Position numbers and translations under genes: made by a program
Part shown: piece by piece, positions 1 through 64,000 of the stretch
How the letters are laid out: every line of letters begins with the position of its first letter
Numbering within the stretch: position 1 is the first letter of the stretch
The notes under the pieces: generated by a model
Database searches by the model: none
What the model was told of the DNA's origin: nothing
Seen by the model: only the letters and a program-made list of their open reading frames with translations
Source: Prochlorococcus sp. AG-347-L02
GTDB taxonomy: Bacteria; Cyanobacteriota; Cyanobacteriia; PCC-6307; Cyanobiaceae
DNA: 64,000 bases
Reading direction: 5' to 3'
Assembly: GCA_003281255.1 (NCBI GenBank)
Contig: QCCL01000004.1
Coordinates: 1 to 64,000 of the forward strand

Positions 1-2519
1 AAGGATGGTGCGTGAATATTCTTTCTGGGGATCGGGACTTATTTCAATTAGTAGATGATCAAAAAGATATTTATGTACTTTATATGGGTGGTGGTCCGTA
101 TGCAAAAAGTGGTAATCCAACTCTTATGAACGAAAATGGAGTAAAAGAAAAACTTGGTGTTGCACCAGAAAGGGTAGTTGATCTTAAAGCTCTAACTGGT
201 GATAGTTCTGATAATATTCCTGGTATTAAAGGAGTAGGTCCAAAAACTGCAATTAATCTACTAAAAGAAAACGATACACTTGATGGGATTTATCAGGCTT
301 TGGACAAGCTTCAGCAGAACAATGATAAAAAATATAAAGGATTTATCAAAGGTTCGGTTATAGAAAAGCTCAGAAACGATAAGCATAATGCTTTTCTTTC
401 AAGGGATTTAGCAAAAATAAATACTGAAGTGCCTTTGATATTAAGTGATGGTTATGAATTAAAAAATATAAATCAAGAACTTCTCTCAGAGTCACTACAA
501 AAACTTGAATTATCAACACTACTTCGGCAAATTGATATTTTCAATTCAACTTTTAGTAAAGGTGGTTTTGATAAGAATAACGTAGCTAAAGAGAAGGAGA
601 AACATCCAAAGTTTTCAAGCAAAAGTGAATTAGAAAATAGTGAAAATAAAATCCCTAAAATCAAAGTAACTGTTGTAAATGATTTTGAATTACTTGATAA
701 ATTAATTCAAAGATTAGAAAAGACCAATGAAATAGTTTCTATAGATACAGAAACAAATAGTTTAAATCCAATCGATGCGGAACTTGTTGGGATAGGACTA
801 TGTCTTGGAGAAGAAACTGATGATTTATTTTATATACCTCTTGGTCATCAAACAAAAAAAGAGACTCCCAATCAATTATCGATTGAAGATGTTTTCTCAA
901 AACTGAGAACTTGGATAGAAGATCCAAAAAAAGAAAAGGCACTCCAAAATTCTAAATTTGACAGGCAAATATTTTTTAATCACGGACTTGATCTTAAAGG
1001 CGTAACCTTTGACACCTTGTTAGCAGACTATCTACTAAATAATCAGGAGAAGCATGGGTTGAGCGAAATTAGTTTTAGATTATTTGGATTTAAGCCTCCT
1101 TCATTTAAGGAAACAGTTGGAAAAAATAAAGACTTTTCATTTGTTGATATTGATGAAGCTAGTATTTACTGCGGTTATGATGTATTTCTAACTTTTAAGA
1201 TTGTCAAAATTTTTATAGAAAGATTTTCAACAGAACAAAATGAATTAATCAAATTGTTCGAAGAAATCGAGTTGCCCTTAGAGCCGGTATTGTCTCAAAT
1301 GGAAATGAATGGAATAATCATCGACATCCCTTATTTAGATAAACTCTCAAAAGAACTAAAAAGTACCTTAGAAGATATTGAAAGCAAAGTTTATGAATTA
1401 GCGAAGGAGACTTTTAATCTATCTTCACCAAAACAACTTGGTGAGATCTTATTTGAAAAATTAAATTTGGATAAAAAAAAATCACGGAAAACAAAAACAG
1501 GATGGAGTACAGATGCAGTAGTTCTCGAAAGATTAGTCGACGAACATGAAATAATCCAACATTTAATAAAACACAGAACTCTTAGCAAATTACTTAGCAC
1601 CTATATTGATGCTCTTCCAAATCTTATAAACGAAAAGACAGGAAGAGTTCATACAAACTTTAATCAAGCGGCTACAGCGACTGGGAGACTAAGTAGTAGC
1701 AATCCTAATCTTCAAAATATCCCGGTTAGGACTGAATTTAGTAGGAGAATAAGAAAAGCATTCTTACCTGAAAAAAATTGGAAACTTTTATCAGCTGATT
1801 ATTCTCAGATCGAATTAAGAATACTTGCTCACTTAGCGGATGAAGAAATACTAATTAATGCGTTTCATAAAAACGATGACATTCATTCTTTAACTGCAAG
1901 ATTAATTTTCGAGAAAGAAGAAATATCATCCGACGAAAGGAGAGTTGGGAAAACAATAAATTTTGGAGTTATCTATGGTATGGGTATAAAAAAGTTTGCC
2001 CGTTCAACAGGAGTAAGTACTCCAGAAGCGAAAGAATTCCTAATAAAATACAAAGAAAGATATTCAAAAATTTTCAAATTTCTTGAACTCCAAGAAAGGC
2101 TTGCCTTATCAAAAGGTTATGTTAAAACAATTTTTGGTCGAAAAAGAGAATTTAAGTTTGATAAAAATGGACTTGGAAGATTAATAGGGAAAGATCCTTA
2201 TGAAATTGACCTGCAATCTGCAAGAAGGGCTGGCATGGAAGCACAGTCATTAAGAGCCGCAGCTAATGCGCCAATTCAGGGCTCAAGTGCAGACATTATT
2301 AAAATTGCAATGGTTCAACTAAATAAGAAATTCATAGAAATGAATGTTCCCGCAAAAATGCTTTTACAAGTACATGATGAATTATTGTTTGAAGTTGAAC
2401 CAGATTCTCTGGAAATTACGACGAAATTAGTTAAGAAGACTATGGAAGATTGTGTAAAATTGAATGTGCCTCTTTTAGTTGATATTGGGATTGGAGACAA
2501 TTGGATGGAGACAAAATAA
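1..2519 (+). CDS. polA: DNA polymerase I, 5' truncated by window edge
   Basis: Frame is open from about nt 3 (GWCVNILSGDRDLFQLV). 5'-3' exo fragment, 3'-5' exo motif (DTETNSL) and polymerase motifs (LLSADYSQIELRILAH, QVHDELLFEV). Confidence 0.97.
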   Translation, partial: GWCVNILSGDRDLFQLVDDQKDIYVLYMGGGPYAKSGNPTLMNENGVKEKLGVAPERVVDLKALTGDSSDNIPGIKGVGPKTAINLLKENDTLDGIYQALDKLQQNNDKKYKGFIKGSVIEKLRNDKHNAFLSRDLAKINTEVPLILSDGYELKNINQELLSESLQKLELSTLLRQIDIFNSTFSKGGFDKNNVAKEKEKHPKFSSKSELENSENKIPKIKVTVVNDFELLDKLIQRLEKTNEIVSIDTETNSLNPIDAELVGIGLCLGEETDDLFYIPLGHQTKKETPNQLSIEDVFSKLRTWIEDPKKEKALQNSKFDRQIFFNHGLDLKGVTFDTLLADYLLNNQEKHGLSEISFRLFGFKPPSFKETVGKNKDFSFVDIDEASIYCGYDVFLTFKIVKIFIERFSTEQNELIKLFEEIELPLEPVLSQMEMNGIIIDIPYLDKLSKELKSTLEDIESKVYELAKETFNLSSPKQLGEILFEKLNLDKKKSRKTKTGWSTDAVVLERLVDEHEIIQHLIKHRTLSKLLSTYIDALPNLINEKTGRVHTNFNQAATATGRLSSSNPNLQNIPVRTEFSRRIRKAFLPEKNWKLLSADYSQIELRILAHLADEEILINAFHKNDDIHSLTARLIFEKEEISSDERRVGKTINFGVIYGMGIKKFARSTGVSTPEAKEFLIKYKERYSKIFKFLELQERLALSKGYVKTIFGRKREFKFDKNGLGRLIGKDPYEIDLQSARRAGMEAQSLRAAANAPIQGSSADIIKIAMVQLNKKFIEMNVPAKMLLQVHDELLFEVEPDSLEITTKLVKKTMEDCVKLNVPLLVDIGIGDNWMETK

Positions 2520-2543
2520 ACCTTATGAAATACTCAATTTAAA

Positions 2544-4013
2544 ATGATCAAACTTTTTAATACTTTAAGCAAAAGAGTTGAAGTTTTTAAACCTATTGAT
2601 GATGTAGTAAAAATTTATTGTTGTGGGGTAACTGTTTATGATTTATGTCATCTTGGTCATGCCAGAAGTTACATAGCTTGGGATGTATTGAGAAGATTTT
2701 TAATTTACAGTGATTTCAAAGTAAAGTACGTCCAAAATTTTACAGATATTGATGACAAGATCTTAAAAAGAGCGAAAGAAGAATGCAGTTCAATGAAGGA
2801 AGTATCTGAAAAGAATATTATTGAATTTCATAAAGATATGGATTCTTTAGGAATAATGCGTCCGGATAGTATGCCAAGAGCAACGAATCATATATGTAAT
2901 ATCTGCTCCTTCATAACAATCCTTGAGGAGAAAGGTTATGCATACTCTAGGGATGGAGATGTTTATTATTCTGTTTTTAAAAATAAAAATTATGGAAAAC
3001 TAAGTAATCAAAATATACAAGAACAAAATATCAATCAGCAAGGAAGAATGGCTAATGAGGAAAATAGTAAAAAACTTAATCCTCAAGATTTTGCACTATG
3101 GAAAAAAGCCAAAGATCATGAACCTTTTTTTGATTCGCCATGGGGTAAAGGTAGGCCAGGTTGGCATATTGAATGTTCGGCGATGGTTAAAGATGAATTA
3201 GGAGATACTATTGATATCCATTTAGGTGGTTCTGATTTGATTTTTCCACATCATGAGAATGAAATCGCCCAATCAGAAGCAGCCAATGGCAAAAAGCTAG
3301 CGAACTATTGGTTACACAATGGGATGGTCAATGTAAATGGTCAAAAGATGAGTAAATCCCTTAAAAATTTTAAAACTATCAGAGAGCTAATTAAGTCGGG
3401 TATAAGCCCTATGACTTTGCGATATTTTGTTATGACTGTGAATTATAGAAAACCACTAGATTTTACCGAAGAAGCTTTAAGGAGTGCTTCAGAAGCTTGG
3501 AAAAACATTAATGTAGCCCTTTCTTTTATGGACCTTACAAAAGGTGCTTTTAGATCTATTGATAAAATTGAATCTATCGAAAAAGAATATAGAGAGAAAA
3601 TAAGTCTTGAATTATCTCAAAAAAAGCTTAAATTTTCTGAGGCTCTTGGAAATGACCTTAATACAGCAGGTGCGATTGCAATAATTTACGACTTAGCAAA
3701 ACCATTAAAAAATTTTTTAAACCAATTTCAAAGGGTTGAGGATTTCAAAGTAGACCTGGATGAAAAATTATTTCTACTTGAGAATTTTAAAACTCTTGAA
3801 AAGTTGACTAAGGTACTTGGTCTTAAAAAAGAGGTTTTAGTAAAAGAAAGTAAAATAACAGAAGAAGAAATATCATCGCTTATTAGTGAAAGATTGAAAG
3901 CAAAAAAGGAAAAGAATTATGCGAAGGCCGATGAAATCAGGAATTTGTTAAAAGAAAAAGATATTGAACTTATTGATCAATCAAAGGAAATAACAACATG
4001 GATAAGGGTTTAA
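2544..4013 (+). CDS. cysS: cysteinyl-tRNA synthetase
   Basis: YCCGVTVYDLCHLGHARSYIAWD, WHIECSAM and KMSKSLKNF motifs. Confidence 0.97.
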   Translation: MIKLFNTLSKRVEVFKPIDDVVKIYCCGVTVYDLCHLGHARSYIAWDVLRRFLIYSDFKVKYVQNFTDIDDKILKRAKEECSSMKEVSEKNIIEFHKDMDSLGIMRPDSMPRATNHICNICSFITILEEKGYAYSRDGDVYYSVFKNKNYGKLSNQNIQEQNINQQGRMANEENSKKLNPQDFALWKKAKDHEPFFDSPWGKGRPGWHIECSAMVKDELGDTIDIHLGGSDLIFPHHENEIAQSEAANGKKLANYWLHNGMVNVNGQKMSKSLKNFKTIRELIKSGISPMTLRYFVMTVNYRKPLDFTEEALRSASEAWKNINVALSFMDLTKGAFRSIDKIESIEKEYREKISLELSQKKLKFSEALGNDLNTAGAIAIIYDLAKPLKNFLNQFQRVEDFKVDLDEKLFLLENFKTLEKLTKVLGLKKEVLVKESKITEEEISSLISERLKAKKEKNYAKADEIRNLLKEKDIELIDQSKEITTWIRV

Positions 4014-4095
4014 ATTTTAAGAAAAAAACCAATTTGAAATTTTTGTTTTTTAAATACACCTTTAAATGGGAAGATATTAGAAATATCAGAGAAAA

Positions 4096-5325
4096 TTGAA
4101 ATACATTACTGTGCTCGGTTCTACTGGTTCAATAGGGACTCAAACTCTCGAAATAGCTAGTGAGCAGCCTGATAAGTTTAAAGCCGTAGCTCTTTCAGCT
4201 GGAAGAAATATTAATTTATTAACTGAACAAGTTAAAACACATAAACCAGAAGTAGTTGCAATTGAGGATGAAAATCTTCTAAATGATTTAAAAGATAATA
4301 TTAATAACTTAGATTTGGACAATACTCCCTTGGTTTTGGGTGGAAAGGAGGGAATTAACGCAGTTGCAGCTTGGGATAAGGCAGATACTGTGGTAACCGG
4401 GATAGTAGGCTGTGCAGGCTTAATTCCAACAATGTCAGCAATTAATGCGGGGAAAAATATTGCACTTGCTAACAAAGAAACTTTAATTGCGGCGGGGCCA
4501 ATTGTTATTCCTGCATTAAAGAAAAATAATAGTAGGCTTTTACCTGCTGATTCAGAACACTCTGCTATCTTTCAATGTTTACAAGGATTACCTACTTATG
4601 AAAATGCAGATTTTTCAACAGGAGAGATGCCTAAGGGTTTAAAAGCTATACATTTAACAGCTTCTGGTGGTGCTTTCAGAGATTGGGCCGTTGAGGATTT
4701 AAAGCATGTCACAGTGGAAGATGCGACTTCACATCCTAATTGGGATATGGGGAAAAAAATAACTGTAGATTCTGCAACTCTTATGAATAAAGGATTAGAA
4801 GTTATAGAAGCTCATTATTTATTTGGGACCTCTTACGAAAATATCGAAATAGTTATCCATCCTCAAAGTATTATTCATTCAATGATTGAGATGGAAGATT
4901 CTTCAGTATTAGCTCAATTAGGTTGGCCAGATATGAAACTACCTATTTTATATGCGATGAGTTGGCCTGAAAGATTTAAAACAAAATGGAAAAGATTAAA
5001 CCTAAGTGAAATTGGAAAATTAACTTTTAAAGAGCCAGACGAGTTTAAATATCCATGCATGGGACTTGCCTATGCCGCAGGAAAATCTTCTGGGACTATG
5101 CCTGCAGTCTTAAATGCTGCTAATGAAATGGCTGTTGAACAATTTCTTAAAGAAAAAATTTCTTTTCAAGAAATTCCAACATTTATAAGTAAAGCTTGTG
5201 AATCACATATGGATAATTTGAATACGAGTCCCGAATTGGAGGATATTCTTGAGGTAGACAATTGGGCCAGACTTTTTGTTAAGCAAGAAATTAAAAAAGG
5301 GAAAAAATACGTAAGTATTGGATAG
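4096..5325 (+). CDS. dxr: 1-deoxy-D-xylulose 5-phosphate reductoisomerase (TTG start)
   Basis: [16 protein letters not shown]-terminus, [32 protein letters not shown]. Confidence 0.97.
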
Positions 5326-5396
5326 AAGTGTATATTAAGAGTCACCTCACTACCCATTTCTTACTATTATTGAATGCTGAACTTATAAAAAAGTCT

Positions 5397-5504
5397 TTAA
5401 TCTTTAAACTTTATGCCACTCTGAATTCTCGTTTCATATTCATTATAAGTATAAGAATTTGCTTTAATTGTTGAAATAATTTTTTTAACAGCTGCTTCTA
5501 CCAT
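5397..5504 (-). CDS. small ORF, hypothetical 35 aa (MVEAAVKKIISTIKANSYTYNEYETRIQSGIKFKD)
   Basis: Read by eye on the reverse strand of an otherwise empty 220-bp gap; not in the ORF track. Confidence 0.35.
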   Translation of the reverse strand: MVEAAVKKIISTIKANSYTYNEYETRIQSGIKFKD

Positions 5505-5546
5505 CCCTTAGAATCAACTTAAGAGCATATGGGAAAAGTTTTTTAA

Positions 5547-5894
5547 ATGGGGAAAGAGGTTTATAAACACCTTCTACTTTGCGCAACACCTACAAAACAG
5601 AAATGCTTTAAAGGCAATGAAGGACAAAAAACATGGGAATGTCTGAAAAAGACTTTAAAAAAATTTGAGAATGATCCCTGTACAAAAAACGTTCATATAA
5701 TGAGATCAAAAGCTGACTGTTTAAGGATATGTAAGAACGGCCCAATTCTTCTTGTTTGGCCTGATGGCATTTGGTACGAGAAAGTTTCTCCAGAAAAAAT
5801 TTCAGAAATTCTTACCTCACACATTATTAACGGTAAGCCTATAGAAAAATGGATTTTTAAAAAAACACCATTTTTAAATAGTCCTAAATACTAA
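5547..5894 (+). CDS. thioredoxin-like [2Fe-2S] ferredoxin-family protein
   Basis: Spaced cysteines (CATPTKQKCF, DCLRICKNGPILLVWPDGIWY) typical of thioredoxin-like ferredoxins. Confidence 0.75.
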   Translation: MGKEVYKHLLLCATPTKQKCFKGNEGQKTWECLKKTLKKFENDPCTKNVHIMRSKADCLRICKNGPILLVWPDGIWYEKVSPEKISEILTSHIINGKPIEKWIFKKTPFLNSPKY

Positions 5895-6969
5895 TAAACC
5901 AGTTCTTTACGACTTCGTCTGACCAGCAGCCATTAATCGAGTGAAAACCATTATGACCGCCTTTTTCAGTAATAAAAATAGTAAATTTATCAATAGATTT
6001 TCCTCTTAAATTCAAAGTTGCATTATATGGAACCCAAGGATCATCCTTGGCATGTATAAAAAGCATTTGAGGTAATTTTTTTATTGAGTTTTGGATTCTA
6101 AATATTGGAGAAGCTTTAACATAATAATCTTCTAAAGAATTAAATCCCCAACTTGGAGCTGTAAATTTTTTATCAAATTCCCTTATACTTTTTAAACTTC
6201 TAATTTTTTTTCTTAATTTCTCATTATTAAGAATTTTGCCTTCATCATTAAATCCCTCCCATAACTGATTTTTTAAGCGGTGAAGTAACCATTTTTGGTA
6301 GATATAATTTCTAGATTTTTCAATACAGAGACTGCATGATGATAAATCTAAAGGGCTACTCACACAGGCTAGGCCATCTAAAAGTTTTTCTCCTTTGTTT
6401 TCATCGTAATCTAAACAGGCATTTAAAAGAATTGTTCCGCCTAAAGATAATCCAACTCCGTAAATTGGAATATTATTCATCTTAGTGAGATCTTTAAACT
6501 CTAAATTAATGAATTTTTTAAAATAATTAATTGCTGAAATAACATCGCTGGAGCATCTAGCACAATAATTTCCTTTAGCTAAATATCTCGCAGATCCAGA
6601 TCCTCTTAGATTTAATTTAAGAACGCCAAAACCATTATTTGCTAATTTCCTAGAGATTCTTCTTAAACCAAACCGTTTAGTTGAGCCTCCTAAACCATGT
6701 GTAACGATTACAAAACCCCTAAATGAGTTTAAGTTTTCAGGTAATTCTAAAAACCCAAGAAGATAGTCACATTCAAATTTTTTAGAAAGAATTTTATTAA
6801 TTGGTAAGAATATTTTTTTATTTTTTTTTGATTTGCCAAAATCAATAACAAAAGTATCTCTCAAAGTTTGTAAGTCGCCACCTATCCAAGGTAAGACTTC
6901 TCGAAATGGGTTATTTTTTAAGTAGTCTGAAAAACTAAAAGATATACTATTATTTTTCTCCAACTCCAA
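5884..6969 (-). CDS. alpha/beta hydrolase, YheT-like
   Basis: THGLGGSTKRFGLRRISRKLANNGFGVLKLNLRGSG, GVGLSLGGTILLN and GGHNGFH motifs. Confidence 0.85.
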   Translation of the reverse strand: MELEKNNSISFSFSDYLKNNPFREVLPWIGGDLQTLRDTFVIDFGKSKKNKKIFLPINKILSKKFECDYLLGFLELPENLNSFRGFVIVTHGLGGSTKRFGLRRISRKLANNGFGVLKLNLRGSGSARYLAKGNYCARCSSDVISAINYFKKFINLEFKDLTKMNNIPIYGVGLSLGGTILLNACLDYDENKGEKLLDGLACVSSPLDLSSCSLCIEKSRNYIYQKWLLHRLKNQLWEGFNDEGKILNNEKLRKKIRSLKSIREFDKKFTAPSWGFNSLEDYYVKASPIFRIQNSIKKLPQMLFIHAKDDPWVPYNATLNLRGKSIDKFTIFITEKGGHNGFHSINGCWSDEVVKNWFISI

Positions 6970-8389
6970 GATCCTTTAATTCTCCAATCAAATCATTCAG
7001 TACCTTTTTTGCATCACCAAAGACCATTGAGGTATTTGGCAGATCAAATAAATCATTTTTTATTCCGGAGTAACCTGCACTCATACCACGTTTAATTACA
7101 AATACCGTTCTTGCTTCCTGCACATCAAGAACTGGCATGCCATATAAAGGAGAAGAGCTATCATTTTTAGCTTGAGGATTAACCACATCATTTGCTCCTA
7201 AAACTAAAACAACATCCGTTGCTGGAAAATCAGGATTTACAACGTCCATCTCTTTAAGTTGTTCGTAAGGAACATCTGCTTCTGCTAAAAGTACATTCAT
7301 ATGTCCAGGCATCCTACCTGCTACAGGATGAATTGCGTAAACAACTTCAATACCATTTTGCTCTAGTTTTTTTGTCACTTCCCTTAAAGTGTGTTGAGCT
7401 TGAGCTACTGCTAGGCCATAACCAGGAACAATAATTACCTTATTGGCTGCCTCTAAAGTCAATGCACATTCTTCAACACTGCAAGAAGTTATATTTGTAT
7501 ATTCTCCTGAACCAGAAGAGGCTGTACTTTGTGCAGATAAAGATCCTCCAAAAAGAACTGAGACCAATGATCTATTCATACCCTTGCACATTACTTGAGT
7601 AAGTATTAGACCTGCCGCTCCAACCATTGCGCCTGCTACTATCAAAAGCTGACTATCTACAACGAAACCTGCTGCTGCTGCTGCAATCCCTGAATAGCTA
7701 TTTAATAAAGATATAACGACTGGCATATCAGCTCCCCCAATTGGCAAAGTAACTCCAATACCTAATAAAGAAGAAATTATAACTAAAAGCCAAATAGAAC
7801 TTGTATTGCCGTTTATCAAATCAAAAAAGGCTATCAAAGAAGCAACTGCAAAAACAATATTTACAAAATGTCTAACTTTGCTCTGAGTCCATCCTGGAGT
7901 TGATAACCAACCCTGTAACTTTGCCATCGCCACAATTGAACCTGTGAAAGTTATGGCACCAACAAATATAGAAACAGATATTGAAACTTCGTTAATCAAT
8001 GACTTAAAAAAATCAAAATTTTCTTGGCCACCAGATATAGGGAAAATAGCTACTCCTAAAGCCACTAAAAGTGATGACATTCCGCCACAACCGTTGAACA
8101 ATGCCACTGTTTCAGGCATGGAGGTCATAGGTACTTTTTTTGCAAGTATTGCACCGAATAAACTACCTATGATTGATCCAATGATTATCCAAATCCAAGA
8201 CTGAATAGCAATTCCAGAAGTGCCTAAATAATAAGAAAGCAATCCTATAACTGATAGCAACATTGCCAATGCAGCCAATCTATTAGCATCCCTTGCTGAT
8301 TTTACTTTTGACAACCCTTTTATTCCCAAAGCCAGTAAAAGTACCGCTAGAAGGTCAATAACGAATTTAAAGATTACAGGTAGATTCAT
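6950..8389 (-). CDS. pntB: NAD(P) transhydrogenase subunit beta
   Basis: VPGYGLAVAQAQH, IHPVAGRMPGHMNVLLAEADVPYE, GANDVVNPQA. Confidence 0.96.
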   Translation of the reverse strand: MNLPVIFKFVIDLLAVLLLALGIKGLSKVKSARDANRLAALAMLLSVIGLLSYYLGTSGIAIQSWIWIIIGSIIGSLFGAILAKKVPMTSMPETVALFNGCGGMSSLLVALGVAIFPISGGQENFDFFKSLINEVSISVSIFVGAITFTGSIVAMAKLQGWLSTPGWTQSKVRHFVNIVFAVASLIAFFDLINGNTSSIWLLVIISSLLGIGVTLPIGGADMPVVISLLNSYSGIAAAAAGFVVDSQLLIVAGAMVGAAGLILTQVMCKGMNRSLVSVLFGGSLSAQSTASSGSGEYTNITSCSVEECALTLEAANKVIIVPGYGLAVAQAQHTLREVTKKLEQNGIEVVYAIHPVAGRMPGHMNVLLAEADVPYEQLKEMDVVNPDFPATDVVLVLGANDVVNPQAKNDSSSPLYGMPVLDVQEARTVFVIKRGMSAGYSGIKNDLFDLPNTSMVFGDAKKVLNDLIGELKDLGVGEK

Positions 8390-8397
8390 GTTAAAAA

Positions 8398-8691
8398 TTA
8401 CTTCTTATTTGATGGTTTACGACTAAACATCGCGAGCATTCGATCAGTTACAAAGAAACCGCCTACAACATTGAAAAGAGCAAATCCAAGAGAAACTGAA
8501 CCAATGATTAAAAGGGGCATGTTACCTTCTGCTTTTACAATTAAAGTCAAGGCTGCAAGCATTGTTATTCCTGAAATTGCATTTGCTCCACTCATTAGAG
8601 GTGTGTGAAGAGTAGGAGGAACTTTTCCAATTAACTCAAGGCCTAATAAACTACCAAGTAAAAGAACCCAAAGAAGACTTATAAAAGACAT
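8398..8691 (-). CDS. pntAB: NAD(P) transhydrogenase subunit alpha part 2
   Basis: Short membrane protein TPLMSGANAISGI and GGFFVTDRMLAMF, between pntAA and pntB. Confidence 0.93.
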   Translation of the reverse strand: MSFISLLWVLLLGSLLGLELIGKVPPTLHTPLMSGANAISGITMLAALTLIVKAEGNMPLLIIGSVSLGFALFNVVGGFFVTDRMLAMFSRKPSNKK

Positions 8692-8703
8692 AATTTTAAA
8701 ACC

Positions 8704-9834
8704 TCAATTTTCAAAAACTTTATTTTGAAGAACAACTCCTTCATCGCTTAATAAACATCCAGAAATGAGCTCATCCTTTTTATCTAATTTAATTACACCA
8801 TCTTTTATAAATGGTGTAATCAAAGATGTTAAGTTCTTAGCATAAAGTGAACTTGCATCATAAGGAACTGAAGAGGGTAATTCGCCCGCTCCTATAAGTT
8901 TTACTCCATCTTTGATGATAGTTTTATTTGATTTTGTTCCTTCGCAGTTCCCTCCCTGAGAAACTGCTAAGTCAATAACTACTGCACCAGGTCTCATTTT
9001 TTCAATCATGGGAGAGTCAATTAAAACAGGGGCCTTTTTACCAAGAACTTGTGCAGTACATATAGCAACATCAGCTTCAGATAAATATTTAGTTAAAGTA
9101 GCCTTCTGTTTTGAAAGGAATTCGGGTGTTACAGCTTTTGCATAACCTCCAGCTTCTCCTGGTTTTTCATCCACTTCAGGAAGTTCTATAAATCTTGCTC
9201 CTAGGGACTCTACTTGTTCTTTAACAGCAGGTCTAATATCAGATACAAATACTATTGCACCAAGTCTTTTTGCTGTCGCAACTGCCTGCAATCCTGCAAC
9301 GCCTCCTCCAAGTACCACTACTTTGGCAGGTTGGACTGTGCCTGCTGCAGTCATAAGCATTGGAAAATATCTATCTAACTCACTTGCAGCTAAAAGAACT
9401 GCTTTATATCCAGCGATATTAGCCTGTGAAGAAAGAACATCAGAAGATTGAGCTCTACTAATCCTAGGAAGCAACTCTAGTGATAAAGCTGAGATCTTAT
9501 TACTATTTATAATTTTGAGAAGCTCTTTATTACCGTATGGGTTAAGAAGACCAAGAAGAACAGCGCCTTTCTTTAATTTAATTAAATTATCCTCGGATGG
9601 AGTTTGAACACAAAATACTAAGTCCGCTTCACCCCAAATTTGTTGATCTAAGTTACTTATTATTGTTCCGCCCGATTCTTCATATAATAAGTCACTAAAT
9701 CCTGATAATTTTCCTGCTGAACTCTCGATATAAACGTCACATCCAAGGCTTTTTAATTTTTTTACCGCTTCTGGAGTAGCTGAAACTCTCCTTTCACCAG
9801 AGCTTGTTTCAGAAGGAATAAGTATCTTTGTCAA
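8704..9834 (-). CDS. pntAA: NAD(P) transhydrogenase subunit alpha part 1
   Basis: GERRVSATPEAVKKLKSLG, VVLGGGVAGLQAVATAKRLGA. Confidence 0.95.
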   Translation of the reverse strand: MTKILIPSETSSGERRVSATPEAVKKLKSLGCDVYIESSAGKLSGFSDLLYEESGGTIISNLDQQIWGEADLVFCVQTPSEDNLIKLKKGAVLLGLLNPYGNKELLKIINSNKISALSLELLPRISRAQSSDVLSSQANIAGYKAVLLAASELDRYFPMLMTAAGTVQPAKVVVLGGGVAGLQAVATAKRLGAIVFVSDIRPAVKEQVESLGARFIELPEVDEKPGEAGGYAKAVTPEFLSKQKATLTKYLSEADVAICTAQVLGKKAPVLIDSPMIEKMRPGAVVIDLAVSQGGNCEGTKSNKTIIKDGVKLIGAGELPSSVPYDASSLYAKNLTSLITPFIKDGVIKLDKKDELISGCLLSDEGVVLQNKVFEN

Positions 9835-9961
9835 TTTATTTATTTTTTTAACATACTAAATATAAATTGAAGAAAGTCAAAAGTCTTGGATTTTTGTTAA
9901 AAATATATTTTCTTTTCTATAAAAAATAGCTATCTAGAATATATAGGTACTAAATAATCCA

Positions 9962-10540
9962 ATGAGTATTAAAGCAATCGAATGTCCTGATGGAGTTTGT
10001 CACAGTCATCATGGCGGTCATGCTGTTCCAAGGCAAGCTATGCAGAAAAATCTAGAAAAGCATGGTAAGGACTGGTGCGAGAAATTAGCAGAGAGAATTT
10101 ATGAAATGTCAGTTGATACTTATTCACAAACAGTCATGCCAAGTCTCCACTCTGCAGGTTGGCAAAGAAGGCATTTAGATTGGGAATTTAAACTGGCAGA
10201 AAATGATTCTGAACCTGATGAAACTCTTGTTGAAGGAATTATTAATGCCACAGAAAGCTTTTTAAGGAGTAGTGAGGTGCATCGATTATTTATTCAGGAA
10301 TTGGTTCAGGGCACATTCGAGGAAGCAAATGACAAAAAAATAATTTCTAAAGCAATAAAATCTATCATTGAAGAAGAAATTGTTTGTTCATTAAGAGAAA
10401 AGAAAGAAACTCTTCTAAAGAAAATATCCGCAAAATTAATATCAGAAGAAAAAGTTAGCGAGGAACTTGCAATAAATTCAGCTAAAGAGGGTTTTGAGGA
10501 AGTTGAAAGGCTACTTGCAAATCATAGCGAGGCCGTCTAA
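9962..10540 (+). CDS. conserved hypothetical protein with His/Cys-rich N-terminus
   Basis: 192-aa ORF with good coding character; CPDGVCHSHHGGH near the N-terminus. Confidence 0.8.
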   Translation: MSIKAIECPDGVCHSHHGGHAVPRQAMQKNLEKHGKDWCEKLAERIYEMSVDTYSQTVMPSLHSAGWQRRHLDWEFKLAENDSEPDETLVEGIINATESFLRSSEVHRLFIQELVQGTFEEANDKKIISKAIKSIIEEEIVCSLREKKETLLKKISAKLISEEKVSEELAINSAKEGFEEVERLLANHSEAV

Positions 10541-10694
10541 TCCTATTTCTTTATATTTTCTTTATAAATCCTTCAAAAACAGGCTCAAATATAAACTAAA
10601 GATTAAATTATTGTTTGGAAGTACAAAGTTGTAACTTATTAGACAATACATCTGTTCTCTGATGTGTTTACCTATATACAACTTAATATTTTCA

Positions 10695-10919
10695 ATGGAC
10701 AATTTCATTAGAAAAAGGATCGACATAGCGACCTGTTGGGCTACTAACAGAATTTCCGCAATGGACACTTTAGAAAGATATGAAGACAGTTATGCAATCG
10801 CAGAAGAATTTAGAGAGTGGATATTACATATTGGAGAAAAGAACGAAAATTTAAAAGATTCTGTTTTAAACTTCCCAAAGGAATTAAAAGAGTTATTAGA
10901 CCAAAAAGTTAACGATTAA
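10695..10919 (+). CDS. hypothetical protein (ATG at 10695 preferred over the listed 10662 start)
   Basis: MDNFIRKRIDIATCWATNRISAMDTLERYEDSY; the TTG-type upstream extension looks non-coding. Confidence 0.65.
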   Translation: MDNFIRKRIDIATCWATNRISAMDTLERYEDSYAIAEEFREWILHIGEKNENLKDSVLNFPKELKELLDQKVND

Positions 10920-10998
10920 ACATTTAAACTATCGAGTGAAATCCGCCCTACATTATTTGGGTTTGTTGATTATTATTAATAATGAAATTTGCAAATAA

Positions 10999-12375
10999 AT
11001 GGAAAATAAAGAAAAAAATTCTAACGTAGAAAATGTTGTAATTATTGGTTCAGGTCCTGCAGGTTATACAGCTGCAATTTATGCAGCAAGAGCGAATCTT
11101 CAACCATTGCTGGTAACAGGATTTAATTCTGGTGGAATTCCTGGTGGGCAATTAATGACTACAACATTTGTTGAAAATTATCCAGGTTTCCCGGATGGAG
11201 TACTAGGTCCTGAATTAATGGATCTAATGAAGGCTCAAGCAGAAAGATGGGGCACTAATTTATGCGAGAGTGATGTTGTCTCAATAAATACTGATTCTCA
11301 TCCCTTTGAATTAAAAACTTTAGAAGGGTCTATAAAATCTAACTCAATTATTATTGCAACTGGAGCAAGTGCTAATAGATTAGGCGTGATAAATGAAGAT
11401 AAATTCTGGAGTAAAGGAATAAGTGCTTGTGCAATATGTGATGGAGCGACCCCACAATTTAGAGATGAAGAATTAGCTGTTATTGGAGGGGGCGATTCTG
11501 CATGTGAAGAAGCAGCATACCTTACAAAGTATGGCAGCAAAGTACATTTGATTGTTAGATCAGAAAAATTAAGGGCTAGCGCAGCAATGGTAGATAGAGT
11601 AAAGGCTAATCCAAAGATAGAAATACATTGGAACACAAAAGTTGATAAAGTTGATGGTTCTGAATGGCTTGAGAAAATAGAAACTATTCACTCGCAAGAA
11701 GGTAAAGGGGAAATTAATATAAAAGGTCTTTTTTACGCGATAGGGCACACACCAAATACAAATTTCTTAGGCAACAAAATTGATTTAGATAATAAAGGTT
11801 ATATTGCTTGCAAATCAGGAAGACCAGAAACATCTATTGAAGGCATTTTCGCTGCAGGTGATGTTGTTGATTCTGAGTGGAGACAAGGAGTTACCGCTGC
11901 AGGAACTGGATGCATGGCAGCATTAGCTACAGAAAGATGGTTAGCAGAGAAAAACTTAGCAAAAACTATAGTCCGAGAAACACCCGAACCAGAAAAAAAA
12001 CTTAATTCATCAGATTTTAATGAAGAAGAAGTTAATGAGGATACTTTCGATTCAAATTCTGAATGGCAAAAAGGCAGTTACGCATTAAGAAAACTTTATC
12101 ACGAGAGTAAAAAACCTATCTTAGTAATTTTCAGTTCCCCAAGTTGCGGCCCATGCCATGTTTTGAAACCTCAGTTAAAAAGAGTAATTAAAGAACTTGA
12201 TGGTGCGGTTCTTGGCGTTGAAATAGATATTGATAAAGATCAAGATGTTGCAAAACAAGCTGGTATTAATGGCACACCAACAGTTCAACTTTTTAAAGAA
12301 AAATTATTAAAAAAACAATGGCAAGGTGTTAAACAAAGAAGTGAGTTTAAGGAAGCGATAAAAAATATTATCTAA
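10999..12375 (+). CDS. trxB: thioredoxin reductase with C-terminal thioredoxin domain (NTRC-type fusion)
   Basis: GSGPAGYTAAIYAARA, CAICDGATP redox site, then C-terminal FSSPSCGPCHVLKPQL thioredoxin-like domain. Confidence 0.93.
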   Translation: MENKEKNSNVENVVIIGSGPAGYTAAIYAARANLQPLLVTGFNSGGIPGGQLMTTTFVENYPGFPDGVLGPELMDLMKAQAERWGTNLCESDVVSINTDSHPFELKTLEGSIKSNSIIIATGASANRLGVINEDKFWSKGISACAICDGATPQFRDEELAVIGGGDSACEEAAYLTKYGSKVHLIVRSEKLRASAAMVDRVKANPKIEIHWNTKVDKVDGSEWLEKIETIHSQEGKGEINIKGLFYAIGHTPNTNFLGNKIDLDNKGYIACKSGRPETSIEGIFAAGDVVDSEWRQGVTAAGTGCMAALATERWLAEKNLAKTIVRETPEPEKKLNSSDFNEEEVNEDTFDSNSEWQKGSYALRKLYHESKKPILVIFSSPSCGPCHVLKPQLKRVIKELDGAVLGVEIDIDKDQDVAKQAGINGTPTVQLFKEKLLKKQWQGVKQRSEFKEAIKNII

Positions 12376-12384
12376 AGTAACTTT

Positions 12385-12651
12385 TTATTTATTGTTTCTC
12401 TTAGGATTATTTTTATTTGTAGTAGTTCTAGCACCACCTGCATTTCTCTCTCTATAAGTTATCCTCCCTCTAGAGAGATCATAAGGACTTATCTCCACTA
12501 ACACTTTATCTCCAGCTAATAATTTAATTCTAAATTTAGTCAATTTACCTGCAGCTCTACATAAACATTGATGTCCTTCAGGTTGTTCTAAAGTAACCAA
12601 ATAAAATCCATTCCCCTGCTCTTTTTCTATAACACCTGAAGTTTCAATCAT
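12385..12651 (-). CDS. infA: translation initiation factor IF-1
   Basis: GVIEKEQGNGFYLVTLEQPEGH, VEISPYDLSRGRITYR. Confidence 0.95.
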   Translation of the reverse strand: MIETSGVIEKEQGNGFYLVTLEQPEGHQCLCRAAGKLTKFRIKLLAGDKVLVEISPYDLSRGRITYRERNAGGARTTTNKNNPKRNNK

Positions 12652-12744
12652 TAATTAATCTTTTACTAAGTCCATATTATCAGAAAAAGATTGGCCAAAA
12701 ATTGATTTTAGAAAAATTTCATACGTAAAAAAATGAAATTCAAT

Positions 12745-12957
12745 TCAAATTGAAAATTTAATTTCATTAATTAGTTGAAGTTGACCATAGTAGAAATTTG
12801 CTTTCGCAATTTTTTCAGAATCTTCTAATTGATCAAAAAAAACAAACCCAAGGCTTTCCCATAATGATGATCCGCAAACATTATTCAATTCATTTTTTGC
12901 TTCTTTTGCATAATTTTCTAATTTTCGTTCAAGATTTTTAGATTTAGAAACAGACAT
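12745..12957 (-). CDS. hypothetical protein
   Basis: 70-aa ORF filling an intergenic gap. Confidence 0.6.
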   Translation of the reverse strand: MSVSKSKNLERKLENYAKEAKNELNNVCGSSLWESLGFVFFDQLEDSEKIAKANFYYGQLQLINEIKFSI

Positions 12958-13022
12958 AATCGATAAAAATATCCTTATAGTACAAATATACTATATAAGT
13001 CTAAAATGGCAATGCTAAAATA

Positions 13023-13985
13023 TTAAAAAGGTAATCTCTTTTTTTCTTCAATATTTAGATCTGCTTCCATTTCCCTTAATCTTTTAAGAATTTGTTGGTA
13101 GTACTCCTTTATATAACTCTCTAGTGAGGTCATATCTTCTTTTTTAAGTTCCAATATTTCGTAAGTTTTACTCATGTCAGCATCTAATGATTCACCACTA
13201 CTTGTTACTTCAGCAAATGCCAATCTTTCAGCAACATTTAAAGAATCTTGGAAAAAGGAAACTACTTTTTGAGTCAAACTAATTAGGAATGGGGAAACTC
13301 TAAAAATTTTCGCCTTTTTTTCACTAAATTTTTCACATAAAGATATAACTTCGTTTGAATCCCATGCTTTGGGACCTACTAATGGCAATGACGTTCTGTG
13401 AGTTTTTGGATTATTTACTGCTGCTACAACAACTTTCGCCATATCTTGAGTATTCATATAAGCAATTTTTGTTGGAGTCCCACTCATCCATACTGCTTGA
13501 CTATCCAAGATTGGGATGGCGAATTGTCCAATAACTCCTTGCATAAAAGCTGCACATTTGAAGATTGTATATTCTAAACCAGATTTCTCAAGAAGTTTTT
13601 CAGTGCAAAATTTAACGTCCATCAAAGGGACATTTCTAAACTTTTCTGTTAAGAGGATAGAGAGAAATATTACCCTTTTTACATTTAAAGATTCACAAGC
13701 ATTAAACAAGTTAAGTTTTCCATCCCAATCTATTTCATAAATACTTTTAGGATCATCTGGTCTGCTAGTCGCTGCATCAATAACTACTTCAATATTTTGC
13801 AATGCATATTCAATATCAGAAGAATTTAATAAATTACCTTTAGTTAGTTCACAACCCCACTCTTGTAGAAAGGAAGCTTTTCTTGGGTTTCTTACGAAGC
13901 ATCTCACTTCATGTCCATCCTCTATAGCTTGCTTTGCTATTTGTCTACCAAGTGTACCTGTTGCTCCAACTAAAAGAATCTTCAT
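13023..13985 (-). CDS. NmrA-like NAD(P)-binding protein, Ycf39/HCF244-like
   Basis: ILLVGATGTLGRQIAKQAIEDGHEVRCFVRNPRKA; upstream of petM. Confidence 0.88.
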   Translation of the reverse strand: MKILLVGATGTLGRQIAKQAIEDGHEVRCFVRNPRKASFLQEWGCELTKGNLLNSSDIEYALQNIEVVIDAATSRPDDPKSIYEIDWDGKLNLFNACESLNVKRVIFLSILLTEKFRNVPLMDVKFCTEKLLEKSGLEYTIFKCAAFMQGVIGQFAIPILDSQAVWMSGTPTKIAYMNTQDMAKVVVAAVNNPKTHRTSLPLVGPKAWDSNEVISLCEKFSEKKAKIFRVSPFLISLTQKVVSFFQDSLNVAERLAFAEVTSSGESLDADMSKTYEILELKKEDMTSLESYIKEYYQQILKRLREMEADLNIEEKKRLPF

Positions 13986-14042
13986 ATTTAAGATTTACTT
14001 AACTTGTAGACCATAACTCAAAATGTTATGAATTCGTGAGAA

Positions 14043-14141
14043 TCAATCTCCCTGAAACTTTAATAACAAAGCACCACCAACTAATCCTATTGGTATCAGT
14101 ATCCAAAAGACTGCTGCAATACTAAAAATTTCTTTAGCCAT
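14043..14141 (-). CDS. petM: cytochrome b6/f complex subunit VII (PetM), 32 aa
   Basis: Translated by hand: [32 protein letters not shown]; absent from the ORF track because of its length. Confidence 0.92.
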
Positions 14142-14234
14142 AGTAAAATTTAATGATTACTATAATTTACATTTAATATACATTTATTTGTTAAAAAAGT
14201 AGATAATGCAAATATCTTGAAAATTATTGAATAA

Positions 14235-15176
14235 ATGAATAATAATTTTAAAAAAAATATAAACTTACCTAATTACTGGAATTGGAATGATTTTAAAATT
14301 TGTTGGAGTGTTACAGGTGAAGATAATGAAATTCCAATTATCTTCCTCCATGGATTTGGCGCTAGCCGAAAACATTGGAGAAACAATTTAGAATATTTTG
14401 CGAAAAGGAATTGCGCCTCATATTCTCTAGATTTAATAGGATTTGGAGATTCAGATCAACCTGGGATTAGACAAATTGGAAAACTAGATAATGATATTTG
14501 GTCTAATCAAGTAAAAGACTTTATTGCACAAGTGGTAAGACCAAAGAATTCGGGGAAAGTAATTCTTATTGGCAATTCCCTTGGATCACTAGTTGCTTTA
14601 ACATGTGCTGTTTCAATAGAAGATCAGATTGCAACAGTTATTGCATCCCCGCTGCCAGATCAAATTCAAGAGAATAAAAATTCCATAACAAAAAAATCAT
14701 CATTTATAAAATTTAGAGATAAATTCCTAGGTATATTTTTTTTGTTATTCCCTTTGGAGATTATTTTATTTTTGATAACCAAACTAGGGGTTATAAAACT
14801 GGGACTAAATTCTGCCTATTTCAAAAAAGATAACATTGATCGCGAACTAATAGATTTAGTGACAAAACCAGTTTTAAGGAAAACTTCAGCTAGATCCTTA
14901 AGAGCAATGTGTATTGGGATGTCTTCAAGAGATGAAAAATTTCAAGCTTCTTACCTTTTGAGAAAACTTAGCGCCTCAAGAAAAGTTCCTTTTTTATTAA
15001 TTTGGGGAGAAAAAGATAATTTCATACCTTTGTTTGTTGGTAAAAAGATTGCAAATTTTCATAGATGGGTAAAATTAAAAATAGTATCCAATTCAGGACA
15101 TTGTATTCATGATGAAGATCCATCGGAATTCAATAGAATCTCTTATGAATGGATTAGAGATTTAAAAATCTTTTAA
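14235..15176 (+). CDS. alpha/beta fold hydrolase
   Basis: IFLHGFGASRKHWRNN, IGNSLGSLVAL, GHCIHDEDPSEFN. Confidence 0.88.
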   Translation: MNNNFKKNINLPNYWNWNDFKICWSVTGEDNEIPIIFLHGFGASRKHWRNNLEYFAKRNCASYSLDLIGFGDSDQPGIRQIGKLDNDIWSNQVKDFIAQVVRPKNSGKVILIGNSLGSLVALTCAVSIEDQIATVIASPLPDQIQENKNSITKKSSFIKFRDKFLGIFFLLFPLEIILFLITKLGVIKLGLNSAYFKKDNIDRELIDLVTKPVLRKTSARSLRAMCIGMSSRDEKFQASYLLRKLSASRKVPFLLIWGEKDNFIPLFVGKKIANFHRWVKLKIVSNSGHCIHDEDPSEFNRISYEWIRDLKIF

Positions 15177-15179
15177 AAT

Positions 15180-15704
15180 ATGAAACATACATTATCAGTT
15201 CTTGTAGAAGACGAATCTGGCGCATTGAGTAGAATCTCAGGTCTCTTTGCTAGAAGGGGATTCAATATAGATAGCCTTGCAGTAGGACCCGCAGAATCTA
15301 AAGGGATTTCAAGGTTAACAATGGTAGTAGAAGGTGATGATGAAACTCTTCAACAAATGACTAAGCAGCTAAATAAGTTATTTAATGTTCTGGGAGTTGT
15401 AGATTTTACGAATCTCGCAGCTGTTGAGAGGGAATTGATGTTACTAAAAGTTTCATCAAAAGAAGATACCAGGAGTAATATCCTTGATATAGTACAGATT
15501 TTCCGTGCAAAAGTTGTTGATGTATCAGATATGGCCTTAACTCTCGAGGTAGTTGGAGATCCTGGGAAGTTAGTTGCTCTAGAGAAATTACTTGAGCCAT
15601 ACGGTATCCTCGAAATAGCGAGGACTGGTAAGGTAGCTCTTAAACGCTCTTCAGGAGTTAATACGGAAATGTTGAAAATAAATAAATATTCTCTAGAAAT
15701 TTAA
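15180..15704 (+). CDS. ilvH: acetolactate synthase small subunit
   Basis: [37 protein letters not shown]. Confidence 0.96.
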
Positions 15705-16312
15705 TTAGTTATCTCGACTGCCTTGATGTAGTCTTCTTTATTGATTTTTTCTAGCACATCTACCCCTTTAATAATCTTTCCAAAAATCGAATATCTTCCA
15801 TCTAGTTCTGGTATCTTACTAGTTACAAAAAAAAATTCAGTAGATGAAGACTTATTCTTACCGCTCTTAACCATAGCGATTGAACCACTCTCAAAAGTAT
15901 TAACTAAATTTTCAGTTTCGTTAGGATTTTTTATTTGATAGTTATATCTTGGTTTTATTTCTTCTTTGAATTTTATTTCTAAAGGTATTGCGGGACTTGT
16001 CTTATTCAGGATTTGTTTTCTTTCATCATAAATTTTATTTTCTGGATTAACACCACCATGAATAAACTTTATTTGGGGATAATTTATTATTTTATAAAAT
16101 TTTTGATTAACGTAAATATCATTATCTATGTTTTCCAGAAAGTTTGATACTGTTACTGGATTATGTTTGCCAAATAATTTAACCTCAAAATCACCCTTTG
16201 TAGTTTTAAAGAAAGCTACTTTATTACTATTAGTACAACTAAATTTAAGTTTTTGACAGTAATAATTTGAATCAATCCTATTTTTAAAACTACAAGCTTG
16301 CAGAAATAACAA
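15701..16312 (-). CDS. cyclophilin-type peptidyl-prolyl cis-trans isomerase, probably lipoprotein/exported
   Basis: [30 protein letters not shown] ... [31 protein letters not shown]. Confidence 0.88.
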
Positions 16313-16350
16313 AATCTGTATAAAAGATAATGTTCTTAAAAAATATTTTT

Positions 16351-16908
16351 TTATTTTAAACCCTCCAAATTAACATCCAAAAATTTAGCCAGACGAGCTC
16401 CTTCTTCTTCAACCTGAAGCAGTGGTTTAAGTTCGCCTGCTCCGCTTAAAGGGAGAGGTTTTTTTCTACCTTTTAATACAAGAGCAATTCTTCTTCTAGG
16501 ATTAAATCCTTCACTTATATCCAACTTAACCGATTTAATTTCATCGAAATTTAATTTAACTTCAATATCTTTAAATAATCCTTTTCTTTTAATTTCTATG
16601 GATTTTGATGATTTATCAAAATAATTACTTCCCGAACCAAAGTTTATGTAAACTAAATACCACAAGTAAAAATTTAATAAATTAGCTATTACTCCGTATG
16701 CTCCCATTATTATTCCTTGAGGGATAAATAACAAAGTTGAAGGATTTCCTAAAGGTAATAAATCCCTTCCTGTGTAGCTTGATATTGAGGCTAAAAGAAA
16801 ACCAATACCTCCTATAGTCAACATTCCTCCAATAATATAATTTGAAATTTTTCTTGATCCACCAATTTTTTGTTCGATTTTATCGAATGACGTGAGGTCT
16901 GAATTCAT
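16351..16908 (-). CDS. ycf4: photosystem I assembly protein Ycf4
   Basis: GGSRKISNYIIGGMLTIGGIGFLLASISSYTG, FIPQGIIMGAYGV. Confidence 0.93.
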   Translation of the reverse strand: MNSDLTSFDKIEQKIGGSRKISNYIIGGMLTIGGIGFLLASISSYTGRDLLPLGNPSTLLFIPQGIIMGAYGVIANLLNFYLWYLVYINFGSGSNYFDKSSKSIEIKRKGLFKDIEVKLNFDEIKSVKLDISEGFNPRRRIALVLKGRKKPLPLSGAGELKPLLQVEEEGARLAKFLDVNLEGLK

Positions 16909-17090
16909 TTTTATCTTTTTTTAGAGCCTAATTCAGATAATTTAACAAACTAAGGGAGTATTCTTACCTAATTTTTAATAAAAAAGTCAGGAAAGCTTTA
17001 CAAGGCATTTCAGATATACAAATATTTCCCCACATTACTCTCAATCTTTGTTACAGTCACTGCGTATCCCGAAGCTAAAAACGATTTCTC

Positions 17091-18167
17091 ATGACGATCG
17101 CAGTTGGTAGCGCCCCACAAAGAGGATGGTTTGATGTCCTCGATGATTGGTTGAAGCGCGACCGCTTTGTATTTATTGGTTGGTCCGGACTACTTCTACT
17201 CCCTTGTGCATATCTTGCTATAGGTGGTTGGTTCGTCGGAACAACATTTGTTACCTCATGGTACACACATGGAGTTGCAAGCTCATACCTTGAAGGTTGT
17301 AACTTTTTAACAGCAGCTGTAAGTACCCCTGGTGATGCCATGGGACACAGTCTTCTATTTTTATGGGGTCCTGAAGCCCAAGGTAGTTTCGTAAGATGGC
17401 TACAGCTTGGTGGACTTTGGAACTTCGTTGCATTACATGGAGTATTTGGCCTAATTGGTTTTATGCTTCGTCAGTTTGAAATTGCTGGCCTTGTTGGAAT
17501 TAGACCATACAACGCTTTAGCATTCTCAGCAGTAATTGCAGTATTCACAAGTATTTTCCTTATTTATCCTCTAGGACAGCATAGTTGGTTCTTCGCACCT
17601 TCATTTGGTGTTGCAGCAATCTTCCGTTACATTCTGTTCATCCAGGGTTTTCACAATATCACTTTAAATCCATTCCACATGATGGGTGTTGCTGGAATTC
17701 TTGGTGGTGCTCTACTTTGCGCTATCCATGGAGCTACAGTACAAAATACTTTGTATGAAGATACAAGTATTTATACAGATGGTAAGGTTCAAAGTTCAAC
17801 ATTTAGAGCTTTTGACCCAACTCAAGAAGAAGAAACTTATTCAATGATTACAGCGAATAGATTCTGGAGTCAAATCTTCGGTATTGCTTTCTCAAACAAG
17901 CGTTTCTTACATTTCTTGATGTTATTTGTACCTGTTATGGGTATGTGGACATCTTCAATTGGTATTGTAGGCTTAGCACTAAACTTAAGAGCTTATGATT
18001 TCGTAAGCCAAGAAATCCGTGCAGCTGAAGATCCAGAATTTGAAACTTTCTATACAAAAAATATACTTTTGAACGAAGGTATGCGAGCATGGATGTCTTC
18101 TGTGGATCAACCACACGAAAACTTTGTATTCCCTGAGGAGGTTCTACCACGTGGAAACGCCCTTTAA
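17091..18167 (+). CDS. psbD: photosystem II D2 protein
   Basis: [36 protein letters not shown]... canonical D2. Confidence 0.99.
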
Positions 18168-19533
18168 TAGTTTACTTAGAGCCCCTAACCAGAGTATTGA
18201 AGAAACTGGTTATGCTTGGTATGTAGGTAACGCCAGATTAATTAATTTATCTGGCCGTTTACTTGGTGCTCATATTGCACACACTGGTCTTATTGTTTTC
18301 TGGGCCGGTGCAATGATGTTATTCGAAGTAAGTCATTTCACATTTGATAAACCAATGTGGGAACAAGGCTTAATTTGTATGCCTCATGTTGCAATGTTTG
18401 GATTTGGAATAGGTCCTGGTGGAGAAGTTACTGATGTATACCCATTCTTTGTGGCTGGTGTGATGCATTTAATCTCTTCTGCAGTCTTAGGATTTGGTGG
18501 TATCTATCATTCCTTAGCAGGTCCAGAAAAACTTGAGCAAGATTTTCCTTTCTTTTCAACAGATTGGAGAGATAAGAATCAAATGACTAATATTTTGGGT
18601 TATCACCTAATAGTATTAGGAGTTGGAGCATTATTTTTCGTTTTTGATTGGATGTTCATCGGAGGCGCTTATGATACATGGGCTCCTGGTGGTGGAGAAG
18701 TTAGGCTAGTCAGCCCTACATTAGATCCAAGAGTAATACTTGGTTACCTATTCAGATCTCCTTGGGGTGGCGCTGGTTCAATAATTGGTGTTAACTCAAT
18801 AGAAGATATTGTTGGTGGTCACGTATATGTTGGAATTACCGCGATAATTGGTGGTCTTTTCCATATCTTTACCAAACCATTTGGATGGGCAAGAAGAGCA
18901 TTCATATGGAACGGTGAAGGTCTACTAAGTTATGCTCTAGGTGGAATTTGTGTAGCAAGTTTTATTGCATCCACATTCATCTGGTTTAATAATACTGCTT
19001 ACCCTTCAGAATTCTATGGCCCAACAAATGCTGAAGCTTCACAGGCTCAAAGCTTTACTTTCCTAGTGAGAGATCAAAGAATTGGAGCTAATGTAGGTTC
19101 AACAATGGGACCAACTGGTCTAGGTAAGTATCTCATGAGATCTCCTACTGGTGAAATTATATTTGGTGGTGAAACAATGAGATTTTGGGACTTCAGAGGT
19201 CCATGGTTAGAGCCTTTAAGAGGTCCTAATGGATTGAGCCTTGAGAAAATCCAAAATGATATTCAGCCTTGGCAGGTAAGAAGAGCAGCTGAATATATGA
19301 CTCATGCTCCTAACGCTTCTATCAACTCTGTTGGTGGAATCATTACAGAGCCTAATGCTGTTAACTTCGTTAATTTAAGACAATGGTTAGCTGCAGCTCA
19401 ATTCTTCCTAGGATGGTTTACATTCATTGGTCATCTTTGGCATGCTGGACGTGCTAGAGCAGCCGCTGCCGGTTTCGAAAAAGGAATCGACAGAAAGAGT
19501 GAACCAGCTCTAGAAATGCCTGATTTAGATTAA
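18151..19533 (+). CDS. psbC: photosystem II CP43 protein (GTG start inside psbD)
   Basis: [48 protein letters not shown] ribosome-binding site about 8 nt upstream of GTG 18151. The listed 18124 start is over-extended. Confidence 0.98.
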
Positions 19534-19548
19534 TTTCTATCTCAACTA

Positions 19549-19580
19549 AAAAAGCCTTATCTTCGGATAGGGTTTTTTTT
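19549..19580 (+). terminator. Rho-independent terminator after psbDC
   Basis: aaaagccttatcTTCGgatagggtttttttt hairpin plus T-tract. Confidence 0.85.
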
Positions 19581-19592
19581 TGCTCAATTTTA

Positions 19593-20204
19593 TTATCTAT
19601 ATAAATTTTCTCTAAGCCATGGCAAACTTAATCCCATTACATTACTGAAGCAACCCTCTATTTTTTCTATATATTTACCGCCTATACCCTCCAAGGCAAA
19701 TCCTCCGGCGCAGTATAAAGGTTCATTTGAATCTATATAACTCTTGATTTCCCAATCTTCCAAATTAGAAAAATAAACTTTTGAACTTACCGTTTTTTTT
19801 ATTATTTCAGTGATTTTAAAAATTTTGGAAGTTGAATCAAAATTCCCAATTATTAGAGTATGACCAGTATGTAAAAATCCAAATTCTCCAGACATTTTTT
19901 TCCATCTAATAAATGCCTCCTCTTTATTAGATGGTTTTCCATAAGCTTCTCCTTTAAATTCAAAAATTGAATCGCACCCAAGTATTTGCAAAGGACCACA
20001 CTTAAATTCTTCGGTCAATGATATGTTTTGAATATTTTCAGATAAACAATTAGCCTTTTGAAAAGATAATTCCAAAGCTAAATTAAATATATTCTTTTCT
20101 TTAATAGTATTTTCATCAAAGTCACTTGATATTTGAATAAATTGAATTTGACAATTTTCTAGTAATTTCTTTCTAGATTGAGAAGCAGAGGCTAGAATTA
20201 ACAC
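19593..20204 (-). CDS. maf: Maf/HAM1-like nucleotide pyrophosphatase
   Basis: [67 protein letters not shown]. Confidence 0.93.
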
Positions 20205-20270
20205 AAATTTTTTACCAAATTATAATTCAATTTAATAATTAATAAATTTTAAAATTAATATAAATTACTA

Positions 20271-21800
20271 ATGGAGTTAGAAGCAAAATCACATGAAATA
20301 AAGAAACCAATAATGGTCCTTGGCACTTCCAGTGGAGCAGGGAAATCGTTAACTGTTACTGCTATTTGCAGGATTCTTAAAAATTTAGGAGAAGAACCAA
20401 TACCTTTTAAAGGACAAAATATGAGTAACAATGCTTGGGTTGATTGGGAAGGTGGAGAGATGGCATATTCACAAGCACTTCAAGCTTTTGCTTGTGGTAT
20501 TAATCCCTCTGCAGAGATGAATCCAATTTTATTAAAACCACAAGGAAACTCAACAAGCGAGGTAATTCACCTTGGCAAAAGCATAGGGACCACAACCGCA
20601 AAAAATTACTATAAAGATTGGTTTTCCCCTGGCTGGGAAGTAATTAAAAAAAGTTTAAAGTCTATTTATAAAAGGAATCCAAATTGCCGTTTAATTATCG
20701 AAGGGGCTGGGAGTCCGGTAGAGATGAATTTAATTCATAGAGATCTGACTAATTTAAGAGTTGCTAAATATTTAGATGCAAATTGCATTTTGGTTACTGA
20801 TATTGAAAGGGGAGGCGTATTTGCACAAATAATTGGCACTCTTGAATTAATGAAGCCTGAAGAAAAGAAGCTTATTAAGGGAATTATTATAAATAGATTC
20901 AGAGGAGACCTTTCATTATTTGAAGACGGGAAAAAGTGGATAGAGAATGAAACTCAAATCCCTGTTATTGGAATTATTCCATGGTTAAATGATTCATTTC
21001 CTCCAGAGGACTCTTTAGATTTACTTGAAAGAAAATCCCATTTTAATAATCCTGAATTAAAAATTGGAATTGTAAAGTTACCCTCTATAAGCAATTTTTC
21101 AGATTTTGACCCTCTAGAAAATGAAGAAACAATATTAATTGAATGGATTAGAGAATCACAAAACCTAAGTAAGTATGACTTCATTATTCTGCCGGGCAGT
21201 AAACAAACGATTAAAGATCAAATATTTCTTGAAAATTCTGGCTTATCTGAAGACATAAGGGAATATTCAAATAACAAAGGAAATATAATTGGAATATGTG
21301 GAGGTTTACAAATGTTAGGAACTACACTTGAAGATCCTTATTTTAAAGAGGGTTCCAAAAATTATTCTGAACAAAAAATTAAAGGGATCGGATTACTACC
21401 ATTAAAAACGACTTTTTTTAAAAAAAAATTAACACGTCAAATCAACTCTGAATCTATATGGCCATGCCAATCAGAAATTAATGGATTTGAAATTCATAAT
21501 GGTCAAACTGTATTGGATGATATTCAAAGTTCATTAAAGATTAAACCTATTTTTAAAGATTTAGATCTAGGTTGGTACAAAGATAATAATCAAGGCGGAA
21601 CTATTGCAGGAACATACATTCATGGGATCTTTGAAAATGACAGTTGGAGAGAGCAATATATTAATTTAATAAGGAAGAGTAAAAATCTACCAATATTAAA
21701 TAAAAAATCAATATCTTATAAAGAAAAGAGACAATCCATTATTAATAATCTTGCTGATGAATTCCACAAACATTTAAATCTCAAGTCATTTTTAAGTTGA
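20271..21800 (+). CDS. cobQ: cobyric acid synthase
   Basis: VLGTSSGAGKSLTVTAICRIL, KGQNMSNNAWV, GICGGLQMLG, YIHGIFEND. Confidence 0.96.
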   Translation: MELEAKSHEIKKPIMVLGTSSGAGKSLTVTAICRILKNLGEEPIPFKGQNMSNNAWVDWEGGEMAYSQALQAFACGINPSAEMNPILLKPQGNSTSEVIHLGKSIGTTTAKNYYKDWFSPGWEVIKKSLKSIYKRNPNCRLIIEGAGSPVEMNLIHRDLTNLRVAKYLDANCILVTDIERGGVFAQIIGTLELMKPEEKKLIKGIIINRFRGDLSLFEDGKKWIENETQIPVIGIIPWLNDSFPPEDSLDLLERKSHFNNPELKIGIVKLPSISNFSDFDPLENEETILIEWIRESQNLSKYDFIILPGSKQTIKDQIFLENSGLSEDIREYSNNKGNIIGICGGLQMLGTTLEDPYFKEGSKNYSEQKIKGIGLLPLKTTFFKKKLTRQINSESIWPCQSEINGFEIHNGQTVLDDIQSSLKIKPIFKDLDLGWYKDNNQGGTIAGTYIHGIFENDSWREQYINLIRKSKNLPILNKKSISYKEKRQSIINNLADEFHKHLNLKSFLS

Positions 21801-22057
21801 AAGAAAAAAATATAAAAGTAATATGGCCAAACAATAAAGAAACATTTGTTTCTGAGGGAGATGACTGGTTTTCTTCTGCTAAAAAAGCAGGTTTAGAGAT
21901 ACCTACTGGATGCCTTACAGGAAGTTGTGGAGCCTGTGAAATAGATGTAAATGGTGAGACAGTAAGAGCTTGTATCAGTGAAATTAAAAATAAAAAAAAA
22001 TGTGCTTTAGAGGTTTCTTTAACTTCAGACCCCTTTTGGGAAAATAAGTTTCACTAA
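21797..22057 (+). CDS. 2Fe-2S plant-type ferredoxin domain protein
   Basis: PTGCLTGSCGACEIDVNGETVRACI cluster motif; overlaps the cobQ stop by 4 nt. Confidence 0.9.
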   Translation: MKEKNIKVIWPNNKETFVSEGDDWFSSAKKAGLEIPTGCLTGSCGACEIDVNGETVRACISEIKNKKKCALEVSLTSDPFWENKFH

Positions 22058-22617
22058 ACATTACCAATTATTAGATAAAGGAAAAAATAGTAAAAAAATG
22101 ATCCTAAAAATGTGTTTATAAGAATAACCTTTTTTTTGATTTTTGACGAGGCAATAATATAGCTGCCCAAAACATGAGGTAGGATTGGGAAAGATCTTAT
22201 GACTAAAATATAAAAAGGTTTAAAAGTTATATTTTCAAAAAGTTTATAAAGATTATTTTTTTCTGGTTTTTTTAAAAATAATATATTTCTAGAAAATTTT
22301 AATTTAATTTTTCTCAAAATAAGAACTTGAATTACACTTAAAATTGTTAAAGCAGGAGAAAAAAATAAAACATAATTTAACCCAAAAATCTTTATTAAGA
22401 TAAAGTCAAAAATAATTGCTAATGGAAGCCCTAAAAATATAGAAACTATATTTAAAGCAATCAAATAATTGTATTGAATATTATTAAATAAGGACTCAAG
22501 ATCATAGTTATATTTAAATATTAGAGCAAAAAAATAGACCGCTAGATAGGTAAAAAATATTTTAAAAATTGCTGATTTAAAATTTAAACCTTTTCTATTC
22601 ATATAATTGAAGATCAC
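22054..22617 (-). CDS. integral membrane protein, possibly VTT/DedA-like
   Basis: Multiple hydrophobic segments; RSFPILPHVLGSYIIASSKIKKKVILINTFLGS weakly resembles the VTT domain. Confidence 0.6.
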   Translation of the reverse strand: MIFNYMNRKGLNFKSAIFKIFFTYLAVYFFALIFKYNYDLESLFNNIQYNYLIALNIVSIFLGLPLAIIFDFILIKIFGLNYVLFFSPALTILSVIQVLILRKIKLKFSRNILFLKKPEKNNLYKLFENITFKPFYILVIRSFPILPHVLGSYIIASSKIKKKVILINTFLGSFFYYFFLYLIIGNV

Positions 22618-22784
22618 AAATGGTTATCTTAAACGGAAAGGGTTAAATCACATCTATTCCCACATGGCAATTATAAAATCAAACTGAAAATATTTAGAAA
22701 GTAAATTTTCATATCAACTAACAAATTATTTTATGGGTAATAATAAGGAAGATACTGGAAAGTGAATAAAAGCAAAGAATTTGC

Positions 22785-22868
22785 AAAAAAAGACCCCTGA
22801 TAATGGGGTCTTTTATGGCTTTACTAAATCAAGTGTTTCCTTGTTTCCACTGATTTAGTAAAACTGCT
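22785..22868 (-). ncRNA. Yfr2-family small RNA (candidate)
   Basis: Minus strand: 12-bp stem TTTACTAAATCA/TGATTTAGTAAA enclosing GTGGAAACAAGGAAACACT (two GGAAACA copies), then terminator AAAAGACCCC-ATTATCA-GGGGTCTTTTTTT. Confidence 0.85.
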
Positions 22869-23053
22869 CCTTCACACATATTTAAAGTACGCCATTAAAT
22901 TCTTTTTCGTGGAAGTGTTGAATAGAATGTTACTTAACTATCACATGTGTCAGTTTCTAATTTTATTAATTGATTTCAAATTAAATTTTATTTACTACTA
23001 GAGTATTGTTCCTCATTTGGTATACTTAAACTTACGAATATCTTATAAATAAT

Positions 23054-23935
23054 ATGGTTGTAAAACGACCAAAAGATTTTTCTCAAATGAGTAGTGATAA
23101 ATATATTTATATCATTGCTGAAATTGGTATTAATCATAACGGTTCACTTGATACTGCTAAAGAATTAATTGATGAAGCTTGCGATATTGGATGTGATGCA
23201 GTCAAATTTCAAAAAAGAACTATTGATATTGTTTATTCACAAGATACTTTAAATCAACCAAGAAAAAGTCCTTGGGGGAATACCCAAAGAGAGCAAAAAG
23301 AAGGTTTAGAGTTTTCTATTGATCAATATGATGAAATTAATTCTTACTGCAATTCAAAAAACATAGATTGGTTCGCATCTTCGTGGGATAACGAGAGTCA
23401 AAAATTAATGAGAAAATATAATTTTCCATTTAATAAAATAGCGTCAGCAATGGCTATTAATAAAGAATTTGTTGAATTAGTTGCTTCTGAAAAAAAACCC
23501 ACTTTTGCATCAACAGGCATGACAAATCTAAAAGATATTGATTCTATTATTGCAATTTTCGAAAAATATGAATGCCCCTTAATGTTAATGCATACGGTTA
23601 GTACATATCCATCAGAATTACATCATTTAAATTTGAAATGTATTAATACTCTTCGTGAAAGATATAACTACCCTGTTGGATATAGTGGTCATGAAGCTTC
23701 TGTATCACCCTCAGTTATTGCAGCAACATTAGGTGCATCAGCAATAGAAAGACACATTACACTTGATAGAGCAATGTATGGCAGTGATCAAGCAGCATCT
23801 CTTCAGCCTGAAGGATTTAGACAACTTAATAGGATATTAAGAACGGTGCCTAGCATCTTAGGAGATGGTGAGAAAAGGATCCTAAAAGAGGAAGAATTGA
23901 TTGCTAGTAAATTAAGGTATTGGCTAGATAAATGA
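23054..23935 (+). CDS. NeuB-family N-acetylneuraminate/nonulosonate synthase-like protein, lacking a C-terminal SAF domain
   Basis: IIAEIGINHNGSLDTAKELIDEACDIGCDAVKFQKR, TGMTNLKDI, VGYSGHE, ERHITLDRAMYGSDQAASL; ends at about 293 aa. Confidence 0.93.
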   Translation: MVVKRPKDFSQMSSDKYIYIIAEIGINHNGSLDTAKELIDEACDIGCDAVKFQKRTIDIVYSQDTLNQPRKSPWGNTQREQKEGLEFSIDQYDEINSYCNSKNIDWFASSWDNESQKLMRKYNFPFNKIASAMAINKEFVELVASEKKPTFASTGMTNLKDIDSIIAIFEKYECPLMLMHTVSTYPSELHHLNLKCINTLRERYNYPVGYSGHEASVSPSVIAATLGASAIERHITLDRAMYGSDQAASLQPEGFRQLNRILRTVPSILGDGEKRILKEEELIASKLRYWLDK

Positions 23936-24843
23936 AAACTTACGTTTTTGATATAGACGGTACCATATGTACTAATACAAATGGAAATTATGAAGAGGCT
24001 AAACCATATAAAGAAAGAATTAAATTTGTTAATAAGCTTTTTGATGAAGGGAATAAAATTAAATACTTTACTGCAAGAGGTTCTTCAACAGGAATTAATT
24101 GGTATGAAATAACTAAAAAACAACTTAATTCCTGGCATGCTAAATTCCATGAATTAATAATGCAAAAACCCGAAGGGGATATATATATTGATGACAAAGC
24201 TTTTAACTGCAATAAATGGATTTTTCCTTATTTTGACAGTGAAATCACACAAGAAAGCAATAATCAAGAGTTTATTTTTAGAAGGCCTATTTTTGAACAT
24301 TTGGAGACACTTAATAAATTAATTACTGATGAAGATATTGCTATTAAGTTGAAAAAACTTTGTACCCAAGTAAAAGATACCTTTAAAAATCAAGGTAAAA
24401 TAATATTTGCTGGTAATGGAGGAAGTTTTGCTGATTCTCAACATTTAGCTGCAGAGTTTGTCTGCAAGTTTAATTCTGATAGAGTACCTTTACCTGCCAT
24501 TTCTCTAGGAACAAACAGTAGTAATCTAACCGCTATAGGTAATGATTATGGATATGAATATATTTTTTCAAGAGAGTTAAAAGCTATTGGAACTCAAAAA
24601 GATATTGTGATAGCTTTTTCAACTAGTGGGAATAGTAAAAATATAATTAATCTTATTAATCAGGCAGATGCTTTAACAATTCCTTTTTATATATTTACTG
24701 GTAAAACTGGAGGATTTTTGAAAAAATATGATCAATCATTAATAAAAGTTCCTTCTGAGAATACAGCTATTATTCAACAAATTCATATTATGCTTGGACA
24801 TTTAATATGTACTAATACTGAACAAGATTTTATTAAAAATTAA
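23932..24843 (+). CDS. fusion: N-terminal HAD-type phosphatase plus C-terminal SIS (GmhA/phosphoheptose isomerase-like) domain
   Basis: MKTYVFDIDGTICTNTNGNYEEAKPY...DIYIDDKAF (HAD) then IIFAGNGGSFADSQHLAAEFVCKF...GNDYGYEYIFSREL...AFSTSGNSKNII (SIS). Confidence 0.9.
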   Translation: MKTYVFDIDGTICTNTNGNYEEAKPYKERIKFVNKLFDEGNKIKYFTARGSSTGINWYEITKKQLNSWHAKFHELIMQKPEGDIYIDDKAFNCNKWIFPYFDSEITQESNNQEFIFRRPIFEHLETLNKLITDEDIAIKLKKLCTQVKDTFKNQGKIIFAGNGGSFADSQHLAAEFVCKFNSDRVPLPAISLGTNSSNLTAIGNDYGYEYIFSRELKAIGTQKDIVIAFSTSGNSKNIINLINQADALTIPFYIFTGKTGGFLKKYDQSLIKVPSENTAIIQQIHIMLGHLICTNTEQDFIKN

Positions 24844-24847
24844 ATAT

Positions 24848-25681
24848 TTACCAAATTGACCTACCTCCATCCATTACTAAATTGTGACCATTCATATAAG
24901 AGGAAGCATCGGAACATAAAAATTGAACAGCAGCTCTATATTCATCTTTTCTAGCCATTCTTCCAAGGGGTATTAATGATGAAATTTTTTGTAAAAATTC
25001 TTCAGGCTGATCATTAAAAACACCACCAGGTGAAAGAGAATTACACCTAATATTTTTTCCAATCCAGTAAGTAGCAAGATATCGCGTTAATCCAATTAAT
25101 CCAGATTTGATAACTGAATAGGTTATAGGTTTTACTGGCTGCTTTTCATCACTTAAGCCTTCTTTTTTGTAAAGTCTTTGATCAGGAGCAATTACTGATA
25201 AGTCTGATGCAATATTTAAGATGCAGCCTCCCCCAGACGAATTTGCCATCGTAGTACCAAAAACTTGACTACAAAGAAATGCTCCAGTCAAGCCTACTGA
25301 TATCTCTAAATTCCATTTTTCTAAAGAAAAGTTTTCTAACCTAGAGGAGGATTCTAGTTGATTATTTTTTTCAAATTTAGGATTTAACGCTGCATTATTA
25401 ATGAGTATATCTAAATTAATATTTTCCTTAATTAATAGATCATTCAAATCAACTATTGATTTTTTTGAACATACATTTAATTCATGTATGAAAATTTTTG
25501 ATTTTGAGAATTTTTTCTTTAAATGATTTTGAACTTCATTCAATTTTTTTGAATCAATATCTGTTAAAACTAAATTACAATTGCATTCAAGCAACGCAGT
25601 AGCATGTTCTATACCTAATAAACCTGCAGCGCCAGTAATCAATGCTGTCTTATTATCTAATTTAAAAGATCCACTTAGCAC
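24848..25681 (-). CDS. short-chain dehydrogenase/reductase (PtmA-like)
   Basis: ALITGAAGLLGIEHATALLE, ILINNAALNP, YSVIKSGLIGLTRYLATYW. Confidence 0.87.
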   Translation of the reverse strand: MLSGSFKLDNKTALITGAAGLLGIEHATALLECNCNLVLTDIDSKKLNEVQNHLKKKFSKSKIFIHELNVCSKKSIVDLNDLLIKENINLDILINNAALNPKFEKNNQLESSSRLENFSLEKWNLEISVGLTGAFLCSQVFGTTMANSSGGGCILNIASDLSVIAPDQRLYKKEGLSDEKQPVKPITYSVIKSGLIGLTRYLATYWIGKNIRCNSLSPGGVFNDQPEEFLQKISSLIPLGRMARKDEYRAAVQFLCSDASSYMNGHNLVMDGGRSIW

Positions 25682-25789
25682 TCTAATAATTAATAATTCA
25701 AATAATTATATCCTATTCCAATATTTCTCCATTTAATTCATTGTCTTAATCATGGTAGGGTTATTTTAAACTTAATAAAATATTTTTAA

Positions 25790-26497
25790 ATGGAAGATTC
25801 AAATAATTTAAATATAGTGGGAATCATTCCAGCTAGGGGAGGCTCAAAAGGTATACCAAATAAAAACATCATAGATATTTGTGGTCACCCACTAATAAGT
25901 TGGTCAATAAATCAATCAATATCAGCTAATTCAATAACATCAACTTGGGTAACTTCTGATGATATTAAAATATTAGATATTTCAAAGCAATATGGTGCAA
26001 ATACTATTAAAAGACCTAAGAGTATTTCATCAGACAATTGTTCATCAGAATCAGCTTGGATTCATGCTCTAGAGCATATTAATTCGCTTGATATCAAACC
26101 TGATCTTGTTGTAGGTATGCAATGTACTTCCCCTATTAGAGAATCTCATGATTTAGATCAAGCAATTAATTATTTTTTAAAAAACAAATATGATTCTCTT
26201 CTGAGTACAGTTCAGGTTGAAGATTATTTTACATGGGAACTTAATAAAGATTCAATTTCTTTGCCTTTAAATCATGATGTAAATAAAAGAAAGCCTAGAC
26301 AAAAAATAAAAAAAACTTTTTTAGAAAATGGTTCATTTTATATATTTAAACCTGATTTGATAAAAAAAAGTAGAAATAGATTAATTGGTAAAATTGGTAT
26401 GTATGTGATGGCCAAGCATAAGGCATTTCAAATTGATAACAGGGAGGATATCAAGATTTGTTCAGCCATTATTAAAGAATACGGGATTACTCAATGA
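25790..26497 (+). CDS. acylneuraminate (CMP-sugar) cytidylyltransferase, NeuA-like
   Basis: GIIPARGGSKGIPNKNIIDICGHPLISWSI, QCTSPIRESHDLDQAI. Confidence 0.93.
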   Translation: MEDSNNLNIVGIIPARGGSKGIPNKNIIDICGHPLISWSINQSISANSITSTWVTSDDIKILDISKQYGANTIKRPKSISSDNCSSESAWIHALEHINSLDIKPDLVVGMQCTSPIRESHDLDQAINYFLKNKYDSLLSTVQVEDYFTWELNKDSISLPLNHDVNKRKPRQKIKKTFLENGSFYIFKPDLIKKSRNRLIGKIGMYVMAKHKAFQIDNREDIKICSAIIKEYGITQ

Positions 26498-27252
26498 CTT
26501 TTTTATCTAAAAATTTATTCAATATAGAAAATAATAATGTAATAATCACTGGTACATCAAGAGGTATAGGCCAAACTTTAGCGAAAGGTTTTCTTGACTC
26601 AGGAGCTAATGTATTTGGACTATCAAGAACTAATTCTGAATTACTAAAAAAGTATCCAAGATTTAAACATTTAGAAATTGATTTAATGGATAAAAATAAA
26701 ATTTCAGATTTAATAAATGATATTGGGAATAAAACACAAAATATAAATACTTTGATTAATTGTGCGGGTGTTTCTGAACCAATGGAAGAGTATGATCTGA
26801 ATAGAAATTCATTCAAAAATACTTTAGATATAAATTTGATTTCAGTTTTTTATTTGAGTAATGAAGTTGTCAAATTTATGAAAAAGGAAAAATACCCATC
26901 AATAATTAATGTCACAAGTATTGGAAGTTCTTTAGGATTCCCTTCTAATCCAGCTTATATATCATCAAAAGCTGCCTTGTCTGGACTTACAAGATCATTA
27001 GCAATTGATTTTTCAAAATATCAAGTAAGAGTAAATAATTTAGTTCCAGGATATTTTCTTACTGAAATGACAAGAAAAAGTTATGAGGACGAAAACAAAA
27101 GACAAGCTAGATCTTCACGTACAGTTTTGTCTAGATGGGGAGATCCTAAAGAATTAATTGGACCCGCAATATTTCTTGCTTCTGAGGCAAGTTCATATAT
27201 GACAGGAATAGATCTTATAGTAGATGGTGGTTGGAGTATTAAAGGATTATGA
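26494..27252 (+). CDS. short-chain dehydrogenase/reductase
   Basis: VIITGTSRGIGQTLAKGFLDSGANV, YISSKAALSGLTRSLAIDFSKYQVRVNNLVPGYF. Confidence 0.9.
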   Translation: MTFLSKNLFNIENNNVIITGTSRGIGQTLAKGFLDSGANVFGLSRTNSELLKKYPRFKHLEIDLMDKNKISDLINDIGNKTQNINTLINCAGVSEPMEEYDLNRNSFKNTLDINLISVFYLSNEVVKFMKKEKYPSIINVTSIGSSLGFPSNPAYISSKAALSGLTRSLAIDFSKYQVRVNNLVPGYFLTEMTRKSYEDENKRQARSSRTVLSRWGDPKELIGPAIFLASEASSYMTGIDLIVDGGWSIKGL

Positions 27253-28076
27253 ATAAAATCGGATTTATGCAAGGAAGATTATCAAACTTGGTCAATAATC
27301 AAATCCAAGCATTCCCTTTTGAAGATTGGACATATGAATTTGAACTAGCAAAAAAAATAGGATTCGATTGCATGGAATGGACATTGGATTATCCTAATTT
27401 GCATAGTAACCCTTTATTGATTCCTGAAAAAAAGAAAGAAATAGAATTACTCTCTAAATCTAACAATATTGAAATACAATCTATAACTTTAGATTGTTGC
27501 ATGCAAAGACCATTTTGGAAGGAGCGAGATACTGAGATAAGAAACAAATTGATTGAAGATTTTAAATTAATTATAAATTCTTCAATAATAAATGGAATTA
27601 AATTACTTGTTTTACCTTTAGTAGATAATGGTTCAATAAATAATTTACAAGATGGAAAATTATTGATAAAAATTTTAAATTCCTTAGAGTTAGATCTTAA
27701 AAAAAATAATATTATGATTGCATTTGAGTCTGATTATGCTCCATCAAATCTTTTAGATTTTATTAATCAATTTGATAAAATTTCATATGGGATAAATTAT
27801 GACATTGGAAATAGTGCATCATTGGGATTTGATACGGAAAAGGAGTTAGATCTTTATGGCGATAGGATTATAAATGTTCATGTTAAAGATAGAGTTTTAA
27901 ATGGAAACACAGTAAGACTTGGTAAAGGTAATGCTGATTTCGAAAAAGTTTTTCAAGGTCTAAGTTATATTAATTATCAAGAAAACTTTATTTTGCAAAC
28001 AGCAAGATCAATTGATAACAATCATTTTGGAGAATTAGAAATTAATTATAATTTTCTAAAAAAATATATTTTTTAA
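27249..28076 (+). CDS. sugar phosphate isomerase/epimerase-like TIM-barrel protein
   Basis: IGFMQGRLSN, FELAKKIGFDCMEWTLDYP, INYDIGNSASLGFD, INVHVKDRV. Confidence 0.83.
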   Translation: MNKIGFMQGRLSNLVNNQIQAFPFEDWTYEFELAKKIGFDCMEWTLDYPNLHSNPLLIPEKKKEIELLSKSNNIEIQSITLDCCMQRPFWKERDTEIRNKLIEDFKLIINSSIINGIKLLVLPLVDNGSINNLQDGKLLIKILNSLELDLKKNNIMIAFESDYAPSNLLDFINQFDKISYGINYDIGNSASLGFDTEKELDLYGDRIINVHVKDRVLNGNTVRLGKGNADFEKVFQGLSYINYQENFILQTARSIDNNHFGELEINYNFLKKYIF

Positions 28077-28088
28077 GATTTTCACATT

Positions 28089-28847
28089 ATGAGTTTTAAA
28101 CTAGAAGGTAAAAAAGCTTTTATAACAGGTTCAACATATGGGATAGGACTCTCAATATTAAAAAAATTGAAGGATTATGGTTGTGATGTTGCTTTGAATT
28201 CAAGATCTAGAAAATCTATTGAAGACGCAAAAGAGATTTTAGGAAATAATATTTATGGGATTACTGGAGATATGTCAAAAAAAGATAATGCCAAAAAAGC
28301 AATAAATGAATTTATTTATAAATATGGTTCTCTTGATATTTTAATTTGCAATGTGGGAAGTGGTAGATCTGCTAATCCTTTAGAAGAAACCCCTTTGGAT
28401 TGGGAAGAATCAATATCTAAAAATCTCATGACGGCAATTAATCCAATATCAGAAGCTTTTGATTTTTTAGCAAAATCCAAAGGATCAATCGTATGTATTT
28501 CATCGATATGTAGCCAAAAAATGATTGAAGGTGCTCCTTTAACTTATTCTTCGGCTAAAGCATCACTTAATAGATACGTCAAAAATTCCTCTTATTATTT
28601 TGCAAAAAATAAAATTAGAATAAATGCAGTATCTCCAGGCAATGTTTATTTTCGAGGTTCAATTTGGGAAAAGAAATTAGAAAATAATCAAAAATCAGTA
28701 GAAGTTATGCTTAAAGAAAAGGTACCATTAAATAAATTTGTTGCGCCTGAAGATGTCGCAGAAGCAGTTGCATTTTTGGCTTCACCTTTATCAATTTCAA
28801 CAACAGGTCAAATTCTCACAGTTGATGCTGGACAAATTATTTTATAG
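28089..28847 (+). CDS. short-chain dehydrogenase/reductase
   Basis: AFITGSTYGIGLSILKKLKDYGCDVALNSRS, YSSAKASLNRYVKN, RINAVSPGNV. Confidence 0.9.
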   Translation: MSFKLEGKKAFITGSTYGIGLSILKKLKDYGCDVALNSRSRKSIEDAKEILGNNIYGITGDMSKKDNAKKAINEFIYKYGSLDILICNVGSGRSANPLEETPLDWEESISKNLMTAINPISEAFDFLAKSKGSIVCISSICSQKMIEGAPLTYSSAKASLNRYVKNSSYYFAKNKIRINAVSPGNVYFRGSIWEKKLENNQKSVEVMLKEKVPLNKFVAPEDVAEAVAFLASPLSISTTGQILTVDAGQIIL

Positions 28848-29000
28848 TAAAAAGTGGAAAAAATTATCTTATTCATTTGATATTGTTAGCTGGATAAAAA
28901 GAAATTAAAAATAGCCTAAAAAACATTATTTTCTTTATTTAAAGTAACTTTTGATAGTTTATTAATTCTTTTTAATAAAGAAACTTCCTCAAATAAATAA

Positions 29001-29252
29001 AAATCTTTTGATAAAAGTTGATGCAATTGGTGATTTTTTTATTAAGTTACCTTTTGTTAAATCATTTTGAAAAATAATTCTAATAAACCGCCAATACTTA
29101 TATGCAATAAAGTTGTTCAAGATGTTGCTGAAAGATTAAATCTTTTTGATTTTATAATTATTGTTCCAAAAGGAGATGAAAACTTGATAACCATAAGTAA
29201 TCAAATGTCTATTCCTGAGAGTTTGAGACTTTTAAAAAAAGTAAAAAGAAGA
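29001..29252 (+). pseudogene. glycosyltransferase family 9 (heptosyltransferase-like) N-terminal remnant, frameshifted and 3' truncated
   Basis: NLLIKVDAIGDFFIKLPFVKSF* in one frame (stop 29068-29070) continues as KPPILICNKVVQDVAERLNLFDFIIIVPKG...SLRLLKKVKR in another; ends against the tRNA-Ser 3' end. Confidence 0.72.
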
Positions 29253-29255
29253 AAA

Positions 29256-29340
29256 CGGAGAGGGTGGGATTCGAACCCACGAATAGTTTCCTATTAAATG
29301 ATTTCGAGTCATTCGCTTTCGACCACTCAGCCACCTCTCC
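29256..29340 (-). tRNA. tRNA-Ser (anticodon CGA)
   Basis: GGAGAGGTGGCTGAGTGGTCGAAAGCGAATGACTCGAAATCATT...variable arm...CGTGGGTTCGAATCCCACCCTCTCCG folds as a class II tRNA. Confidence 0.97.
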
Positions 29341-29402
29341 GCCTGTTTATAAGTATGCACGTAATAAACAGAAAATTATGAACTATATAATTATCTTAAT
29401 TT

Positions 29403-30425
29403 TTAATTCCACCCGGCATCTTTCATCAATTTAATAGCTAAAGAATTTTTTTCTCCAAGGTCTTCTACAGTGACACTATCAGGTATAAAATCACCAAAGT
29501 TCTTTACTATTTCATTCTGATTAACCTCCTTCAAAGGATGTTCAAAAGTTGGAGCGGCTAAACCTTTACTTCCTTCAGGAGATGCTAAGAATTCAAGCAA
29601 CTGAATAGCTTCATTTTTATTTGATGCATATTTTGCAACACCACCAGCACTAATATTTACGTGTGCAGGATTAGGAATAAGGACCTTTGTTTTTTTTGCA
29701 TACAAAGCATCTCTCCTTCCATTGACACCCTCTAACATTCTTGCGACGTAATAATGATTAACAATCCCTACTCCACATTTTTTCTTAGAAACTGCTCTAA
29801 TTATTGAAATATCGCCTGGGAAGAATGGTTGGGAAACGTTTGAAATCATTCCGCTTAACCAAGCTTTAGTTTCTAATTCACCTTTATTAATTATTTGATT
29901 GGCAACTAGAGATTGATTGTATGGACTTTTTCTATTCCTTAAACATACTTTTCCTTTCAAAGAAGGATCAGCTAAGTCAGTGTAATCATTAATCTTGCTT
30001 ACATCAACTACCTTTGGATTGGCAACCATAACTCTTACTCTTCTTGTTAATGCATACCACTCCTTATCTGGATCTTTTAATCCAACAGGAACATCATTTT
30101 CTAAGTTAGAAGAAGTTATTGGTTGAAGTAATCCAGCTTTTGCTGCATTAGTAATTCTTGCTGCATCTACTAGCAATATTAAATCTGCTTGAGAATTCTT
30201 CCCTTCTCTTTTCAATCTTTCAATTAAAGATATTCCTGCTGCTTCTATAAGCCTAACTTTAATTCCTGTTTCATCTGCGAATTTTTTGTAAACACTTCGG
30301 TCTGTATTGTAATGTCTACCCGAATAAACTTTGACTTCTTTTTCTGTTGAATTAACAGGAATATTTATATTCATTAAAAATGTACATGTTAGTGCTGTAT
30401 AAAATAGTTTTTTTAGTTTTTGCAC
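29403..30425 (-). CDS. futA: Fe(III) ABC transporter substrate-binding protein (FutA/IdiA-like)
   Basis: EVKVYSGRHYNTDRSVYKKFADETGIKVRLIEA, NHYYVARMLEG, signal peptide. Confidence 0.92.
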   Translation of the reverse strand: MQKLKKLFYTALTCTFLMNINIPVNSTEKEVKVYSGRHYNTDRSVYKKFADETGIKVRLIEAAGISLIERLKREGKNSQADLILLVDAARITNAAKAGLLQPITSSNLENDVPVGLKDPDKEWYALTRRVRVMVANPKVVDVSKINDYTDLADPSLKGKVCLRNRKSPYNQSLVANQIINKGELETKAWLSGMISNVSQPFFPGDISIIRAVSKKKCGVGIVNHYYVARMLEGVNGRRDALYAKKTKVLIPNPAHVNISAGGVAKYASNKNEAIQLLEFLASPEGSKGLAAPTFEHPLKEVNQNEIVKNFGDFIPDSVTVEDLGEKNSLAIKLMKDAGWN

Positions 30426-30527
30426 TTTTTCAAATTAGTATCTATGGTTACTTTATACTTATCAAAACTATAAAATCCTTAAAAGCGATCTTCTATACAC
30501 AAAGATGTATCAATTTTTATATTACAA

Positions 30528-31193
30528 ATGAATTATTTAACCCATCAGTTACTAAATGCTGAAGAAATCAACCTTATAAAAAAAGAATTAGAAGACGCAA
30601 CTCAAGATTGGGAAGATGGGAAAAAAACTGCTGGCAGTCATGCCTCAATGGTAAAAAATAATTTGCAATTAGATAGAAATTCTGAAGTATCAAAAAAAAA
30701 TTCGCAATTAATTAATAAAAAGATCCTTTCAAACCAATTAATAAAAAGCTTTTCTTTACCAAAAAGAATCCATGGAATAATGTTTACAAAATCATCAAAA
30801 AATATGAATTATGGGAGACATATTGATAATCCATATATGTCTTCAGGTAGGTCAGATTTATCATTTACTCTATCGCTAACGAATAAAGATCTTTATGGAG
30901 GGGGTGAATTAATTATTGAAACAATGAATTCAGAAGAGAAATTCAAGTTAAATGCTGGAGAAATTATTATATATCCAAGTTCTTACTTGCATTCAGTCAG
31001 TAAAGTAATTAATGGTGAAAGATTAGTATGCGTAGGCTGGATAGAAAGTTATGTTAAATCAGCAGAAGAAAGAGAATATTTATTCGATCTTGATGCAGGA
31101 GCAAGAGGAGTTTTAGCAAAATATGGGATGTCGGATGAAGTTGATTTAATTTTTAAATCCTATTCAAACTTATTAAGAATATTAGGTAATTAA
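30528..31193 (+). CDS. Fe(II)/2-oxoglutarate-dependent PKHD-type hydroxylase (PiuC/YbiX-like)
   Basis: MNYGRHIDNPYM, LYGGGELIIE, GEIIIYPSSYLHSVSKV. Confidence 0.9.
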   Translation: MNYLTHQLLNAEEINLIKKELEDATQDWEDGKKTAGSHASMVKNNLQLDRNSEVSKKNSQLINKKILSNQLIKSFSLPKRIHGIMFTKSSKNMNYGRHIDNPYMSSGRSDLSFTLSLTNKDLYGGGELIIETMNSEEKFKLNAGEIIIYPSSYLHSVSKVINGERLVCVGWIESYVKSAEEREYLFDLDAGARGVLAKYGMSDEVDLIFKSYSNLLRILGN

Positions 31194-31266
31194 TGGATCA
31201 TTTTATACATCAACTGGGTAATTAACACTAAACTTACTAAAGTATTTAAAGAATAATTTTTCATAA

Positions 31267-31494
31267 ATGCATAAAAAAAGTTCAATTTCTCTATTTCTTG
31301 CAGCCACTAGTGCACTAGCGATCTCATCATCTGCTAACGCAGGAGAACAAGATTTAGGAGGGCTCAAAGAATGGAATACAGATATGTCGATTGATGCTGA
31401 TTTTATATTGGATAAAGATGCTCAAAAATTGGCAGATGAAGCTGCAAAATCAAGTGTTTGTATCCCGATTGGTGAAGGTGAAAATTGTTGGTAA
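31267..31494 (+). CDS. small secreted protein of unknown function, 75 aa
   Basis: N-terminal signal peptide MHKKSSISLFLAATSALAISSSANAG; two Cys in C-terminal SSVCIPIGEGENCW; strong terminator follows. Confidence 0.8.
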   Translation: MHKKSSISLFLAATSALAISSSANAGEQDLGGLKEWNTDMSIDADFILDKDAQKLADEAAKSSVCIPIGEGENCW

Positions 31495-31499
31495 AAAAA

Positions 31500-31523
31500 A
31501 AAGCCTAGTTTAAACTAGGCTTT
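31500..31523 (+). terminator. perfect palindromic hairpin AAAGCCTAGTTTAAACTAGGCTTT
   Basis: 24-nt perfect inverted repeat directly after the 31267-31494 ORF, usable in both directions. Confidence 0.8.
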
Positions 31524-31531
31524 AATATTTT

Positions 31532-31562
31532 AAAAGGGTATCTTATTGGATACCCTTTTTTT
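31532..31562. terminator. second hairpin aaaagggtatcTTATTGgataccctttttttt
   Basis: 11-bp stem plus T-tract between convergent small-protein gene and porin. Confidence 0.85.
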
Positions 31563-31578
31563 AATCTAAATAAGTAAT

Positions 31579-32835
31579 TTAGAATTTAAATGTTGTCTGA
31601 ACAACTGCTCCTGTGATATCGACACCAGCAGTACCAGTTCTATCACTAGCACCAAAAATAGCTGGAGCTACTGTAATTGAATCATTAACCTTGTAAGAAT
31701 AATATGCTTCCCAGGTAAAAGGAGTTACTGTATCTGAATCTGCTGTTTGAGGTTGACCTAAAGCAACGCCAATTTTGTCATCGGCTTGGAAAGTATCCTT
31801 CCATGTTAATCCGACGAAGTAAGCATCTGTGTCTGCATCTTGACCTTCAACAGTTGAGATATCGTAACCAACAGAAATTTCAGGAACTGCCTGAGTTTCA
31901 GTATCTGGTCTCCAATATCCTCTTAAACCATAGTTAGTGCTGTTCCCATCAGGACGAGCTTTACCTAATGAAGTTGTATAGTAGGAATCTGTCCATCCGT
32001 TATACTTCATAGCACCAATAAGTGAAATATGGTAGGTGTCGGTAGTATAAGCAACTTGAGTTGACCAATTAGTCTTAGCCTGGTCAGATAAGAACCCCTT
32101 AGTTGATTTATTCTGTTTACTTACTACGTTTGAACTTAATGAGAAGCCATTATCGCCCTTATAAGCCCAACCTATACCAGAATCAGTACTTGCACCGTAT
32201 GCTGCACCATTACCACCAAGCTTGAATTGTTTTGTTATTGGCTGATATATAGATGGTGTAGCACCATGCATGTAGTAGTTCTCAATTTTTGGACCAATCC
32301 AAACTGTATTATTATCGCCTACAGGGAATGAATACCAAATTTTATCTACCTTAATAGTGTCATCATTTCCGTTTGATGAAGAAAGGTAGGTACCATAAGT
32401 TTTACTTGAGAATACATCAGTAGCATTTCCAGTTTTTAACCTAACATACAAGTCATCATCGCCAGTAAAACTGGTGTTTAAATTTAATTGATGAGTATAT
32501 TGAAAACCTATGGCTTCTTCAAGATCACCAGAAGAGTTTTCAACTCCGCCAATGTCAAAAATAGCTTTACCGTTCATCACTGTGGTATCAGAGAAACCAC
32601 CAGCTTCAAATTCATTTTGCTGAGCTTCTAGACCATCAATACGGCCTTTAAGGATTGCAATATCTTCACTAATCTCGTTAATGAATGTTTTGCTGTCAAG
32701 TTTCGAAGATTTTGTTTGGCTACGTGAGTAGCTGTTCATTTCTTCTATGTTGACAACGTCGGAAGCTTGAGCAGCAACTGGAGCAAGTAAGCTCAAGGAT
32801 GCGCCTGCTACCAACATTTGTTGGAAGAGTTTCAT
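31579..32835 (-). CDS. outer-membrane porin (Som/OprB-like)
   Basis: Signal peptide; coiled-coil linker (ISEDIAILKGRIDGLEAQQNEFEAGGF); beta-barrel strands; C-terminal Phe (VVQTTFKF). Confidence 0.9.
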   Translation of the reverse strand: MKLFQQMLVAGASLSLLAPVAAQASDVVNIEEMNSYSRSQTKSSKLDSKTFINEISEDIAILKGRIDGLEAQQNEFEAGGFSDTTVMNGKAIFDIGGVENSSGDLEEAIGFQYTHQLNLNTSFTGDDDLYVRLKTGNATDVFSSKTYGTYLSSSNGNDDTIKVDKIWYSFPVGDNNTVWIGPKIENYYMHGATPSIYQPITKQFKLGGNGAAYGASTDSGIGWAYKGDNGFSLSSNVVSKQNKSTKGFLSDQAKTNWSTQVAYTTDTYHISLIGAMKYNGWTDSYYTTSLGKARPDGNSTNYGLRGYWRPDTETQAVPEISVGYDISTVEGQDADTDAYFVGLTWKDTFQADDKIGVALGQPQTADSDTVTPFTWEAYYSYKVNDSITVAPAIFGASDRTGTAGVDITGAVVQTTFKF

Positions 32836-32839
32836 TTTA

Positions 32840-32847
32840 CCTCACAC
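32840..32847 (-). promoter_or_regulatory. putative Yfr1 sRNA pairing site overlapping the porin Shine-Dalgarno region
   Basis: Leader reads GTGTGAGG-TAAA-ATG; GTGTGAGG is the exact complement of CCUCACAC from the Yfr1 motif ACUCCUCACAC. Confidence 0.65.
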
Positions 32848-32968
32848 TAAAGTAGCCCAAATAATTTGGGTAACTATACTGTATCGAGCGTAACAAAAAA
32901 CGAAAGATATATAAGTTTCATTTCGACGTAACTTTTGATACTATTTGTTTTTTTGGTTTATAAATATT

Positions 32969-33844
32969 CTATTTTTTAATTTTTATCAATGGGTAATTAA
33001 GGGATTCTCTTTCATCTACCCATGATGAAGCAATTTCTCTTGCTAATTTTCGAATCTTTTCAATATATTGTGCACGATCTGTAACTGAAATTACTCCTCT
33101 AGCATCAAGAAGGTTAAAAGTATGACTACATTTCAGAACAAAATCAAGTGCAGGGTAAGTTAATTTCTTTTCTATTAAAGTAATTGCTTCGGCTTGATAA
33201 ATTTCAAACAATTTTCTGAGATTATCAGGACTTGATTCAGCAAAATTATAAGAGCATTGACTTTTTTCAAACTGAAGCCAAATATCGCTATATTTAAAAT
33301 CTTTGTTCCAATTTAAGTCCCAGATACTTTCTTTATCCTGCAAAAACATTGCAATCCTCTCTAATCCGTAAGTGATTTCAATTGGAATTGGATTACAGTC
33401 TATACCCCCGCATTGCTGGAAATAAGTAAACTGAGTAACTTCCATTCCGTCCAGCCAAACTTCCCAGCCTACCCCCCAGGCTCCAAGAGTTGGTGACTCC
33501 CAATTATCTTCGACAAATCTAATATCATGATTTTTAGGATTAATTCCAAGAGATTCTAGAGATGTCAAATATTTTTCCTGGATTCCCTCCGGTGAAGGCT
33601 TAATTATTACTTGATATTGGAAGTAATGTTGAGCCCTATTTGGATTATCTCCATAACGACCATCTGTAGGTCTTCTACATGGCTCTGCATACGCCACACT
33701 CCAAGGCTCTGGGCCAATAGCCCTTAAAAAAGTATGCGGATTCATTGTTCCAGCACCTTTTTCGGTATCATATGGCTGCATTATCAAACAACCTTCTTCT
33801 GACCAAAAATTATTTAAATTTTGAATTATATCCTGAAAAAACAT
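32969..33844 (-). CDS. glyQ: glycyl-tRNA synthetase alpha subunit
   Basis: [46 protein letters not shown]. Confidence 0.97.
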
Positions 33845-34000
33845 TTAATTAAATTAGTTGATAAATTTTGATCAATGGCAGTAAACATAATAACAAAGCC
33901 TTAAAGTAAAAAATATTTTTAAGGCCAATTTCTCAAAAATATCCTTCGATAAAACGCTTTCATTAAATTAGATTCTTGATAAAAATAAACGAGGAATTAA

Positions 34001-34387
34001 TTATCTAAAAAAATCTAATGGCAATGGTCCAAAAGTATTAGATTCTTTAGCGCCTTCGTTATTCTGACATGTTATTAAAATTCCTTCTCCAAGACCATTT
34101 TCAGATCTTACAAAAACATTACTAGTTTTTTGATTAGCTTTTAAAAAAACACCTCCATCAGCATGAAGGGAACCTAGATTACCGAATTTAATTGAGGGAT
34201 ATTTCTTAGAAATTGATTGTAATGCTTCAATAGCCTTATTATCACTAGGTGCCATTATTCCTATTGTTATCCAATCGGCATCAAAAATATTTGCTTCTAG
34301 TTCCTTTAAAAGTTTTTTTTCTTGCCTATTAGTTAATTGAGGTGCAGTTCTGAAATTATTTAAATCGACTAATTTATTAATTTCCAT
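34001..34387 (-). CDS. conserved cyanobacterial protein, DUF1824-like
   Basis: DADWITIGIMAPSDNKAIEALQSI, ADGGVFLKANQKT; position and size. Confidence 0.65.
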   Translation of the reverse strand: MEINKLVDLNNFRTAPQLTNRQEKKLLKELEANIFDADWITIGIMAPSDNKAIEALQSISKKYPSIKFGNLGSLHADGGVFLKANQKTSNVFVRSENGLGEGILITCQNNEGAKESNTFGPLPLDFFR

Positions 34388-34410
34388 TAGCTTTTATATC
34401 TAAAAAAATC

Positions 34411-34743
34411 TTAACCAAATGTTCTTCCATTCCAAGCCCACAATGAAGCTGGCACATCCTCAAAAGAAATATAAATCCTATCTATTGGGATCCCCATCTT
34501 CTCAAATACAAAATCTGATATTGGCTTTGCCATTTCTGAAGGATTTAGAGAACCTATTGATTTGATTTCTAAAAAGCAAGAAGGTGTCTTATCATCAAAA
34601 GACATTTGGCAATTATCGTCTATTTTCGCCATAACAAAAGTTCTTGATTTATTAGTTAAAGATGAAATTAAAATTGAAATTTCTTCTAGTAATTTATCTT
34701 TATCATTTACTTTTGCTGAAGTCGAAACATTAATATAAGGCAT
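34411..34743 (-). CDS. MIF/tautomerase family protein
   Basis: MPYINVSTSAKV, MGIPIDRIYISFEDVPASLWAWNGRTFG. Confidence 0.88.
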   Translation of the reverse strand: MPYINVSTSAKVNDKDKLLEEISILISSLTNKSRTFVMAKIDDNCQMSFDDKTPSCFLEIKSIGSLNPSEMAKPISDFVFEKMGIPIDRIYISFEDVPASLWAWNGRTFG

Positions 34744-34745
34744 CT

Positions 34746-34919
34746 CTACGCAGCAAGATAATCTTTCTTAGAGTCATTTTCTAGATAAACAGTTTTATTT
34801 TTTAAATTTCTTTTTGATGAAAGATATGCCATATCGTATGAACTTATTCCATTTTTGTAGGGATTGAAAAGAGCATTTTTAGACCTGTTTTTTTTGCTCC
34901 TTCTGAAATCAATCATCAT
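34746..34919 (-). CDS. small conserved-looking protein, 57 aa
   Basis: Hand translation MMIDFRRSKKNRSKNALFNPYKNGISSYDMAYLSSKRNLKNKTVYLENDSKKDYLAA; absent from the ORF track; abuts the tautomerase gene. Confidence 0.65.
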   Translation of the reverse strand: MMIDFRRSKKNRSKNALFNPYKNGISSYDMAYLSSKRNLKNKTVYLENDSKKDYLAA

Positions 34920-35069
34920 TAATAAATCATTAATTAATAATTTAACTTTTTTTGAATATATGTCTAGCTTTTTTGAGAATTTTTAATTTATTAAATGAAA
35001 AAAAATTTCTGATACACAATTAGAATTTCTATTTACTAAATTTGATATACCTATATTGAAGAACTTATT

Positions 35070-35708
35070 TTGGAAGTTTTAAATAATTATCAAAGGAAAA
35101 AACTTGATGAGAGCAATGATGAAGAATTTTATTCTGATCCAAAATTTGTTTATCATCTAGACGCTAACTTCAGGCAAAATCTATCAGATTTATATGAAAA
35201 AGAAATTGATAATAATTCAACTATCCTTGATTTAATGTCTAGTTGGGATAGTTATTTACCTAAAGGGAAAAAATATAAAAAAGTTATTGGACATGGTTTA
35301 AACAAACAAGAACTTGAAAGAAACAAAATTTTTGATTCTTATTGGATACAAAATTTTAATTTAAGTCAACAAATTCCTCTAGATAAAGAAAGCGTTAATT
35401 ATTGCTTGATGGTGGCTGCATGGCAATATTTACAATATCCAGAGAATTTAACTAATGAAATTGCAAGAATATTGAGTAGAGAGGGTAAGATTATTATCGC
35501 TTTTTCAAACAGAGCATTTTGGCATAAAGCTCCTAACATATGGATTTCATCTACTGAAGAAGAGAGGGTAAAATATGTAAGGAAAGTATTAATCTCAAAC
35601 GGATTTAATGAGCCAAAAATTATCAAAAAGTTTACTGAACCAGCACTTAATATCTTTAATTTTTTAAATAAAGACCCATTTTATTGTTTAATCGCAACTA
35701 GAGAGTAA
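35070..35708 (+). CDS. SAM-dependent methyltransferase-like protein (TTG start)
   Basis: STILDLMSSWDSYLPKGKKYKKVIGHGLNKQEL, VNYCLMVAAWQYLQYPENLTNEIARILSREGKIIIAFSNR. Confidence 0.72.
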   Translation: MEVLNNYQRKKLDESNDEEFYSDPKFVYHLDANFRQNLSDLYEKEIDNNSTILDLMSSWDSYLPKGKKYKKVIGHGLNKQELERNKIFDSYWIQNFNLSQQIPLDKESVNYCLMVAAWQYLQYPENLTNEIARILSREGKIIIAFSNRAFWHKAPNIWISSTEEERVKYVRKVLISNGFNEPKIIKKFTEPALNIFNFLNKDPFYCLIATRE

Positions 35709-35814
35709 ATTTTTAATTCCATTACAAAAAACAACTCTATGGAAAAGTCAACAACTATTTTTCATAGCCATACTTTTAAATTTTTACTAATATTGGGTAG
35801 TTAAAATTAATCAT

Positions 35815-36060
35815 ATGGGCTCTAAAAGAGAAAAATATCCTGAAAAATGTCCTTGGGATCTTGGCCCTAATCAACATTTAGCAAAAGAACAGAACTGGAC
35901 TTTAAGGTTAGGAGAAGCAAATGTATGCTTTAGCAAAAATAAATTAGATAATAATTATTTTCATGTAATAAGTAATGAAAACGAAGAGCAAATTTTAGCT
36001 TTTAGAGCAAGACTCTTATATCAAAAACTACTTGATAAAGGGTTTAGATTGGTTGAATAA
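35815..36060 (+). CDS. conserved hypothetical protein
   Basis: 81-aa ORF (MGSKREKYPEKCPWDLGPNQHLAKEQNW). Confidence 0.7.
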   Translation: MGSKREKYPEKCPWDLGPNQHLAKEQNWTLRLGEANVCFSKNKLDNNYFHVISNENEEQILAFRARLLYQKLLDKGFRLVE

Positions 36061-36066
36061 AAAAAC

Positions 36067-36720
36067 TTAATTTAATAAGCATAGATCATCGAAGACAAAC
36101 TTTTGTTTTTCTTCTTCTTGATTTTGGTTTAAGTATTTTATTGTCCTCGAATTTAATATCCAATAATCTTCTTTACCCATATTTAGAAACTCATCCTCAT
36201 ATTCCAATCTTTGAGAATTTGTCTCAAGTGTATCTGGATCAATTTGTTGACTACTATATTTTTTACTAAGGAAACCTGTTCCTGTATCTAAAAATTCTTC
36301 AACAAAAATTTCTATTATAGTTCCATGAATTTTTCTGTAGACCATATTAATACATTTATTTTTAACTCTATATTTATCACCTTGATTCTTACCTGAAACA
36401 ACCATTTCAATCCCACTTTCAGAATTTTTAAGTAGGTTAAAATTATTTTCTGAGTGCACTGATTCAAATTCTCTCTTTACCCTATGTATACACACTTCAA
36501 ATAATTGAGAGGCAATACTTTTAACAACCTTCTCATCTTCTATTTTTTGAATATTTGGTTTAAAGTCTTTACCTAATACGAAGTCACCTTTGTAAATATT
36601 ATTATTCGTCAAGAAAACACATTTACCTTGGTAACCATGAAAATCATTCTTCCAGGTATAACGATTTTCATAAGCCTTTTTGAAAATTTCCTTACAATTA
36701 ATTTCTTTTAAACTATCCAT
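36067..36720 (-). CDS. conserved cyanobacterial protein, DUF3386-like
   Basis: AYENRYTWKNDFHGYQGKCVF...KYRVKNKCINMVYRKIHGTIIEI... Confidence 0.65.
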   Translation of the reverse strand: MDSLKEINCKEIFKKAYENRYTWKNDFHGYQGKCVFLTNNNIYKGDFVLGKDFKPNIQKIEDEKVVKSIASQLFEVCIHRVKREFESVHSENNFNLLKNSESGIEMVVSGKNQGDKYRVKNKCINMVYRKIHGTIIEIFVEEFLDTGTGFLSKKYSSQQIDPDTLETNSQRLEYEDEFLNMGKEDYWILNSRTIKYLNQNQEEEKQKFVFDDLCLLN

Positions 36721-36751
36721 TAATTTTTTGAATACGTGAAATAATTCTACA

Positions 36752-36786
36752 AAAAAAAACCTCCCTATTAAAGGAGAGGTTTTTTA
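36752..36786. terminator. terminator-like hairpin between DUF3386-like gene and pcb/isiA-like gene
   Basis: aaaaaacctccctattaaaggagaggtttttt inverted repeat with flanking A/T tracts. Confidence 0.75.
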
Positions 36787-36796
36787 CAAGATTAAA

Positions 36797-37855
36797 TTAG
36801 TTTTGAGTAATTTTTGTATTTTCAATATTGTCAAATGCCTGACCAATTTTCTTAAAGTCAAATCCCATTGCTCTTAGTGCGTGCCAAAGATGTCCTTGTA
36901 AGAAAAAGAAACCCAAATAAAAATGAGTATTAGCAAGCCAAGCTCTTGAGCTATATGCTCCTGAACCTAAATCTACTGTATCAGTAAAATAAGGGGCAAA
37001 CTCAAATTGAAGCTTTAAGGGTTCTCCATATAGATCAACTGGATATATGGTTGTATTTGAAGCACACCAAAAAGCAGCGACAAAAGCCATATAAGAAACA
37101 CCAACAACTGAGTATGACAAAATTGCCTCAGCGCCAAGTAATCCTTTTCCTTTAAATTCTGTATATTCTCCAAATTGTTTAGTACAAATATGGAAAACAC
37201 CTCCAATTATTTCTAGGAAAGCTAGGAAAGCATGTCCTCCCATAACGTCTTCAAGACTATCTATTTTTAAAAAATCAAATTGATGATTCCAGATAGCGGC
37301 AATATCTAAATTGTAAATAACTTGTCTTGTAGAACCTATTGCTGGGTCGTAAATTCCATGAATACGAGCCCATTCAACGAACATAATTGCTCCAAGCCCA
37401 AGAAAGATTAGATGATGACCAAGAATAAAAGTTAATTTATCTGGGTCATCCCATTCGAAATCAAATTTTTGTGGCTTACTATTTTCTGGATAGTCTCCAA
37501 GATCACCTGCAAATTTATTGGAATGTAATAATCCCCCAGCACCCAATACTGCTGAGAAAATTAGATGTAATGTGCAAATTACAACAATTCCATATGGTTC
37601 CGTAATAACACCATTTTCAATGCCACCAATTCCAATACCCGCGAGGTGAGGCAAAACAATTGCTTTCTGTGCACCCATTGGGATACTGGCGTCGTAACGA
37701 GCCAATTCAAATAATCCAAAAGCTCCTGCCCAGAACATCATTAGGCCTGCATGGGCAGCATGAGCAGCTATGAATTTACCTGAACGGCCAACAACACCAG
37801 AATTTCCTGCGTACCAGTCATAGGTGACATCAGATTTTCCGTAAGTTTGTAACAC
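36797..37855 (-). CDS. chlorophyll-binding antenna protein, Pcb/IsiA (CP43') family
   Basis: TYDWYAGNSGVVGRSGKFIAAHAAHAGLMMFWAGAFGLFELARYD, GHAFLAFLEIIGGVFHICTKQFGEYTEFKGKGLLGAEAILSYS; no large lumenal loop E. Confidence 0.93.
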   Translation of the reverse strand: MLQTYGKSDVTYDWYAGNSGVVGRSGKFIAAHAAHAGLMMFWAGAFGLFELARYDASIPMGAQKAIVLPHLAGIGIGGIENGVITEPYGIVVICTLHLIFSAVLGAGGLLHSNKFAGDLGDYPENSKPQKFDFEWDDPDKLTFILGHHLIFLGLGAIMFVEWARIHGIYDPAIGSTRQVIYNLDIAAIWNHQFDFLKIDSLEDVMGGHAFLAFLEIIGGVFHICTKQFGEYTEFKGKGLLGAEAILSYSVVGVSYMAFVAAFWCASNTTIYPVDLYGEPLKLQFEFAPYFTDTVDLGSGAYSSRAWLANTHFYLGFFFLQGHLWHALRAMGFDFKKIGQAFDNIENTKITQN

Positions 37856-37998
37856 TTGATAAAAGTAAACAGCAAATTGAGCATATTGCTTATCAGTATT
37901 GTTTTTACATGTTCTTTACAGATTTAATTACTTATGTAAAAAAAACATATTGTGAAAGAACAAATGATACAAACTAGGGAAATAATATCTGAGAAAGC

Positions 37999-38523
37999 TT
38001 ACGCCAATGAGGGGATTTCACCCTTAAGCTGAGAAGCCCATGTTTCAAGACGAGAATCGGTCAAATCAGATTCACTATCCTCATCAAGAGGCAATCCACA
38101 AAAGCTTTCTCCTATAACACTTTTAGACTCGTCAAATGTATAAGAAGATTTATCTACGTAACCCACCATTTCGGCGCCTGCTTTTGTGAAGTAGCTATGA
38201 AGTTCTTCCATTGCATCACAATAGTTTTCTGTATATGTAGAAGAATCTCCTAAACCAAAAATTGCGACTTTTTTTCCTGATAAACTTAGTTCACCAATAT
38301 CCTCTAAGATTGAATCCCATGCAGTTCCCGATCTTTCTTCATCGGCACCAGTATTCCAAGTAGGTATCCCGCAGATAATTCCATCCAGACCTTCAAGTTC
38401 AGAAAGATCATCCACATCAGATACATCTTTAGGTGCTTCTGCTGAAGAGATAAAGTTGTGGAGACGATCAGCTACGTCTTCAGTTTTTCCAGTTGTAGTT
38501 GCGTAATAAATTCCTACAGTCAT
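37999..38523 (-). CDS. isiB: flavodoxin
   Basis: MTVGIYYATTTGKTEDVADRL, GIPTWNTGADEERSGTAWD, GLGDSSTYTENYCDAMEEL. Confidence 0.95.
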   Translation of the reverse strand: MTVGIYYATTTGKTEDVADRLHNFISSAEAPKDVSDVDDLSELEGLDGIICGIPTWNTGADEERSGTAWDSILEDIGELSLSGKKVAIFGLGDSSTYTENYCDAMEELHSYFTKAGAEMVGYVDKSSYTFDESKSVIGESFCGLPLDEDSESDLTDSRLETWASQLKGEIPSLA

Positions 38524-38663
38524 AACTTCAAAATGTTTACATTAAGATAATAAAATCTAAAAACGTTAAATTAATTTCTTTAAAAACTTTTTCATGTAAA
38601 ATTTTATACTAATTAAAGTAAGAAAAATTTTTTGAGAATAATTTACAAAACATTTAAACCATC

Positions 38664-39398
38664 GTGACTGACAAATTTCAAAATGATATTAATAATATTG
38701 TTGAAGAATTCAACTTTAATGGGCAGAAAAAATTCAAGTTAATTGTTTTATTTGGTTTATTGGGAGATTTTGATAGCTTTGAATATGCAATAAATTTGAA
38801 AAGTTTCATCGATAATAATCAAGATAAAAATTTAGATATTTTTGCAATTGCTATTGGGAACCAAAATGGTAAAGAAAAATTCTGTAAATTTACTGGCTTT
38901 CACAAAGAAAATTTAATAGTTGTTTCTGATAATCAAATCCATAATACTCTAAAAGTCTCAAGAGGATTAGATATTGGTTTAGGAGGTTGGATCAATATGC
39001 TTTTGATGTTATCTGGAATAAATTCTTTCAAAACAATTAAAGAAGTTATTAGGGGTTATACCGGAGACAGAAAAGCGAAGCAAATCTATTCAGAATTTGA
39101 CAAAATTGATGTTTTAAAATTTTTAAAATTTTCAGGTAATTCTTTTAAAAAGGTTTTCGGGGATGGTCATTTGAGACCATTTGAATTAGCAACATTTAGA
39201 TTAAATAATATGAATGAAATAATTCAAAATTGGACTGATTATATTCTTAATGAAGAATACCTTCCTCAAAGAGGTGCTTCTTTTCTATTGAATAATAAAA
39301 ATCAAATTATTTATAAATTTTTTTCAAACGATGTGCTTGGATATTCATCAAACATGAGAGAACCCTTAGGATTTTTGACTGATTTAATTAAAGAATAG
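38664..39398 (+). CDS. AhpC/TSA-like (peroxiredoxin-like) protein
   Basis: KLIVLFGLLGDFDSFEYAINL...SRGLDIGLGGWINMLLML...RGYTGDRKAKQIY pattern; no CxxC seen. Confidence 0.65.
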   Translation: MTDKFQNDINNIVEEFNFNGQKKFKLIVLFGLLGDFDSFEYAINLKSFIDNNQDKNLDIFAIAIGNQNGKEKFCKFTGFHKENLIVVSDNQIHNTLKVSRGLDIGLGGWINMLLMLSGINSFKTIKEVIRGYTGDRKAKQIYSEFDKIDVLKFLKFSGNSFKKVFGDGHLRPFELATFRLNNMNEIIQNWTDYILNEEYLPQRGASFLLNNKNQIIYKFFSNDVLGYSSNMREPLGFLTDLIKE

Positions 39399-39414
39399 GT
39401 TTTAAAATGTTTTT

Positions 39415-39678
39415 ATGAAAGAAGATATATTTGGATATTTTGCAGCGATTTTAACAACAGCAGCATTTCTGCCTCAACTGATTAAAACTTTAAAAACAAA
39501 AAAGGCAGATGATGTTTCTTTGACCACATTAATAATGTTTATTATCGGCGTTTTGTCTTGGATTATTTACGGTTTTAAAATTTCTTCTACACCAATATTG
39601 ATAGCAAATTTAGTTACCCTGATCTTAAATTTATTGATATTAATCTCTAAAGTATATTTTTCAAAAAAACTAAATTGA
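39415..39678 (+). CDS. SemiSWEET/PQ-loop family transporter
   Basis: GYFAAILTTAAFLPQLIKTLKTKKADDVSLTTLIMFIIGVLSWIIYG. Confidence 0.88.
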   Translation: MKEDIFGYFAAILTTAAFLPQLIKTLKTKKADDVSLTTLIMFIIGVLSWIIYGFKISSTPILIANLVTLILNLLILISKVYFSKKLN

Positions 39679-39757
39679 GTAAAACTTTTTTACAAGTAAT
39701 AAACTTTAAATTTATTACTTAAATCTTTATTAAAATAGAACAAAAAATACACTGATC

Positions 39758-39982
39758 TTGAAAACTTCAAAATGCTGGATTTGGTTTAAAGGAAGCCTTA
39801 ATAATAGTGGATATTGGAAAGAAGGTTTTACATGTACTTTTGATGAGAAACCAGGCGTTTTAATAGAAAGTCCTGCTTACGTAACTTGTAGGGTTCCTAC
39901 ATGGAGAGTTTTGACAAAAGAACCAGAAAATTTATATAAATCTCCTCTAATTCCAGACAACGCAATATGGAAAATTATTTAA
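39758..39982 (+). CDS. conserved hypothetical protein (TTG start)
   Basis: 74-aa ORF CWIWFKGSLNNSGYWKEGFTCTFDEKPGVLIESPAYVTCRVPTWRV. Confidence 0.65.
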   Translation: MKTSKCWIWFKGSLNNSGYWKEGFTCTFDEKPGVLIESPAYVTCRVPTWRVLTKEPENLYKSPLIPDNAIWKII

Positions 39983-40052
39983 ATTTTCAATTAATAATAA
40001 AAAACTTTTTGACTGCACTACGGCGAGTTAATATTGCTTTAATGAATATTTA

Positions 40053-40982
40053 ATTAATACTATCTACTCTCTTTTTATAAATATTATCCCTTTTTTAATC
40101 TTTGGCTTTCTTCTGGGGAAAAAGAATCCAAAGATTTCAAAATATATAGCAAGACCTTTAATAAGATTTGGTATTCCATTAAGTGTAATGGGTCTCTTAT
40201 TAAAGGAAGGTATAGATATAAATCTAATTAAAAGTGCATTTTTAGCATTCTCTATAATTGGGTTTTTATTAACTTTAATAAATATAATCCCAATATTTAA
40301 AAAAAGGCTTCCAAATTACACATTGCAGCTAGCTGGCCTAATAGGTAATACATCATTTCTTGGAATACCAATTGCGCTAGCTGTTCTACCTTCAACAACT
40401 ATAAATTTCACTATTGGATTTGATTTAGGAACAACACTTTTCGCATGGATATTTGGACCTTTTTTTCTTCAAGAAAAGTCCAACAGTAATAAAATTCCAA
40501 ACATCAAAGGACTATTAAATGCATTGATAAATAGCCCTGCATCAAGAGGGATTATTGGTGTACTTCTTGCATATCTTTTTCAAATAGATAAGATTTTAGG
40601 CAATTATCTTTGGATTCCTGCAAGAATAGTTATTGCTTTGGCAATAATTATTGTGGGAACAAGGCTTGGAATAATCACAAATCAAAATGAGAGGATTTTG
40701 GATGTAAGTGAAGAAATTAAATTTTCAATTTTATTAAAGTTATTTACTCTTCCGTTTATTATTTTTTTTGCATGCAAATTCTTAAATTTTAACTTCTATC
40801 AATCTTCTGCAGTTATTCTTCAGGCAGCAACCCCAACGGCAATATCCACAATATTAATGGCAGAGGCTTATGGTGTGAAACAAAAAATAGCTTCAAAAAT
40901 TCTTTTTACTACAACTTTAATTTCAATAATTACAATTCCTTTATTAAAAATGTTTATGAATTTATTTATTCAAACAACTTGA
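40053..40982 (+). CDS. AEC (auxin efflux carrier)-family permease; true N-terminus upstream of the listed ATG
   Basis: In-frame upstream sequence (INTIYSLFINIIPFLIFGFLLGKKNPKISKYIARPLIRFGIPLSVMG...) supplies the missing first TM segment, but no ATG/GTG/TTG is present there. Confidence 0.75.
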   Translation: MNTIYSLFINIIPFLIFGFLLGKKNPKISKYIARPLIRFGIPLSVMGLLLKEGIDINLIKSAFLAFSIIGFLLTLINIIPIFKKRLPNYTLQLAGLIGNTSFLGIPIALAVLPSTTINFTIGFDLGTTLFAWIFGPFFLQEKSNSNKIPNIKGLLNALINSPASRGIIGVLLAYLFQIDKILGNYLWIPARIVIALAIIIVGTRLGIITNQNERILDVSEEIKFSILLKLFTLPFIIFFACKFLNFNFYQSSAVILQAATPTAISTILMAEAYGVKQKIASKILFTTTLISIITIPLLKMFMNLFIQTT

Positions 40983-41066
40983 ATAAAAGCCTTTATAGGA
41001 TGCATGATTAATGAATATTGTAAAGATTATATACTGATAACTAAATAATGTCTTAAGATTTAGTGT

Positions 41067-41318
41067 ATGAAGTCAGCAAACCCTGAAAATGAATATATTC
41101 CCTTAGATCTAAGGATTTCTGTTAGGAGAGATACTTTAAGGCTTATCTCAGAGATGGCTCAAGATATGGGAATAAGCATTAATGAAGTTTTTAGTTTTTT
41201 AGCCGAAGATTCTGTCATCGATCTCGAATTAATGGAAGATTTGAATAAAATTAATATCCCAAGCAAGTGCAGCATTGATGATTTAAAAAACGCTCTTCTC
41301 AAAAAAAGACTTTGTTAA
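41067..41318 (+). CDS. conserved hypothetical protein, possible ribbon-helix-helix-like
   Basis: PLDLRISVRRDTLRLISEMAQDMGISINEVFSFLAED. Confidence 0.65.
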   Translation: MKSANPENEYIPLDLRISVRRDTLRLISEMAQDMGISINEVFSFLAEDSVIDLELMEDLNKINIPSKCSIDDLKNALLKKRLC

Positions 41319-43120
41319 AATTTTTCAACTTTTCTATTTTTCCAGTCAGAGTTATAACCACTTTTAACTAAAAATCTCGAATACTTATTTAAGTCACTTT
41401 TTTTAATTCGCCATAAATTATAAATCCCAAATTTGCCCAATTTTTGATGATTAATTTTTGACCATTGCTGTCGGCGGGTAGAGTATTCATCTATCACGAC
41501 CAATAGAGATTTGTATTCATAATCAGGTTGATCCTCATAATTCTCTCTCCTATCAGTATTTAGCCTTTCTGACAGATTAATTAATCCCTCTTCAGTGTTT
41601 GGTTCATAAAAAACTATTTGTCTCGAATAATAGTGTAATGAGGGTTTTCTTATCCCAATCATTGCTAAAGTTTCCCTTCCCTCACGAATATCTAAAATTA
41701 ATCTTGAGATATTCCTTAAAGGTAATTGCCTTGAGGTATCAGCTAATTTTCTAATTGGCGACATCAAATAAAATTGTCCAATTAAAAGTATTATTTGAAG
41801 ATAAAGAAGGATATTTCTAGATTTTAAAGAAAATAAGATTATTGCAAGAAGTGTAAATGAAGAGAAGAACAATTTAGCTTTAAAAATAATCCCAGAGCTT
41901 ATAAGTTCGGATGCAAGATTAGGCATTTCCGGATCATTAATCGAACTTAACCAACTATTTGAGAAAAAGAATGCTATGGAAAAGCCAAACAAAATTAAAA
42001 TATTAAAAATCCAGAAATATAAATAACTTTTATTTTTATTTTTTAAGCTTATAAAGCTATTACTTGTTAATAATGCAGCCGCTGGAATTGCTGGCAACCA
42101 ATAGCTAGGTAGTTTCGTTGCAGAAAGGCTAAAGAAGATTAAAACTGATGTTAACCAACATAGAGAATATGTATAAAGGGTTTCAGTGACATTGCAACTT
42201 TCTTTTGAACTTTTAAAGAAATCCTTAGAGGTTATAAATATCCCATGATACAAAAAAGGAGTGAATGGTAATGAAGCCAATATCATTATGTAAAGAAAAA
42301 ACCAGAATGGTTCTGCATGATTATTTACTACTGAGGTAAATCTTTGAAAATTATGGTAACCAAAAAAATTATCCCAAAAAGGCTTTCCCTCTTTTAGAAG
42401 TTCTAATATGTACCATGGAACACTTATTAGAGTTGTTATTAAAAACCCTTTCTTAGGGTTTATCTTACGGAGCAAAGTTTTCCGATTCTTCTGACAAAAC
42501 AAAAAAGACGTAATAGTCAAAAATGCCAAAGCAAATGCAACAGGTCCTTTAACTAAAATTGCAAACCCTAAAAATACCCAAGCTGAAATGCATTGATGAT
42601 TATTTTCACTTGCCATTCTTCTCCAAAACAAAAGCAAGCTAATCCCTAAGGTTCCCGTTAAAAGGGCATCACTCACGGCAGTTCTACTCCAAATAATTAT
42701 TAATGGAGAAAGAGCAAAGCCTAGTGATGCAACTATTGGTGTTAGCAATTGCTTATCACTCTTCTGTGGCCAACAAAACAACGTATCTCCAATCATCAAC
42801 ATTAAAAATAATGATGCCAAAGCTGAAGGGAGTCTTGCTGAGAGAGTCCCAAAACTATCCCAAATCTCGTTTTTAGGTAATGAGTAAAAAAAACCCATTA
42901 GCCAATATATCAGTGGAGGCTTATCAAAACGGAATATTCCATTAACTTTTGGAGTTAACCAATCACCAGATTCACTCATTGCCCTTGCTGCCGCGGCAAA
43001 TAAAGGGGGAGTTTCATCCACCAATCCTGTAGTGCCCAAACCTAAGATAAATATAATGATCCCACAAACTAAAACTATCAATAAGGTTATAAGCCTTTTT
43101 TTTGAGTTAAAAAGAATCAT
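41315..43120 (-). CDS. ArnT/PMT-like membrane glycosyltransferase (GT39/GT83 type)
   Basis: GLVDETPPLFAAAARAMSESGDWLTPKVNGIFRFDKPPLIYWLMGFFY; many TM segments. Confidence 0.9.
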   Translation of the reverse strand: MILFNSKKRLITLLIVLVCGIIIFILGLGTTGLVDETPPLFAAAARAMSESGDWLTPKVNGIFRFDKPPLIYWLMGFFYSLPKNEIWDSFGTLSARLPSALASLFLMLMIGDTLFCWPQKSDKQLLTPIVASLGFALSPLIIIWSRTAVSDALLTGTLGISLLLFWRRMASENNHQCISAWVFLGFAILVKGPVAFALAFLTITSFLFCQKNRKTLLRKINPKKGFLITTLISVPWYILELLKEGKPFWDNFFGYHNFQRFTSVVNNHAEPFWFFLYIMILASLPFTPFLYHGIFITSKDFFKSSKESCNVTETLYTYSLCWLTSVLIFFSLSATKLPSYWLPAIPAAALLTSNSFISLKNKNKSYLYFWIFNILILFGFSIAFFFSNSWLSSINDPEMPNLASELISSGIIFKAKLFFSSFTLLAIILFSLKSRNILLYLQIILLIGQFYLMSPIRKLADTSRQLPLRNISRLILDIREGRETLAMIGIRKPSLHYYSRQIVFYEPNTEEGLINLSERLNTDRRENYEDQPDYEYKSLLVVIDEYSTRRQQWSKINHQKLGKFGIYNLWRIKKSDLNKYSRFLVKSGYNSDWKNRKVEKF

Positions 43121-43126
43121 TTAATA

Positions 43127-44203
43127 TTATTTATATTCATGCATTACCTTATTAAGCCAGTTCACAACCTTGTAAGCAAATATATCTGCTGAGGCGTATT
43201 TTTCTACCCATTCTCTACATTTCTGACGCTTTATTTTTTCAATAATCTTTACATAAAAAAGCATATTTTTTTTATCGTCAGGATCAGCAAGATAACCTGT
43301 TTGGCCATGCTGAATAATTTCACTAGGTCCTCCCCTTCTATAAGCTACAACAGGCACCCCACAGGCTAAAGCTTCTACAATAACGTTCCCGTATGCCTCA
43401 TTCCATTTCGGAGTGTTTAACAACCCTCTGCATTTACCAAGTTCTTTTTGTAATTCATCATTTGATAAAAACCCCATCCAATCTATAGCTCCTTTAGGGA
43501 ATGATTTTTCAATCTTTGAAGCATACATCTCATCTTCTACAAATCCCCAAACTTTTAATTTTTCTCCAAGTTGATTTGCCACATATACTGCATCCTCCAA
43601 ACCTTTCTCCGGAGCCACTCTTCCAACCCATGCCAAGGGTCCCTTAATTGAATCTTGAAAAATATAATTATCTAAATTAAACCCGTTCCCAATAATTATT
43701 GGTTTTTTTATGAATGGATAATCATTAGCTTGCATTTTCGAATGAAAAGCAAAATTATTTGGATATTTTGCATAAACCTTAGAGATTAAATTACTAATTA
43801 CTGAACTTTCAGAACCCATACTAATAATATGTGCAATGGGTATCTCTAAATTTAGAGTCATCCAGATAGGAAGCCAATCATAGGACATGTTCAACAATAC
43901 ATCTGCATGTTTAGCGATATCTAATCCCTTTTCAAGCATTCCTGCTAAAAGAGAATTGTCTGGGATGCTCACCGGAGAATTATAATTTTGATGCTGCCAA
44001 CTAACTTGATCTTCACCTTCTACAAAATGTAATTTTGCTTTTAAATTACTTTCATGTAATTTAGAATTTTTTGGAGCTACAACCTCAACAGAATGTCCTA
44101 AAGAAATTAAACCTGAAACTAAAGAATTTAAAGTTAATTCAACTCCGCCACCTTTACCACTCCCTATGAACCCTATGGGAGTACTCATCAAAACTATTCG
44201 CAT
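43127..44203 (-). CDS. glycosyltransferase group 1 (GT4-like)
   Basis: GGGVELTLNSLVSGLISLGHSVEVVAP, WVGRVAPEKGLEDAVYVA, EALACGVPVVAYRRGGPSEII. Confidence 0.92.
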   Translation of the reverse strand: MRIVLMSTPIGFIGSGKGGGVELTLNSLVSGLISLGHSVEVVAPKNSKLHESNLKAKLHFVEGEDQVSWQHQNYNSPVSIPDNSLLAGMLEKGLDIAKHADVLLNMSYDWLPIWMTLNLEIPIAHIISMGSESSVISNLISKVYAKYPNNFAFHSKMQANDYPFIKKPIIIGNGFNLDNYIFQDSIKGPLAWVGRVAPEKGLEDAVYVANQLGEKLKVWGFVEDEMYASKIEKSFPKGAIDWMGFLSNDELQKELGKCRGLLNTPKWNEAYGNVIVEALACGVPVVAYRRGGPSEIIQHGQTGYLADPDDKKNMLFYVKIIEKIKRQKCREWVEKYASADIFAYKVVNWLNKVMHEYK

Positions 44204-44231
44204 TATTAGATTTTTTGCAAAAAGAAACTAA

Positions 44232-45173
44232 TTAAATAGTAGTATCAGAAAATTTATTTTCCCATAAACTCTTTCTCTGGCTAACAAAAAATACTGAGAT
44301 AAGAACAAACACCACTCCTATCCACTGCACAATAGTGAGTCTTTCATCTAACCAAACACCTCCACTGAGAAGAGCAAATACAGGTGTTAAAAATGCAAGA
44401 GTGCTAAATCCAGTTATTTCTTTATTATTAGCAAAGTAGAAGAACAATCCATAAGCTATTGCTCCTCCAAAAATACTTGCAAAAGACATAAGTCCCCAAT
44501 CAAATATTGACCAATCTGGAAATATTGTGAAATTTGATTGTAAGCAGTGCTTAACAATTAAGGGCAAACTCCCTAAAACCATATGCCAACCTGTAACTGC
44601 CACTGGATCACTTTTAGTACAAGTGAATCTAATTAAAATTGTTCCTAATGCCATAGCGAGAGAAGCTGCAAGCATCCAAAGTTCGCCAAAGTTAAAAGCA
44701 ACATCATTTATAGATTTATCAGACATCAACCACCAATTACTTAAAAATTCTTGCGGGACTCCTAAAAATACTATTCCTCCCAAGCCAAAAAGTAGTCCTA
44801 ACCATCCTATTGGATTAATTAAATTCCCAAAAATTGCCCTCGCTAAAATAGCTACCAAAAGCGGTTGAGAATCAATTAAGACAGAACCTAACCCTGCTCC
44901 AGTTTTTTCTATACCATAAGTTAAAAAAAACTGAAAAAAAGTGGCATCAATAATCGTAAAAACAAAAAACCACTTCAAATCACACTTATAAATTTTTAAA
45001 TCTCTTTTAAACAAATATGTTGTTATTAGAACAAGAATCCCTGCAGGAAGTAATCTTAAAGAAGCCACAAACTCTGGCCCAGCACTAGATACTAAAGGAG
45101 TCATTGCTGCCATTGAAGTACCCCAAAGAGCAAAAGGGAGTATCATTAAAAACCAATTTAGGATTGAATTCAT
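44232..45173 (-). CDS. EamA/DMT-family permease
   Basis: About 10 TM segments; ALWGTSMAAMTPLV, SLAMALGTILIRF, GVWLDERLTIVQWIGVVFVLISVF. Confidence 0.88.
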   Translation of the reverse strand: MNSILNWFLMILPFALWGTSMAAMTPLVSSAGPEFVASLRLLPAGILVLITTYLFKRDLKIYKCDLKWFFVFTIIDATFFQFFLTYGIEKTGAGLGSVLIDSQPLLVAILARAIFGNLINPIGWLGLLFGLGGIVFLGVPQEFLSNWWLMSDKSINDVAFNFGELWMLAASLAMALGTILIRFTCTKSDPVAVTGWHMVLGSLPLIVKHCLQSNFTIFPDWSIFDWGLMSFASIFGGAIAYGLFFYFANNKEITGFSTLAFLTPVFALLSGGVWLDERLTIVQWIGVVFVLISVFFVSQRKSLWENKFSDTTI

Positions 45174-45225
45174 TAGGTCTGCTGATAGTCTTTTTAAAGT
45201 AGTTTTATGAATTTACCTTAAAAGA

Positions 45226-46035
45226 ATGATTTGGCCTTTTAGACGAAAGTCAAAAAAAAGAATAGCTCGTATAGTAATTGATGAGCCTATTACAAGTTCA
45301 ACAAGAGTTTCAGTCCTTAAAGCTCTTAAACAAATTGAGGATAGAGAATTTCCTGCTTTAATCGTGAGAATTGATTCTCCTGGAGGTACTGTTGGGGATA
45401 GCCAAGAAATATACTCTGCTATTAAAAGACTTAAAGATAAAGGATGTAAAGTCATTGCTAGTTTTGGTAACATCTCTGCATCGGGAGGCGTTTACATTGG
45501 TGTTGCATCTGACAAAATAGTTGCTAATCCAGGCACAATTACAGGATCTATTGGAGTGATTATAAGAGGAAATAATTTATCTGAATTATTAGATAAAATC
45601 GGCATTAAATTTGAGACAGTTAAAAGCGGCGTATTTAAAGACATACTTTCTCCAGACAAACCTCTAAGTGAGGAAGGTAGAGGTCTACTCCAAGGGCTTA
45701 TAGATGAAAGTTACAAACAATTTACTGAAGCTGTTGCTGAAGGAAGGAATTTACCTGTTGAAGAAGTAAGAAAATTTGCTGATGGAAGAATTTTTACCGG
45801 AACACAAGCACTCGAACTTGGTCTTGTTGATAAAGTTGGAGATGAATTTGTTGCAAGGGAGCTAGCTGCAGAAATGGTTAACGTTGATCCTAAAATTCAG
45901 CCCTTAACATTTGGAAAGAAGAAGAAAAAAATACTTGGACTAATTCCTGGAAGTAGAATGATTGAGAAAATTACCAATAATATCTTTTTTGAGTTTGACT
46001 CATCTAATAAAGTACTTTGGTTATATAAGCCTTAA
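45226..46035 (+). CDS. sppA: signal peptide peptidase SppA
   Basis: IVRIDSPGGTVGDSQEIYSAIKRLK, FGNISASGGVYIGVASDKIVANPGTITGSIGVI. Confidence 0.93.
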   Translation: MIWPFRRKSKKRIARIVIDEPITSSTRVSVLKALKQIEDREFPALIVRIDSPGGTVGDSQEIYSAIKRLKDKGCKVIASFGNISASGGVYIGVASDKIVANPGTITGSIGVIIRGNNLSELLDKIGIKFETVKSGVFKDILSPDKPLSEEGRGLLQGLIDESYKQFTEAVAEGRNLPVEEVRKFADGRIFTGTQALELGLVDKVGDEFVARELAAEMVNVDPKIQPLTFGKKKKKILGLIPGSRMIEKITNNIFFEFDSSNKVLWLYKP

Positions 46036-46041
46036 ATCGAT

Positions 46042-46425
46042 ATGTATGAAAAAAAGCAAGATGATTATAAAATTACTTTTATTCGTGGGGCTACAACAGC
46101 ATCTGGGAATTCTGTTAGAGAAATAGAAGTTGCCGTAGTGGAATTAATTGATGAATTAATTTCACGAAACAATCTAATTAAGACGAACATACTATCTATT
46201 ACATTCACGGCGACAAAAGATTTAAATGCGTGTTTCCCAGCTTCAATTGCAAGGAAGTTTAATGGGCTTGATGCAGTTGCCTTTTTAGACTGCCAACAAA
46301 TGGAGGTATCCAATGATGTTGATTTTTGTATAAGAATAATGGCTCAAGTTTTATTGCCCCCAAATTATTTAATAAAGCACCCCTATTTAAAAGGTGCTGC
46401 AAAATTAAGGACAGATAGATGTTAA
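46042..46425 (+). CDS. aroH: chorismate mutase, AroH type
   Basis: FIRGATTASGNSVREIEVAVVELIDELISRN, FTATKDLNACFPASIARK. Confidence 0.93.
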   Translation: MYEKKQDDYKITFIRGATTASGNSVREIEVAVVELIDELISRNNLIKTNILSITFTATKDLNACFPASIARKFNGLDAVAFLDCQQMEVSNDVDFCIRIMAQVLLPPNYLIKHPYLKGAAKLRTDRC

Positions 46426-46496
46426 CCTTAGTGAAATTATTTTTCTGCTTTAAATTTTGAATAGCACGAACTCAACCTTTAAATTCCATTCCCTTA

Positions 46497-47075
46497 ATGT
46501 TAAAAATCACAAAGAAACATACTTTAAATCTTAAAATTTTAAGATTTTTTATGATCCCTACAATCTTAGTTATAACTCCTTTTTTTAATAACATCCAAGA
46601 TTCAAAAGCGGGGTTGGAATTCCAGTGGAATCAAGATGATAGTTATAGAAGATTAAAGTGGTTTCAAAAAGAAAATAAAAGGAAATTTAGAAATACAATT
46701 TATTTTTTCTTGAGGCCATCTGATAGAAGAGCTGATCTCTTAAAAATTAATCTAGCAATTCCTAAGACCTTTAAATCCACTTTAAAAAACGAAAAAATTA
46801 GTTTTTGCAAAGTAAAAATAGGTGGTTTTGAGAGTAGAACTAAATGTTTAGAAGACATTCCAGCTGATTTCGAAATCAAGACTGATGAATCAGGCTTAAG
46901 GTCCCTAGATATTTATCCTTATAGCCCAATTCCCTCTAATAAAGAAAGTTATGCAATTGTCTTAAAAGTCTTTAATCCAAAAAAATCAGGTTTATATCAA
47001 TTTCATTCATATGGGCAACCTAAAGGGAAGTCATTTTCAAGTTATTTAGGAAGCTGGACTATAGTGATCGATTAA
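46497..47075 (+). CDS. DUF2808-like exported protein
   Basis: RNTIYFFLRPSDRRADLLKINLAIPKTF...; N-terminal hydrophobic signal. Confidence 0.7.
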   Translation: MLKITKKHTLNLKILRFFMIPTILVITPFFNNIQDSKAGLEFQWNQDDSYRRLKWFQKENKRKFRNTIYFFLRPSDRRADLLKINLAIPKTFKSTLKNEKISFCKVKIGGFESRTKCLEDIPADFEIKTDESGLRSLDIYPYSPIPSNKESYAIVLKVFNPKKSGLYQFHSYGQPKGKSFSSYLGSWTIVID

Positions 47076-47105
47076 ATGATAAATTAAATAAGGATTATTA
47101 AACAA

Positions 47106-47243
47106 ATGACAAAAAGAACTTTTGGCGGAACTTCAAGAAAAAGAAAACGTGTATCTGGTTTTAGAGTAAGAATGCGTTCTCATACGGGTAAAAGAGTTAT
47201 TAAAAGCAGAAGACAAAAAGGTAGAGAAAGAATAGCTGTATAA
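47106..47243 (+). CDS. rpmH: 50S ribosomal protein L34, 45 aa
   Basis: Hand translation [45 protein letters not shown]; absent from the ORF track. Confidence 0.97.
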
Positions 47244-47255
47244 ATTCAAATTTCA

Positions 47256-47642
47256 ATGGCCTTACCCAAGGATATGCGTTTAAAAGGTCACAGGACTTTT
47301 AATTATATTCACAAAAATTCCACAACATATCATGGGAAATTAATGACATTTAAAGTTGCAAGATCAAATCCAGCAATACTCTTATCCCATAAATTCACTA
47401 ATACCTCAAACAATTTTAGGGTTGCAATTGCTATCAGCAAAAAAGTTTCAAAAAAAGCCGTAGATAGAAATAAATTAAGAAGAATTCTGCAAGAGTGGTT
47501 ATTAACAAACATTCAAAAAATTAATAACCACAAACCTTATTGGTTACTTGTTAACCTTAAATTTGGAGATTTCTGCAATGATAAAAGTAGACTTTTGGAG
47601 GAATTTCAAAACTTAATGTTCAAATCTCGTCTAATCAAATGA
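47256..47642 (+). CDS. rnpA: ribonuclease P protein component
   Basis: FRVAIAISKKVSKKAVDRNKLRRILQEWL; directly after rpmH. Confidence 0.95.
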   Translation: MALPKDMRLKGHRTFNYIHKNSTTYHGKLMTFKVARSNPAILLSHKFTNTSNNFRVAIAISKKVSKKAVDRNKLRRILQEWLLTNIQKINNHKPYWLLVNLKFGDFCNDKSRLLEEFQNLMFKSRLIK

Positions 47643-48052
47643 TTAACATGAATGAAGAAACCTTTTATGAAGGTGGTCCAGCTAAAAGTGATTTAATAAT
47701 AAATCTACTAGCAGGGATAACTATACTTGGTTTGCCATTTACCTTTGCCGCAATAGTTAGAGCATTGTGGTTGAGATATAAAATTACAAACAAAAGAATT
47801 TCAATTGATGGTGGCTGGTTTGGTAAAAACAAAACACAAGTCTCACTAAGTAACATTGAAGAAATCAGATCTATTCCTAGAGGATTTGGTTCATATGGTG
47901 ACATGGTTCTTATACTTAACGATGGCTCAAAGGTTGAAATGAAATCACTACCCTTATTCAGAGAAAAGCAAAAATTTATTGAAGAAAATATAAATAAAAA
48001 ATCACAAATACCAAATCTTAACGAGGTAGAAGGATTTGCTACTAAATCCTAA
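47639..48052 (+). CDS. PH domain-containing membrane protein
   Basis: TM hairpin then YKITNKRISIDGGWFGKNKTQVSLSNIEEIRSI; conserved position between rnpA and yidC. Confidence 0.82.
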   Translation: MINMNEETFYEGGPAKSDLIINLLAGITILGLPFTFAAIVRALWLRYKITNKRISIDGGWFGKNKTQVSLSNIEEIRSIPRGFGSYGDMVLILNDGSKVEMKSLPLFREKQKFIEENINKKSQIPNLNEVEGFATKS

Positions 48053-48124
48053 TTAAATTAATTACAAAAACCTTTTTTTCCTGTAAAATAAAATGTCTAC
48101 TAAAATTACACACTCTTTAATATC

Positions 48125-49267
48125 GTGATAGGGTTCATTTCTGAAAAACTACTTATCCCGATTCTAGATTTTTTCTACGGTTTAGTCCCTAGTTATGGTT
48201 TAGCGATTGTTGCATTGACAGTCGTAATTAGAATTGCACTTTTCCCTCTAAGCGCTGGTTCAATTAGAAGCGCAAGGAGAATGAAAATTGCCCAACCAGT
48301 AATGCAAAAAAGACAAGCAGAAATAAAATCTAAGTTTTCAGGTGATCCAAAGAAACAGCAAGAAGAACTTGGAAAATTAATGAATGAGTTTGGCAGTCCT
48401 CTTGCAGGTTGCCTTCCATTGATTGTTCAAATGCCAGTGCTATTCGCATTGTTTGCAACCCTAAGAGGCTCTCCATTCGCTGATGTCCCTTACAACATAA
48501 ATCTCAAGGTAATTCCACAGGATCAAGTAGCAGCCATTGATCCAAAACCTTACAAATCCCCACGACACTCAATATTTATTACAGAAAAATCACATTTTCC
48601 TGTAGTTGCTACAATCTCTAGTGGAACAAAATTAGGAACAGAAGAATCCATAAAAGTAAATTTACAAACAACAAATGGCAATAGCTATTCGGAAGTATTA
48701 TCTAAATACGATAACGGATCTAAATTCCTCCCAATTTGGAAGGTTTCCAAAGGATCCGAAAATCTTAAAGTTTCCCAAGACGGTACAGTAACAGCAATTA
48801 AGCCTGGTGATGCAACAATCGAGGCGAAAATCCCTGGTCTAGCTGCTAAAAGTGGTTTCTTATTTATTAAAGCCCTTGGTCAAGTTGGTTTTTATGTAGA
48901 TGGGGCAATTAATTGGGATATTGCTGCATTAGTAGGTGCCTTTGGATTAACCTTACTTCTTTCTCAAGTTTTATCAAGTCAGGGGATGCCTGCGAATCCT
49001 CAGCAATCAACAGCAAATAAAATTACACCAGTCATGATAACTGGAATGTTTCTGTTTTTCCCACTACCAGCTGGAGTCTTGCTATACATGGTTGTTGCTA
49101 ATATTTTCCAGGCGTTCCAGACTTTTCTGCTTAATAAAGAAGCTCTTCCTGAGAATTTACAGAAAATTCTGGATCAACAATTATTGGCAAAAAATGAAAT
49201 AATAACAACTTCTGCTTCAACTATCTCAGATAAAAGATTACCTTTCGAACCTAACAGTAAAAAATAG
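48125..49267 (+). CDS. yidC: membrane protein insertase YidC (GTG start) with internal Ig-like insertion
   Basis: [77 protein letters not shown]. Confidence 0.94.
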
Positions 49268-49282
49268 TCTTAATCTTAAATA

Positions 49283-50749
49283 ATGAATTCTTGGTGTAGA
49301 AATTTAGAATTACTCATAAAATCAAGAACCTCATTAATTTGGATTAGGACTAAAGAAGAGGAAAGATTAGAAAAATTAGTTAATTTCTCTTGTGAAAGTT
49401 TAAATGTAAAAAGATTCGTTTCATGGGATTGTGTCAGCGGTATAAAAGGATTAATAAATGAAGAAGGCAAATTTTCTAACAATCCGTTAGGAGTACTTAA
49501 TTGGCTTAAAGAACAAAGTTCTGAAGTTTCAACAGTTTTATTAGTTAAAGATTTTCATAAATTTTATGATGATCCATCTATTAATAGAACTATTAAAGAA
49601 CTATCTTCAGCGCTTAAAAAAACTAGTCATAATTTAATTATTAGTTCTCATTTATTTCCAGCATCAGAAGAGTTGGATGAATTAATGGCAATTGTAAATT
49701 TACCTTTGCCTGATCAAAGAGAATTAAAAAATCTAATAAAAAAAATTGCTATCAATACAAATTCAAATCTAGAGGAACAAGATTTAAACGAACTTTCTAT
49801 AGCTTCAACTGGACTTACAGAAATAAAAGTAAAGCAAGTCACTGCAAAGGCTCTTGCTCAAAGGGGGAAAATAAGTAAAGAAGATATTAAAGATATTCTT
49901 GAAGAGAAAAAACAAGTAATCGCCAGAAGTGAAATTTTAGAATTTTTCGATGCCAAATCAAGTCAAGAGGATATTGGCGGTTTAAACGTTTTAAAAGTTT
50001 GGCTCAATCAAAGGTACAGGGCCTTTTCTAAAGAAGCTAGAGACTATGGTTTACCAATTCCCAAGGGAGTGCTACTCGTTGGGGCTCAAGGAACAGGGAA
50101 ATCGCTCACAGCAAAATCAATTTCCAAGAGTTGGTCGATGCCGCTACTTAGGTTAGATGTTGGAAGACTATTTTCTAGCCTAGTTGGTTCAAGCGAGGCA
50201 AGAACAAGAGAAACAATATCGAGAGCAGAAGCCATGTCTCCTTGTATACTTTGGATCGATGAAATTGACAAGGGCTTTGGAGGCGATGCTAGAAGTGATG
50301 GAGGAACAAGTCAAAGGGTTTTGGCAAGTTTGCTTACTTGGATGGCTGAAAAAGAGTCCGCCGTATTTGTCATAGCTACCGCTAATGCGATAGATAAGCT
50401 CCCTGCCGAATTGTTAAGGAAAGGCAGATTTGATGAGATATTTTTTCTTGATTTACCAAATTCTGAAGAAAGATTAAGTATTCTGGATTTGCATTTAAAA
50501 AAAAGAAGACCAAGTTACAGTTTTCCTCTTTCCACTATCATCGATAGAACAGATGGATTCTCAGGTGCAGAACTTGAACAGGTAGTGATAGAGGGGATGC
50601 ATATTTCATTCTCTGAAAATAGAGAACTTATGGAGAAAGATTTAATAAAGGCAGTTTCTGAATTAGTTCCTTTATCAAGAACAGCTAAGGAACAAATTAA
50701 TTTACTAAAAGAATGGTCTTCTACTGGGCGGGCTCGATCGGCATCATAG
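49283..50749 (+). CDS. AAA-family ATPase, Ycf46-like
   Basis: Walker A LLVGAQGTGKSLTAK, Walker B CILWIDEIDKGFGG, AELLRKGRFDEIFFLDLP. Confidence 0.92.
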   Translation: MNSWCRNLELLIKSRTSLIWIRTKEEERLEKLVNFSCESLNVKRFVSWDCVSGIKGLINEEGKFSNNPLGVLNWLKEQSSEVSTVLLVKDFHKFYDDPSINRTIKELSSALKKTSHNLIISSHLFPASEELDELMAIVNLPLPDQRELKNLIKKIAINTNSNLEEQDLNELSIASTGLTEIKVKQVTAKALAQRGKISKEDIKDILEEKKQVIARSEILEFFDAKSSQEDIGGLNVLKVWLNQRYRAFSKEARDYGLPIPKGVLLVGAQGTGKSLTAKSISKSWSMPLLRLDVGRLFSSLVGSSEARTRETISRAEAMSPCILWIDEIDKGFGGDARSDGGTSQRVLASLLTWMAEKESAVFVIATANAIDKLPAELLRKGRFDEIFFLDLPNSEERLSILDLHLKKRRPSYSFPLSTIIDRTDGFSGAELEQVVIEGMHISFSENRELMEKDLIKAVSELVPLSRTAKEQINLLKEWSSTGRARSAS

Positions 50750-50871
50750 CTAAAAAATTTTATTTAAAAATACTCCGTAAGTTAGGAATCATTAATTTAG
50801 TTAATTTTTAGTCAAAAATCTCTAATTTTGAATTTAGATTAATTATTTTAATTAAGGTATTAAAAAAAATA

Positions 50872-52149
50872 GTGTTAGATCAAAAATTAATAAGAGAAAA
50901 TCCAACTTCAGTTGAAGAAAGTTTATCCCTAAGAGGAAAAGTTTTTAATATTTCCCAAATACAAGAATTAACTCTTCAAAAAAAAGAAATTGATATAGAA
51001 ATATCCAGTCTCCAATCTGAGAGCAAAAAGTTAAGTAAATTGATCGGTCAAGAAATCAACAAATCTAAAAACAATGATTCTCCAGAAGTAAATAATTTAA
51101 AGAAAAAAGGAAATGAATACAGAACCAAAATTTCAGAATTTGAAGAAAAAAAAAGAACCTTAGATAAAAATATACATAATGAAATTTGTAATTTACCAAA
51201 TTTACCTAGCAAAGATGCTCCTTTTGGAAAAGATGAAAGTCAAAATGTCCAAGTAAAAACTTGGGGAGATCCGTTATTTACAGAAAATGTTAAATCTCAT
51301 TGGGAGATAGGCGAAAGTCTTAATCTTTTTGATTCTGTCAAATCAACTAAAATTTCAAAAAGTCGCTTTATTACACTTATTGGTAATGGGGCCAGATTAG
51401 AGAGAGCATTAATAAATTTTATGCTCGACATGCATACTAGCAATGGTTATTTAGAGTTAATGCCTCCAGCTTTAGTGAATTCAGAAAGTCTTACCGGATC
51501 TGGTCAATTACCTAAATTTTCAAATGAAAGTTTTAAGTGTTCTAATGACGACCTCTGGCTTTCTCCTACTGCTGAAGTTCCACTAACTGCTTTTCATAGA
51601 AATGATATTATCGATTCCAAGCAATTACCTCTTAAGTATGTTGCATATAGCCCATGTTTTAGGAGAGAAGCTGGAAGTTATGGAAGGGATACAAAAGGTT
51701 TAATAAGACTTCATCAATTTAATAAAGTTGAACTATATTGGTTTTGTGATCCAAGTAAATCTATTGAAGCTCATAAGAGGATCACTTTAGATGCAGAAAG
51801 TATTTTAAAAAAGCTTAATCTACCTTACAGATTAGTTGATATTTGTACTGGCGACTTAGGTTTTTCTTCAAGCAGAACTTTTGATCTTGAAGTCTGGCTA
51901 CCAAGTAGCAAATGTTACAGGGAAATTTCAAGTTGTAGCAACTGTTTAGACTTTCAAGCCCGCAGATCATCAATAAGAGCAAAAATTGACAAAAAAAATA
52001 CATATTTGCACACCTTAAATGGAAGTGGGCTTGCGATTGGAAGAACTATGGCTGCTATTCTTGAGAATGGCCAACAAAAAGACGGGAGCGTAAAAATTCC
52101 AGATGCCCTAGTTCCATATTTTGGATCAAATATTTTAAAAACTTCTTAA
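50872..52149 (+). CDS. serS: seryl-tRNA synthetase
   Basis: N-terminal coiled coil; [53 protein letters not shown]. Confidence 0.97.
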
Positions 52150-52158
52150 TATAATCAA

Positions 52159-53238
52159 ATGGATGTTTTAACCTCAATTACAGTTCTGGGATTTCTCATT
52201 TTTTTTCATGAGATGGGACATTTCCTTGCGGCAATTTTGCAAGGTATTTATGTTGATGGATTTTCAATTGGTTTTGGACCATCAATAATTCAGAAAAGAT
52301 ATAAAAACATAACCTACTCACTTAGAGCCTTTCCATTGGGTGGCTTTGTTTCCTTCCCTGATGAAGAAATAAATAATATTGATCCTAAAGATCCAAATCT
52401 TTTAAAGAATAGGCCAGTTATTCAAAGAGTAATTGTTATATCCGCTGGGGTATTTGCTAACTTAATTCTTGCCTATACTATCTTGATTATAAATGTAACT
52501 ACCATTGGAATTCCATTTGATCCTGAGCCTGGTATTTTGGTTTTGGCTACTCAGCCCGAGAAGGCTGCTTCTCTTGCTGGATTACAAGCAGGGGATAAAA
52601 TCTTAAAAATTGAAAGCAATACTTTGGGAGTTGGCGATCAAGCAATTTCTGCTTTGGTAAAAAAGATTCAAAATACATCAGAGATTCCAATTTCGATAAC
52701 AATTGATAGAGATGGAGTTTTGAAAGATTTAACTGTGGTCCCAAAAAACATAGAGGGGAAGGGTACAATAGGAGCCCAATTACAACCTAATATAAAAAAA
52801 GAAACTAAAAAGACAAAAAACATATTCGAACTTTTTAAATACACCAATAATGAGTTTTCATCACTTTTGGTAAAAACAATCCAAGGTTATAAAGGATTAA
52901 TTACAAATTTCTCCTCAACAGCTCAGCAATTAAGTGGCCCCGTCAAAATCGTTGAAATTGGCGCTCAACTATCACAACAAGGAGGAACTGGAATATTATT
53001 ATTTGCTGCACTAATTTCTATAAATTTAGCAGTTCTCAATTCTTTACCATTACCACTATTGGATGGGGGACAACTTGTTTTCACTTTGATTGAAGGTTTT
53101 AGAGGAAAACCAGTTCCAGTTAAGGTTCAAATGGTAGTTACTCAATCAAGTTTCTTTCTTTTAGTTGGGCTTAGTGTGCTACTTATAATTAGGGATACTA
53201 GTCAACTTTTAATAGTACAAAGATTATTAAACCAATAA
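52159..53238 (+). CDS. rseP: site-2 intramembrane metalloprotease RseP
   Basis: FLIFFHEMGHFLAA (HExxH), PDZ region, LNSLPLPLLDGGQLVF. Confidence 0.94.
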   Translation: MDVLTSITVLGFLIFFHEMGHFLAAILQGIYVDGFSIGFGPSIIQKRYKNITYSLRAFPLGGFVSFPDEEINNIDPKDPNLLKNRPVIQRVIVISAGVFANLILAYTILIINVTTIGIPFDPEPGILVLATQPEKAASLAGLQAGDKILKIESNTLGVGDQAISALVKKIQNTSEIPISITIDRDGVLKDLTVVPKNIEGKGTIGAQLQPNIKKETKKTKNIFELFKYTNNEFSSLLVKTIQGYKGLITNFSSTAQQLSGPVKIVEIGAQLSQQGGTGILLFAALISINLAVLNSLPLPLLDGGQLVFTLIEGFRGKPVPVKVQMVVTQSSFFLLVGLSVLLIIRDTSQLLIVQRLLNQ

Positions 53239-53301
53239 ATAAATTTTTAAAATTGTTATCCAACCTGTTAAAATAATAACCAGTTTAAAAAATTCTATTA
53301 A

Positions 53302-53604
53302 ATGGCTAAAAAGTCCATGATTGCTAGAGAAGTCAAACGCAAAAAGCTTGTACAAAAATATGCTGCAAAAAGAAAATCATTATTAGATGAATTCAATTCT
53401 GCGAAAGACCCAATGGAAAGATTAGAAATACATAGAAAAATACAGGGGTTACCTAGAAATTCTGCCCCAAATAGAGTTAGGAATAGATGTTGGGCAACTG
53501 GCAAACCAAGAGGAGTCTACAGAGACTTTGGTCTTTGCAGGAACCAGTTAAGACAAAGAGCTCATAATGGTGAGCTCCCTGGAGTGGTTAAATCAAGTTG
53601 GTAG
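53302..53604 (+). CDS. rpsN: 30S ribosomal protein S14
   Basis: [20 protein letters not shown]...[41 protein letters not shown]. Confidence 0.97.
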
Positions 53605-53774
53605 TTCAAGTAAGTTTTTAGTACTTTATTTTGTACTGTAAAAATCATAACTGAAGAATTCTCAATTTATTTTTGAGACATTTTTAAAAATTTTTATAGC
53701 TTATTTAAATAATTCTCTCAATATGTACCTATAAAATGTAAGAATAAATTATGTATAGATTTATAATTTAAAAA

Positions 53775-55940
53775 GTGGAAGGACAAAATAAGTCGATCAC
53801 GTTTGACGGACGAGAGATACGACTAACTACAGGACTATATGCTCCTCAAGCAAATGGATCAGTAATGATTGAGTGCGGGGATACCTCACTATTAGTTACT
53901 GCAACAAAAACTACAAAAAAAGATACTTCTGACTTTCTACCTCTCATATGTGACTATGAGGAGAAACTATATGCTGCTGGAAGAATTCCTGGCGGTTTTA
54001 TGAGGAGAGAAGGTCGCCCGCCAGAAAGAGCTACTTTAATTGCACGATTGATTGACAGGCCAATGAGGCCACTTTTCCCTTCATGGATGCGAGATGAGAT
54101 ACAAATTGTTGCCTCTTGTCTTTCTCTAGACGAAAGAGTTCCTGCAGATGTTTTGGCTGTTACTGGGGCTTCAATAGCAACTTTGCTTGGAGAGATTCCA
54201 TTTTGTGGTCCAATGGCTGCGGTTAGAGTTGGTCTCATAGGAGATGATTTTATTTTAAATCCAAGTTATAGAGAGATAGAAAGAGGGGATTTAGACATTG
54301 TTGTTGCAGGTTCTCCTGAAGGCATTGTCATGATTGAAGCAGGTGCTAATCAGTTATCCGAGCAAGATACTATCGAGGCGATAGATTTTGGTTATGAAGC
54401 AGTAACTGAACTTATTAAATCGCAAGAAGATTTACTTAAAGACTTAGGAATAAAACAGATAAGGCCATCAGAGCCTGAAGAAGATCAAACATTGCCCTCT
54501 TATTTAGAGAAAAATTGCACAAAACCGATTGAGTTAGTGTTAAAGAAATTTGATCTTTCAAAGGAAGAGAGAGATCTTGAACTCGAAAAAATAAAAGTTG
54601 AAACTCAAGGTAAAATTGATTCTTTGAAAGATGACAACCAATTAAAAGTTCTTCTTTCAGATAATGATAAGTTATTAAGTCATGACTTTAAAAAATTAAC
54701 TAAAAAATTAATGAGGTCCCAAATCATTAATGATGGGAAAAGAGTTGACGGAAGAAATCTCGACGAAGTTAGAAAAATATCAGCTTCTGCAGGAATTCTT
54801 CCAAAAAGAGTTCATGGCTCTGCTCTATTTCAAAGGGGTTTAACCCAAGTTTTATCTACAACCACCTTAGGTACACCTAGTGATGCACAAGAAATGGATG
54901 ACCTGAATCCAAGCACTGAAAAAACTTATCTACATCACTACAATTTCCCTCCTTATTCAGTAGGAGAAACAAGACCAATGAGGACCCCTGGGAGGAGGGA
55001 AATTGGCCATGGGGCATTAGCAGAAAGAGCAATAATTCCAGTATTGCCAGGAAAAGAAACATTCCCTTATGTACTAAGGGTAGTTAGCGAAGTTTTAAGT
55101 TCCAACGGATCAACATCAATGGGTTCTGTATGTGGAAGCACGCTTTCATTATTAGATGCGGGAGTTCCTTTAAAAGCTCTCGTAAGTGGTACTGCCATGG
55201 GTTTAATCAAAGAAGGGAAAGAAGTGCGAATTCTTACAGATATTCAAGGCATTGAAGATTTTCTTGGAGACATGGACTTTAAAGTTGCAGGTACTGATAA
55301 GGGTATAACAGCTTTGCAAATGGATATGAAAATTACAGGTTTACCAGTTTCTATTATTTCTGATGCGATTAAAAAAGCTCGTCCTGCAAGAATACATATT
55401 TTAGAAAAGATGCAAGAAGCAATTGACAAGCCTCAGGAATCTCTTTCTCCACATGCTCCCCGATTATTAAGCTTTAGAATTGACCCTGAGCTTATAGGAA
55501 CTGTTATTGGACCAGGTGGAAGAACTATTAAAGGAATCACTGAAAGAACGAATACAAAAATAGATATAGAAGATGGTGGAATTGTCACTATTGCTTCTCA
55601 TGATGGAGCTGCTGCAGAAGAAGCTCAAAAGATAATAGAAGGATTAACGCGCAAGGTTCATGAAGGTGAGATCTTCTCTGGAGTTGTGACAAGAATAATA
55701 CCTATAGGTGCATTTGTAGAAATATTGCCTGGCAAAGAAGGGATGGTTCACATTTCTCAATTATCTGAAGCTAGGGTGGAGAGAGTAGAAGATGTAGTAA
55801 GACAAGGTGATGAAGTAACTGTAAGAGTTAGGGAGATTGATAGTAGAGGAAGAATTAATCTGACATTAAGAGGTGTAGGACAAAATAATGGAATGTCTTA
55901 TCCAGAACCAACCCCAACTCCAGTTGCTCCACTTAATTAA
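53775..55940 (+). CDS. pnp: polyribonucleotide nucleotidyltransferase
   Basis: [13 protein letters not shown]-type N-terminus, [39 protein letters not shown] (KH), S1 domain. Confidence 0.97.
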
Positions 55941-55943
55941 AAA

Positions 55944-56885
55944 TTAAAGAGGATAGATTTCGTTATCCTCAATAATTTTCTTTATTTCGATGCAAATACT
56001 TCCGTGAGTTTTCTTGTTATTTGTTGCAACTATAATGCCCCCTTGCTCGAAACCAGCTTTCCCATAGGTTAATTCTTTATTATCTAAATTTGTAATTTCT
56101 CCACCAGCTGCTTTCAAAATAGCCGCGGGGGCAGCAAAATCCCAATCTTTTGGGGAACTTTTTCCGGGTAAGCTTAAACATATATAAATATCACTCTCTC
56201 CTCTAATAATAGATGTGACTTTACAGCCAATACTTCCCATAATAATTACTTTTTTAAAGTCAATTTTCTGGATCAAATTTTTTAAAGTTGGATTTCTATG
56301 ATTTTTACTAGTTACTAAGACCATCTCTTTAAGATTTTTATTATGCGGTGGATTAAGTTTAATTAGTGATCCATCTCTTTTCTCACACCAAACTTTCTCA
56401 ACATTACTTATCCATAATTGATCCTTTTCGGGTATTAAAACAATTCCAATAAATGGTTTATTTTTATAATTCAATGCCAAGTGCAAAGCATAGTTACTTG
56501 TTCCTTGAATGAAATCTTTTGTTCCATCAAGAGGATCAAGAACCCACAACCAGTCCGCACTAGGATCATAATTTTCAGACTCTATCTTTACATTCTCTTC
56601 GCTCAATATTTCCCAATTAATATCCTTATATTTTTCATTAATTCTTTTAATTATTAAATTATTTACTGTTAAATCAGCTATTGTTACTGGATCTTCATTA
56701 TTGTTATTTTTTAGAATATCAGTTTTATGTTTTGGATCTTTTAGTATTTTAGAATAATAAAGTAAAACATCTGCAGCTTCCCAACTAAAGATTCTCAAAT
56801 CTTCAATAAGACTAGTAATTTCTACTCCCGATGGTAATTTAATCACTAAATGAATATTAAACTTACATCTTCTCATAAAAAACAA
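55944..56885 (-). CDS. cysQ: 3'(2'),5'-bisphosphate nucleotidase, CysQ-like
   Basis: DPVTIADLTVNNLIIKRI, WVLDPLDGTKDFIQGTSNYALHLAL, DWDFAAPAAILKAAGGEITNL. The true start may be downstream of the 36-bp overlap with rsmI. Confidence 0.9.
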   Translation of the reverse strand: MFFMRRCKFNIHLVIKLPSGVEITSLIEDLRIFSWEAADVLLYYSKILKDPKHKTDILKNNNNEDPVTIADLTVNNLIIKRINEKYKDINWEILSEENVKIESENYDPSADWLWVLDPLDGTKDFIQGTSNYALHLALNYKNKPFIGIVLIPEKDQLWISNVEKVWCEKRDGSLIKLNPPHNKNLKEMVLVTSKNHRNPTLKNLIQKIDFKKVIIMGSIGCKVTSIIRGESDIYICLSLPGKSSPKDWDFAAPAAILKAAGGEITNLDNKELTYGKAGFEQGGIIVATNNKKTHGSICIEIKKIIEDNEIYPL

Positions 56886-57716
56886 GAACCTGAAAGTGGT
56901 TGTTTATATATCGTTGGTACCCCTATTGGTAATTTAAGTGATCTTTCTTATAGAGCAATAAATGTTCTTAAAAATGTTTCTCAAATTGCTTGCGAAGATA
57001 CTAGACAAACAGCAAAAATAATGAGCAAGTATAATTTTAAAAATCATCTTATAAGTTTCAATAAAAATAACTCTTATCAGAAAATTCCGAGAATAATAAA
57101 AAACCTAAACGAAGGTCAATCATATGCTTTAGTGAGTGATGCTGGGATGCCTAGTATATGTGATCCCGGCGAGGACCTTATCAAAGAAGCTAGATCTAAA
57201 GGTTTGCCCGTAATCTGCATTCCAGGACCATGTGCTGCAATAACTGCACTTGTAACAAGTGGTCTTCCATCTTCTAAGTTTATATTTCAGGGTTTTCTTC
57301 CAAAAAAGCCTTCTGAAAGGAGAGAAAGATTGTTAGCTATCAGTAGATACGAGAATACTACAATAATTTTTGAATCCCCCCATCGTCTTAAAAAACTGCT
57401 TAACGAATTAAAAGAATATTGTGGGGGTGATAGAGAAATACGAGTTTCAAGAGAATTAACAAAAAGGTTTGAACAACATGTTGGGGATAATGTTTACGAA
57501 GTTATTGATTTTTTCAAGGAGAAAGAGGTTATTGGTGAAATCACAGTTGTAATTAATGGAATAAATAAATCCAATAATAATTTAGAGTTTGATAGCTTTG
57601 AAATAAAAAAAGACCTAAATGATTTAATTAAAGCCGGTTTAACCTTATCAGCAGCCTCCAAATATTTAGCAAAAAAAAATAATCTCCCAAAAAGCATGAT
57701 ATATAATTTGCATTAA
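56850..57716 (+). CDS. rsmI: 16S rRNA 2'-O-methyltransferase RsmI
   Basis: GCLYIVGTPIGNLSDLSYRAINVLKNVSQIACEDTRQTAKI, ALVSDAGMPSICDPGEDLI. Confidence 0.96.
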   Translation: MNIKLTSSHKKQEPESGCLYIVGTPIGNLSDLSYRAINVLKNVSQIACEDTRQTAKIMSKYNFKNHLISFNKNNSYQKIPRIIKNLNEGQSYALVSDAGMPSICDPGEDLIKEARSKGLPVICIPGPCAAITALVTSGLPSSKFIFQGFLPKKPSERRERLLAISRYENTTIIFESPHRLKKLLNELKEYCGGDREIRVSRELTKRFEQHVGDNVYEVIDFFKEKEVIGEITVVINGINKSNNNLEFDSFEIKKDLNDLIKAGLTLSAASKYLAKKNNLPKSMIYNLH

Positions 57717-57741
57717 AATTTAATTAAATAACTTTTAAAAA

Positions 57742-57966
57742 ATGTTTCGCCCTTTAAAAAAAATATTTTTAACAATTTCATTTAATATTTCTTTATTTTT
57801 GATGTTAATGATTGGGATTCAAAATAGTTCAAATACTAAAAAAGTAAATTTAATTTTAAGCGAAACAATTTCATTACCAATAAGTTTCATAATTGGAGTA
57901 AGTTTCATAAGTGGTTCATTAACAGGCAGCCTCATAACAACAAATTTTATAAACCAAAAACAATAA
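57742..57966 (+). CDS. small two-TM membrane protein
   Basis: 74-aa ORF with two hydrophobic segments. Confidence 0.65.
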   Translation: MFRPLKKIFLTISFNISLFLMLMIGIQNSSNTKKVNLILSETISLPISFIIGVSFISGSLTGSLITTNFINQKQ

Positions 57967-57970
57967 AATT

Positions 57971-58654
57971 TTACAGTGCTATTAATTTGTCACCACTTAC
58001 AATTCTTGAAATACCTCTAGAAACTAAAATTGGAGCAACGATCTTAAATACATCTGTATTTGGCACTTTTATCACTTTTTGGTCTTTACTACAAAATCTT
58101 TTTGCATTTTTAAGGTCATCAAAAATTTGAATTGTTTTTCTATTTAATTCATTCAGTGAAAGAAATTGCCATTCTGCATAATCTTTTAGGGGTTTAGTTT
58201 CCAATTCAATTTTTTTATCTACAATCATATAAACAACTTTAGGGAAATCTATCTCTGTTATGGGAACTGAAGATAATTCAGGTCGAGATGAATTATCCAT
58301 CTCATAATCTACTGGAGCAATTTCAATAAATGACTCTAATGGAACAAAATCTAATACTTTTCTATTTTTTTCAGAATTTTTTAAATCTATAAGATCTTTC
58401 TGAAAAACTTCATCATCAGTTTTTTTATCTAGCAGACTATTATTATATTTTTTTTTACCTATATTTTTTTCTTTTGAAGATTTAATTTTTTGGATTAATT
58501 CTACATATTTTGTGTCTCCAAGATTTTTTTTCAAATTTCTTGTTATTGTTGATTTCGTACAATCGAATTCTTTTGATAAAACATCAATAGATTTACCAGA
58601 TTTAAAATTTTCTACTAATTCTTTTTTTTGTTCTTCGGAAAGTCTTTTTGTCAA
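57971..58654 (-). CDS. helix-turn-helix N-terminal domain protein, conserved hypothetical
   Basis: LSEEQKKELVENFKSGKSIDVLSKEFDCTKSTITRNLKKNL (HTH) plus uncharacterised C-terminal domain. Confidence 0.75.
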   Translation of the reverse strand: MTKRLSEEQKKELVENFKSGKSIDVLSKEFDCTKSTITRNLKKNLGDTKYVELIQKIKSSKEKNIGKKKYNNSLLDKKTDDEVFQKDLIDLKNSEKNRKVLDFVPLESFIEIAPVDYEMDNSSRPELSSVPITEIDFPKVVYMIVDKKIELETKPLKDYAEWQFLSLNELNRKTIQIFDDLKNAKRFCSKDQKVIKVPNTDVFKIVAPILVSRGISRIVSGDKLIAL

Positions 58655-58803
58655 AATTTGATTTTAATAACATTAATATCCTAAGAAAATTTATAAAAAA
58701 AATAAAGTCTCAAAGATATTTAGTAATTTAGGATAAAAAACTTTTTCATAATTTATGTATTTTAAGCTTTATATTTTTATCATATAAAGGTAATGAAATT
58801 TGA

Positions 58804-59583
58804 TTGATTAAATTTTTATTAGTTCAAATTTTACAAGAAAAAAATTTTCTTATGAATTGCTTTTTACCAAAATCTTTTAAATTTAAGCAGGCAAAAGATC
58901 TTATTAGAATCGGGAAAGATAACGATGGTGGATATTTGATTTCTAAAAAGGATTTATTAAAATCAGATTTTTTACTAAGTCTAGGAATTTACGACGACTG
59001 GTCGTTCGAAAACGATTTTATAAAGAAAAATAAAGTACCTTTGCATGCTTATGATGCCTCATTAACTTACAAATTTTTAATAAAATTAAAGATTTCTATA
59101 ATAGATAAATTAAAAAAAATTTTTTCTTACAAAAATTTTTTCAAGGGTAATAACATCCATTTTAGAAAATTCATTGGTATAAATAACAATAAAGAAGGTT
59201 TCTGCACATTATCTTCTATTTTAAAAGAGTTAGAATTTAAAGCAATATTTTTAAAAATAGATATTGAAGGATCTGAGTATAGAATTTTGGATAGTATTAT
59301 TTCCAATCATCAAAAGCTAAGTGGATTAGTAATAGAATTTCATGATTGTGATATTAACCTTTCAAAAATAGAGTGGTTTATAAAAAACTTTAATTTAAAA
59401 TTAGTTCATATTCATGCTAATAATCATGGTTTGTTTGATTTAGACAAAAAAATACCTCTCGTTTTAGAACTTACTTTTAGTCAATATTGTGAATTTAATG
59501 ATCAATTAGATCTTCCTCATCCATTGGACATGAGGAATGATAATAATAGAGAAGAAATAAATTTAGAATTCTTAAAATCATAA
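58804..59583 (+). CDS. FkbM-family methyltransferase-like protein
   Basis: RIGKDNDGGYLISKKDLLKSDFLLSLGIYDDWSFENDF, AIFLKIDIEGSEYRILDSI; 5' start uncertain. Confidence 0.8.
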   Translation: MIKFLLVQILQEKNFLMNCFLPKSFKFKQAKDLIRIGKDNDGGYLISKKDLLKSDFLLSLGIYDDWSFENDFIKKNKVPLHAYDASLTYKFLIKLKISIIDKLKKIFSYKNFFKGNNIHFRKFIGINNNKEGFCTLSSILKELEFKAIFLKIDIEGSEYRILDSIISNHQKLSGLVIEFHDCDINLSKIEWFIKNFNLKLVHIHANNHGLFDLDKKIPLVLELTFSQYCEFNDQLDLPHPLDMRNDNNREEINLEFLKS

Positions 59584-59754
59584 TGTCAACTAGTTACTCC
59601 AATTAAAAATTAATTTTAAAATTTACTTGTTGAGTTTACAGGACTGTTTTAATATAGTTAGGTCATTACGGTTTTGTTTTTAAAAAACTTTCAAAATAAG
59701 GAGACATTTAATCTCTGCGCTCTTTTCTGCGACATTTAAGCCGAAAGACCTTAA

Positions 59755-59828
<74 letters not shown>

Positions 59829-59913
59829 TACTCAAACTATATTCATTCTTGAGATTACAGAGTTACCGAGAACATGGATTGCTTACTCTAAAAAATAAGA
59901 ATAAGTTTAATTA

Positions 59914-59997
59914 ATGCTATTCTGCGAACGCGAATTCCAAACGGTGACTAATTGGAGACCAAATTTGCAAACACTTAAAAAACTTATGTCGCACTAA
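59914..59997 (+). CDS. micro-ORF, 27 aa (MLFCEREFQTVTNWRPNLQTLKKLMSH)
   Basis: ATG..TAA ORF of non-biased composition in the tRNA-Arg downstream gap. Confidence 0.3.
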   Translation: MLFCEREFQTVTNWRPNLQTLKKLMSH

Positions 59998-60061
59998 ATA
60001 TGCAATTAATAAAGTGTCTTAATCAAAATTTTTATACTTTTGTACATGTCATTATTAAAAA

Positions 60062-61894
60062 ATGTTTAAAAGTAAAACATTAGATCATTTAAATATAATT
60101 TTTTCTTTCCTTCCAAAAGCAAGAAAAAAACAATTTTTTTCTCTTGTGCCTCTTGCTATTTTTGCAGGAACTTCTGAAGTGATTGTATTAGGAATACTGG
60201 CAAGACTTTTTAGCTTTATTGTAGGAGAACCAAGGAAATCATTACCATTAAATGATTTTTTTAATTTTGATCCAAAATATAAACTTCTTACTTTAATTAT
60301 CATTTTTGTATTAAGTAATTGGTTTGCTTCATTCATTAAACTTTATCTTCGTGCGAAACAACTCAAACTAAAGGCAACCATTTGGAGAGATTTATCAGAG
60401 CTTGCCTTAAAAAAATTACTTTCACAAAAATATGAATTTTTTATTTCTAATGACAGAAATGAATTTTCTGCATCAATTTTAGTAAATATTACTCGTGTAG
60501 CAGATATCGTAGTCCTTCCAGTACTACAAACGATAAGTGGAGCATTTGTAATCATTTTTATATCTTGCGCAATCCTTCTCATAGCGAAATCAACAGCACT
60601 TTATCTAGTTTTAGGATTATTATTGGGTTATTTAGTGATTTCGCTAACTATTATTCCTTACTTAAGAATCGCAAATAAAAAAAGATTTGATTTAGAAATT
60701 CAGTCAAATAATGCACTTCAGGAATCTCTAAAATCTATAGTAGACGTCAAATTAACTAATTCAGAAATTTTTTTCTTTGAAAATTACAAACTTTTAGTAA
60801 GAAAAGCCATACCTTTTATTTGGAGAGGAGAAACATTACCCGAAATCCCAAGGGCATTAGTGGAGCCTTTTGGAATTACGCTTATATTTTTTATTGGAAT
60901 CGTTCCACTATTATTAACTTCTGAAATAGAGAAAATATCAAGTGTAATCCCTTTTTTAGCCACAATTGCTGCTGCATCTTTAAAATTAACACCTCCACTT
61001 CAAGATACGTTTAGAGGCTATAACTCCATAAGAGGAGGACTTCCTGACTTGGAAGCAACAACTAAACTAATAACTTCAACGAAGGAATTTAAAGAGGATA
61101 TAAAATTTACCACTAAGTCAACTTTTAAAAACAGTGATTTTAAATTTCCATCTAACACTATTGCATTAAATAATGTTTACTATAAGTACCCTAATTCGAG
61201 TTCATATGTAATTAATAATTTATCACTTAAGATAAAAACTGGTTCTAGGATTGCATTTGTTGGATCAACTGGGAGTGGGAAGACCACAACGGCAAACCTA
61301 ATATTACAACTTTTATTGCCTCAAAAAGGTAATTTACTATTAGATAATAAGTTATTGCTTAAAGAAGATGTAAAAAAATGGCAATATAATTGCGCCTATG
61401 TTCCTCAAACTTTTTACTTAAATAATTCTACAATTTTAGAGAATATTGCTTTCGCTTCCGATGTAAATGAAGTTAATTTAGATGCAGTATGGGAATCTTT
61501 AGAGTCAGCAAAATTAACAGAATTTGTTAAAAACATGCCTAAAAGTATCTACACCAATATCAGGGAAAATGGTCTAAAACTATCAGGAGGGCAAAGGCAG
61601 AGATTAGCTATAGCAAGAGCTTTCTATCGAAATTCTAAATTATTAGTTTTAGATGAAGCCACTAGTGCTCTTGATAATAAAACAGAATCAGAAGTTATGA
61701 GTTCAATTGATCTTGTAAGTAATAACTGCACTTTAATAATAATTGCCCATAGATTAAGTACCGTTATGAATGCCGATATGATTTATGAATTCAATAATGG
61801 TCAAATAATACATTCAGGAACATTTAAAGAATTATGTATTAAATCAGATAGTTTCAAAGACCTAAAAGAGTTAGAGAAAAAAATATTGCAATAA
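60062..61894 (+). CDS. ABC transporter, fused permease/ATPase (polysaccharide/lipid exporter, MsbA/PglK-like)
   Basis: N-terminal TM domain; GSTGSGKTTTANLILQLL, LSGGQRQRLAIARAFYRNSKLLVLDEATSALD, IIAHRLST. Confidence 0.94.
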   Translation: MFKSKTLDHLNIIFSFLPKARKKQFFSLVPLAIFAGTSEVIVLGILARLFSFIVGEPRKSLPLNDFFNFDPKYKLLTLIIIFVLSNWFASFIKLYLRAKQLKLKATIWRDLSELALKKLLSQKYEFFISNDRNEFSASILVNITRVADIVVLPVLQTISGAFVIIFISCAILLIAKSTALYLVLGLLLGYLVISLTIIPYLRIANKKRFDLEIQSNNALQESLKSIVDVKLTNSEIFFFENYKLLVRKAIPFIWRGETLPEIPRALVEPFGITLIFFIGIVPLLLTSEIEKISSVIPFLATIAAASLKLTPPLQDTFRGYNSIRGGLPDLEATTKLITSTKEFKEDIKFTTKSTFKNSDFKFPSNTIALNNVYYKYPNSSSYVINNLSLKIKTGSRIAFVGSTGSGKTTTANLILQLLLPQKGNLLLDNKLLLKEDVKKWQYNCAYVPQTFYLNNSTILENIAFASDVNEVNLDAVWESLESAKLTEFVKNMPKSIYTNIRENGLKLSGGQRQRLAIARAFYRNSKLLVLDEATSALDNKTESEVMSSIDLVSNNCTLIIIAHRLSTVMNADMIYEFNNGQIIHSGTFKELCIKSDSFKDLKELEKKILQ

Positions 61895-61902
61895 AAAATA
61901 CT

Positions 61903-63210
61903 TTGGAAATGATTAATTATAAAATCTCGAACTTTCAATACATTTTTAATAAAGAAATCAATATATTCAGAGCAGGATTGTTCATTTTACCTTCTGCACC
62001 CGTAATAGCCTTTCTACTTATAATAATTTCACTCTTAATAAATAGCTTCAAGATTAAAGCTGCATACTTTAAGAAAAAGTCAAATTTTTTTATTCTAATA
62101 ACAGCCATTTTAATGCTAACAAGCTCTATTTTTCAAACATTTTTTATAAACAATTCTTACAGTGACGAACTTAATGATATCTCATCTTGGATTGGACTAT
62201 TTAACTGGATTCCTTTATTTTGGATTTTTTGTTCTTCACAAGAATTCCTTAAATCGAAAGAGGATAGAAAATGTACTTGTCTCATTTTATGCTTAAGCAC
62301 AATCCCAGTAATATTTTCCGGAATTGGTCAAACCTTCTTTGATTGGCATGGTCCCTTAGAGTTTTTGAATGGAACCATCATTTGGTATCAGAGACCCATC
62401 GATGCCATATCAGGGTTAACAGCACAGTTTAATCATGCAAACTATGCAGGTGCATGGTTTACGTTTATATTGCCTCTTTGTATTGCGCAATCTTTTAATA
62501 AGACCTCTAATAAGATTAAAAAGAATTTTTTAAGGATTATTCTTGCTGGAATTATATCTTGTGTTTTTCTTACAAATTCACGAAATGCGTGGGGTTCTTC
62601 AATATTGTCAATACCATTAATTTTCGGAACATCCTCATTTCAATGGTTTTTGCCTTGCTTACTATTTACAGTTACCTTAATTTTAGTTACAACCCAGAAT
62701 TTTTTCGAAAGCGGAATTCAAAATATATTGAGAGAGATAATACCAAATAAAGTTTGGCAAGAATTTTCTAATGAGGGATTTAAAAATTTAGATGTAACAA
62801 GAATAGAGATTTTACAAGAAGCCTTTAAAATAATTATAAACAATCCCATATTTGGCACTGGTGCTGCATCATTTCCAATAATATATCAGCTTGAAAAAGG
62901 GTTTTGGAAAGGACATTCACATAATATTTTGACTGAATTATCAATTAGTTATGGAATACCATGTACAATAATACTTATTTATTTTGTTGGTAGAATTTTA
63001 GTAAAATCTTTTCATAATATATACTTTACAGATAAAAAAAATATATTTGATAGAAGTATTTGGACAGCTGTAATAATTTTTTTATTATCTCAGCAAATAG
63101 ATATACAATATTTTGATGGGAGGATTAGTTTACTTTTCTGGATATTACTTGCAGGACTAAAATGTATTAATGATGATAATCAGTCTTTGATAAAAAATGC
63201 AAATAAATAA
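61903..63210 (+). CDS. O-antigen ligase/polymerase (WaaL/Wzy-like) membrane protein
   Basis: Polytopic; NHANYAGAWFTFILPLCIA, FLTNSRNAWGSS, NPIFGTGAASFP...GHSHNILTELSISYGIP. Confidence 0.9.
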   Translation: MEMINYKISNFQYIFNKEINIFRAGLFILPSAPVIAFLLIIISLLINSFKIKAAYFKKKSNFFILITAILMLTSSIFQTFFINNSYSDELNDISSWIGLFNWIPLFWIFCSSQEFLKSKEDRKCTCLILCLSTIPVIFSGIGQTFFDWHGPLEFLNGTIIWYQRPIDAISGLTAQFNHANYAGAWFTFILPLCIAQSFNKTSNKIKKNFLRIILAGIISCVFLTNSRNAWGSSILSIPLIFGTSSFQWFLPCLLFTVTLILVTTQNFFESGIQNILREIIPNKVWQEFSNEGFKNLDVTRIEILQEAFKIIINNPIFGTGAASFPIIYQLEKGFWKGHSHNILTELSISYGIPCTIILIYFVGRILVKSFHNIYFTDKKNIFDRSIWTAVIIFLLSQQIDIQYFDGRISLLFWILLAGLKCINDDNQSLIKNANK

Positions 63211-64000
63211 TTTCTCTTTAAAAAGTAATAAAACGAATTTATTACTTTTTTTGATAATTATTTCTAGTTTTCTGATTGATAAAATTTATCTTCTTAATAT
63301 TTCATATTTGCCAGCGTGGGACCAAGGTTATCATCTTACTAATTTATTCAAAACATACAACTTATTAGAAAATTTCAGTTTTAATAACCAAGAGTGGTGG
63401 CAAAGTTTTTGGAGTATATCAGAAACCTATAGAGGGCCTTTAACCTATATATTTTCATCAATCTTTTTAAAATTTTTCGGCAAGACTTATGAAAGTAGTA
63501 TTTTATCTAACAATATTTTTTCTATCATCACAATTTTATGTATTTTCAATCTTTGTAAAGATTTAGGATATAAAAAAGCTGGTTTGTGGGGAGCATTTAT
63601 TTATGCTTTTAATCCATATATTTTTGATCAAAGGGTTGATTATCTAATTGATATTTCTCAGATTTGTTTTTTGAATCTAAATTTTTATATCCTGTTTAAA
63701 TTCTTAAAATCAAATGGAAGTTATATATTATCTATAATATTAGGCATTTCATTAGGTTTTGTATTTCTTACTAAACCAACTGGTATTTTGTTTTTGGTTT
63801 TTCCCTATATCTATTCTTTTTATTTATTAATCAAAAATTATAATTTCAATAAATTATATATAGTAGTCTTTCTTAGCACCTTTATAACAATAATATGGCC
63901 ATGGCTTAGTACTAATTGGCTTACGATAATTACAAGCATAGCTAATTCTTGGCAATGGGGAATTAAATATCAAGATGGACTAGAAGCTAATACTTTAGAA
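63197..64000 (+). CDS. GT39/PMT-like membrane glycosyltransferase, 3' truncated by window edge
   Basis: Open to window end: MQINNFSLKSNKTNLLLFLIIISSFLIDKIYLLNISYLPAWDQGYHLTNLF...EWWQSFWSISETYRGPLTYIFSS; absent from the ORF track because it has no stop in the window. Confidence 0.87.
   Translation, partial: MQINNFSLKSNKTNLLLFLIIISSFLIDKIYLLNISYLPAWDQGYHLTNLFKTYNLLENFSFNNQEWWQSFWSISETYRGPLTYIFSSIFLKFFGKTYESSILSNNIFSIITILCIFNLCKDLGYKKAGLWGAFIYAFNPYIFDQRVDYLIDISQICFLNLNFYILFKFLKSNGSYILSIILGISLGFVFLTKPTGILFLVFPYIYSFYLLIKNYNFNKLYIVVFLSTFITIIWPWLSTNWLTIITSIANSWQWGIKYQDGLEANTLE

Follow-up and report, generated by a model that had tools for sequence, protein, structure and literature searches.

A mobile Prochlorococcus gene cluster with a SAF-less NeuB and a phosphatase-isomerase fusion as a candidate heptose-fed, amino-free route to a CMP-ulosonate

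Among the described systems that come closest to the locus analyzed here, the Kdo pathway runs through KdsD, KdsA, KdsC and KdsB. The KDN-9-phosphate pathway of Bacteroides thetaiotaomicron comprises a synthase, a phosphatase (3e81/3e8m) and a CMP-KDN synthetase (cited in PMC6200933). The main product of the neuAB genes of Serratia marcescens UMH9 is the non-amino, nine-carbon sugar KDN (PMC9000132).

The window, a 64,000-nucleotide stretch of the Prochlorococcus sp. AG-347-L02 genome (92% complete), carries seven intact open reading frames at positions 23054–28847, which encode a NeuB-type PEP-condensing enzyme, a HAD-SIS fusion, a CMP-sugar synthetase, three SDRs and a UlaE-like TIM barrel. 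The Pfam assignments (NeuB, SIS_2, CTP_transf_3, three adh_short/adh_short_C2 and AP_endonuc_2) agree with the enzyme types proposed for this gene set in a first-pass annotation. Start and stop codons overlap by 4 nt between neuB (23054–23935, plus strand) and the fusion gene (23932–24843, plus), between the CMP-transferase gene (25790–26497, plus) and SDR2 (26494–27252, plus), and between SDR2 and the TIM-barrel gene (27249–28076, plus), which suggests translational coupling; SDR3 (28089–28847, plus) follows, and SDR1 (24848–25681, minus) is convergent to the other cluster genes. Beyond SDR3 lie the degraded N-terminal remnant of a GT9 heptosyltransferase-like gene (28920–29165, plus; 82 aa with internal stops) and a tRNA-Ser(CGA) gene (29255–29341, minus), the 3’ end of which borders the inserted cluster. 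The site beside this tRNA is variable or empty in relatives, no direct repeat of the tRNA end of useful length was detected at the left cluster border, and the cluster is a mobile gene cluster of a Prochlorococcus-like ocean cyanobacterium. No glycosyltransferase for the cluster product was found, and a search for GT29 sialyltransferases gave no match in this genome or in any control genome.

The 293-residue NeuB, the only one in its genome, is a clear member of the Pfam NeuB family (E 8e-65, 219 bits), although by Pfam it has no SAF domain, whereas the 353-residue NeuB of another locus (L080) does. The first-pass annotation did not mention this feature. In line with the shorter chain, the TIGR03569 model aligns over positions 2–270 of 329 only, and the scores fall far below the curated cut-offs of TIGR03569 (228 against 400 bits) and TIGR03586 (179 against 340 bits). 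The PEP and metal residues are kept (E25, K53, Q55, K129, S132, Y186, S213, H215, H236 and D247 in Nme NeuB numbering), while E134 is replaced by Met and position 248 is Gln. The same pattern characterizes SAF-less proteins in general (274–311 aa): the PEP and metal residues are kept, E134 is replaced, mostly by Met, and Gln occupies position 248 in 79/79 members. Across 200 Prochlorococcus genomes, 12 SAF-less NeuB matches scored at least 432 bits (277–304 aa) and all remaining ones at most 256 bits, a gap that marks a discrete family; SAF-less NeuB is a separate, uncharacterized family.

The second protein joins an N-terminal, BcbF/EcbF-like HAD phosphatase domain (23932–24261, plus) to a C-terminal SIS isomerase domain of the GmhA type (24268–24843, plus). 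Curated models match the HAD half weakly (EcbF/BcbF, 24 bits; PDB 9iqw, E 2e-7); it falls into a well-defined family, about 105 residues long and with DxD, T and K..DD motifs, and is 53–58% identical to stand-alone members in three SAF-less neuB loci (L033, L034 and L060). The SIS half matches 2x3y (E 3e-43), its AF2 model resembles GmhA 2xbl (TMt 0.94, rmsd 1.6) more closely than the KdsD SIS (TMt 0.71–0.76), and it keeps all GmhA active-site residues (N52, S55, H61, E65, D94, S119, T120, S121, S124, Q172 and H180 in E. coli numbering). Its TIGR00441 score (161 bits) is short of the cut-off of 209, as is that of a GmhB-linked Prochlorococcus SIS (L006, 168 bits). A NeuB-specific SIS clade would have signaled a changed substrate, but the tree, which is weakly resolved, showed no such separate clade, and no checked residue tells neuB-linked from heptose-linked SIS domains. 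Both fused domains are under purifying selection (dN/dS of 0.27 for HAD and 0.11 for SIS, measured against a 90% identical fusion in a relative, G131).

The remaining enzymes would serve activation and tailoring. The PseF/NeuA-like CMP-transferase (CTP_transf_3, 87.7 bits) is the sole clear CMP-sugar synthetase in the genome, and a gene of the type of the KduD-like SDR2 also lies 3’ of the CMP-transferase in three other loci (L063, L074 and L086). The TIM barrel, a predicted keto-sugar epimerase/isomerase, matches UlaE 3cqh (E 3e-25), and its AF2 model (pLDDT 96) shares the fold of UlaE 3cqi (TM 0.85). Its metal ligands E160, D185 and H211 are invariant (33/33), but the E/D/H/E metal and acid-base tetrad of UlaE-type 3-epimerases is incomplete, the fourth position being Q250 (Gln in 25/33, Glu in 8/33). 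In other loci a Gfo/Idh/MocA oxidoreductase takes the place of SDR3, and SDR1 is mostly 43–61% identical to the SDRs that close this triad (TIM, SDR3 or GFO, PtmA-like) in many neuB loci.

Overall, the best reading of the cluster, to which we give a probability of roughly 0.42, is a heptose-fed, amino-free NeuB/CMP-ulosonate pathway. We infer its substrate, step order, chain length, tailoring and product from the computed family assignments, active-site conservation and purifying selection, together with genome context, the association of SIS with neuB and the absence of NeuC, KdsA and HldE described below. The cluster would provide a self-contained route to an amino-free, CMP-activated 3-deoxy-2-ulosonic acid that follows the scheme by which Kdo and KDN-9-phosphate are made and not the UDP-GlcNAc (NeuC) route, leading from a ketose phosphate through an aldose phosphate, an ulosonate phosphate and an ulosonate to a CMP-ulosonate. 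The SIS domain would isomerize sedoheptulose-7-phosphate, a Calvin-cycle and pentose-phosphate intermediate, to D-glycero-D-manno-heptose-7-phosphate, which the SAF-less NeuB would condense with PEP; the HAD domain would then remove the phosphate and the CTP_transf_3 enzyme would make the CMP-sugar. Before or after activation, the TIM barrel with SDR1 and SDR3 may oxidize the sugar, epimerize or isomerize it at a keto carbon and reduce it, and SDR2 may also adjust stereochemistry or oxidation state. That some CMP-ulosonate is made without NeuC chemistry is highly probable, and we lean slightly toward the SIS domain isomerizing sedoheptulose-7-phosphate and feeding NeuB. The carbon count (7 + 3) would yield a ten-carbon 3-deoxy-dec-2-ulosonic acid, our boldest prediction and one that falls somewhat short of even odds, with a KDN-like C9 sugar as its main rival.

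The first-pass annotation had proposed a similar outline, of which the NeuB/CMP route without NeuC and the GmhA-like isomerase stood. Its heptose-derived, non-amino substrate is favored by the genome-wide absences, the NeuB and SIS residues, the SIS-neuB association and the G131 locus. Dephosphorylation before condensation, the order it suggested, became less likely: the phosphatase slot of the relatives is usually filled by a HAD resembling KdsC and KDN-9-phosphate phosphatase, found also fused to the CMP-transferase, which favors isomerization, condensation and dephosphorylation in that order. The view that the cluster is unusual or confined to the window is not supported, since the same or related enzyme sets recur in numerous phyla and on contigs of marine viruses; this recurrence in distant lineages also rules out a singleton or artefact.

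In Prochlorococcus, 9/12 SAF-less neuB genes, against 1/105 canonical ones, have a GmhA-type SIS at a distance of up to 3 kb (Fisher p = 3e-10). Across phyla, 35/80 SAF-less neuB loci have a SIS nearby and 49/80 a HAD, either KdsC-like or BcbF-like (both in 1/80); the KdsC/KDN-9-phosphate-phosphatase-like type adjoins the synthase in many relatives, and the window carries the BcbF-like one. Loci paired with SIS are dispersed across the NeuB tree, on which at least 15 changes are forced, implying that SIS was recruited repeatedly, and two unrelated phosphatase families have been fused independently to SIS next to neuB (HADB-SIS in the window and G131, HADK-SIS in nine loci). These loci also bear on a KDN-type C9 pathway, in which NeuB would join PEP to mannose-6-phosphate, drawn from central metabolism or made from fructose-6-phosphate by the SIS domain, and the HAD would dephosphorylate the product, to give CMP-KDN or, by action of the TIM barrel and SDRs, a KDN epimer. 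A KdsC-like HAD occupies the phosphatase slot in most relatives, and the second-best solved relative of HADK is 3e81, the KDN-9-phosphate phosphatase of B. thetaiotaomicron. In over half of the loci with a SAF-less neuB, no SIS occurs within eight genes (a GmhA-family match occurs elsewhere in 34/39 genomes with such loci and is missing from five, mostly MAGs, a count that is indecisive without a background rate), and a NeuB~AP_endonuc_2 fusion architecture is encoded in other Prochlorococcus clusters. The Serratia NeuB, likened here to the SAF-less proteins by its architecture, has a COG1082 TIM barrel fused to it and gives KDN and Neu5Ac at about 20:1 (PMC9000132). We consider a C9 pathway unlikely: the SIS domain has the residues and the fold of GmhA, the fusion stands with HldE and GmhB in G131, and mannose-6-phosphate as substrate would not explain why a GmhA-type SIS was recruited and fused to this slot repeatedly.

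In G131, the fusion adjoins intact HldE and GmhB, SDR1 is a pseudogene, and neither a neuB match nor any SIS besides the fusion, the only GmhA found, was detected, although the absence of neuB is not proven because the genome is ~67% complete and the contig ends just past the fusion. This setting lends indirect support to the predicted sedoheptulose-7-phosphate isomerase function. It also fits a reading in which HAD-SIS is a separate heptose module, left over from ADP-heptose synthesis, beside neuB, with other enzymes making the ulosonate from a different aldose; the GT9 remnant of the window, 62% identical (E 7e-24) to a Glyco_transf_9 gene of G131 (L032, 16169–17338), would then reflect a shared ancestral heptose island. 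This is improbable. The best HldE match in the genome of the window reached 22.6 bits and contained internal stops, which leaves no alternative outlet there through ADP-heptose, although the fusion gene is intact and shares 4 nt with neuB. In other phyla, HAD, SIS or both have come to lie next to SAF-less neuB independently, with no HldE.

The heptose-fed reading also agrees with what is missing elsewhere in the genome. No NeuC/LegG-type Epimerase_2 was found genome-wide (92% complete), so that the lack of NeuC noted for the cluster in the first-pass annotation holds for the genome, by a search that was positive in 11/14 control genomes; KdsA is absent, the only DAHP_synth_1 match being a 355-aa AroG-type DAHP synthase. 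The Kdo pathway is rejected for lack of KdsA and of a KdsD-type SIS, and the Neu5Ac, Leg and Pse pathways because NeuC and SAF are missing. A standard legionaminic, pseudaminic or neuraminic acid pathway with early enzymes elsewhere or missing from the assembly is very improbable, for although the CMP-transferase is nearest to PseF among curated models (104 bits, below cut-off), SDR1 resembles PtmA, which belongs to CMP-Leg clusters (PMC4481668), and one strong DegT aminotransferase lies outside the cluster, it would require NeuC in the missing 8% of the genome, NeuB lacks both SAF and E134 and scores far below both synthase cut-offs, and SDR1 reaches 110 bits against the PtmA cut-off of 350 (NF050062).

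If the heptose-fed reading is true, a large, unnamed NeuB branch produces acidic ulosonic acids without recourse to amino sugars, probably supplied from the Calvin and pentose-phosphate pool, and could be separated in annotation from sialic acid synthase, its default name. Its hosts would be abundant marine bacteria (Prochlorococcus, Pelagibacter, SAR86 and SAR116) and marine phages, making such sugars candidate glycans of cell surfaces or virions where phage and host meet. That the cluster and its large family in bacteria and marine phages make a C10 sialic-acid analog from sedoheptulose-7-phosphate and PEP is a broader claim, which we regard as doubtful. The literature searched contains no decaulosonic acid, so a C10 ulosonate may be an undescribed class of surface sugar; on Prochlorococcus nonulosonates, SAF-less NeuB and KDN-9-phosphate synthase it likewise yielded no assigned product.

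The cluster has features in common with several described systems and differs from each. With the Neu5Ac, Leg and Pse pathways (NeuB-SAF with NeuC or PseG) it shares the NeuB fold, the PEP and metal residues and the CMP-transferase family, but has no SAF, NeuC, dedicated aminotransferase or acetyltransferase. The ptm (CMP-legionaminic) loci of Campylobacter and Plesiomonas similarly carry a PtmA-like SDR near NeuB and a CMP-transferase, and have PtmF where relatives of the cluster have a Gfo/Idh/MocA-type oxidoreductase near NeuB (PMC4481668); SDR1, however, is far under the PtmA equivalog cut-off, and LegB, LegC, LegH, LegG and PtmE are lacking from the cluster. In Serratia neuAB, too, NeuB is associated with a CMP-transferase and a TIM barrel of COG1082, but there the barrel is fused to NeuB, and the available part of the source reports no SIS-HAD fusion (PMC9000132). 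The KDN-9-phosphate pathway has in common with it NeuB-type condensation of an aldose phosphate and PEP, CMP activation, no amino sugar and, in relatives of the cluster, a KdsC-like HAD. The cluster differs in that a GmhA-type SIS is paired with or fused to the phosphatase, in its HAD family and in the added TIM and SDR genes. The order of chemistry, from SIS isomerase through PEP condensation on an aldose phosphate and HAD phosphatase to CMP transfer, is that of Kdo synthesis, with NeuB in place of KdsA and a GmhA-type SIS in place of the KdsD type. Finally, the SIS domain has the fold and all the catalytic and phosphate-binding residues of GmhA, the sedoheptulose-7-phosphate isomerase (PMC5387315), but is fused to a HAD, and in the genome of the window its partner is neuB instead of HldE.

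The first-pass annotation had put forward, as one hypothesis, a nonulosonate route acting on a heptose-derived or otherwise non-amino substrate; its observations are confirmed, and its interpretation is upheld in part. All seven open reading frames were found unbroken at the positions that it had given, and Pfam and NCBIfam profiles call NeuB, CTP_transf_3, three SDRs, an AP_endonuc_2 TIM barrel and an SIS_2 protein with a weak EcbF/BcbF HAD match at its N-terminus. Four-base overlaps join neuB to the HAD-SIS gene, the CMP-transferase gene to SDR2, and SDR2 to the TIM-barrel gene. The pathway resembles those of the Kdo/KDN kind, as a variant, and its predicted product is a C10 ulosonic acid; statements on product and catalysis are made here as predictions.

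By its sequence, the SAF-less NeuB is a family of its own. NeuB scores across 200 Prochlorococcus genomes are bimodal, with 12 matches at 432-493 bits (frames of 277-304 aa) and the rest at or below 256 bits; among named contigs, the nearest relative of the window protein is from Prochlorococcus. In an alignment of 79 members, the equivalents of Neisseria NeuB E25, K53, Q55, K129, S132, Y186, S213, H215, H236 and D247 are invariant, position 248 is Q throughout (79/79), and E134 is replaced, by M in 62 of them and by S in 11. In Neisseria NeuB, an arginine of the SAF domain (Arg314) touches the N-acetyl group of ManNAc; since the SAF domain and E134 are both gone, a non-acetamido acceptor would fit. 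Among solved structures, the closest profile matches are 6ncs, a 290-aa protein with a sialic acid synthetase annotation, PseI (8h2c) and SpsE (1vli).

A heptose link is suggested by the SIS domain, whose modelled fold matches GmhA (2xbl, TMt 0.94, rmsd 1.6 Å) better than the SIS domain of KdsD (TMt only 0.71-0.76), and which retains all GmhA active-site residues. In Prochlorococcus, a SIS domain lies within 3 kb of neuB for 9 of 12 SAF-less genes versus 1 of 105 canonical matches (p = 3e-10). In the related, incomplete genome G131, a fusion 90% identical to that of the window adjoins intact HldE and GmhB, with a GT9 gene between the fusion and HldE, and carries the only SIS found there. The G131 SDR1 is a pseudogene with several stops, and no neuB was found in this incomplete assembly, the contig stopping just beyond the fusion. 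Between the two fusions, dN/dS is 0.11 for SIS and 0.27 for HAD. The 3' flank of the window cluster carries an 82-aa decayed fragment of this GT9 (heptosyltransferase-family) gene, and, given this remnant and the HldE/GmhB context in G131, the two loci look like the outcomes of reciprocal decay from one island, where a single HAD-SIS seems to have stood upstream of both HldE and NeuB. Within the window genome (1.53 Mb, 92% complete) we found no HldE, no KdsA, no second clear CMP-sugar synthetase and no NeuC, which leaves no obvious alternative outlet for the SIS product.

On the NeuB tree, pairing with SIS occurs in scattered places, with 20 changes, of which supported branches force at least 15, and the neuB-linked SIS domains do not form a single clade in a weak SIS tree, which points to repeated recruitment of SIS to neuB. 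Loci with no nearby SIS are common; some GmhA-family match occurs in 34 of 39 such genomes, a figure with no background rate (at least 170 bits in 24 of the 34), and none in the other five.

Two HAD families, unrelated to each other, alternate in the phosphatase slot. One, KdsC-like, resembles 3mmz and 3e81, the latter known as the KDN-9-P phosphatase of B. thetaiotaomicron, and is fused to the CMP-transferase in five loci and to SIS in nine; the other, BcbF-like, is fused to SIS (window and G131), a methyltransferase or the CMP-transferase. Because KdsC-type enzymes act on ulosonate phosphates, the expected order would be isomerase, NeuB, phosphatase and CMP-transferase, and the route would be expected to run through phosphorylated intermediates. 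The TIM barrel is UlaE-like (3cqi, TM 0.85), with invariant metal ligands E160, D185 and H211; simple 3-epimerisation is doubtful, since 25 of 33 proteins have Q where two-base epimerases carry their second acid/base Glu. An isomerase with one base would fit better, as would a lyase that acts on a keto intermediate from SDR1/SDR3.

The SAF-less NeuB family is widespread and modular. A genome-collection scan returned 573 relatives, and the loci of the best 80, a set biased to window-like sequences, were examined. Local profiles, applied within eight genes of SAF-less neuB at 80 cellular loci (genome-collection and Prochlorococcus pooled), recovered a CMP-transferase in 49, a phosphatase in 49 (KdsC-like 43, BcbF-like 7, both 1), SIS in 35, TIM in 32 and a PtmA-like SDR in 31. 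Of the 32 loci with TIM, 27 also have PtmA, and SDR3 or an oxidoreductase of the Gfo/Idh/MocA type usually joins the two (22). A Rhodospirillaceae locus (KdsC-like HAD, neuB, TIM, CMP-transferase, SDR2, SDR3 and PtmA-like SDR) equals the window gene set, except that the KdsC-like HAD replaces the HAD-SIS fusion; a SAR116 locus, in which no HAD was recognised, holds SIS, neuB, TIM, CMP-transferase, SDR2, SDR3 and PtmA-like SDR. Some loci bring in an aminotransferase instead, either of class IV or of class III accompanied by a methyltransferase and a glyoxalase-fold protein, and others a TPP enzyme, so tailoring varies about a core. A Chloroflexus contig (L110, 4946-10568) carries two SAF-less neuB genes in one array, together with a CMP-transferase-HAD fusion, TIM, Gfo/Idh/MocA, PtmA-like SDR and SIS, and in a Lachnospiraceae locus (L099, 1946-3466) NeuB is fused to a cupin that weakly matches D-lyxose isomerase.

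SAF-less NeuB is also common in IMG/VR contigs, taken as viral by their listing (552 stretches); the best 80 of these yielded CMP-transferase in 63, BcbF-like HAD in 18, SIS in 3 and KdsC-like HAD in none. In Kyanoviridae virus AG-345-L05, a BcbF-like HAD is directly overlapped by SAF-less neuB, with a PtmA-like SDR, and psbA nearby. The marine viral contigs (L252, 6361-10145; L143-L219) pair SAF-less neuB with CMP-transferase, BcbF-like HAD, TIM and PtmA-like genes, and include a psbA-bearing Kyanoviridae genome. Cyanophage proteins named 'phosphoheptose isomerase' in Synechococcus phage S-CAM3 (L273, 8995-9315), S-SM2 (L274, 9001-9312 and 10642-10971), Sf-CH8 (L275, 9001-9351) and S-T4 (L276, 7983-8330) are about 103-116 aa, match the HAD phosphatase domain only and are too small for SIS; the label was probably transferred from HAD-SIS fusions.

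In the window, the cluster occupies a hypervariable site (22963-29254) flanked by a conserved block, on its Cyano-1 sRNA side, and by the 3' end of tRNA-Ser(CGA). Among the related genomes compared, the same junction is nearly empty in G005 (166 bp) and in G004, where only tens of bases separate the ferredoxin gene from the tRNA that follows it, and holds other cargo of 1.7-6.3 kb in G001, G002, G003, G007 and G009; the right flank in G010 lay beyond the reach of the comparison. The cluster is therefore a tRNA-associated, exchangeable cargo. In G+C content it is slightly lower than the window average (28.8% versus 31.7%), and no integrase was seen within it. Besides Cyano-1, the cyanobacterial RNA family IsrR (isiA antisense RNA) was detected in the window; its two Rfam matches, at 18565-18748 (minus strand), overlying a CP43/PsbC-like gene, and at 37282-37453 (plus strand), may stem from homology among coding sequences of the isiA/pcb/psbC family instead of marking real sRNAs.

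A C9, KDN-like product is a live rival to the predicted C10 acid. In Serratia marcescens UMH9 (PMC9000132), NeuB is fused to a COG1082 TIM barrel and gives KDN:Neu5Ac at about 20:1. Other Prochlorococcus clusters encode NeuB-AP_endonuc_2 TIM fusions of 631-769 aa (L041, 4503-6809; L034, 14373-16265), the architecture reported for the KDN-making NeuB of Serratia, and together with the Serratia output these keep the C9 alternative in play.
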